A stretch of DNA of 32,548 nucleotides, from positions 1 through 32,548 of IMG/VR virus record IMGVR_UViG_3300046471_000232; one strand, 5' to 3'. The DNA is from a virus. Positions 1 to 32,548 of this stretch are shown piece after piece. Position 1 is the stretch's first letter. Each line of letters begins with the position of its first letter. The notes beneath the pieces are model-generated. The model had not been told where the DNA came from. It saw only the letters and a program-made list of their open reading frames with translations, and made no database searches. The position numbers and the translations under genes are program-made.

Positions 1-987
1 TTATATGGACACTCCGTTAAGTGGGTTTAATGAGACTGCATCCTGCAAAAAGTCCGGTGCAAAGTGCGCATAAACCATGGTCTGTTGTACGGTGGAATGC
101 CCCAAAATTCGCTGTAGTGTAATAATATTACCTCCATTCATCATAAAATGCGTGGCGAATGTGTGCCGCAGAACATGGACAGCCTGTCCGGCGGGTAGGT
201 CTGGCTTCATAGTTCGCAGTGTGTTTCGCACCGTGTCGTAATTGGGCGTAAACAGTTTCCCGGTACTACGTTTTTTCACCATTTTAACCAAGCCCTCTGA
301 CAGCGGTATTGTTCTGCGTCTACCATTCTTCGTTTTCATGAACGTCAGCATGCAGTTAATAATGTGCTCAGCTTTAAGATCTGCAACTTCACTCCAGCGA
401 CCACCAGTGGCCAGACAAAGCAGCACAGCGTTGCGGTTGTCTCCTTCCAGCATATCGAGCAACTGCGTGATTTCTTCCGTAGAAAGAAACGCCATTTCTG
501 GCTCAGCCTCCTTAAGTTTTTTCACGCCTCTGAAAGGATGCTCGCTGTGATATTCATTGGCATCAATCAGCTTGGTAAACATGCCGCTGAATATAGCCTG
601 ATGACGGTTCACACTGGCTGGTTTCAAGCCTTCATTCATCATCTTGACCCGATATTCCGTTATAGCTTTCTTAGTTATCTGGTCAGCTCTGGTCACCCCG
701 ATTTCAGCAAACTTAATCATGATTGCTGAAAGCCTGCCTTTTTCTATCAAACCACGGTTATGGTGCTTACCGTGGTATAGCCACCACAATTCCAGCAAAT
801 CAGTCAGTTTGCGGCGGTCTGCCGGTTTCTCTAACCACTCTTTATTATGGTAGTTAACCAGCACATGACGCTCATAAATCTGAGCCTCACCTTTCGTATT
901 AAATTTACGCCGGATTCTTCTTCCCTCGGAACCCTGCGGCCTTATGTCCACTTCATATCGACCATCATCGAGCTTCTTAATTGACAT
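1..987 (-). CDS. int: P2-family tyrosine integrase
   Basis: Site-specific tyrosine recombinase that inserts and, with Cox, excises the phage DNA at the host attachment site. The 328-aa protein opens MSIKKLDDGRYEVDIRP, an arm-binding N-terminus very like P2 Int, and has a core-binding domain at about 60-155. The catalytic set is visible: R197 (TGGRWSE), K218 as the likely beta-hairpin lysine, H271 and R274 (HVLRHTF), H297 (LGHST) and nucleophile Y306 (MVYAHF). I chose the ATG at 987 because GGAGGG lies 7 bases upstream; a longer in-frame TTG start at 1002 would overlap that site. It lies downstream of the repressor gene on the same strand, as in P2, where the two are cotranscribed. The stop codon is at the very edge of the window, so attL is not included. 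Confidence 0.97.
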   Translation of the reverse strand: MSIKKLDDGRYEVDIRPQGSEGRRIRRKFNTKGEAQIYERHVLVNYHNKEWLEKPADRRKLTDLLELWWLYHGKHHNRGLIEKGRLSAIMIKFAEIGVTRADQITKKAITEYRVKMMNEGLKPASVNRHQAIFSGMFTKLIDANEYHSEHPFRGVKKLKEAEPEMAFLSTEEITQLLDMLEGDNRNAVLLCLATGGRWSEVADLKAEHIINCMLTFMKTKNGRRRTIPLSEGLVKMVKKRSTGKLFTPNYDTVRNTLRTMKPDLPAGQAVHVLRHTFATHFMMNGGNIITLQRILGHSTVQQTMVYAHFAPDFLQDAVSLNPLNGVSI

Positions 988-1039
988 AGCGAAGCCCTCC
1001 AATGGTTACAACTTTGTTCGGTACTGTTTGTTTGTGGCT

Positions 1040-1059
1040 GTAGCAGTCGGCGACTGTAC
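1040..1059. repeat. Imperfect inverted repeat between C and int
   Basis: GTA-g-CAGTC-ggc-GACTG-TAC forms a short dyad in the 102-base gap between the repressor and integrase genes. There is no run of T after it on the minus strand, so a strong terminator is unlikely. It could be a weak processing signal or a protein site. The rest of this gap shows nothing recognisable. Confidence 0.3.
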
Positions 1060-1089
1060 AAAAATCACATATTTGTGCTGCGTATATGG

Positions 1090-1389
1090 TTAGCCAGTCT
1101 TTTGGTCTGAGTGGGACGAGGTTGGATTTTCTGGCCCAAAGTGTGCGAGTGCCGGCGCAATTTGGCCGGAAGCTGGGTCGGTTTCGTCAAACATGAACCA
1201 ATCGCGATACTTGCGAAAGCGCGGGTGTTTGAAAAGCTTAATCCCCCCCTCCATAGGCATTTTGGATTTTCCAGATTCCCATCCGAAATAGGTATAGTAA
1301 TTAACTCCAATTAAATCAGCTATTTCCTTGGATTTTAGGCGTTCAGAATCGCGGATAAGCTTAAGTTTCTCTGATTGCTCTGTTGACAT
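1090..1389 (-). CDS. C: P2 C-type immunity repressor
   Basis: Small repressor that maintains lysogeny by blocking the early promoter. It is 99 aa, the same length as P2 C. The helix-turn-helix lies at about 19-45 (SKEIADLIGVNYYTYFGWESG). The C-terminal tail PASGQIAPALAHFG followed by HSDQKTG is almost the P2 C tail, which makes the assignment firm. The start at 1389 (MSTEQSEK) fits P2 and leaves GGAG 12 bases upstream, a rather long spacing. A TATAAT hexamer at 1407-1412 on this strand would start RNA only about 10 bases before the ATG, so translation may be nearly leaderless. It diverges from cox and precedes int. P2-type C repressors are not cleaved in the SOS response, unlike lambda CI. 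Confidence 0.92.
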   Translation of the reverse strand: MSTEQSEKLKLIRDSERLKSKEIADLIGVNYYTYFGWESGKSKMPMEGGIKLFKHPRFRKYRDWFMFDETDPASGQIAPALAHFGPENPTSSHSDQKTG

Positions 1390-1457
1390 GTAATGTGTAA
1401 TCTCCAATTATATGTGTGTAGACACATGTTGAATCCATCCAACTAGTACTAACTAGT
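1383..1457. promoter_or_regulatory. Immunity switch: face-to-face early and repressor promoters with repeats
   Basis: Rightward: a perfect -35 TTGACA at 1383-1388 lies inside the start of C, with AT-rich -10 candidates at 1406-1413 (spacing 17-19). Leftward: a perfect -10 TATAAT at 1407-1412 with only weak -35 choices near 1430. The two therefore overlap and converge, as P2 Pe and Pc do. Possible C operators are ATGTGT at 1393-1398 and 1412-1417 with its inverse ACACAT at 1422-1427, and a direct repeat AACTAGT at 1441-1447 and 1451-1457, one helical turn apart. Which repeat is the operator cannot be decided by eye. Confidence 0.5.
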
Positions 1458-1495
1458 GCCAGTTGGAGAACAGATAAGAAATTGGAGAATAGCAA

Positions 1496-1867
1496 ATGAA
1501 TGCGGAAGCTCAAAATTCACCCGAGGATATGTTCGAGGGCAATGCCAAGCGAAAACCCGTCGCCATCTCAGAGAGGCCGGGGAATCTGTTATCGAAGGAT
1601 GGCTTTGCTTTATATGTGGGCAAAACTCCCGATGCGATCGTTGCAATGGCTAAAGCTGGCAAGCTTCCCGCCTTTTATATGGCCGACCCGCTAAAGCCCG
1701 GTGGTAATGCGGAGCTTTGGATTAACCGTAAAGAATGGGACAAATTTGCTGACCAGCTCGTTGAGAAAGCTCCAATGGAATGGCACGGATGGAAAGACAG
1801 GATCAGTGCAAGAAAGCCGTGCAATAGAAGAGTTAAATCAACTAAAGATATTAAAAAGGCCAATTAA
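1496..1867 (+). CDS. cox: Cox-like excisionase and repressor
   Basis: First gene of the early rightward transcript. In P2, Cox directs Int towards excision and represses Pc. The 123-aa product has the family core LLSKDGFALYVGKTPDAIVAMAKAGKLPAFYMADP at about 28-63 (shown in parts: SKDGFALYVGKTPDAIVAM, then KAGKLPAFYMADP), a winged-helix DNA-reading unit, then ELWINRKEWDKFA. It is longer than P2 Cox (91 aa), with about 25 extra N-terminal residues and a basic C-terminal tail (ARKPCNRRVKSTKDIKKAN). GGAG lies 8 bases before the ATG. The last codons and stop lie inside a terminator hairpin (1853-1876), which suggests the tail was fashioned when the neighbouring cassette arrived. Family assignment rests on the core motif and position. 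Confidence 0.8.
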   Translation: MNAEAQNSPEDMFEGNAKRKPVAISERPGNLLSKDGFALYVGKTPDAIVAMAKAGKLPAFYMADPLKPGGNAELWINRKEWDKFADQLVEKAPMEWHGWKDRISARKPCNRRVKSTKDIKKAN

Positions 1868-1876
1868 GGCCTTTTT
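1853..1876. terminator. Bidirectional terminator across the cox stop codon
   Basis: AAAAAGGCC-aattaa-GGCCTTTTT is a perfect 9-bp stem with A and T tracts on both sides, so it can work in both directions. The cox stop codon TAA (1865-1867) is in the loop. It would end the transcript of the minus-strand cassette arriving from the right and also much of the early rightward transcript leaving cox. Confidence 0.85.
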
Positions 1877-1896
1877 AGGGAACAACGATGAATAGG

Positions 1897-2373
1897 TTAC
1901 TTAGGTATTCCGCCAGCAATAAAACAGACAACCCGCTCTTGGAAATTGAGCCGGTAATTGCTTTCTGCATCTTCACCGTAAAGAGCAATACATGTTCGTT
2001 TTCTGGCCGGATTGAAAAGAGACATAACTGGAGATGTATCCTGCTCTTCAATTTTATTTCTCTTAATCCTGACTTCCTCTGGACTCAGAATACTAAGTTC
2101 ATCCGCGAGTTGCTGGTATCTCAATGCTTGAACCTTTGCGTTGCCAGCAACTTCGCCCGGCTTGTAGGCGAGTTGCAAGGCCGACATAACGGCGATGATT
2201 ATACCGAACAGCCATCCATAGCCGCTTTGCGCAAAAATGGATGCACCCAGAAGTACCTGAATGAAACAGCAGAATTTGTCGAGCCTACTGTTTAGAGAAT
2301 CAGTCATTCGAGCAAGATGGGCATTGAAATTGATTTCAAAATTTAATTCGTCGGATGGAGATTTCTTCACCAT
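1897..2373 (-). CDS. Two-TM SLATT-like membrane protein, cargo
   Basis: Unrecognised 158-aa protein with two hydrophobic segments, about 33-50 (KFCCFIQVLLGASIFAQ) and 52-70 (YGWLFGIIIAVMSALQLAY), a short polar turn between them, and a charged helical C-terminal part (ALRYQQLADEL at 83-93). Two close TM helices followed by an alpha-helical tail with a tyrosine-rich motif is the plan of SLATT proteins, membrane effectors of nucleotide-sensing defence systems; that likeness is my inference by eye. The ATG at 2373 is only 2 bases from AGGAG, so the GTG at 2370 may be the true start. It lies directly behind a 37-aa gene whose stop overlaps this ribosome site, forming an operon opposed to the early genes. 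P2 has no gene here. A membrane toxin, superinfection-exclusion factor or conversion protein are all possible. Confidence 0.72.
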   Translation of the reverse strand: MVKKSPSDELNFEINFNAHLARMTDSLNSRLDKFCCFIQVLLGASIFAQSGYGWLFGIIIAVMSALQLAYKPGEVAGNAKVQALRYQQLADELSILSPEEVRIKRNKIEEQDTSPVMSLFNPARKRTCIALYGEDAESNYRLNFQERVVCFIAGGIPK

Positions 2374-2378
2374 AGCTC

Positions 2379-2492
2379 CTAGTTCTTTTTTTCGTTTTCC
2401 CCTTCCTGTTTGTCTTGGCGTTCTTGCTGCTGATTAACAGGTGCAGAAGGGGCTGGTTTGTGTAATCGGTGAAATTTTTCTACATCAGACAT
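2379..2492 (-). CDS. 37-aa charged peptide upstream of the two-TM gene
   Basis: Small gene found by reading the minus strand: MSDVEKFHRLHKPAPSAP, then a Gln/Glu/Lys-rich tail ending ENEKKN. The start is backed by a near-perfect AAGGAG seven bases before the ATG. The stop TAG is part of the AGGAG site of the next gene, so translation of the two is probably coupled. The sequence is proline-rich then highly charged, without a membrane segment or cysteine, so it is probably disordered. Its placement before a membrane protein suggests a regulator, partner or antidote, but nothing in the sequence proves a role. Confidence 0.65.
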   Translation of the reverse strand: MSDVEKFHRLHKPAPSAPVNQQQERQDKQEGENEKKN

Positions 2493-2638
2493 ATTAAATC
2501 TCCTTGTGATTGTTGGGTCGTTTTCAGCAGAACGGATCCTATCACAAGGGCGAATATTCGGGGATAAGCACGTAGCGTAATTACACGTAAGTAATTGCTG
2601 TGCAGGTAATTATCAATAAAGTTCTGTAAGGAGGGTGA
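2493..2638. promoter_or_regulatory. Divergent intergenic region with three GTAATT repeats
   Basis: This gap separates the inverted cassette from the replication operon and must hold a promoter for the cassette. A plausible rightward promoter is TTGCTG (2595-2600), 16 bases, TAAAGT (2617-2622), followed by AAGGAGGG before the next gene. GTAATT occurs at 2577-2582, 2591-2596 and 2606-2611, 14 and 15 bases apart; the first two also form an inverted repeat AATTAC/GTAATT. Such repeats across a promoter look like an operator. No convincing leftward promoter stands out. Confidence 0.4.
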
Positions 2639-2806
2639 ATGTCTCAATCAATCTCTATCGCTCCATTACTCTGGAATCATCAGGTATTTTCATGCCGTGA
2701 TTCACAGATAACCCACGGCAAGGGGCACAAGGGAATCATCATTCGCTGTAAACGACAAAGTCAATTTTCACGTATTAAAGATGCGTTTTATCGGAGGCAA
2801 AAATGA
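2639..2806 (+). CDS. Small Fil-like early protein
   Basis: 55-aa reading frame MSQSISIAPLLWNHQVFS ending FYRRQK. It has a strong ribosome site (AAGGAGGG, 3 bases before the ATG), and its stop overlaps the start of the next gene as ATGA, so it is real and translationally coupled. The pattern SLAPLL, then a GKGHKG glycine turn, then a basic CKR segment resembles the short filamentation (Fil) family of phage 186, which blocks host division when expressed; this likeness is from memory and only moderate. The position, first gene of the replication operon, agrees. It is basic and has no membrane segment. If not Fil, it is an uncharacterised early protein. Confidence 0.6.
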   Translation: MSQSISIAPLLWNHQVFSCRDSQITHGKGHKGIIIRCKRQSQFSRIKDAFYRRQK

Positions 2807-3303
2807 CCGTAATCACTGCGGCTATCGTAATGAATCAGCCTGCCGGGCTTCGAGCTGCTGTAGGGGCGCGCCTTGCTCCCGCTCGCTGGCAAACCTCTTG
2901 TGATTTCTATAACAAGATGAGTGAACGTGAACGTCTGACCATCTGTTTTCATGCTCAGTTAAGACAACGCCATTCCGTAATGAAATTGCAGGAAATGAAC
3001 GATTGCGATCGTGAACGTATTGTCTGTGCAATTGATGAACTCCGGGCTGCTTTTGCAAAGTACCGCAGTTTCAGGATCACTAAGTCATGTTTTATCGGAC
3101 GTTTAAATATTAGCGAACGTCGCACTTTATATTTTCATGCAGGACTAACGGAAGAAGAGTTCAGCCAGCCATATTGGCGAATTGATGACGAAACATGCTC
3201 ATGGCGAGAGGCTTTATTTCGAGCGTTACGGGAATTATTTAGCCTGTTTGAAAATGCGCCGACTGTATTAACGTCGGTTCGCCCCGAAACTTACCTCCAC
3301 TAA
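2803..3303 (+). CDS. B: P2 gpB-like replication protein
   Basis: 166-aa protein in the position of P2 gene B, whose product helps load host DnaB helicase for lagging-strand synthesis after gpA nicks the origin. Length and position support B, although I cannot align it to P2 B from memory. The protein has a visible internal duplication: SERERLTICFHAQL at 40-53 and SERRTLYFHAGL at 104-115, each followed by a charged helical stretch (CAIDELRAAFAKY and ALFRALRELFSLF), so it is probably two copies of one helical unit. The ATG overlaps the stop of the upstream gene. A neutral name would be early helical-repeat protein. Confidence 0.65.
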   Translation: MTVITAAIVMNQPAGLRAAVGARLAPARWQTSCDFYNKMSERERLTICFHAQLRQRHSVMKLQEMNDCDRERIVCAIDELRAAFAKYRSFRITKSCFIGRLNISERRTLYFHAGLTEEEFSQPYWRIDDETCSWREALFRALRELFSLFENAPTVLTSVRPETYLH

Positions 3304-3362
3304 TTAACCATTTTTAATTCTGCGCTTGATTGCGTAGGGAATCCCTTTGTCTGGAGCCAGAG

Positions 3363-3605
3363 ATGAGCTTAACAGTTGGTCAGGAAATGAGAAATAAAGC
3401 AGACAGCGAAGCAACGAATTGGATGTTAAATCAGGCACGAAATCAGGCTAAGGCTGATGCAGCAATCACCTTTTCTTCGCATCTGGATTCGCTAATTAGT
3501 CACGCGATTCAAGAGCAATTAGACAGGGTTCAAATTCTTGAATTACTCGGACAAGAGTCCATCCGTTTTCACAACGAAGGTTTAGAAAATAAAGGGGTGA
3601 TGTAA
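3363..3605 (+). CDS. DUF2732-like early protein
   Basis: 80-aa helical protein MSLTVGQEMRNKADSEAT, with a second helix SHLDSLISHAIQEQL and the end LLGQESIRFHNEGLENKGVM. I chose the ATG at 3363 because GGAG lies 6 bases upstream; the reading frame extends further up without a ribosome site. Short all-helical proteins of this type (DUF2732) sit between B and A in P2-like phages; function unknown. Its stop and the next start overlap as TAATG, so the two are coupled. Confidence 0.65.
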   Translation: MSLTVGQEMRNKADSEATNWMLNQARNQAKADAAITFSSHLDSLISHAIQEQLDRVQILELLGQESIRFHNEGLENKGVM

Positions 3606-3823
3606 TGCCAGATTTAATGGATTCCGTGCAGGAAAGAAATCTCGAAATTTTGACTCATCAGGTAGCTGCACATCGTATTCATAGCAATGGGGTATCGGCC
3701 TCAGTGTGTGAAGACTGCGACCAGCCAATCCCTGCGGAGCGGCGCGCTGCATTTCCCGGTGTCGTGCGTTGTGTGCCATGCCAAGAAATCACCGAACAAC
3801 AGAAAAAACATTTCAGGAGCTAA
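3605..3823 (+). CDS. TraR/DksA-type C4 zinc finger protein
   Basis: 72-aa protein with the motif CEDC-x17-CVPC (cysteines in SVCEDCDQPIPAERR and VRCVPCQE), the C-terminal zinc finger of the TraR/DksA family. Full members bind in the secondary channel of RNA polymerase and mimic ppGpp with DksA; phage copies such as P2 orf82 are short, with one N-terminal helix (about 5-27) before the finger. It probably modulates host or phage promoters early in the lytic cycle. The start overlaps the upstream stop by one base. The family assignment is secure; the effect on transcription is inferred. Confidence 0.88.
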   Translation: MPDLMDSVQERNLEILTHQVAAHRIHSNGVSASVCEDCDQPIPAERRAAFPGVVRCVPCQEITEQQKKHFRS

Positions 3824-3825
3824 GC

Positions 3826-4104
3826 ATGATTCGAATTTCTGTAGGTGACAATTGGGTTGTGACGAGCGACTGCTACCAGTTCATTCTCAACAAAAAGAAA
3901 ACTGTTCTTTCTGGCGATAAGAAAGGGCAGGAATATTTAGAAGCCACGGCTTACTACGCCAAAATTGACCAGTTGGTGAAAGGATTACTGCATTTTCACA
4001 TCAGAGATTCTGATGTCCGTACCCTTGCGGAACTGGCTGATGAGATAACTAATATTGGAGATCTTTGCCGGGTTGCTTTTAACGTGACGCAGTCCGGTAA
4101 ATAA
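3826..4104 (+). CDS. DUF5405-like early protein
   Basis: 92-aa protein MIRISVGDNWVVTSDCYQ with the segment FILNKKKTVLSGDKKGQEYL and a helical C-terminus (LAELADEITNIGDLCRVAF). The start at 3826 follows AGGAG at 8 bases; the in-frame start upstream lacks one. The pattern short beta-rich N-terminus, VTSDxYQFILN, then helices matches the DUF5405 family found just before A in many P2-like phages. Function unknown. It is tightly packed with its neighbours in the early operon. Confidence 0.72.
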   Translation: MIRISVGDNWVVTSDCYQFILNKKKTVLSGDKKGQEYLEATAYYAKIDQLVKGLLHFHIRDSDVRTLAELADEITNIGDLCRVAFNVTQSGK

Positions 4105-4111
4105 CGTGCTG

Positions 4112-6121
4112 ATGAATGCGAGAGGGCGTATCGCGCCCTCGCCACCACCTAAACTAATAAAAGCCGACAAGGTTCCTTTTGTCGGCGCATACCCTTGGAA
4201 TGCTCCCCGTCCTGCAATCTCAAAAGAAAGACCTCTTACCCGTGATGAATTCCATCAGGGGCAAGATGCCTTACGCAAGATCCACGCGCTGCCATTTTTT
4301 CTAAGTGGCATTTTCTCAGGCCGGTATGAATATCTTAAAGAAAGCTCAGGGCTGCTGGCTGCACATCGTTACCTCATCAATGTTTTTATGCCACGGATTT
4401 GGCCTCGCATCGAGGTTGTACAGGCTAAATATGCGTTGGCCTTAAGTGGCAGAGCTAATGAAATTTTTACTGATGAGGCTGAGAGTTATCGCCAGTTAGC
4501 TGGAATGAATGATAAAGCGCTGAAACGTCTCGCTATGCAAATTTCATCCCGGCTGTTCACAGAATATGAAGAGCAGAGCGATCGGCTTCTTAGTCAGCAC
4601 AACGGGGTTCAAGCCAAGTTATTCACCGATAGCGCACAGCAGAAAATTTATGGTGAGGTTGCCGGTGCTGCCCGCGTTTTTAATATCACTCCAATGCACT
4701 GGCAAAAATACTGTAAACGCAAACTGGATATGCGCTCAGCGTTCTCCAGCATCGCGCGATTGGTAAATGATGAGTGGTGGATTCGACAGTTAAAAGCGCA
4801 GCGCACTCAATGGCGCGAATCTCTCCTGATTGCTGTTGGCGAGGTTAGTCTGCAAAAGTCTGGCTATGCCAGCAAACAGGCTATCCGGGATGTTCGGGCG
4901 CGCCGTTTAGCAAACATGGAATATCTTAAATCCTGCGATTTAGAAAACATCGAAACAGGGGAACGTATAGATCTCATCGATAAGGTTATGGGGAGCATTT
5001 CTAACCCTGAAATCCGTCGTATGGAGTTGATGAGCACTATTGCAGGTATTGAAAAATATGCCTCAGAAGTTGGTCATGTTGGCATGTTCCTCACGATAAC
5101 CACTCCCTCAAAATACCATCCAACACGCATGGTCGGGAAAAAGACTGATCGCCGCGTTAATTTCAATCATAAGTGGGATGAAGAGGCGTTTTCACCAAAG
5201 GATGGCCAGTGCTATCTGGTGAAAATCTGGGGCAAGATGCGTACAGCATTCAAAGATAACGGCATCAAGGTATACGGAATGCGCGTAGTTGAGCCTCACC
5301 ACGACGCTACACCTCACTGGCATATGATGCTGTTTTGCGATAAAGCTCACCGTCAGCCTGCCGTTGATATCATGCGCCGCTATGCACTCCAAGAAGATGG
5401 TGATGAACGGGGGGCACAAGCTCAGCGTTTTGAGTGTAAGCATTTAAATAAAGGCGGGGCGGCAGGCTATATCGCTAAATACATAGCCAAGAATATTGAT
5501 GGTTATGCTCTGGAAGGTGAGATAGACCATGAGACTGGCCGATCATTGTCAGAGACTGCCGCAGCCGTTACTGCATGGGCTTCTACGTGGCGCATCCCGC
5601 AATTTAAGTCCATTGGTGTACCAACAATGGGAGCCTATCGCGAGCTGCGCAGATTACCGCGTGGCGTGAGTATCGCTAGCGAGTTTGACGAACTTGTCGA
5701 AGCTGCAAGAGCAGCGGCAGACGGTGGTGATTTCGCTGCATATATTTCTGCGCAGGGTGGGGCGAATGTCCCACGCGATGAGCAAACGGTAAGAACCGCC
5801 CGCCAAGTGATTGATGAGTTAAACGAGTACGACGAAGAGATCCAGAAAATCATCGGCATTTATGCCCCTCATCTTGGCACTGACCTCATCCACGAAACAC
5901 GCACAACAAAATGGCGCATTGTCGCCAAGGCTGTTGAAGTTGCCGTTCATCCTTTGAATTTAATAAGCGCCTCCGGCGCGCCTCGGAGTCCTGTCAATAA
6001 CTGTGGGAATCACAATCCGAATCATCAACAGTCAGGAGTGGTTTCACTGGTTAGCAAGGATGCGAAGATGATGGGAGTGCTTAGATATAGCTTCCAAGAT
6101 GGAATGGAACTGAACCAATAG
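4112..6121 (+). CDS. A: Rolling-circle replication initiator gpA, shortened C-terminus
   Basis: HUH-superfamily endonuclease that nicks the phage origin and starts rolling-circle replication. Key sites are plain: the metal-binding HUH motif PHWHMML (H402, H404) and the paired catalytic tyrosines in GGAAGYIAKYIAKNID (Y453, Y457), matching P2 Y450 and Y454. The central body (RRMELMSTIAGIEKY, VGMFLTITTPSKYHPTR, VVEPHHDATPHWH) is very close to P2 gpA. A GTG at 4106 is an alternative start; neither has a strong ribosome site, so coupling to the gene ending at 4104 is likely. Homology stops after RSPVNNCG (about residue 631) and the protein ends 38 residues later in an unrelated tail, about 90 residues shorter overall than P2 gpA (761 aa as I recall). 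The catalytic part is intact. In P2 the nick site lies within A itself. Confidence 0.95.
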   Translation: MNARGRIAPSPPPKLIKADKVPFVGAYPWNAPRPAISKERPLTRDEFHQGQDALRKIHALPFFLSGIFSGRYEYLKESSGLLAAHRYLINVFMPRIWPRIEVVQAKYALALSGRANEIFTDEAESYRQLAGMNDKALKRLAMQISSRLFTEYEEQSDRLLSQHNGVQAKLFTDSAQQKIYGEVAGAARVFNITPMHWQKYCKRKLDMRSAFSSIARLVNDEWWIRQLKAQRTQWRESLLIAVGEVSLQKSGYASKQAIRDVRARRLANMEYLKSCDLENIETGERIDLIDKVMGSISNPEIRRMELMSTIAGIEKYASEVGHVGMFLTITTPSKYHPTRMVGKKTDRRVNFNHKWDEEAFSPKDGQCYLVKIWGKMRTAFKDNGIKVYGMRVVEPHHDATPHWHMMLFCDKAHRQPAVDIMRRYALQEDGDERGAQAQRFECKHLNKGGAAGYIAKYIAKNIDGYALEGEIDHETGRSLSETAAAVTAWASTWRIPQFKSIGVPTMGAYRELRRLPRGVSIASEFDELVEAARAAADGGDFAAYISAQGGANVPRDEQTVRTARQVIDELNEYDEEIQKIIGIYAPHLGTDLIHETRTTKWRIVAKAVEVAVHPLNLISASGAPRSPVNNCGNHNPNHQQSGVVSLVSKDAKMMGVLRYSFQDGMELNQ

Positions 6122-6299
6122 TTAAGAACATCAAATGATTTAAATTCAAACCATAGAAACATCATGTTTGAATAGAGTTCATGAATTCTTTTTTTTGGTA
6201 GATTTGTTGTTTCTGAATTATGATATTTTTCCTGAAAAAGAATTCGAGGCAATTGAAAATATACTGTTAATAGGTTTTATGATAATTAAAAGTCATTAT

Positions 6300-6343
6300 C
6301 TGCTCAACTTTATTTCACGATAAAGCTGAGCAGTGATTTTTTT
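6300..6343 (+). terminator. Terminator between A and the NACHT gene
   Basis: CTGCTCA-a-CTTTAT (6300-6313), loop, ATAAAG-c-TGAGCAG (6320-6333) forms a 13-bp stem with one mismatch, followed on the plus strand by TGATTTTTTT. It ends the early operon. The minus-strand gene stops at 6342, so the hairpin also lies just past its end, though the T tract on that strand is poor. The stretch 6122-6299 is AT-rich and shows no gene. Confidence 0.75.
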
Positions 6344-9300
6344 AATACGTATATTCGAGCCAGTCTTTGAGTTTTCCACTCTGTTGGACTGGAGCTGCTG
6401 AGCGCTCACGCCACCGAGAGAATAGATCTTGAAGTACGATTCTCATTTTAAAATTATCTTTGAATGAATTTGAAACTTCACCTATGAATGACATTTTTTG
6501 TAGTGTGTCAATCGTAGTGGCCGAAAATAAGACATATAATCCAGCTACTAGTCCTTCATTATTACCTTGGTTTAATAATGACACAAACAATTTATCAAGC
6601 TCGGCTTCAAAGAAGTAACTTACTGCCTCGGTTTTAGATGGAATATTCTGCCCCATAAAAATACTCAATGCTGATATTCTTATTGTAGGTTTCTCATAAA
6701 TGTCCCTTGCAATTTTCAAAAGGATATCATTACTTAATCCGTATTTTTCTATTTCCGTTTCAGTATAATGTACTCTCCTAGCATTTAATGAGTGGAAATT
6801 ATTGTTGTTATATAAAGTGTGTGATGAAGTAAGTACATGGGATAGCGGGATTAAAAACTCAATTTCATTAATTAGGTCAATTTTGAAAGCTTTTAGTTCT
6901 CTTGAGACAAATCTTGAGTGAATATAATCAGTGCGGATGTTTTCAAGAAATGACTTTCTAAGCTTTGATTCTTTATCAGGATGGTTCTCGAATAGTTCAC
7001 CCCACAAAGCTATATAATTTGAACTTACTTTTGGATCTGCTAAAAGGATCTCAATTATGGTTTCCTGTATCACTTTTTCATCTTTTTGAAGAGAATGGAA
7101 TTTGTTGTTTAAAGAACTCCCCCAAACATGTAAAGCCATTAATGGAAAGTGAGAACATAGTTTTTCCCATTCTTTGATATTGTATTTTTTTTCATTAAAC
7201 ATTGCCATGCTTATAGGAGATGATATTTTACAATTTTTAACCTTCTCTTTATTCATGAGGTTTTTTAAATCATCTCCATTAAAATCACTAAGTGTTAGAA
7301 TATGCTCCTTTATATTGCTTGATTCAAAGTTTATAGGAATAAGAGATGTAATTATAGTTGGTATTCCATCTGAATTATAATCTGCCACAACAAATAGATT
7401 TAAAAATTCTTTATAAGAGCCAATGTCTTTCTTGTTGGAAAATATAATAATGAGTTTCATTAACTCTAATAAAATTGAATTTTTATCTCCAGTAAACTCT
7501 ATATCTGTAAAGCTTTGTGGTTGAGTACCAGTCACCCAAGAGTGAGTATTAGAAATTATTTGCAGAATTCCATAACTGTCGGCCTTGTTTCTTTCGCTTT
7601 CATCTACTTTAAAGTCTTTTCTTTCTTCTTTAAAAATTTCAATAAGAAATTTAATGTTTGTAGCTTTAAACTCTTCACTTTCGGCACAGGTATTGAATTT
7701 TGTAAAGAAAATTTTAAATATTTTCATGCAGGAATTTAAGATTGTTATTTTTTTTGTGGTATCAAAAAGTACAATGTTAATTAATTCCTTCATGAACCAG
7801 TTGCTAGGTTGTAGTATAGTCTGAGTGTTGTTATACATATCAAAATTGGCTGACATGTCTATTATTGCATTCAGATAATAATCTGGAGAATCGATAATTT
7901 TATTTTTAACAGAAGAAAATCTTTCATGTTCTTCGGTGAGCATAATGGTTAATAGATATCCGCTTGATATATTTTCGCTGTAATCCAGCTCAAATAAATT
8001 ATCAATCATGTTATTAATTAGCCAGGCTCTAGATTGTTCTTGGTGAATAGAGTTAATTCTAGAGTACATTTCATAATCAACGACACCCCACAAAGGTTGA
8101 ATCACTTTTGAGAACTGATGTCTTATCCGTTTATCTTGCTCCAACACACCTTCAATTAGAAGTCGTAAAGCGGCAAGAGCACCTGTTGCTAAACGTTTTT
8201 TATACCCTCTGATCTTGAAATCATCAATATGATCGTCAGTCTTTGCTAATATATCTATAGCTAAGGCAAGTTCTGCTAGTCTAGTATCATTAGATAATGC
8301 GCTTAGGGCAAAGTGCACGACTTCCCGCCAATGTGAATCAGAGCAAATTAATTCTAGGCGCTCACGTAGTTCGTTAGATGCTACAGAATTATAAATAAAC
8401 TCAGCAGCAAAGAATTCTTGTAATTGTCGGATATCAAAACGAACTGTATTACTACTTTCTGGTGTGTTTACGAATACTAATCTTTCAGTTGTAGCCTCCA
8501 TCAAACTGTTTACAATTTCTGCAACGTTTCCATCTTGGAGCATTTCTGTAGTTTGCTCGGCAAGTTTCCTAAACTCAACTTTATCTAATGTAGCTTCTGC
8601 CCCATTACTATTTTCGGCTTTTGCATGAAGTGCTATGCCTAAACGATCGTGTATTGACTTAAGAAGAACATCATTTTCTTGTAAAATTTTTGATATTTTT
8701 TTATCTAAGAAATCTTTTAGACTTTCCCTTTTTTTCATTACTTTATAAAAATTACTGAAAAGCTCCCATCTTCTTTCTGGAGGCCTTCCACCATCACGCA
8801 CAACCACCGCCATAATATGTGATTGCAATGGTGTGGTCATAAGTTCTTTTACTTGGGGTGACTTCATGGCTGATTTTAAAATTTCAATAGATCGTAATCC
8901 CTCATCTTCCGCTCGGTTGTATTTTACAACTGAAGAAGCACACGACAGAGCAATTTCAGGTGGTAATGGTTCAAGCCCTACAACAGCAGATTCTAAATTT
9001 TCAAATTGACCTGAATATCCTTGTGGGCGAGTAGTGCAAAGAATAAGAACATCAGCATCAATCATTGGGCAAAGTTCATTACTAAATGTTATTATTTCAT
9101 TTGCAATTGCATCTTTAAGATCATTAGGTACCTCATCTAATCCATCAAAATTAACGAACCAAGAAAAATTTGCAAGTGCATCACAGAATTTTTCAACCGA
9201 AACATTTATTCCTGTTTTATTAAAAATTTTATTGCATATATATGTTTGAATGCTTTTTGAACCATTGCTGCTATTATACCAGTTAGCATAATCTTTCAAC

Positions 9301-10319
9301 TCGACAAAAACTGGAACTCGAGGGTTTTTCGGCCAGTATCCTGATTTAGAAGCATATTGTTGCAGCTCTTTAGCCGTTTCTATAATTGCAGGGAGAGCAT
9401 TAGGTCCATTTTCAGATAAAATAAATGCCGCTCTTTGTATTTGCGTAAAATACTGACCAGCAGTTGATTTACCTTGACCGGGTCCACCTTTTAGTAAAAT
9501 AACCCTTGCCCTGCAAGGATCTCTTGACCATGCCTTCCATCCGTCACCAAACTCTGACCAAGCTGAAGCTTTCTGGACATTACACGATGTAGAAACTAAT
9601 GATTTCATGATGAAGTCATTTTCTTCATTGTAAATATTCTTAATAGGGAGGTCTTCAAACAGTTCATAAATTTTCGGTCTTTGATCACTACCCGAACCAG
9701 CTTGTTCTAATTTAGTGTATATAAGTTCTGAGAATTGATTGACAATGAGATGGTCAATTATGTTTTTAGTTTTTTGATCTTGCCTTGTTAACTCATCATA
9801 CAATTTCGAAATTATATGCCCGGGAGTAATAAAATGACCATAATATCTACTGGCACTTTCATTGTGAGCAAGGTAATCGAGTATTTTTTTACCACCCCAT
9901 ATGTCTACTTTGACATGACCACCAAATTCATCATGCACTAATTTTTTTATTCTATCATACGAGCCTTTTGTCCCGGTGGCTGTAGGTTCAACATTCGTCG
10001 CTATAATCCAGTTATCGGGACGGGTGCGTGATCCTTTCTGAAATTCAGCGATTTCATTTTTTACTTGGCTGATGAGCCATGGTTGAGGCCTATTTGATAA
10101 TCCAGATTTTAAAAATTTTGACTGGATGTACCATGTGCCCTCCCATTGTTCAGCAGGAGTTGGATACGGTGCTTTACCAATAAGATAACCGTCCCGACCC
10201 GCATCAGGGCCTGCAGCAAATCCAGTAACACCGTTACCTAAGACCTTCAGAGCTAAAAAATTAACTAAGTGTTCAAAAGTATGTGAATCAAGTTGATTCA
10301 AGTCATATGGTGTAGGCAT
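6342..10319 (-). CDS. PD-(D/E)XK-like nuclease-NACHT NTPase, Avs-like candidate
   Basis: Large STAND-type ATPase, 1325 aa, probably an intracellular phage sensor that triggers its own N-terminal nuclease. Domains: residues 1-160, a restriction-endonuclease fold suggested by FAAGPDAGRDGYLIG (D39, D43) and WYIQSKF (Q66-x-K68), the Mrr-like acid...Q-x-K pattern; 273-436, NACHT ATPase with Walker A GGPGQGKST (K284), Walker B FVNFDGLDEVP (D392, D395, E396) and sensor TTRPQGY (R431); about 520-675, winged-helix and helical arm with the hallmark RFDIRQLQEFFAAEF (627-641) and HWREVVHFALSAL; 680-1325, helix-rich sensor region without a motif I recognise. The start at 10319 follows AAGGA by 6 bases; an upstream in-frame start would add 32 poor residues. 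The gene is far more AT-rich than the backbone and occupies the P2 tin/old slot, a known hotspot for defence genes. Kinship with Avs or other bacterial NACHT proteins is inferred from architecture. Confidence 0.9.
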   Translation of the reverse strand: MPTPYDLNQLDSHTFEHLVNFLALKVLGNGVTGFAAGPDAGRDGYLIGKAPYPTPAEQWEGTWYIQSKFLKSGLSNRPQPWLISQVKNEIAEFQKGSRTRPDNWIIATNVEPTATGTKGSYDRIKKLVHDEFGGHVKVDIWGGKKILDYLAHNESASRYYGHFITPGHIISKLYDELTRQDQKTKNIIDHLIVNQFSELIYTKLEQAGSGSDQRPKIYELFEDLPIKNIYNEENDFIMKSLVSTSCNVQKASAWSEFGDGWKAWSRDPCRARVILLKGGPGQGKSTAGQYFTQIQRAAFILSENGPNALPAIIETAKELQQYASKSGYWPKNPRVPVFVELKDYANWYNSSNGSKSIQTYICNKIFNKTGINVSVEKFCDALANFSWFVNFDGLDEVPNDLKDAIANEIITFSNELCPMIDADVLILCTTRPQGYSGQFENLESAVVGLEPLPPEIALSCASSVVKYNRAEDEGLRSIEILKSAMKSPQVKELMTTPLQSHIMAVVVRDGGRPPERRWELFSNFYKVMKKRESLKDFLDKKISKILQENDVLLKSIHDRLGIALHAKAENSNGAEATLDKVEFRKLAEQTTEMLQDGNVAEIVNSLMEATTERLVFVNTPESSNTVRFDIRQLQEFFAAEFIYNSVASNELRERLELICSDSHWREVVHFALSALSNDTRLAELALAIDILAKTDDHIDDFKIRGYKKRLATGALAALRLLIEGVLEQDKRIRHQFSKVIQPLWGVVDYEMYSRINSIHQEQSRAWLINNMIDNLFELDYSENISSGYLLTIMLTEEHERFSSVKNKIIDSPDYYLNAIIDMSANFDMYNNTQTILQPSNWFMKELINIVLFDTTKKITILNSCMKIFKIFFTKFNTCAESEEFKATNIKFLIEIFKEERKDFKVDESERNKADSYGILQIISNTHSWVTGTQPQSFTDIEFTGDKNSILLELMKLIIIFSNKKDIGSYKEFLNLFVVADYNSDGIPTIITSLIPINFESSNIKEHILTLSDFNGDDLKNLMNKEKVKNCKISSPISMAMFNEKKYNIKEWEKLCSHFPLMALHVWGSSLNNKFHSLQKDEKVIQETIIEILLADPKVSSNYIALWGELFENHPDKESKLRKSFLENIRTDYIHSRFVSRELKAFKIDLINEIEFLIPLSHVLTSSHTLYNNNNFHSLNARRVHYTETEIEKYGLSNDILLKIARDIYEKPTIRISALSIFMGQNIPSKTEAVSYFFEAELDKLFVSLLNQGNNEGLVAGLYVLFSATTIDTLQKMSFIGEVSNSFKDNFKMRIVLQDLFSRWRERSAAPVQQSGKLKDWLEYTY

Positions 10320-10446
10320 AAATTTCCTTATAAAATTATTAGCGATAAAAGTATCTTCATTGCTGATCGTGTGGAATGAAGGTTTGTTACTCAATGAATA
10401 TGACGTTCCCAACACCGATTTAGTGTTTACTAGTAAAAGAGATAGT

Positions 10447-10469
10447 TTAAAACAGTCGATTTGTTTTAA
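10447..10469. promoter_or_regulatory. Perfect dyad upstream of the NACHT gene
   Basis: TTAAAACA-gtcgatt-TGTTTTAA: two 8-base arms with a 7-base spacer, about 130 bases before the chosen start codon. Its shape and place suit a repressor site controlling this gene. No regulator gene lies beside it, and no strong -35/-10 pair could be picked, so this is a candidate only. Confidence 0.35.
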
Positions 10470-10640
10470 CGCTAATAAATTAAAATATCTACTAATTTAG
10501 AAAGGTTGTTAGAAAAATTCACATCTAGGTTGCATCAAATTGCATTTGATTTTTATAGAGGAATTTATACATTAACACCAGTATTATAAAGACTCGTGCT
10601 CGGAATGCGCTTGCATTACAAACGACAAGCAAAGCGAGCA

Positions 10641-10659
10641 GGCGTGGCGGGGATAGCAT
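10641..10659 (+). other. cos: cos, cohesive-end site of the P2/186 type
   Basis: GGCGTGGCGGGGATAGCAT matches the 19-base cohesive end I recall for phage 186 (GGCGTGGCGGGGAAAGCAT) at 18 of 19 positions and resembles that of P2. Terminase (P and M products) cuts here in staggered fashion. Its place, between the cargo region and the portal gene Q, is that of P2 cos. The flanking GCGAGCAGGCG and GCGCGCAAACC are probably part of the recognition region. Confidence 0.88.
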
Positions 10660-10752
10660 TGCGCGCAAACCATGATTATTTATGTTTTTACAGCATGGCT
10701 AGAAGGAGTGGGTCGTGTTGATGAGTAGTAGCTGGCACTGGTTGCATGAGCA

Positions 10753-10778
10753 ATAAAAAAGGCCGTATAAACGGCCTT
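10753..10778 (-). terminator. Minus-strand terminator after the 56-aa gene
   Basis: On the minus strand AAGGCCGT-ttat-ACGGCCTT is followed by more T (TTTTATTG), a strong intrinsic terminator just 6 bases past the stop of the small gene. It prevents leftward late transcription from entering cos and the NACHT region. Confidence 0.88.
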
Positions 10779-10783
10779 AAGCA

Positions 10784-10954
10784 TTAGGCGTACTGGGTGA
10801 GTTTCCAAGTAACGGACTTTCCACTATATGGTGGGAAGCGATTACCTTTCGCGATTGGTGCAGTTGTTGTTGGTGTTCCTACAACAGCCCATACGCCACT
10901 TTCTGGGCATGATTCCCCAGTTTTACCGGTTGTTCCAAGAGGTGCTTTTGCCAT
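10784..10954 (-). CDS. 56-aa conserved-looking small protein between cos and Q
   Basis: Read directly on the minus strand: MAKAPLGTTGKTGESCPESG, then VWAVVGTPTTTAPIAKGNRF and PPYSGKSVTWKLTQYA. GGAG lies 7 bases before the ATG. The pattern GExCPxSGxWxxxGxPxTTxPIxxGxxFPP resembles short YjzC-like proteins that begin with a Gly/Cys turn and end in a W-K-L strand; function unknown. It has one cysteine and no membrane segment, and is probably a tiny beta-rich fold. It has its own candidate promoter (11095-11123), a structured leader and a terminator, the usual build of a phage moron expressed in the lysogen. It could also be read through from Q late in infection. Confidence 0.75.
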   Translation of the reverse strand: MAKAPLGTTGKTGESCPESGVWAVVGTPTTTAPIAKGNRFPPYSGKSVTWKLTQYA

Positions 10955-10972
10955 CACTTTTCTCCAGAAAGT

Positions 10973-10993
10973 AAGGCTGAAGAGTTCAGCCTT
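10973..10993. repeat. Hairpin in the leader of the 56-aa gene
   Basis: AAGGCTGAA-gag-TTCAGCCTT is a perfect 9-bp stem ending 19 bases before the start codon and just ahead of its ribosome site. There is no T tract on the minus strand, so it more likely stabilises the leader or affects translation than ends transcription. Confidence 0.55.
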
Positions 10994-11047
10994 AACAATC
11001 CGATGATGAACTTTTGAACAAGGATCTAAAGACTAAAATTTCAATTT

Positions 11048-11067
11048 TTCATGATATTAATCATGAA
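11048..11067. repeat. AT-rich palindrome upstream of the 56-aa gene
   Basis: TTCATGAT-atta-ATCATGAA, perfect 8-base arms, lies within the presumed transcribed leader of the small gene. It could be a protein-binding site or RNA hairpin. Confidence 0.45.
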
Positions 11068-11094
11068 TTTTCCTCGAAAATACCTTGCAATATA

Positions 11095-11123
11095 TTTATA
11101 CGAGAAACTTACATTGGAAGTAA
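11095..11123 (-). promoter_or_regulatory. Candidate promoter of the 56-aa gene
   Basis: On the minus strand TTACTT (11118-11123), a 17-base spacer, then TATAAA (11095-11100), in an AT-rich stretch between Q and the small gene. This is a reasonable sigma-70 promoter and would give a leader of about 130 bases. Confidence 0.5.
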
Positions 11124-11167
11124 TAATTGTATCCAGAGGTATTAATATAACTGCTTGATAAGCTTAT

Positions 11168-12181
11168 CTATAATTCATAATCAGTAAACCTGACCACCTC
11201 TTTTCCTACCCACTCGTTTAACTCCTTCATGCGCTCCTGCAAAGGAACCAACTCATTACGTACAAATACCTTTGCCGCCTTCTCAACATCACCAAACCCG
11301 CCGGTGTTGTTCGGGATAATGCCCATCATCTGCGGTGGCACCCGGTGCGCGCTGAGCAGGTCGTCGCGCGTCGCGTTTTTGATGTTAAAGAAATCATCCT
11401 TGGTCGCCACTTCGCTGAGGGGAATGATTTTGATCGCATCCGATTTTCCGCCGGGTGCGTGGTAGAAAATATTTTTAAAATTACCCGAACCCTTAGATTT
11501 CGTCATCATGTCGCGCAGTGCTGTCACGTCCTGCGAGTTTTGCGCCGGATCTGTTACATACATGACATAGCCCGCGTGTGCGCCGTTGAGAAAATATTTC
11601 CGACGGTACAGCGTCGCTGACTCATTGAGCCATGCGCTATTTAATGCGCTGAGGTATTCCGGCAGGCCGTACAGTTCCTGATTAATGTCCGGCTCTTGCA
11701 AATGAAATACGCTCCCCTGACCAAAGGTGTGAGGGGCTATGTAATTCTCCACGAACCAGTAAACATCTTCCTCTACGCCACGGCGCGTGTACTTGGCCGG
11801 TGATGCCTCCAGTTTGAGAAGCTGGCCGGTCACGCTCAGGCGTTTTTCGATGAACGCATTACCAAAAACAATGTAGTCCAGCGCGTAGCGGCTGAACTGC
11901 TGCTGAGAGAGTAATGGGTGAGGGATGAACGTACTCGCCAGAATATTACGCTTAACGTACATCGGCGAACTGTGGTGAACGGCGGCGCGGAAGCTTTTAG
12001 CCAACCCCGAGAAAGTGACCGGCGGTTCGTACCATTTCCCGTTGCTGAGGCATTCCAGATAATTAAGAATATCCCGGCGATCCATCACCGTGGCCGGTTC
12101 ATCAAAACGAAAAATCTCGCTTTTTTGGGTGTCGGATTGGGGCGTCAGTTTTTTATTGATGCGGTGTTTTTTACGGGTCAT
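11168..12181 (-). CDS. Q: Portal protein gpQ
   Basis: Forms the dodecameric portal at the capsid vertex through which DNA is packaged and to which the tail joins. 337 aa against about 344 in P2. It starts MTRKKHRINKK and holds family segments such as SRYALDYIVFGNAFIEK, HLQEPDINQELYGLPEYLSA (about 160-180) and LLSAHRVPPQMMGIIPNNTG (about 275-295). It lies on the minus strand behind P and is transcribed leftward with it, as in P2. Related portals are the target of Avs4-type sensors, of interest given the NACHT gene close by. Confidence 0.96.
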   Translation of the reverse strand: MTRKKHRINKKLTPQSDTQKSEIFRFDEPATVMDRRDILNYLECLSNGKWYEPPVTFSGLAKSFRAAVHHSSPMYVKRNILASTFIPHPLLSQQQFSRYALDYIVFGNAFIEKRLSVTGQLLKLEASPAKYTRRGVEEDVYWFVENYIAPHTFGQGSVFHLQEPDINQELYGLPEYLSALNSAWLNESATLYRRKYFLNGAHAGYVMYVTDPAQNSQDVTALRDMMTKSKGSGNFKNIFYHAPGGKSDAIKIIPLSEVATKDDFFNIKNATRDDLLSAHRVPPQMMGIIPNNTGGFGDVEKAAKVFVRNELVPLQERMKELNEWVGKEVVRFTDYEL

Positions 12182-12182
12182 A

Positions 12183-13955
12183 TCAGAACATCACCAAGGT
12201 AGATTTTATTTGTTTGCCGGAGGCGGCGGTCAGCGGCTCGTTAATCAAAACGTGCATCGTTGCCCATGCGACGTCGGCGTGGCTGGCTTCTTCACTGCGG
12301 CTCGCGCGGTAGGTGGATTTTGCCCCGCTGGCCGTCATGGTTTTCTGAATGGCCATGAATGACGCCGTGATATCCGTGTGGCCAGCGTCGTATTGCAGAC
12401 AGCCTCGATGGATGGTGTTTTTCGCTTTCAGCACCATTTCCGTTTTCACTTCCGGCGTGTATTTGATTTCACGCGCCGCCGGGTAAAACTGCCTGACGAG
12501 CTGATAAACGCCCTGACCCACGGTGGTGGCATCGATACCGATGTATTCAACGTTATATTTTTCTGTCAGTGCCTCGATGGCTTTGGCCTGCGCATCAAAA
12601 TCCATACCCTGCCACTGGTGACGTTCCAGAATGCGGAAAATGCCGCCCGGCTGTGCAGGCGGAGCAATGACCACACACCCGGCACTGTCACCTCCATTAG
12701 CTTCCGACGGGTCGTAACCAATCCACACCGGATTGTCATCGAACGGGTGAAAGACGTAGGGATTAAAGTCCGGCCACTCTTCGAGACTGTCCACCATGCA
12801 GCCCTGCAACTCCTCAAACGGGAATACCGACGATTTATCATCGACAAATTCACACATCAGCAGGTTCTGATATTCGGACGGGCTGTATTCGAGCGAAAGC
12901 TGGTTGATGTCGAACAGGTCGCAGCCCCCGGACAGCGCATCTTCCACGGTGACAATCTGCCGCCACTGGCCGTCGGCACATTCCACCCCGGCGGCTAAAT
13001 GGCTGTGGCTGAGGTCGAGCTGAATACGCTGGTCTTTGTGCCGACGCCCTTTATTAAATAACTCCCCAGACCAGAACGGATAAGCGCTGTGGGCAAGGCT
13101 CGACGGCGTGGAGAAATAGGTGGTACGCCATTTTTTATGCAGTGACATCCCGGAGGCCACTTTGCGCAGCTCCTGAAATTTCGGGATCCAGAAATATTCA
13201 TCCAGATAAAGATTGCCGGTGTAGCTCTGCGCTGTGCGGATATTTGTTCCGAGAAAGAACAGGCGCGCCCCGTTTGAAAGCTGCATCGGGTCGCCTTTGA
13301 GATCTACGTCAACCTGACGGGCAAAGTCGATGATGTAATTTTTAAAGACATGCGCTTGTGATTTACTGGCCGAGATAAATATCTGATTACGTCCGGTGGT
13401 CAGCGCATCAAGTAGTGCCTCGCGGGCAAAAAAGAAGGTCGCGCCAATCTGGCGAGATTTGAGAATATTGCGGATGCGGTGCTGTAAACCCGCCTGATGC
13501 CAGCCGCGCTGATACTCAAACGCCTCATCGAGAAAAATGTCACTGAGTTTGGCGATAGCGTCATCCGTGAAAACGTTTTTCTCCGCCTTTTTTCGCTCCC
13601 CTTTGTTGCGGTTCGCCACGTTCGGATTTAAATCAGCTTCGCTGCCGGTGGACATGTAGCGGTTAACCCTTGCGAGGCGCTCAATCTGTCGGCCCAGTAG
13701 GTCGATTTCTTTAAAATCCTGCCCCTCTTTTTTTGTTTTCATTACCAACTGACTCAGCCGCGCCTCAATGCTGTTTTCAATACGGGAAATTGGCGCGATG
13801 TCATCCCATTTCTCTCGTTGTTTCCAGCTTTGCACCGTCGGTTTTTTCAAGTTCAGCATTTCCGCAATTTGGGTCACGGAAAAACCCTGCCAGTAGAACA
13901 GTGCCGCCTGTCTGCGAGGGTCGTTGATTATTCCAGTGTTGCTATTTTCGGTCAT
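12183..13955 (-). CDS. P: Terminase large subunit gpP
   Basis: Packaging ATPase and cos-cutting partner of gpM. 590 aa, equal to P2 gpP. An N-terminal helix-turn-helix at about 24-50 (VTQIAEMLNLKKPTVQSWKQ) reads DNA; the ATPase has the P-loop variant KSRQIGAT (166-173) and Walker B LYLDE (249-253); the RNase-H-like nuclease has acidic residues in WIGYDPSEANGGD, YIGIDATTVGQG and ASHADVAWA. The start at 13955 follows CGGAG by 7 bases; an in-frame start 30 bases upstream has no ribosome site. It is transcribed leftward, back-to-back with O. Confidence 0.97.
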   Translation of the reverse strand: MTENSNTGIINDPRRQAALFYWQGFSVTQIAEMLNLKKPTVQSWKQREKWDDIAPISRIENSIEARLSQLVMKTKKEGQDFKEIDLLGRQIERLARVNRYMSTGSEADLNPNVANRNKGERKKAEKNVFTDDAIAKLSDIFLDEAFEYQRGWHQAGLQHRIRNILKSRQIGATFFFAREALLDALTTGRNQIFISASKSQAHVFKNYIIDFARQVDVDLKGDPMQLSNGARLFFLGTNIRTAQSYTGNLYLDEYFWIPKFQELRKVASGMSLHKKWRTTYFSTPSSLAHSAYPFWSGELFNKGRRHKDQRIQLDLSHSHLAAGVECADGQWRQIVTVEDALSGGCDLFDINQLSLEYSPSEYQNLLMCEFVDDKSSVFPFEELQGCMVDSLEEWPDFNPYVFHPFDDNPVWIGYDPSEANGGDSAGCVVIAPPAQPGGIFRILERHQWQGMDFDAQAKAIEALTEKYNVEYIGIDATTVGQGVYQLVRQFYPAAREIKYTPEVKTEMVLKAKNTIHRGCLQYDAGHTDITASFMAIQKTMTASGAKSTYRASRSEEASHADVAWATMHVLINEPLTAASGKQIKSTLVMF

Positions 13956-13965
13956 GTCATCGCTC

Positions 13966-14060
13966 CGTTGTATCAATGACTGCAACGCTACGCATCGGGC
14001 TACAACCCCGCATTAACCCCCTGTTGTGTAATGGATCGTCAGACGGCCACCGCTGGCCGT
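13966..14060. promoter_or_regulatory. Divergent late promoter region between P and O
   Basis: CGTTG-N12-CAACG at 13966-13987 is a dyad of the general kind bound by the late activator Ogr. TGTAAT at 14027-14032 is a good -10 for rightward transcription of O, which would put the dyad centre about 60 bases before the RNA start, near the usual P2 late-activator position (about -55). A leader hairpin ACGGCCA-ccgc-TGGCCGT follows at 14043-14060. The matching leftward promoter for P and Q could not be resolved. Confidence 0.5.
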
Positions 14061-14119
14061 GCGGGCGTCAGGTCGGGAAACTAGCCCCGAACCTAACTCC
14101 CACTCAGGACATCTGAACA

Positions 14120-14965
14120 ATGGCAAAGAAAGTATCGAAATGGTTTCGAATCGGCGTTGAGGGTGATACCTGCGACGGCCGCAATATTGAGGCAAGCGAC
14201 ATTCAGCAAATGGCCGCAGCGTTTGATCCGCGCGTCTACGGTTGCCGCATCAATCTGGAGCACATCAGAGGCTTATTACCCAGCGGTGACTTTAAGCGTC
14301 TCGGTGATGTCGTCGAACTGAAAGGCGAGAAAATTGATGATGATTCAGCCCTGAAAGGTAAGTGGGCGCTGTTTGCCAAAATCACCCCGACTGACGAGCT
14401 GGCCGCAATGGTCAAAGCGGGGCAGAAAATTTATACCTCCATGGAAATTCGCCCGAATTTCGCCAACACCGGTAAAGCGTATCTGGTCGGTCTGGCCGTG
14501 ACTGATGACCCCGCCAGCCTTGGAACGGAAATGCTCGAATTCAGCGCCCGCGCTAAGGTCAACCCGTTCGCCGGTAAGAAAGACCAGCCGGATGATTTGT
14601 TCTCCGTGGCCACCATTGCCGAGCTGGATTTCGAAGACCTGCCCGACAACCTGCTTACCAACCTGACGGAAAAGATCAAAGGGATGTTCAGCACCAAACA
14701 GACCAGCGATGACGCCCGTTTTTCTGACGTGCAGGGTGCGATCACGGTCGTGGCCGAGGAATTACAAATCGCCGGTGAAACCACCGCAAAACGCTTCTCT
14801 GAACTGGAGCAGGAAATTACCGCGCTGAAAGGGCAGGTAAAAACCAGCGATGCAGCGCTTACCTCATTAAAAACCTCCCTCGACAGCACCGAAAGTTTCA
14901 AACAACCGAAACGCCCGGTCTCTCCGGGTGGCAACGGTGAAAGCACCTTTTTGACGAACTGCTAA
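14120..14965 (+). CDS. O: Capsid scaffold and protease gpO
   Basis: Internal scaffold that also cleaves the major capsid, scaffold and portal proteins during maturation. 281 aa (P2: 284). The N-terminal serine protease keeps the P2 catalytic residues at identical numbers: D19 (GDTCDG), H48 (NLEHIRG) and S107 (YTSMEIRP). The C-terminal half is helical (AITVVAEELQIAGETTAKRF, SELEQEITALKGQVKTSDAA), the scaffolding part. It is the first gene of the rightward capsid operon O-N-M-L. Confidence 0.97.
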   Translation: MAKKVSKWFRIGVEGDTCDGRNIEASDIQQMAAAFDPRVYGCRINLEHIRGLLPSGDFKRLGDVVELKGEKIDDDSALKGKWALFAKITPTDELAAMVKAGQKIYTSMEIRPNFANTGKAYLVGLAVTDDPASLGTEMLEFSARAKVNPFAGKKDQPDDLFSVATIAELDFEDLPDNLLTNLTEKIKGMFSTKQTSDDARFSDVQGAITVVAEELQIAGETTAKRFSELEQEITALKGQVKTSDAALTSLKTSLDSTESFKQPKRPVSPGGNGESTFLTNC

Positions 14966-15008
14966 CCGGCGGCGTTCCCCTTTATTCCTGATAAACAGTG
15001 AGAGAAAC

Positions 15009-16109
15009 ATGCGTAAGAACACCCGTTTTAAATTTAATGCCTACCTGTCCCGTCTGGCCGAACTCAACGGCGTTGATGTGGAGGATTTGAGTAAAAAATT
15101 CAGCGTTGAACCCTCCGTGACGCAGACGCTTATCACCACCGTGCAGGAGTCCTCTGAATTTCTGAGTCGCATCAATATGGTGCCGGTGGATGAACAGGAA
15201 GGTGAAAAAATCGGCCTTGGCGTGACCGGTTCTATTGCCAGTACCACGGATACCGACGGTGGCAGCGAGCGTAAAACCGCAGATTTTCAGGCGCTGGCTT
15301 CACGCAAATATAAGTGCGAGCAGGTCAATTTCGATTTCCATATCCGCTACAACACCCTCGATTTGTGGGCGCGTTATCAGGACTTCCAGACCCGTCTGCG
15401 CGATGCAATCGCCAAACGTCAGGCACTGGATTACATCATGGCCGGTTTCAATGGCGTAAGCCGCGCGGAAACGTCTGACCGCAGCAAGTTCCAGATGTTG
15501 CAGGACGTGGCTGTCGGCTGGCTGCAAAAGCTGCGTAACGAAGCCGCCGAGCGCGTGATGGATAAAGTCACCGATGACACCGGCGCGGTGGTTTCCGACA
15601 CCGTGCGCATCGGTGTGAAGGGCGATTTCGAAAATATTGACGCTGCGGTCATGAACGCCACCGATTTTCTGCTGGACGCGTGGCATTCAGAAGACCCCGG
15701 ACTGGTAGTGATTTGCGGTCGTAAAATGCTTTCCGATAAGTATTTCCCGCTGATTAACAAATCGCAGGAAAACAGCGAAAAACTGGCCGGTGACATTATC
15801 GTCAGCCAGAAACGCATCGGTAATTTGCCTGCGGTGCGTGTGCCTTACTTCCCGGACAATGCCCTGCTGATCACACGTCTGGATAACCTGTCTATCTACA
15901 TCATGGACAGCTCACACCGTCGCCATATCGAAGAAGTGGCTCGCCGTGACCGCATCGAAAACTACGAATCCCTGAAAATTGACTTTGTGGTCGAAGACTA
16001 CGGTTGCGCGGCGATGATTGAAAACATCGAGCTCGGCGATTTCACCCCTGAAAAAAACGAACCGGCCTCATCACCGGCGACCGAAACCCAACCTGAAACC
16101 GAGGCATAA
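15009..16109 (+). CDS. N: Major capsid protein gpN
   Basis: Forms the icosahedral shell, HK97 fold in P2. 366 aa (P2: 357), beginning MRKNTRFKFNAYLSRLAELN. The N-terminal stretch that gpO removes in P2 (about 31 residues) is present. Family segments include FLSRINMVPVDEQEGEKIGL and FHIRYNTLDLWARYQDFQ. The extra length is a C-terminal tail rich in Glu, Pro and Thr (NEPASSPATETQPETEA) that looks disordered. The gene follows O and precedes M by 3 bases. Confidence 0.97.
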   Translation: MRKNTRFKFNAYLSRLAELNGVDVEDLSKKFSVEPSVTQTLITTVQESSEFLSRINMVPVDEQEGEKIGLGVTGSIASTTDTDGGSERKTADFQALASRKYKCEQVNFDFHIRYNTLDLWARYQDFQTRLRDAIAKRQALDYIMAGFNGVSRAETSDRSKFQMLQDVAVGWLQKLRNEAAERVMDKVTDDTGAVVSDTVRIGVKGDFENIDAAVMNATDFLLDAWHSEDPGLVVICGRKMLSDKYFPLINKSQENSEKLAGDIIVSQKRIGNLPAVRVPYFPDNALLITRLDNLSIYIMDSSHRRHIEEVARRDRIENYESLKIDFVVEDYGCAAMIENIELGDFTPEKNEPASSPATETQPETEA

Positions 16110-16112
16110 CCC

Positions 16113-16859
16113 ATGCTGAGTCCCGCACAGCGTCACATGATGCGGGTCTCTGCTGAAAAAGCCTCATCGCAGCGGGTCAGTGATCCGCTGCGTTCAGCAC
16201 TGCCATACGGTCAGATGCTGATGAAGCTGCGCGGAGATCGCCAGATACTCAAATCCATTTATTCCGTTGAAGACAAAGCCCGACGCAAGCGCGACATGTT
16301 GCCAGCCTATGCGCCGTGGATTGCCGGTGTGCTGGCCAGCGATGCCGGAAATCAGGATGACGTCCTGATGACGATGTTGCAGTGGTCACTCGATGCGGGG
16401 GACATTCGCGGCTCGTTCGACATGGCGCGCTATGCGCTAAAACACGGTCTCAGTGTGCCGAATAACAAGCGCCCGACGCCGTATTTATTTGCCGAAGATG
16501 TTGCGCTGGCCGCGATGCGGGCCCGCAGTGCCGGGCAGGCCGTCAGCGCTGATGACCTGCTGACCGTTATTGATATGACCCTCCCGCACGACATGCCGGA
16601 TCCGGTGCGCGCCAGGCTGCACAAAATTACCGGTCTGGTACTGCGCGACAACGGTCAGCCCGAACAGGCGCTTGTTCAGCTAAAACGCGCGATGCAGCTT
16701 GATAGCGTTGCCGGTGTGAAAAAAGACATAGAGCAACTGGAGAGAGCACTGCGGCCAGCGGTGGTGGTGGCGAAGCCTGATGCCGCCCCGCGCAAAACCA
16801 AGCCTAAAGCCACCCCGGCTAAGCGTGGCCGCCCGCGTAAGGCAAAGCCCAGTTGTTAA
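16113..16859 (+). CDS. M: Terminase small subunit gpM
   Basis: Partner of gpP; in P2 the M subunit carries the endonuclease that cuts cos. 248 aa against 247 in P2. It starts MLSPAQRHMMRVSAEKAS and has the helical central part typical of the family (DDVLMTMLQWSLDAGDIRGS). The C-terminal 40 residues are strongly basic (PRKTKPKATPAKRGRPRKAK) with an AT-hook-like RGRP core, suited to binding DNA. Confidence 0.96.
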   Translation: MLSPAQRHMMRVSAEKASSQRVSDPLRSALPYGQMLMKLRGDRQILKSIYSVEDKARRKRDMLPAYAPWIAGVLASDAGNQDDVLMTMLQWSLDAGDIRGSFDMARYALKHGLSVPNNKRPTPYLFAEDVALAAMRARSAGQAVSADDLLTVIDMTLPHDMPDPVRARLHKITGLVLRDNGQPEQALVQLKRAMQLDSVAGVKKDIEQLERALRPAVVVAKPDAAPRKTKPKATPAKRGRPRKAKPSC

Positions 16860-16954
16860 CAGAAAGCGCCCCGCGCCGGACGGCACGCAGGCCGATGCAG
16901 GTTTTTACCTCGTCTGACGCCTGCGTCCACCGTCCACCTATTTGAGGTTTGAAC

Positions 16955-17449
16955 ATGGATATTGTCATGACCGCAGCAGCGGCGAGCTCCACCGTAGTGA
17001 TCCCCCCTGAGCAGGCGGTCATTCCCGTTATCACCAATACGTTCTTTTTCCCGGACGTTGACCCAAAACTGGTGAGCGAACGTATCCGCCTCGGCCACGT
17101 GGTGACGGATGAACGCCTGCGCGCCGCGATTAAGTCCGCAATGGCCGAGGTCAACGCCGAGCTTTATCTCTTCCGGGAGGCGCAGATCGAGGCAGGATTT
17201 AAAACGCTGGCGGATGTGCCCGCTGAAGCGCTCGACGGGGAAAGCGTGAAGTGTTTCCACTACCTGAGTGCAGTCTGTGCGATGACCACCGCCGTGATTT
17301 ATGAGCGTTACCGCAGCTATGACGCCAGCGCGAAGGGTGACAAAAAGGCCGATGCGCTGGAGGTGTCGGTAGATGACCAGTGGCGTGACATGCGTTGGCA
17401 TTTGTCCCGGTTACAGGGGCACGCGCGCGGCATGGTGAGCCAGCTCTGA
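16955..17449 (+). CDS. L: Head completion protein gpL
   Basis: Neck protein that binds the portal after packaging and prepares the head for the tail. 164 aa (P2: 169). Typical segments are TNTFFFPDVDPKLVSERIRL and the conserved DDQWRDMRWHLSRLQG near the end. GAGG lies 7 bases before the ATG at 16955; an in-frame TTG just upstream is less likely. Its stop overlaps the start of X by one base. Confidence 0.94.
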   Translation: MDIVMTAAAASSTVVIPPEQAVIPVITNTFFFPDVDPKLVSERIRLGHVVTDERLRAAIKSAMAEVNAELYLFREAQIEAGFKTLADVPAEALDGESVKCFHYLSAVCAMTTAVIYERYRSYDASAKGDKKADALEVSVDDQWRDMRWHLSRLQGHARGMVSQL

Positions 17450-17652
17450 TGAAAGTCATCGCACAGCAGGGCGACACGCTCGACGCCCTGTGTTTTCGCT
17501 ACTACGGGCGAACCGGGGGCGTCGTTGAGACGGTACTGACCGCGAATCCCGGTCTGGCTGAATTAGGCGAAGTCCTGCCGCACGGCACCGCCGTGATTTT
17601 GCCAGACGTTGATACCGCCTCCACTTCTGAAACCGTCCAGCTATGGGACTGA
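17449..17652 (+). CDS. X: Tail protein gpX, LysM-like
   Basis: 67 aa, the exact length of P2 gpX, an essential tail protein. MKVIAQQGDTLDALCFRYYG followed by NPGLAELGEVLPHGTAVILP is a LysM-like fold (GDTL...YG...NPGL...G...LP), as in the tail protein X family. The start overlaps the stop of L as TGATG. Confidence 0.95.
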   Translation: MKVIAQQGDTLDALCFRYYGRTGGVVETVLTANPGLAELGEVLPHGTAVILPDVDTASTSETVQLWD

Positions 17653-17654
17653 CG

Positions 17655-17864
17655 ATGGAAAAAATATCTTCAATGTTTGCCTATGGGCTCGCGGCATTGC
17701 TGGCTTTTATCGGCGCGCTGACGCCGCAGGATTTCGCCTTTCTGGTGGGGGCTGCGGTGGCCGTGGGGACGTTTTTCGTTAACTGGTACTACCGGCGCAA
17801 AAGCTACAAGTTGCTGGAGCGTAACGGCCTGAGCCAGAGGGTTTTCGATGAACTCAATCGTTAA
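17655..17864 (+). CDS. Holin, S21 pinholin-like, possible dual start
   Basis: Small inner-membrane protein that triggers lysis. 69 aa from MEKISSMFAYGLAALLAFIG, with two hydrophobic segments (about 8-20 and 27-44) and a basic tail (YYRRKSYKLLERNG). It does not look like P2 gpY (93 aa, three TM); size, topology and start resemble the phage 21 pinholin (MDKISTGIAYG from memory). An in-frame ATG at 17643 gives MGLTMEKIS, recalling the two starts MKSMDK of S21 that make antiholin and holin; the downstream ATG has GGGA 6 bases away, the upstream one no ribosome site. Pairing with a SAR endolysin next door fits a pinholin. Confidence 0.85.
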   Translation: MEKISSMFAYGLAALLAFIGALTPQDFAFLVGAAVAVGTFFVNWYYRRKSYKLLERNGLSQRVFDELNR

Positions 17865-18357
17865 ACGTTGCAGTGTGGCCGTCGTGTTGGCACTCGCCGC
17901 GCTGATGCCAGATCACCGGTTTGTCAAAACCTCCGACGAGGGGCTGGCCATTATTGCCAACCTCGAAGGGTGCCGCCTGAATCCGTACCAGTGCAGTGCC
18001 GGAGTCTGGACATCTGGCATCGGCCACACTGCGGGGGTGAAGCCCACGCAGAACATCACGGAGCAGGACGCCGCCCGTAATCTGATCGCTGACATCATCA
18101 TGACGGAGCGCGCCGTGAATAAATGCATGCCGGTGACCATGCCGCAGCCGGTGTATGACGCCGTGATCAGTCTGGCGTTTAACGTCGGCACGGGAGCGGC
18201 ATGTAAATCCACGCTGGCCTATTTCATCAGGCACGGTGAATGGTCGCAAGCCTGCCAGCAGCTCCCCCGCTGGGTGTATGTCAATGGCGTGTGGAATAAG
18301 GGACTCAACAACCGCCGGGCGGTTGAGCTGAAACACTGCATGAAGGGGGTGCCATGA
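17848..18357 (+). CDS. SAR endolysin, P1 Lyz/T4-lysozyme family
   Basis: GH24 muramidase of 169 aa that cleaves the glycan strands of peptidoglycan. A weakly hydrophobic N-terminal signal-anchor-release segment (about 8-20, CSVAVVLALAALM) is secreted by Sec and held in the membrane until the pinholin collapses the potential. The catalytic triad spacing E-8-C-5-T is exact: E40, C49, T55 in EGCRLNPYQCSAGVWT. Cysteines at 8 (in the SAR), 42 and 49 match the arrangement of P1 Lyz, where disulfide isomerisation frees the active-site Cys. P2 K is a different enzyme use of the same slot. It overlaps the holin gene by 17 bases, with GAGGG before the ATG. Confidence 0.93.
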   Translation: MNSIVKRCSVAVVLALAALMPDHRFVKTSDEGLAIIANLEGCRLNPYQCSAGVWTSGIGHTAGVKPTQNITEQDAARNLIADIIMTERAVNKCMPVTMPQPVYDAVISLAFNVGTGAACKSTLAYFIRHGEWSQACQQLPRWVYVNGVWNKGLNNRRAVELKHCMKGVP

Positions 18358-18758
18358 AATACATCATCACGGTGTTAGTGCTGACCCTCGCGGGTGCGCT
18401 CTTTGCGTGGCGGGGAGCAAATCAGAAAGTGGCAGCGGCAAACCAGCACATTCAGCAATTAACAACGACGCTGGAAGCCAGCGCGCTGGCCATCAGTGAA
18501 CTGAAAGCCAGCGGTCAGCGTAATGAGCGTGCGCTGGTTGTACTCCGTCAGCAGGTTAATGCGGCGGGTGTGCTGGCCGCGCGTCGGAATCAGACGATCA
18601 CGAGGTTACTCAATGAAAATGAAGCACTGCGCGGCTGGTTTCAGTCTCCTTTGCCTGATGACATTATCCGGCTGCACACCCGTCCCGCGTTCGACAAACC
18701 CGGCGATTATTTACGTTGGCTGTCCGAAAGTCAGCAGTTGTCCGATGCCGGGAAGTAA
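18354..18758 (+). CDS. lysB: i-spanin LysB
   Basis: Inner-membrane spanin subunit that, with LysC, fuses the inner and outer membranes in the last step of lysis. 134 aa (P2 LysB: 141). One N-terminal TM helix (3-18, YIITVLVLTLAGALFA), then a periplasmic coiled coil (about 25-85, rich in Gln, Ala and Leu). The end SPLPDDIIRLHTRP is common to these proteins. The start overlaps the endolysin stop as ATGA. Confidence 0.93.
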   Translation: MKYIITVLVLTLAGALFAWRGANQKVAAANQHIQQLTTTLEASALAISELKASGQRNERALVVLRQQVNAAGVLAARRNQTITRLLNENEALRGWFQSPLPDDIIRLHTRPAFDKPGDYLRWLSESQQLSDAGK

Positions 18759-18903
18759 CCCGAAAACCAACGGTGATTTAAGCGAAGACAATCGCCAACT
18801 GGAGAGCGCGCTGGTGAACTGTGCGCTGCAAGTCGAGACCGTTAAACAGTGTCAGGAGTCCCACGATGTTGAAGCCCGCCAGCCTGAAAAACGCGATCTT
18901 TAA
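18613..18903 (+). CDS. lysC: o-spanin LysC, nested in lysB
   Basis: Outer-membrane lipoprotein spanin in a different frame, starting inside lysB and running into the start of R. 96 aa from MKMKHCAAGFSLLCLMTLSG. The lipobox LSGC puts the lipidated cysteine at 21. Pro/Cys-rich segments follow (GCPKVSSCPMPGSNPKTNGD), the same layout as P2 LysC, with NGDL and several C residues. The nested arrangement itself is strong support. The first internal ATG pair at 18613 is favoured because it puts the signal peptide at the N-terminus. Confidence 0.9.
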   Translation: MKMKHCAAGFSLLCLMTLSGCTPVPRSTNPAIIYVGCPKVSSCPMPGSNPKTNGDLSEDNRQLESALVNCALQVETVKQCQESHDVEARQPEKRDL

Positions 18904-19333
18904 GTCCGTTCCGTTGCTGCGTGATAACCCGGACATGCTGCACATGTTTGTTGATGGCGGCACGATTAATGCCACGCTGGCCACGTCGTTATCGTTTGAG
19001 AACCGCTACACGCTGGATATTGTCGTCACGGATTACACCGGGGATTTAAACCTGCTGATTGTGCCGGTTAACGTGTGGCTGCGGGAGCATCAGCCGGACA
19101 TCATGACCACAGAGGAAGGGAAAAAACGCGGCTTCACCTACGTAGCAGATATTAATAACGACGACAGCAAAGACGTGCGCATGAGCCTGCAACTGACCGA
19201 GCGCACCATCGTCAAAGAAGCTGACCGCAGGCTAACGGTTACACCACTGGATGAGCCTCCGCTGCCGGTGCCGGTACACCGGCCAATAGAGCTGTATGTG
19301 CATGGCAAGCTGGTGAGCCAATGGGATGAATGA
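18866..19333 (+). CDS. R: Tail completion protein gpR
   Basis: Tail completion protein, 155 aa, the length I recall for P2 gpR. It starts MLKPASLKNAIFKSVPLL and keeps SFENRYTLDIVVTDYTGDLN, VWLREHQPDIMTTEEG and ELYVHGKLVSQWDE, almost unchanged from P2. It overlaps the end of lysC by 38 bases and the start of S by 8. Confidence 0.96.
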   Translation: MLKPASLKNAIFKSVPLLRDNPDMLHMFVDGGTINATLATSLSFENRYTLDIVVTDYTGDLNLLIVPVNVWLREHQPDIMTTEEGKKRGFTYVADINNDDSKDVRMSLQLTERTIVKEADRRLTVTPLDEPPLPVPVHRPIELYVHGKLVSQWDE

Positions 19334-19778
19334 GCTCAAGCCCTTTGACGATAAGCTTGCCGGATTGCTGGCCAGCCTGTCTCCCGCTGGCCGTCGTAAG
19401 ATGGCCGCAGAGATTGCTAAAAAGCTGCGAGCCAGCCAGCAGCAGCGCATTAAGCAACAAAAGGCACCGGACGGAACGCCATACGCTAAGCGAAAGCGTC
19501 AGCCGGTCAGGGGTAAAAAGGGCAGAGTAAAGCGGGAAATGTTCGCCAAGTTGCGCACGGCGCGATACCTCAAGACGAAAGGCAGCAGTGAGGCTGCGGT
19601 GGTCGAATTTGCAGGCAAGGTTCAGCGGATTGCACGAATCCATCAGGAAGGTTTACCGGATAGACCGAACAAATATAGCCAAAGTGTTAAATATGAAACG
19701 CGTCAACTGTTGGGATTCAATTATTCTAGCTATAGAGAAATAGAAAACATTATAGTTTCAAGACTATTGGAAACGTGA
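19326..19778 (+). CDS. S: Tail completion protein gpS with altered 3' end
   Basis: Acts with gpR in finishing the tail for head joining. 150 aa, equal to P2 gpS. Residues 1-110 are close to P2 (LSPAGRRKMAAEIAKKLRAS, PVRGKKGRVKREMFAKLRT). From about residue 115 (NKYSQSVKYE) the codons become AT-rich and the last 20 residues (SSYREIENIIVSRLLET) differ from P2 while keeping the length. This change lies against the AT-rich cargo gene that follows, suggesting recombination inside the end of S. Confidence 0.94.
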   Translation: MNELKPFDDKLAGLLASLSPAGRRKMAAEIAKKLRASQQQRIKQQKAPDGTPYAKRKRQPVRGKKGRVKREMFAKLRTARYLKTKGSSEAAVVEFAGKVQRIARIHQEGLPDRPNKYSQSVKYETRQLLGFNYSSYREIENIIVSRLLET

Positions 19779-19869
19779 ATTCATACGGTTTCGTTTATTT
19801 ATTTTTTTCTGCTAAGTTTTAATTGCATCTGTTTTGATGTGACTAAACATATAAAAGGTAGAGGCCAAT

Positions 19870-20367
19870 ATGAATACTCTTAAGATTGTATTTATAAGTT
19901 TTCCTTTTGTTTTTTCTGGCTGTGCACACTTTGATTTTGACAAGTACTCTGATAATAGTAAGCCGGGTATAGTTTACTTTAATCCCAAACCTTACTTTCT
20001 TCTTTCAATTGATGCTAAATGTAGTTCAGTTGGGACTGTTGTAATGATGCCAGATGAGAAGATGGTTATTAGGCCGGTGTCAGGAATTGGTAATTCTGAT
20101 TTGTCCGTCAAGTTTTCACAAGGTTTTATAACTGAGTTGGGGCAAAAAAATGATACCCAGACACCAACTACAATAGCTGCTATAACCGATCTTGCAGTCA
20201 AGGCAGCAGCATTGTCTGCAACATTGTTTAGTAACAACATTCCGTTATCAAATGAAAAGGAAACGAAAGCATCACAAGAGAACACGGTTTGCACTCCTAA
20301 ATCATTCCTTTATCCATTTGAAAATGGTATTCCAGATAAAAGTAAACGTATAGAGTTTAAAATTTAA
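19870..20367 (+). CDS. Putative lipoprotein, cargo between S and V
   Basis: Unrecognised 165-aa protein with a lipoprotein signal peptide: MNTLKIVFISFPFVFSGC, where C18 follows an FSG lipobox. After processing D/F-rich residues (AHFDFDKYSDN) lead into a beta-rich body (KPGIVYFNPKPYFLLSIDAK) and a low-complexity Thr/Ala segment (TPTTIAAITDLAVKAAALSA). Two further cysteines (about 51 and 142) could pair in the periplasm. GAGG lies 5 bases before the ATG. The gene is AT-rich, unlike its neighbours, and fills the slot where P2 has orf30, so it is horizontally acquired. A role in surface change or exclusion of other phages is a guess from location and lipidation. Confidence 0.82.
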   Translation: MNTLKIVFISFPFVFSGCAHFDFDKYSDNSKPGIVYFNPKPYFLLSIDAKCSSVGTVVMMPDEKMVIRPVSGIGNSDLSVKFSQGFITELGQKNDTQTPTTIAAITDLAVKAAALSATLFSNNIPLSNEKETKASQENTVCTPKSFLYPFENGIPDKSKRIEFKI

Positions 20368-20387
20368 AATATTAATGATGTGACAGA

Positions 20388-20402
20388 CCCTTTAAATAAG
20401 GG
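20388..20402 (+). terminator. Weak terminator after the lipoprotein gene
   Basis: CCCTT-taaat-AAGGG followed by TTAATAATATT, 21 bases after the stop codon. The stem is short and the T tract broken, so it may terminate only partly. Confidence 0.45.
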
Positions 20403-20462
20403 TTAATAATATTACCTTGATCATTGTTTGTTGTATGAGTAACCATATTACGTTATCTCATT

Positions 20463-20484
20463 GCCGCCGGAGTCCTCCGGCGGC
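20463..20484. repeat. GC-rich hairpin just upstream of V
   Basis: GCCGCCGGAG-tc-CTCCGGCGGC is a perfect 10-bp stem ending 11 bases before the V start codon. The bases between (ATCCTTTCCTC) hold no purine-rich ribosome site; the only GGAG is inside the stem. It may be the end of the S operon or a structure that governs V translation. Confidence 0.75.
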
Positions 20485-20495
20485 ATCCTTTCCTC

Positions 20496-21137
20496 ATGAA
20501 TACACTCGAAACGCTTTCCGAACTTGCGCGCGCCGTGCGCGACATTATCCGCATTGGCGTAGTTGCCGAAGTGAATACAACGCAGGGTGTCTGCCGCGTC
20601 CAGTCCGGGGAACTTGTGACGGACTGGCTGCACTGGCTGACGTCCCGCGCCGGTAGTTCGCGGAGTTGGTGGGCCCCCTCCGTGGGTGAGCAGGTTCTGC
20701 TTTTATCACTGGGCGGTGAACTTGATACCGGGTTTGTTTTGCCGGGGATTTACAGCGATGACTTTCCCGCACCGTCCGTATCCGCAGAGGCTTATCACGT
20801 CAGGTTTTCTGACGGCGCTCAATTCCAGTATGAACCGGCCAGCGGTGCGCTGACGGTGAGAGGCATACAGACCGCTGATGTATCTGCCACAAAATCTATT
20901 CAGGCTACCGCCCCTAATGTGACGGTGACGGCCAGCGGGAAAATCACGCTCGATACGCCGGAGGTGGTGTGTACCAACAAACTGACCACTGGCTCATTAG
21001 AGGTGAAAAAAGGCGGGGCGATGAAAGGCAATATTGCACACAGCGGCGGCGCGTTTACCTCCAACGGTGTGCAGGTAGATACCCATACACACGGTGGCGT
21101 TCAGACCGGCGGCGGAAATACCGGTAAACCGAATTGA
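20496..21137 (+). CDS. V: Baseplate spike gpV
   Basis: Trimeric membrane-piercing spike at the tail tip. 213 aa (P2: 211). It starts MNTLETLSELARAVRDIIR as P2 does, with an OB domain (WWAPSVGEQVLLLSLGGELD) and beta-helix repeats (ITLDTPEVVCTNKLTTGSLE). The C-terminal tip has HTHTHGG, the histidine motif that holds an iron atom in P2 V. The start matches P2 although no ribosome site is visible; the hairpin just upstream may be relevant. Confidence 0.96.
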   Translation: MNTLETLSELARAVRDIIRIGVVAEVNTTQGVCRVQSGELVTDWLHWLTSRAGSSRSWWAPSVGEQVLLLSLGGELDTGFVLPGIYSDDFPAPSVSAEAYHVRFSDGAQFQYEPASGALTVRGIQTADVSATKSIQATAPNVTVTASGKITLDTPEVVCTNKLTTGSLEVKKGGAMKGNIAHSGGAFTSNGVQVDTHTHGGVQTGGGNTGKPN

Positions 21138-21154
21138 TAGCTGAGGTTTTGATA

Positions 21155-21505
21155 ATGAGTAATGCGAGGTATCTCGGCATGTCCCGCCATTCCGGACGCG
21201 CGGTTGAGGACATGGAGCACATCAACCAGTCGGTGAGCGATATTCTGAGAACGCCGATAGGTTCGCGCGTTATGCGCCGAAATTATGGCTCATTGCTTTC
21301 CGAACTGACTGACCAGCCGCAAAACGCCGCGCTTCGCCTGCAAATTATGGCCGCGTGTTATTCCGCGATCCTCAAGTGGGAGCCGCGCATCAGTCTGACG
21401 GGCATCACCTTTAATTCGACTTTTGACGGCGCGATGGTGGTCAATATCACGGGTAACCGAACCGATACCCCCGGCAGTTTCTCCTCTTCCATCTCACTGA
21501 GTTAA
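21155..21505 (+). CDS. W: Baseplate wedge protein gpW
   Basis: 116-aa gp25-like baseplate protein (P2: 115). Conserved stretches are SVSDILRTPIGSRVMRRNYG (about 26-45) and LRLQIMAACYSAILKWEPRI. The start at 21155 follows GAGG at 8 bases; an in-frame start 21 bases upstream has none. It is next to J in the P2 order. Confidence 0.95.
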   Translation: MSNARYLGMSRHSGRAVEDMEHINQSVSDILRTPIGSRVMRRNYGSLLSELTDQPQNAALRLQIMAACYSAILKWEPRISLTGITFNSTFDGAMVVNITGNRTDTPGSFSSSISLS

Positions 21506-21509
21506 CACT

Positions 21510-22418
21510 ATGGCTCTTATTGATTTAAGCCAGCTTCCCGCGCCGGATGTGGTCGAGGAACTGGACTATGAAACCCTGTTTGAAGAGCGCAAAGCCACGT
21601 TGTTGTCACTGTATGACGAGAGCGAACGCGAGGCTGTCGCCCGCACCTTGGCGCTGGAATCTGAGCCCATCGTTAAGCTATTACAGGAGAACGCTTACCG
21701 TGAGGTGATTTTGCGTCAGCGTGTCAACGAGGCGGCGCGCGCCAATATGCTGGCCTACGCCACCGGCGCTGACCTCGACCAGCTCGGTGCAAATTATAAC
21801 GTTGCGCGTCTGGTTATCACGGAGGCTGATGATTCCGTTTTGCCGCCTGTGGCGGAGGTGATGGAAAGTGACGGGGATTTCCGTGTGCGCATTCAGCAGG
21901 CTTTTGAGGGGCTGAGTGTGGCAGGTTCAGCAGGCGCCTATCAGTTTCATGGCCGCAGTGCCGATGGCCGTGTGGCGGATGTGTCAGTGATTAGCCCGGC
22001 ACCGGCCAATGTGACTATTTCCGTACTTTCGCGTGAAGGTGACGGCACGGCCAGCGCGGAGCTTATCGGGATTGTGAATACTGCACTCAATGCGGAGGAC
22101 GTGCGCCCGGTGGCTGACCGCGTGACGGTGCAGTCAGCGCAGATTATCCCTTATCAGATCACCGCCAAGCTCTATGTTTATCCGGGACCGGAGTTAGAGC
22201 CCGTCAGGCTGGCCGCAGTGGACAAGCTTAACGCCTACACGCTGGCACAGCACCGGCTGGGGCGAGATATTCGTCTCTCTGCTATCTATGCCGCGCTGCA
22301 TGTTGAAGGTGTGCAGCGGGTCGAACTCACGCAGCCGCTGGCCGATCTCGTACTGGATGACACGCAAGCATCATATTGTTCGTCGTCCTCCATCACCCTC
22401 GGAGGCACTGATGAGTAA
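21510..22418 (+). CDS. J: Baseplate protein gpJ
   Basis: 302 aa, exactly the P2 length; a gp6-like wedge protein of the baseplate. It begins MALIDLSQLPAPDVVEELDY and keeps REVILRQRVNEAARANMLAY and ATGADLDQLGANYNVARL. It overlaps I by 8 bases, and the ribosome site of I (GGAGG) is within its last codons. Confidence 0.97.
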   Translation: MALIDLSQLPAPDVVEELDYETLFEERKATLLSLYDESEREAVARTLALESEPIVKLLQENAYREVILRQRVNEAARANMLAYATGADLDQLGANYNVARLVITEADDSVLPPVAEVMESDGDFRVRIQQAFEGLSVAGSAGAYQFHGRSADGRVADVSVISPAPANVTISVLSREGDGTASAELIGIVNTALNAEDVRPVADRVTVQSAQIIPYQITAKLYVYPGPELEPVRLAAVDKLNAYTLAQHRLGRDIRLSAIYAALHVEGVQRVELTQPLADLVLDDTQASYCSSSSITLGGTDE

Positions 22419-22941
22419 TGCGCGCCTGCTACCTGTGGGCTCCTCGCGGCTGGAGGTCGCCGCCGCTGCGGCCTGCGCTGAGCTCACCGCTGTTCCTGTG
22501 CCGCTGCGCGATTTATGGAACCCGCAAACCTGCCCGGCGAAGTTCTTACCCTATCTTGCGTGGGCATTTTCGGTTGACCGGTGGGACGAAAGCTGGCCGG
22601 AGGCAACGAAACGCGGGGTGATCCAGTCGGCTTATTTCATCCATACCCATAAAGGCACTATCAGCGCGATCCGCCGGGTGGTTGAGCCGCTGGGGTACGT
22701 CATCAAGATTTCTGAATGGTGGGAAACCAACAGCCCGCCCGGCACGTTTCGCCTCGATATCGGTGTGCTGGAAAGCGGTATTACCGAAGAAATGTATCAG
22801 GAAATGGAGCGGCTCATTGCAGATGCGAAACCCGCCAGCCGCCACCTTGAGACGCTGACCATCATTCAGGATATCCCCGGACACATTTTTGTCGGCGCGC
22901 TTTCTTACGACGGCGACGTCATCACCGTTTATCCGGCCTAA
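22411..22941 (+). CDS. I: Baseplate-fibre connector gpI
   Basis: 176 aa, the same as P2 gpI, which joins the tail fibres to the baseplate. It starts MSNARLLPVGSSRLEVAAAA. Conserved segments are FLPYLAWAFSVDRWDESWPE and THKGTISAIRRVVEPLGYV. The ATG at 22411 has GGAGG 5 bases upstream, inside J. Confidence 0.96.
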   Translation: MSNARLLPVGSSRLEVAAAAACAELTAVPVPLRDLWNPQTCPAKFLPYLAWAFSVDRWDESWPEATKRGVIQSAYFIHTHKGTISAIRRVVEPLGYVIKISEWWETNSPPGTFRLDIGVLESGITEEMYQEMERLIADAKPASRHLETLTIIQDIPGHIFVGALSYDGDVITVYPA

Positions 22942-22955
22942 GCAGAGGAAAACTT

Positions 22956-25355
22956 ATGGCGACTTATAAAGCATTACTGACTACCGCCGGAGCGGCCAAA
23001 ATCGCCGCCGCCACGGCAGGCGGAAAGCAGGTCAAAATCACACGTATGGCCGTCGGTGACGGGGGCGGAAAACTCCCAACCCCTGACCCAAAACAGACCA
23101 AGCTGGTTAATGAGGTTTATCGTGCCAATCTCAACCGCTTAAGCATTGATGCCAAAAACAGTCATTATCTGGTGGCCGAGCTGGTGATCCAACCTGACGT
23201 CGGCGGCTTCTGGATGCGTGAAATGGGTTTATACGATGCTGACGGTGTGTTGGTTGCTGTCAGCAATATGGCGGAAAGTTATAAACCCAAGCTTGCTGAA
23301 GGGTCAGGCCGGTTACAGACGCTGCGGATGGTGCTCATCGTCAGCGAAATTGAGTCCGTCGCACTGAGCATTGACGGCTCCACGGTGATGGCCACAAAAG
23401 ATTATGTAGACGATAAACTCTCCGAACATGAGAAATCCCGTAACCATCCCGACGGAACGCTGACGACAAAAGGTTTTGTGCAGCTTAACAGCTCGGTCAG
23501 CAGTACCAGCGAAACGCTGGCGGCGACGCCAAAGGCGGTGAAAGCGGCCAATGACAACGCCAATACCCGCGTACCTTCCGCCCGTAAAATTAACGGCAAG
23601 GCGTTAAGCGCAGACCAGAATCTCACCGCTGCGGATGTTGGGGCGCTCCCCGTTATCACGACGGTCTTGGGCGCGACCAACATCAACACGCTTAATCTGG
23701 AAAAGATTGGTCTTTATGTGCAAAGCACAGGAGCCAGTGCCACCGTCGCCAATGGCTATCCCGCAGGCTCACAGGCTGCGGGGGTACTTGAAGTCATGCC
23801 TGCGTCATGGACAGGCGGTGTATTGCAGCGTTATACGGTCCAAAACACCGGCATGGTGTGGACTCGGGCGTTAAATGCTTCGTGGAATGGGACTGACGGG
23901 CCATGGCGTGACTGGGTGCAAGTCAGCGCGGTGAATTCCGTCACGGTACCTTCGGCCATTCTGACAACCACGGATATCAATACTCTGGGCTTTGCCAGCG
24001 GAGTCGGAAGTGCCGCCCTGTACGCGCAGCCTAAAAATGCCAACGCCACGGCGGCGCTGCACTATCCGCAGGGCATCGCAGGCACGCTGTATGTCACGCC
24101 GAGCGCCTACGGCTGTCAGCAGATGTATGTCACTTTCACTGGCAATATCTGGAATCGAGGGCTGTCTGCTGACTGGAACGGTGCAGATGGTCCATGGAAA
24201 GAGTGGGTGCCGACGTACAGCGCGAATAACAAGCCCACCGCTGCCGACGTGGGCGCGTGGACGGCCGCGCAAAGCGCCGCCAGTGAAAAGGCGCTGGCGG
24301 ATGAGGTGGCGACGGCCTTTAAAATCCGCCCGAATTTAACCGCGACAGACTCCCCAAACACTCTTCGCGGCAGTGCAATGTTTGGACATTATGGCGTGCC
24401 GGGCGCAGCAGCAGCGACCACGGAAAAAGGCTATCCGATGAACGGTTTTGTTGGTGTCATTTTCGTGACGTGGGGTCCGAATGCGACACAGCAGATAGCC
24501 TTTAACAATAATGGCCGACAGTTTACCCGAGCAGCTACCGGCGCATGGAACGGCGCAGATGGTCCGTGGTCTGCATGGGCCGAGGTATACAGCCCAAATA
24601 ATAAACCCACTGCCGCCGACGTTGGCGCACTTCCTGCCGCTGGCACTGCGGCGGCGGCAACTAAATTAGCCACGGTGCGAAAGATTGCCGGTGTGGCGTT
24701 TGACGGTACGAAAGATATCGCGCTGAATGCAGATAATGTTGGCGCATTTCCCCGAAATGGCGGTGATGTCAACGGTGGCGTCACGGCTAATTTTCTCCGG
24801 GCGATAACCCTCCCGCAACCCGGAAACGGGCAAGGGACATATTTAGGCTGGAATGAAAGCGGTGGTCAGGGTGAGTCTAACTTTGTGAACAACAAAGGCG
24901 GCGGTGTAGGTGGCTTTCTTTTCCGCACCGTTAACCAAGCGAATTCCGTGCAAACGGGTTACGTCAGAATTTCCGGCACTGGAGACCTGAGTGCACAGGG
25001 TAATTTTTACACTGACGGTGGCGGAATTTATGAGATGGGGCAGCGGGTTTTCAGCCCCAACAACCGGCAACCAGTCAATGCGAATACCGCCAATCTCGGC
25101 GGTGGCTGGTGGCGGTGTGGTGATACCGGCATGATTAAGCAGTGGGGCGTCGTCAACAAAGGGAGTCGCGGCTGGTCAACGGTAAATTTCCCCATTCCTT
25201 TCCCGAGTACCTGCGTCAACGTTCAGGTAACGGCTATCAATGGCGGCGGCGGGACGTTCAACGACAACTTCGGCACGGCACAAATTATTAACAACGTCGG
25301 CTTCACCTGCGGGCAGGACAGCGCAGGCAGTTACTGGGAAGCCACCGGCTGGTAA
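22956..25355 (+). CDS. H: Tail fibre gpH with three repeated knob units
   Basis: Host-recognising tail fibre, 799 aa (P2 H: 669). The N-terminal 160 residues (MATYKALLTTAGAAKIAAAT, GFWMREMGLYDADGVLVAVS) attach to the baseplate as in P2. The shaft holds three units of a pyocin-knob-like type, each ending in WNGxDGPWxxW near residues 310, 407 and 530, separated by NNKPTAADVGA linkers. The C-terminus (GMIKQWGVVNKGSRGWSTVN, then VGFTCGQDSAGSYWEATGW) is the gp53-like tip domain, the likely receptor-binding part. Receptor identity cannot be told. It is followed by its chaperone G. Confidence 0.95.
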   Translation: MATYKALLTTAGAAKIAAATAGGKQVKITRMAVGDGGGKLPTPDPKQTKLVNEVYRANLNRLSIDAKNSHYLVAELVIQPDVGGFWMREMGLYDADGVLVAVSNMAESYKPKLAEGSGRLQTLRMVLIVSEIESVALSIDGSTVMATKDYVDDKLSEHEKSRNHPDGTLTTKGFVQLNSSVSSTSETLAATPKAVKAANDNANTRVPSARKINGKALSADQNLTAADVGALPVITTVLGATNINTLNLEKIGLYVQSTGASATVANGYPAGSQAAGVLEVMPASWTGGVLQRYTVQNTGMVWTRALNASWNGTDGPWRDWVQVSAVNSVTVPSAILTTTDINTLGFASGVGSAALYAQPKNANATAALHYPQGIAGTLYVTPSAYGCQQMYVTFTGNIWNRGLSADWNGADGPWKEWVPTYSANNKPTAADVGAWTAAQSAASEKALADEVATAFKIRPNLTATDSPNTLRGSAMFGHYGVPGAAAATTEKGYPMNGFVGVIFVTWGPNATQQIAFNNNGRQFTRAATGAWNGADGPWSAWAEVYSPNNKPTAADVGALPAAGTAAAATKLATVRKIAGVAFDGTKDIALNADNVGAFPRNGGDVNGGVTANFLRAITLPQPGNGQGTYLGWNESGGQGESNFVNNKGGGVGGFLFRTVNQANSVQTGYVRISGTGDLSAQGNFYTDGGGIYEMGQRVFSPNNRQPVNANTANLGGGWWRCGDTGMIKQWGVVNKGSRGWSTVNFPIPFPSTCVNVQVTAINGGGGTFNDNFGTAQIINNVGFTCGQDSAGSYWEATGW

Positions 25356-25364
25356 GGGGATTAA

Positions 25365-25820
25365 ATGAGTCACTATTACAGCGCAATCACCACAAGTCTT
25401 TATGTTTACAGCCCGCTCACCAATGGCTTTTATCCGCGAGAGCTGCGGGAAGTGTACGACGATGCAGGAAGCTGGCCTGATGATGGCATTGCGGTAAGTG
25501 ATGTCGTATACCGTGAATACCAAACCCTCCCCCCGCCAGAGGGGAAAATGCGGGTTGCAGGTGGGGATGGTTTGCCGGTATGGGCTGATTTACCGGCACC
25601 CACGAATGAAGAATTAAAGGCCGATGCGGAATCAACACTCTCTCGGCTCATGACAAAAGCAAACCTCGCCATTGCGCCCTTGCAAGATGCTGTTGATATT
25701 GAGGATGCAACGCATGATGAAATTGCAAAGCTTAAAAACTGGAAAAAATACCGTGTTGCACTAAACCGGCTAGATTTATCTTTAGTGCCTGATATCGACT
25801 GGCCTCAGTTGCCTGAATAA
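25365..25820 (+). CDS. G: Tail fibre assembly chaperone gpG
   Basis: 151-aa Caudovirales tail fibre assembly protein (P2 G: 175), which helps fold the fibre encoded just upstream. Segments include YSPLTNGFYPRELREVYDDA near the start and the helical C-terminal domain from about residue 79 (TNEELKADAESTLSRLMTKA, then LKNWKKYRVALNRLD). A strong terminator follows, so it ends the V-G operon. There is no Z/fun cargo gene after it, unlike P2. Confidence 0.95.
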   Translation: MSHYYSAITTSLYVYSPLTNGFYPRELREVYDDAGSWPDDGIAVSDVVYREYQTLPPPEGKMRVAGGDGLPVWADLPAPTNEELKADAESTLSRLMTKANLAIAPLQDAVDIEDATHDEIAKLKNWKKYRVALNRLDLSLVPDIDWPQLPE

Positions 25821-25826
25821 ATCACT

Positions 25827-25847
25827 GCCCCGAAAGGGGCTTTTTTT
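25827..25847 (+). terminator. Strong terminator after G
   Basis: GCCCC-gaaa-GGGGC followed by seven T. A GNRA-type loop with a short GC stem and a clean T tract, 7 bases past the stop of G. Confidence 0.95.
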
Positions 25848-25852
25848 CGTCT

Positions 25853-25927
25853 GTTGTACTGACCCCCTCCCAACGTTCACCCCTCGCCCTGACCCCCGTT
25901 AAACAACAAAATTACCTTGCCTATTTT
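25853..25927 (+). promoter_or_regulatory. Late promoter region of the FI operon
   Basis: GTTG-N14-CAAC at 25853-25874 is a dyad like the one upstream of O. Possible -10 boxes are AATTAC at 25910-25915 and TATTTT at 25922-25927; with the first, the dyad centre is about 58 bases before the RNA start, near the usual position for P2 Ogr. The FI ribosome site (GGAG) follows at 25931-25934. Candidate only. Confidence 0.45.
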
Positions 25928-25942
25928 AACGGAGTTAAGCCG

Positions 25943-27130
25943 ATGAGTGATTTTCACCACGGCGTGCAGGTCGTCGAAATTAACGACGGAACGCGCGTCA
26001 TTACCACCGTATCCACGGCCATTATTGGCATGGTCTGCACGGCCAACGACGCTGACGAAAAAGTCTTTCCGCTGAACACGCCGGTGTTAATTACCGATGT
26101 GATCGCAGCGCAGGGCAAGGCGGGAAAAACCGGCACCCTGTTACCGGCGCTGACGGCCATTGGCGATCAGTGCAAACCGGTCACCGTCGTGGTGCGCGTG
26201 GCGGAATCAGAAAACGAAGATGCGGAAGCCGCCGCCGCCGAGACCCTCTCTAATATCCTCGGCGGTGCCGGTGCCGACGGTAAATATACCGGCCTGAAAG
26301 CCCTGCTCACTGCCGAGGCGGACACTGGCGTCAAACCGCGCATCTTGGGTGTGCCGGGTCTGGACTCTCAGGAAGTGGCCACGGCGCTGGCCACGGTCTG
26401 CCAGTCGCTGCGCGCTTTCGGTTATATCAGCGCGTGGGAATGCAAAACGCTCTCTGATGCCATTAAGTACCGTGACAATTTCAGCCAGCGTGAACTGATG
26501 CTTATCTGGCCTGATTTTATTTCTTGGGACACCACGGCAAACGCCAGCTCTACCGCTTACGCCACGGCGCGCGCGTTAGGTCTGCGCGCTAAAATCGACC
26601 AAGACACCGGCTGGCATAAAACCCTGTCAAACGTTGGCGTTAATGGCGTGACCGGCATCAGCGCTTCGGTGTTTTGGGATTTGCAGGCAGCGGGTACTGA
26701 TGCTGACCTGCTCAATGAGGCCGGTGTCACGACGCTGGTACGCAAAGACGGCTTCCGCTTTTGGGGTAACCGCACCTGTTCTGATGACCCGCTTTTCCAG
26801 TTTGAGAGCTACACTCGCACCGCGCAGGTGCTGGCTGACACGATGGCCGAGGCGCATATGTGGGCGGTGGACAAGCCGATGACCGCAACGCTTATCCGCG
26901 ACATCATCGACGGCATCAACGCCAAATTCCGTGAGCTCAAATCGAACGGCTACATCATTGACGGCAACTGCTGGTTTGATGAATCGGCGAACGATAAAGA
27001 CACCCTGAAAGCCGGGAAACTTTACGTTGATTATGACTACACGCCGGTGCCGCCGCTGGAAAGCCTGACCCTGCGTCAGCGCATCACTGCCACCTACCTC
27101 GTCAATCTGGCCGCATCCATTAACAGCTAA
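25943..27130 (+). CDS. FI: Contractile tail sheath gpFI
   Basis: Sheath subunit that contracts to drive the tube through the envelope. 395 aa (P2: 396). It starts MSDFHHGVQVVEINDGTRVI, the standard sheath N-terminus, and keeps GVPGLDSQEVATALATVCQ and LTLRQRITATYLVNLAASI at the end. First gene of the FI-D operon, preceded by GGAG. Confidence 0.98.
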   Translation: MSDFHHGVQVVEINDGTRVITTVSTAIIGMVCTANDADEKVFPLNTPVLITDVIAAQGKAGKTGTLLPALTAIGDQCKPVTVVVRVAESENEDAEAAAAETLSNILGGAGADGKYTGLKALLTAEADTGVKPRILGVPGLDSQEVATALATVCQSLRAFGYISAWECKTLSDAIKYRDNFSQRELMLIWPDFISWDTTANASSTAYATARALGLRAKIDQDTGWHKTLSNVGVNGVTGISASVFWDLQAAGTDADLLNEAGVTTLVRKDGFRFWGNRTCSDDPLFQFESYTRTAQVLADTMAEAHMWAVDKPMTATLIRDIIDGINAKFRELKSNGYIIDGNCWFDESANDKDTLKAGKLYVDYDYTPVPPLESLTLRQRITATYLVNLAASINS

Positions 27131-27141
27131 GGGCATTCACC

Positions 27142-27660
27142 ATGGCACTTCCTCGCAAACTGAAATACCTCAACCTGTTTAACGATGGTCTGAGTTACAT
27201 GGGTCTCGTGCAGTCGGTCACGTTGCCGAAGCTGACCCGCAAGCTGGAGAACTATCGCGGCGGCGGCATGAACGGCTCCGCAGCGGTGGATTTTGGTCTG
27301 GACGATGACGCGCTGACCGTTGAGTGGTCAATGGGCGGACTCCCGGACAGTGCCCTGTGGGCGCAGTATGCCGCCTCCGGTGCGGCTGATGTGCCGCTGC
27401 GTTTTGCCGGTTCTTTCCAGCGCGACGACACCGGCGACACCTCCGCCGTGGAAATCGTAATGCGGGGTCGCCACAAAGAAATCGATACCGGCGACATGAA
27501 ACAGGGCGAAGACATCGAAAGCAAAATCACCACGCAGTGCAGCTATTACAAGCTGGTGATTGACGGGAGCACCCTGATTGAAATCGACACCGTGAACATG
27601 GTCGAAATCGTCAACGGCACTGACATGCTGGAAAAACACCGCCGCAATATCGGCCTGTAA
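27142..27660 (+). CDS. FII: Tail tube gpFII
   Basis: 172 aa, the same as P2 FII; forms the inner tube of the contractile tail. It begins MALPRKLKYLNLFNDGLSYM; the end ETDTVNMVEIVNGTD-like segment (IDTVNMVEIVNGTDMLEKHR) is typical. It lies 11 bases after FI and in P2 is made in equal amount. Confidence 0.98.
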   Translation: MALPRKLKYLNLFNDGLSYMGLVQSVTLPKLTRKLENYRGGGMNGSAAVDFGLDDDALTVEWSMGGLPDSALWAQYAASGAADVPLRFAGSFQRDDTGDTSAVEIVMRGRHKEIDTGDMKQGEDIESKITTQCSYYKLVIDGSTLIEIDTVNMVEIVNGTDMLEKHRRNIGL

Positions 27661-27667
27661 TTTTTGT

Positions 27668-27687
27668 GTGGCCAGCGCGCTGGCCAC
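27668..27687. repeat. 20-base perfect palindrome between FII and E
   Basis: GTGGCCAGCGCGCTGGCCAC begins 8 bases after the FII stop. It can form a hairpin, with TTTTT on its left side rather than right, so it is not a plus-strand terminator. It probably protects the abundant FI/FII message from 3' decay and lowers expression of E onwards. Confidence 0.7.
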
Positions 27688-27714
27688 CTCCACCTAATCC
27701 AACGGAAATCACTC

Positions 27715-28011
27715 ATGAAAAAGAAAGAAACTACCCCGGAAAACCAGAACATCGTGACGCTCAATACGCCCATTAAACGCGGTGAAACCGTCATTAGCGA
27801 AGTCAATGTGATCTGCCCGAATGCGGGAGCGCTGCGCGGGGTCAGTCTGGCTGACGTCGCCAGCTCGAACGTCGATGCGCTGCTGGTTGTGTTGCCCCGC
27901 ATCACCTACCCGAACCTGACGAAAGAAGAGTGCGCCGCGCTGTCATTACCGGACATGATCAGCTTAGCGGGCAAGGTGATTGGTTTTTTAGTGCCGAATT
28001 CGGAGAGCTGA
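27715..28011 (+). CDS. E: Tail assembly protein gpE
   Basis: 98-aa tail assembly chaperone (P2 E: 91). It starts MKKKETTPENQNIVTLNTPI. It is the short product of a frameshifting pair: near its end VIGFLVPNSES is encoded across the slippery sequence T TTT TTA (27984-27990). It probably coats the tape measure T during tail building, as lambda gpG does. The upstream extension of the frame lacks a ribosome site. Confidence 0.94.
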   Translation: MKKKETTPENQNIVTLNTPIKRGETVISEVNVICPNAGALRGVSLADVASSNVDALLVVLPRITYPNLTKEECAALSLPDMISLAGKVIGFLVPNSES

Positions 28012-28166
28012 TTTTTCCACCCCGGCTGTCAGTGGATGACCTGATAGCCGACGTGGCGGTGGTCTTTCACTGGCCACCGTCAGAGCTCTATCCGATGAGC
28101 CTGACCGAGCTCGTCATATGGCGCGGAAAGGCGCTCGAACGAAGTGGACACGCCCATGAGCAATAA
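27715..28166 (+). CDS. E': Frameshift product gpE+E'
   Basis: A -1 ribosomal slip at T TTT TTA (27984-27990) joins the first 92 codons of E to a second frame that reads FSAEFGELIFPPRLSVDDLI... and ends GKALERSGHAHEQ at 28166. The fusion would be 150 aa (P2 E+E': 142). The slippery heptamer is in the correct zero-frame phase (GGT TTT TTA). The E' segment alone has no start or ribosome site of its own. This arrangement is conserved between E and T in P2, as G/GT is in lambda. Confidence 0.88.
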
Positions 28167-30609
28167 CGTCACCTTACAGGTTTTACTCAAAGCCGTTGAC
28201 CAAGCCAGCCGCCCGTTTAAATCCATCCAGACAGCGAGTAAATCGCTGTCTCAGGATATCCGAAGTACCCAAAACACCATTAAGCAGCTCAACGCTCAGG
28301 CTGGTCAGATTGAGGGGTTTCGTAAAACCAGCGCGCAGCTTGCGGTCACCGGCCAGTCACTCAAAAACGCAAAGCAGGAAGCCGCCGCGCTGGCGATCCA
28401 GTTCAAAAACACCACCAATCCGACGCGGGCGCAGGCTAAGGCAATGGAGGAGGCCAAACGTGCCGCGTCTGACCTGCAACTCAAATACAACGGCCTGCGC
28501 CTGTCCGTGCAACGCCAGCGTCAGGCGCTGTCAGAGGCCGGTATCAGTACGCGCTCGCTGTCAGAATCTGAACGCCGTCTGAAAAGCTCAATCAGTGAAA
28601 CCACCGCGCAGCTCAACCGCCAGCGGGATTCACTGGCTCGCGTCAGCGCGCAGCAGGCCAGACTCAACGCCGTCAGGCAGCGGTATCAGTCCGGTAAACA
28701 GCTTGCGGGCAGCGTGACCGCCGCCGGGGCGCGCGGTGTCGGCGTGGCTGCGGCCGGAACGGTTGCGGGTGGCGCGGCGCTGAAGCCGGGCTATGACTTT
28801 TCGCTGAAAAACTCAGAGCTTCAGGCGGTTCTCGGTCTGGAGAAGGACTCCGCCGATATGCTGAGTCTGCGTAAGCAGGCGCGTCAGTTGGGTGATAACA
28901 CCGCCGCCTCGGCAGATGATGCCGCCGCCGCGCAAATCATCGTCGCCAAATCCGGCGCGGATAAAGACGGCATTCTGGCGGCCACGCCGACCATCCTGAA
29001 TTTGTCGCTGGCCAATAAACAGAGCATGGAAGATAACGCCAGTTTACTGATGGGGGTGAAATCGGCTTTTGGTCTGGCGAATGACAAGGTTGCGCACATT
29101 GGTGATGTACTTTCCACCACCATGAACAAAAGCGCCGCTGACTTTGCGGGCATGAGTGACGCACTGACCTATGCGGCACCGGTGGCTAAAAATGCCGGGG
29201 TCAGCGTGGAGCAAACCGCCGCGATGGTCGGCGCGCTGGCCGATGCGAAAATCACGGGGTCAATGGCCGGGACGGGGAGCCGGGCACTCATCACCCGTTT
29301 ACAGGCACCGACAGGCGCCGCCGCCACCGCGCTGGATGAGCTTGGTGTTAAAACGGCTGACCGCAAGGGGGATTTCAGGCCGATATTTACCATTCTGAAA
29401 GAAATGCAAAAGAGCTTTAAAAAAAATAATCTCGGCACGGCGCAGAAAGCGCAGTACATGAAAGCCATTTTTGGTGAAGAGGCCAGCTCTGCGGCTGCGG
29501 TGCTGATGAATGACGCCTCATCGGGCAAGCTCGACGCGCTGACCCAAGCCCTGCGGACGTCAGACGGAAAAACGGCGGAGCTGGTCGAGATTATGCAAAA
29601 CAATCTCGGCGGGGATTTTAAAGAGTTTCAGTCGGCGTATGAGGCCGTCGGCACTGATATTTATGACCAGCAGGAGGCATCGCTGCGCAGCCTGACCCAA
29701 ACGGCCACAAAGTATGTGCTGAGGCTGGATAAATGGATTGTTGATAATAAGGCGCTGGCCACGACGCTGGCGAAAATTGCCGGTGGCGCGGTGATGCTGG
29801 TCGGGGCGCTGGGGGTGATTGGGCTGATAGCGGGACCGGTTATCGGTGGCATAAACATGATTGTGGCCGCGGCTACCGGTTTATGGTCGGCGCTGAGTAT
29901 CGCAGGCGGTGCGATTGCGACGGTGATCGGCGGGCTGACATGGCCGATTGTGGCCATTGGGGTGGCCATCGTCGCCGGTGCGCTGCTTATCCGCAAATAT
30001 TGGGAACCCATCAGCGCCTTTTTCTCCGGCGTGATTGAAGGGTTGGGTATTGCGTTTGAGCCGGTGAAAGAAATGTTTGCGCCGTTGAAGCCGGTCTTTG
30101 AATGGCTTGGGGATAAGCTCAAGATCGTGTGGCAGTGGTTTAAAGACCTGATTCAACCAGTGAAATCAACCAAGGAAACCCTCGATAGTTGTAAAGATGC
30201 GGGGGTGTCGTTTGGTCATGCTGTGGCAAATGCACTTACCGCACCATTGCAGGTAGCCAATAAGCTGCGTAGGGGCGTGGTTTGGCTGCTGGAAAAACTC
30301 GGCGTAGTGAAGAAAGAGTCTGACGACCTCGACAAAAACGCTGACAAAGCGGAGCAGCGTTCAAAATCTGATGCCGGTAATGCGGCGGAGTATCAGCCGC
30401 CGGGCGGTAATTTTGGATTCAGTTACGGTTACGTGCCGGTGTCGGCGGGTGGTGGACGTTCTTACACCGACAACAGCAAAAACAGTTATCAGATTTCCGT
30501 CGGTGCCGGTATGGGCGCACAGGATACCAGCCGCCAGGTGATTGACGCGCTGGACGCACGGGAAAGGCAGCGCCGCGCTGAGGCTCGCGCCCGCATGGGG
30601 CATGATTAA
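28156..30609 (+). CDS. T: Tape measure protein gpT
   Basis: Sets tail length and passes through the tail during infection. 817 aa (P2: 815). It starts MSNNVTLQVLLKAVDQASRP; residues about 25-175 are a long coiled coil rich in Gln, Arg and Ala; the TP901-type core follows (AATPTILNLSLANKQSMEDN, AGMSDALTYAAPVAKNAGVS). About 533-613 is strongly hydrophobic (GGAVMLVGALGVIGLIAG, then ATVIGGLTWPIVAIGVAIVA), the presumed membrane-pore part. The start overlaps the end of E'; an in-frame GTG 12 bases upstream is less like P2. Confidence 0.97.
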   Translation: MSNNVTLQVLLKAVDQASRPFKSIQTASKSLSQDIRSTQNTIKQLNAQAGQIEGFRKTSAQLAVTGQSLKNAKQEAAALAIQFKNTTNPTRAQAKAMEEAKRAASDLQLKYNGLRLSVQRQRQALSEAGISTRSLSESERRLKSSISETTAQLNRQRDSLARVSAQQARLNAVRQRYQSGKQLAGSVTAAGARGVGVAAAGTVAGGAALKPGYDFSLKNSELQAVLGLEKDSADMLSLRKQARQLGDNTAASADDAAAAQIIVAKSGADKDGILAATPTILNLSLANKQSMEDNASLLMGVKSAFGLANDKVAHIGDVLSTTMNKSAADFAGMSDALTYAAPVAKNAGVSVEQTAAMVGALADAKITGSMAGTGSRALITRLQAPTGAAATALDELGVKTADRKGDFRPIFTILKEMQKSFKKNNLGTAQKAQYMKAIFGEEASSAAAVLMNDASSGKLDALTQALRTSDGKTAELVEIMQNNLGGDFKEFQSAYEAVGTDIYDQQEASLRSLTQTATKYVLRLDKWIVDNKALATTLAKIAGGAVMLVGALGVIGLIAGPVIGGINMIVAAATGLWSALSIAGGAIATVIGGLTWPIVAIGVAIVAGALLIRKYWEPISAFFSGVIEGLGIAFEPVKEMFAPLKPVFEWLGDKLKIVWQWFKDLIQPVKSTKETLDSCKDAGVSFGHAVANALTAPLQVANKLRRGVVWLLEKLGVVKKESDDLDKNADKAEQRSKSDAGNAAEYQPPGGNFGFSYGYVPVSAGGGRSYTDNSKNSYQISVGAGMGAQDTSRQVIDALDARERQRRAEARARMGHD

Positions 30610-30622
30610 GAGGATTTTACGC

Positions 30623-31087
30623 ATGATGTTAACGCTCGGATTATTTGTGTTTCAGCTTCAGACCGTCCCTTATCAGAGCCTGCAACGCAATGTTGATTAC
30701 CGCTGGCCGTCAAACAGCCGTGTTGGCCAGCGTCCCGCGCTGCAATTTCTCGGTGTGAATGAGGAAAAAATTACCCTGTCAGGGGTGCTGATGCCGGAAA
30801 TCACCGGCGGACGTATGTCACTGCTGGTACTTAACCAGATGGCGGATGAGGGCAAGGCGTGGCCGCTGCTGGAGGGCTCCGGCACTATTTATGGCATGTT
30901 TGTTGTGGAAAGCCTCAGTGAGACCCGCAGTGAATTCTTTGCCGATGGCAGCGCGCGAAGCATTGAATTTACGCTAACGCTCACCCGCGTGGATGAGACC
31001 CTGACCTCCATGTTTGGTGACTTGCAGGCGCAGGCTGACGGATTGCTGAATAAAGCGAGCTCGGCGGTGCAGGGGGTATGGTCATGA
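30623..31087 (+). CDS. U: Tail protein gpU
   Basis: 154-aa tail protein (P2: 159), near the tail tip in P2. It begins MMLTLGLFVFQLQTVPYQSL and keeps VDYRWPSNSRVGQRPALQFL and TLTLTRVDETLTSMFGDLQA. AGAGGA lies 8 bases before the start at 30623. Its stop overlaps the D start as ATGA. Confidence 0.95.
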   Translation: MMLTLGLFVFQLQTVPYQSLQRNVDYRWPSNSRVGQRPALQFLGVNEEKITLSGVLMPEITGGRMSLLVLNQMADEGKAWPLLEGSGTIYGMFVVESLSETRSEFFADGSARSIEFTLTLTRVDETLTSMFGDLQAQADGLLNKASSAVQGVWS

Positions 31088-32247
31088 TCACGGGTATGAC
31101 ACTCGATGCCGGGGCGAAACTGGCTCCGGCGTTTATGCTGACGCAGGCGGGTAATGACATCACGAAAGATATCAGCGCCCGGTTGTTATCTCTGACGCTC
31201 ACGGATAACAGGGGGTTTGAAGCTGACCAGCTCGACATTGAGCTCGATGACAGCGACGGTCTGGTGGAAATGCCTGCGCGCGGCGCGGTGCTCTCCCTGT
31301 TCTTGGGCTGGCAGGGTGCGGCGCTGCTGGGTAAGGGAAAATTTACGGTTGATGAAGTTGAACACCGTGGCGCGCCGGATACGCTGACTATCCGGGCGCG
31401 CAGTGCTGACTTTCGCGGCACCCTGAACTCACGGCGTGAAATGTCTTACCACGACACTACGCTCGGTCAGGTGGTGGAGCAGATCGCCGCGCGCAATAAG
31501 CTGACGGCCAGCGTAGCCACGCAGTTAAACGCCATCAGTATTCCGCACATTGATCAGTCTCAGGAATCTGACGCCAAGTTTTTAACCCGTCTGGCCACGC
31601 GCAACGGGGCTGACGTTTCGGTGAAAGCCGGTAAGTTACTTTTTCTGAAAGCTGGAAGCGGCACTACCGCCAGCGGCAAGCCCATACCGACCATGACGAT
31701 TGAACGTGCAGACGGTGACCGGCATCAGTTTGCCATTGCTGACCGGGGCGCTTACACCGGCGTAACGGCCAAATGGTTACACACCAAAGACCCTAAGCCG
31801 AAAAAGCAAAAGGTCAAAATCCAGCGAAAGCCCAAGTTTAAACAACTGCGCGCTCTGCAACATCCGAAGGCCAAACCAGCCGCCGTCAAAAAATCAGCGG
31901 CCACGCCGGAGGAAAAAGAGGGTGAATATATGGCAGGCGAAGCGGATAACGTGTTTGCACTGACAACCACCTACGCCAGTAAAGCGCAGGCCATGCGCGC
32001 AGCGGCGGCGAAGTGGGATAAGTTGCAACGTGGGGTGGCCGAATTCTCCATTAATCTGGCTATGGGGCGCGCGGATTTATACCCCGAAACGCCGGTGCAG
32101 GTTAAAGGGTTTAAGCGCGTCATAGACGACCAGTCATGGATTATCACTAAGGTGGTTCACTCACTCAGCAATAGTGGCTACACGACTTCCCTAGACCTCG
32201 AGGTAAGGCTTTCACAGGTGGAGTATGAGAGCGAAGAGGAAGAATGA
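31084..32247 (+). CDS. D: Baseplate hub gpD
   Basis: Late control gene D protein, a gp27-like baseplate hub on which the spike sits. 387 aa from MITGMTLDAGAKLAPAFMLT, the P2 length. Conserved parts are TLTDNRGFEADQLDIELDD, HIDQSQESDAKFLTRLATRN and EYMAGEADNVFALTTTYASK. A lysine-rich insert lies at about 237-275 (KPKKQKVKIQRKPKFKQL). I chose ATG 31084, 7 bases after GGGGG and overlapping the U stop; an in-frame ATG at 31078 is also possible. Confidence 0.96.
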   Translation: MITGMTLDAGAKLAPAFMLTQAGNDITKDISARLLSLTLTDNRGFEADQLDIELDDSDGLVEMPARGAVLSLFLGWQGAALLGKGKFTVDEVEHRGAPDTLTIRARSADFRGTLNSRREMSYHDTTLGQVVEQIAARNKLTASVATQLNAISIPHIDQSQESDAKFLTRLATRNGADVSVKAGKLLFLKAGSGTTASGKPIPTMTIERADGDRHQFAIADRGAYTGVTAKWLHTKDPKPKKQKVKIQRKPKFKQLRALQHPKAKPAAVKKSAATPEEKEGEYMAGEADNVFALTTTYASKAQAMRAAAAKWDKLQRGVAEFSINLAMGRADLYPETPVQVKGFKRVIDDQSWIITKVVHSLSNSGYTTSLDLEVRLSQVEYESEEEE

Positions 32248-32264
32248 ATTATCTGATTAACTCG

Positions 32265-32293
32265 TTGTTTTATATGTATTTAGTGGCTAGAAT
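32265..32293 (+). promoter_or_regulatory. Candidate sigma-70 promoter of ogr
   Basis: TTGTTT (32265-32270), 17-base spacer, TAGAAT (32288-32293), ending 36 bases before the ogr start. It is good enough for basal expression of the activator independent of the D operon; P2 ogr is likewise transcribed both from its own promoter and from read-through. Confidence 0.65.
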
Positions 32294-32329
32294 TGCTGCA
32301 TATTAAAGCGATTCATTGAGGTGATGATC

Positions 32330-32548
32330 ATGTTCCATTGTCCAATTTGCAAACATGCGGCGCATACCCGTTCCAGCCGTTACCTGAGTGAGAACACCAA
32401 AGAGCGATACAATCAGTGCCAGAACATCAACTGCGGACATACCTTTAAGACGATGGAGTCATTCGACGGCTCAATTATGAAGCCGGGTCATATCAATGCG
32501 GTGTTGCCTCATCCCACCTCACACGGTCAACAAACCTTCCTCATGTAA
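32330..32548 (+). CDS. ogr: Late transcription activator Ogr
   Basis: 72 aa, the P2 Ogr length. It is a zinc-binding activator that recruits host RNA polymerase through the alpha subunit to the late promoters. MFHCPICKHAAHTRSSRYLS and KERYNQCQNINCGHTF hold the four zinc cysteines (C4, C7, C30, C35). The ATG at 32330 follows GAGG by 8 bases. Its stop codon is the last base of the window; attR should lie just beyond. Confidence 0.97.
   Translation: MFHCPICKHAAHTRSSRYLSENTKERYNQCQNINCGHTFKTMESFDGSIMKPGHINAVLPHPTSHGQQTFLM

Follow-up and report, generated by a model that had tools for sequence, protein, structure and literature searches.

A predicted nuclease-NACHT protein with a bounded variable helical region in the gpA-gpQ slot of a P2-like phage, a candidate NLR-like anti-phage system

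The window analysed here, a 32,548-base virus record from a P2-like phage, carries between its gpA-like and gpQ-like genes one uninterrupted ORF for a protein of 1325 residues, which joins a predicted PD-(D/E)XK nuclease to a NACHT ATPase, NLR-like helical domains, a fast-evolving helical solenoid and a short conserved tail (Table 1). We consider it probable that this is a prophage-carried, single-protein NLR-like anti-phage system with a trigger-activated nuclease; by analogy, its most likely mode of action would be abortive infection with DNA cleavage as the output. An initial annotation of the window had described a single intact gene of nuclease-NACHT-helical plan, and both the gene and the plan held up, the latter through invariant motifs, domain order and structural matches. 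All of the motifs it had named were found, namely D39, D43, Q66 and K68 near the N-terminus, GGPGQGKST (residues 278–286), NFDGLDE (390–396), TTRPQGY (429–435) and QEFFAA (634–639). There is an alternative in-frame GTG start at 10415, but the starts of the relatives coincide with the ATG or lie close to it. The gene is AT-rich, as had been noted (GC 0.29–0.37 versus ~0.5–0.6 in the structural genes), and its third-position GC is ~0.25, compared with 0.46–0.69 for gpA and the capsid and sheath genes; with both values this low, it has the look of a foreign insert. It had also been described as reversed relative to its neighbours, which is correct for gpA, on the opposite strand, but not for gpQ and gpP, on the same strand. 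Promoter and terminator scans were overall at chance level, searches of Rfam and PHROGs returned no match, and NCBIfam had none for the NACHT gene or its 12 relatives. Just upstream of the gene, an 18-nt inverted repeat (10333–10350 and 10464–10481, 89% complementary, 113 nt between the arms) is a possible regulatory site.

Table 1. Coordinates in the window of the nuclease-NACHT-solenoid gene, its predicted parts and the borders of its slot
Feature	Position	Strand	Basis
gpA-like replication endonuclease, slot border	4106..6121	+	Phage_GPA, E 7.6e-103
Nuclease-NACHT-solenoid gene	6342..10319	-	1325 aa; ribosome-binding-site-like AAGGAA before the ATG at 10319
Conserved C-terminal tail, residues ~1296–1325 (WRERSAAPV...DWLEYTY)	6345..6434	-	alignment
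Fast-evolving helical solenoid, residues ~816–1295, candidate sensor	6435..7874	-	identity profiles, border model, structure model
Conserved NLR-like helical domains, residues 461–745, with QEFFAA	8085..8939	-	63–75% identity among relatives; aligned with NLR structures
NACHT ATPase core, residues 261–460 (Walker A K284, Walker B D392-E396, R431)	8940..9539	-	invariant residues, structure matches
Predicted PD-(D/E)XK nuclease, residues 5–170 (E16, D39, D43, Q66-x-K68)	9810..10307	-	invariant residues, Mrr_cat profile, short-Argonaute REase models in relatives, helix-strand order
Cos-like core GGCGTGGCGGGGATAGC	10641..10657	+	pattern match; same core in L013, L016, L017
gpQ-like portal gene, other slot border	11168..12181	-	Phage_portal

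Matches to Phage_GPA, Phage_portal and terminase, together with the cos-like GGCGTGGCGGGGATAGC, place the gene in the P2 tin/old slot to which it had been assigned, and the same position, between gpA and gpQ with cos adjoining, is found in L013, L015 and L017. The cos-like core occurred in no shuffle; the search pattern behind it was drawn from the P2 cos sequence. This interval beside cos is an established defence-gene hotspot whose cargo includes NLR-type genes (PMC9122126), and four of the defence systems recovered in a later functional selection sit at the same gpA-gpQ place (PMC9519451), in agreement with the earlier description of the locus as a defence hotspot. As the hotspot and its NLR cargo have already been described, the slot position by itself is ordinary. 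Other features were seen in and beyond such slots: in the window, a 56-aa ORF (MAKAPLGTTGKTGESCPESG...) lies at 10784–10954 (-) between cos and the portal gene, followed at 10759–10778 by a terminator-like hairpin, AAGGCCGTTTATACGGCCTT, with a T-run; an AT-rich 165-aa ORF lacking a Pfam match (19870–20367 (+), GC ~0.38), between the gpS-like and gpV-like genes, is likely a second cargo gene; and in L015 a PIN_12-domain gene (6266–7330 (-)) stands as a second cargo gene alongside the NACHT relative.

The NACHT ATPase, which the initial annotation had called intact, is real: K284, D392, D395, E396 and R431 are invariant in the 12 aligned sequences, giving a Walker A motif, a Walker B motif of the DGxDE form and a sensor arginine. 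The Pfam NACHT score of the single sequence is weak and below the Pfam cut-off, and five of the 12 sequences match at E ≤ 0.01; the family profile retrieves independent Pfam-NACHT proteins (E 4e-10). An AlphaFold2 model of residues 168–1325 (mean pLDDT 62) had animal NLRs as its best Foldseek matches, and VIA-align placed NOD2 at Z 13.4 (248 residues, rmsd 3.9) and both NLRP3 and NLRC4 at Z 13.2, as an NLR-like switch would be expected to, with parts of the model at low confidence. For a model of residues 1–490 the top Foldseek match was Avs3 (E 2.9e-6), and the VIA-align matches included NLRC4, NLRP9 and Avs4. These models are modest (mean pLDDT 62–63), and the VIA-align lists are dominated by the ATPase, so that they bear on it and not on the sensor block or the nuclease alone. 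The models support the NLR fold family of the switch but not its details, part of the aligned stretch being of low confidence. A PDB sequence search with the single sequence found nothing, and the PDB matches from the family profile (e.g., Rh5, E 0.006) were taken as chance.

Ahead of the ATPase, a PD-(D/E)XK nuclease very probably forms the N-terminal domain, to judge from its residues, its predicted helix-strand order and its profile matches. E16, D39, Q66 and K68 are invariant in all 12 aligned sequences, whose overall identity is 21–56%, and the model has the order helix 12–27, strand 43–49, strand 60–68 (bearing Q66-x-K68), helix 78–94 and strand 103–108; the conserved acid, the (Q/E)-x-K on adjacent strands and the helix-strand-strand-helix core that characterize PD-(D/E)XK enzymes are thus all present. 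A profile-profile comparison with Mrr_cat gave a 64% probability, the match being confined to the first helix plus the D39/D43 motif; the values were ≤3.3% in 20 column shuffles and ≤1.1% for five further alignments, those of gpA, gpQ, gpP and this protein's own NACHT and helical regions. Among the relatives there are matches to the REase portion of short-Argonaute models (best E 3.3e-9) and to the PADLOC candidate PDC-S73. Cap4/DUF4297 was rejected as the identity of the nuclease (hhalign probability 0.2%). The PD-(D/E)XK-like N-terminus proposed earlier is in this way supported as an assignment that is good but not complete, and DNA cleavage would be its predicted activity. The partial extent of the Mrr_cat match, and position 43, which is D or E among the 12 sequences and E in the distant members, would also suit a degenerate REase-fold module that serves only DNA binding or assembly while another activity or partner kills; this is improbable, since an active site that had been lost would not have kept four residues unchanged across sequences so diverged.

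A variable block follows the switch. Among eight full-length members (the close pair L010-L014 left out), pairwise identity is 57–70% over residues 1–170, 52–68% over the NACHT domain and 63–75% over the helical region, drops to 14–38% over residues 746–1290, and returns to 31–63% in the last 35 residues. The block at ~816–1295 is co-linear with few gaps, at 26–54% identity inside versus 64–87% outside, and its borders are sharp in close pairs: L017 and L021 are ~90% identical up to residue 750 and ~30% identical from 811 to 1260, while L010 and L014 go from ~90% to ~55% in the block. A two-border model placed the block from 813–829 to 1243–1296 in four of five pairs and at 730–1300 in the fifth (logLR 66–129), the value for L010-L014 being 72 versus a maximum of 8.7 in 30 shuffles. 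Among the P2-slot members the switches are 66–85% identical and the sensor blocks 23–38%. The structure model shows the block, with good confidence, as a solenoid of helices that also includes small strands, and HEAT-type proteins such as importins and CAND1 stand below the NLRs in the Foldseek list; the conserved tail (WRERSxAPV...WL) has low model confidence. The C-terminal ~650 residues had been read as one motif-less sensor starting at 680. They instead comprise three parts, NLR-like helices to ~745–810, the variable block at ~816–1295 and the tail at ~1296–1325, and because the first belongs to the conserved switch and the tail, of 30 residues, is conserved as well, what stands of the earlier reading is a candidate sensor narrowed to ~816–1295. 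An ordered region that changes fast yet stays co-linear, placed after an NLR switch, would fit a ligand-tracking sensor. Saturation at synonymous sites means that dN/dS allows no claim of positive selection. A narrow search of viral contigs for the same C-terminus on other effectors found none.

Full-length, co-linear relatives occur on a Klebsiella variicola plasmid (44% identity, near a Lit-family gene), in two Pseudomonas genomes (42–44%) and in the viral contigs L013, L014 and L015 (48, 44 and 56%, respectively). Those of L013 and L015 lie in the same P2 slot and orientation, that of L021, a cut contig, lies beside gpA on the opposite strand, and that of L014 is near a different integrase. 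Searching the viral contigs with the single sequence gave nothing, and searching with alignments found the relatives. No near copies of the window gene were found in E. coli, a more distant version being reached via L013; one version of the gene is present in 3 of 5,426 complete E. coli genomes. In E. coli prophages, too, the relatives have this P2 slot and orientation: E. coli SC467 has its relative alongside portal, terminase and capsid genes, and in the prophage of E. coli H2 (L016:8744–13981) most structural genes are lost and the portal gene is truncated with the NACHT gene intact, which hints at a benefit to the host. The family is rare: at E ≤ 1e-15, 369 gammaproteobacterial genomes yielded 2 with a match and 399 Pseudomonas genomes yielded 4, counts that include the known seed as well as distant members. 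Proteins of Actinobacteria, Priestia and Variovorax show recognisable likeness only in the first half (~residues 1–670). In two viral contigs, distant relatives (L024:5277–7647 and L025:5151–7575) have the nuclease/NACHT region read as two overlapping ORFs, reflecting either a split protein or a frameshift. L014 also has, near its relative and the integrase, overlapping genes for an AAA_21 (OLD/AbiEii-like) ATPase (8343–9752 (+)) and an HNH endonuclease (9739–10467 (+)), resembling a Septu (PtuAB)-like pair.

Among the P2-slot members, L013 and L021 group together in the gpA tree (91% identical, 100% bootstrap), whereas L017 and L021 do so in a tree of the NACHT region (residues 330–810; 100% bootstrap); as the two trees conflict, either the NACHT gene or gpA has been exchanged among phage backbones at the slot. 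Cargo at this hotspot need not be defensive, as about a fourth of P2-like phages have partition genes there (PMC9122126), and a role in prophage maintenance or regulation, such as keeping P4-like satellites, or superinfecting P2 alone, under control, could be imagined. We regard such a role as quite unlikely given the nuclease-NACHT plan and the relatives outside P2, on a plasmid and on chromosomes, that stand beside other defence-like genes.

How an anti-phage function would run can be sketched by analogy with bNACHT25 and bNACHT32, in which defence depends on a PD-(D/E)XK domain and infection leads to DNA degradation (PMC12169576); from them we take the course of trigger, switching, oligomerisation and DNA damage. 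At rest, the NACHT module would keep the N-terminal nuclease inactive, the conserved tail probably contacting the switch and helping to set the closed state. Something made by a superinfecting phage, or a host protein that infection has altered, would engage the variable solenoid, upon which the NACHT module would bind or exchange ATP and oligomerise; this would bring the nuclease domains together, DNA would be cut, and the infection would be aborted, probably along with the cell. It is possible, if rather doubtful, that the variable block instead watches a host factor or chaperone state and changes fast in escaping phage inhibitors. The block's co-linearity and few gaps, as if a single partner were kept, would agree with this, as would the requirement of bNACHT25 for host DnaJ (PMC12169576), but bNACHT25 probably belongs to a different clade, and the divergence of the blocks within the same phage slot exceeds that expected with one conserved host partner.

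Returning to a block that reads varied triggers, we tentatively suggest that this P2-phage NLR family diversifies a discrete solenoid sensor (~816–1295) between a conserved switch and a conserved tail, and that phage lineages may carry and exchange, at one slot, receptors for different triggers. Finding what triggers bacterial NACHT proteins is difficult, and the family amounts to a natural series of alleles at a single phage locus, whose closely similar switches and strongly diverged sensors are suited to chimera and escape work assigning specificity to a defined block; the tail after the sensor could form part of the lock on such receptors. Diversified sensing regions have already been described in Avs5 (PMC12931631), so a variable sensor is in itself nothing new, and what the alignments point to as the family's own features are the bounded variable sensor and the conserved tail, with the roles proposed for them as candidates.

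Compared with known systems, the 1325-aa protein has the features of a bacterial NACHT protein, and on its sequence and models we assign it as a bacterial NLR-like protein with a predicted nuclease effector, not as an Avs. The initial annotation had pointed to Avs in particular, and this kinship was not borne out: no PADLOC Avs model matched the protein at E ≤ 1 or the 12 relatives at E ≤ 0.01, although Avs3 and Avs4 (AVAST) share the plan of nuclease, STAND ATPase and helical sensor and are among the structural matches of the N-terminal model, Avs4 aligning over residues 1–450. In the 168–1325 model, it is the animal NACHT NLRs to which the ATPase core comes closer. As hotspot cargo, the gene occupies the exact tin/old slot but is unrelated to tin or old, being one large NLR-type gene. 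Short-Argonaute REases and PDC-S73 have the ~170-residue N-terminal domain in common with several relatives, but only that module, and the match of the window protein is no better than E 0.016. The protein had no NCH1-type Pfam domain at E ≤ 1. Likened by description and not by sequence, bNACHT25 and bNACHT32 (E. coli, bNACHT clade 6) are single proteins with the same order of N-terminal PD-(D/E)XK, central NACHT and C-terminal helices (PMC12169576), from which the window family differs in its long variable solenoid and conserved tail. With the animal NLRs NOD2, NLRP3 and NLRC4 the protein shares the fold predicted for its NACHT domain and the helical domains after it (Z ~13), but it has a putative nuclease in place of their CARD/PYD-type signalling domain and a helical solenoid in place of their leucine-rich repeats.
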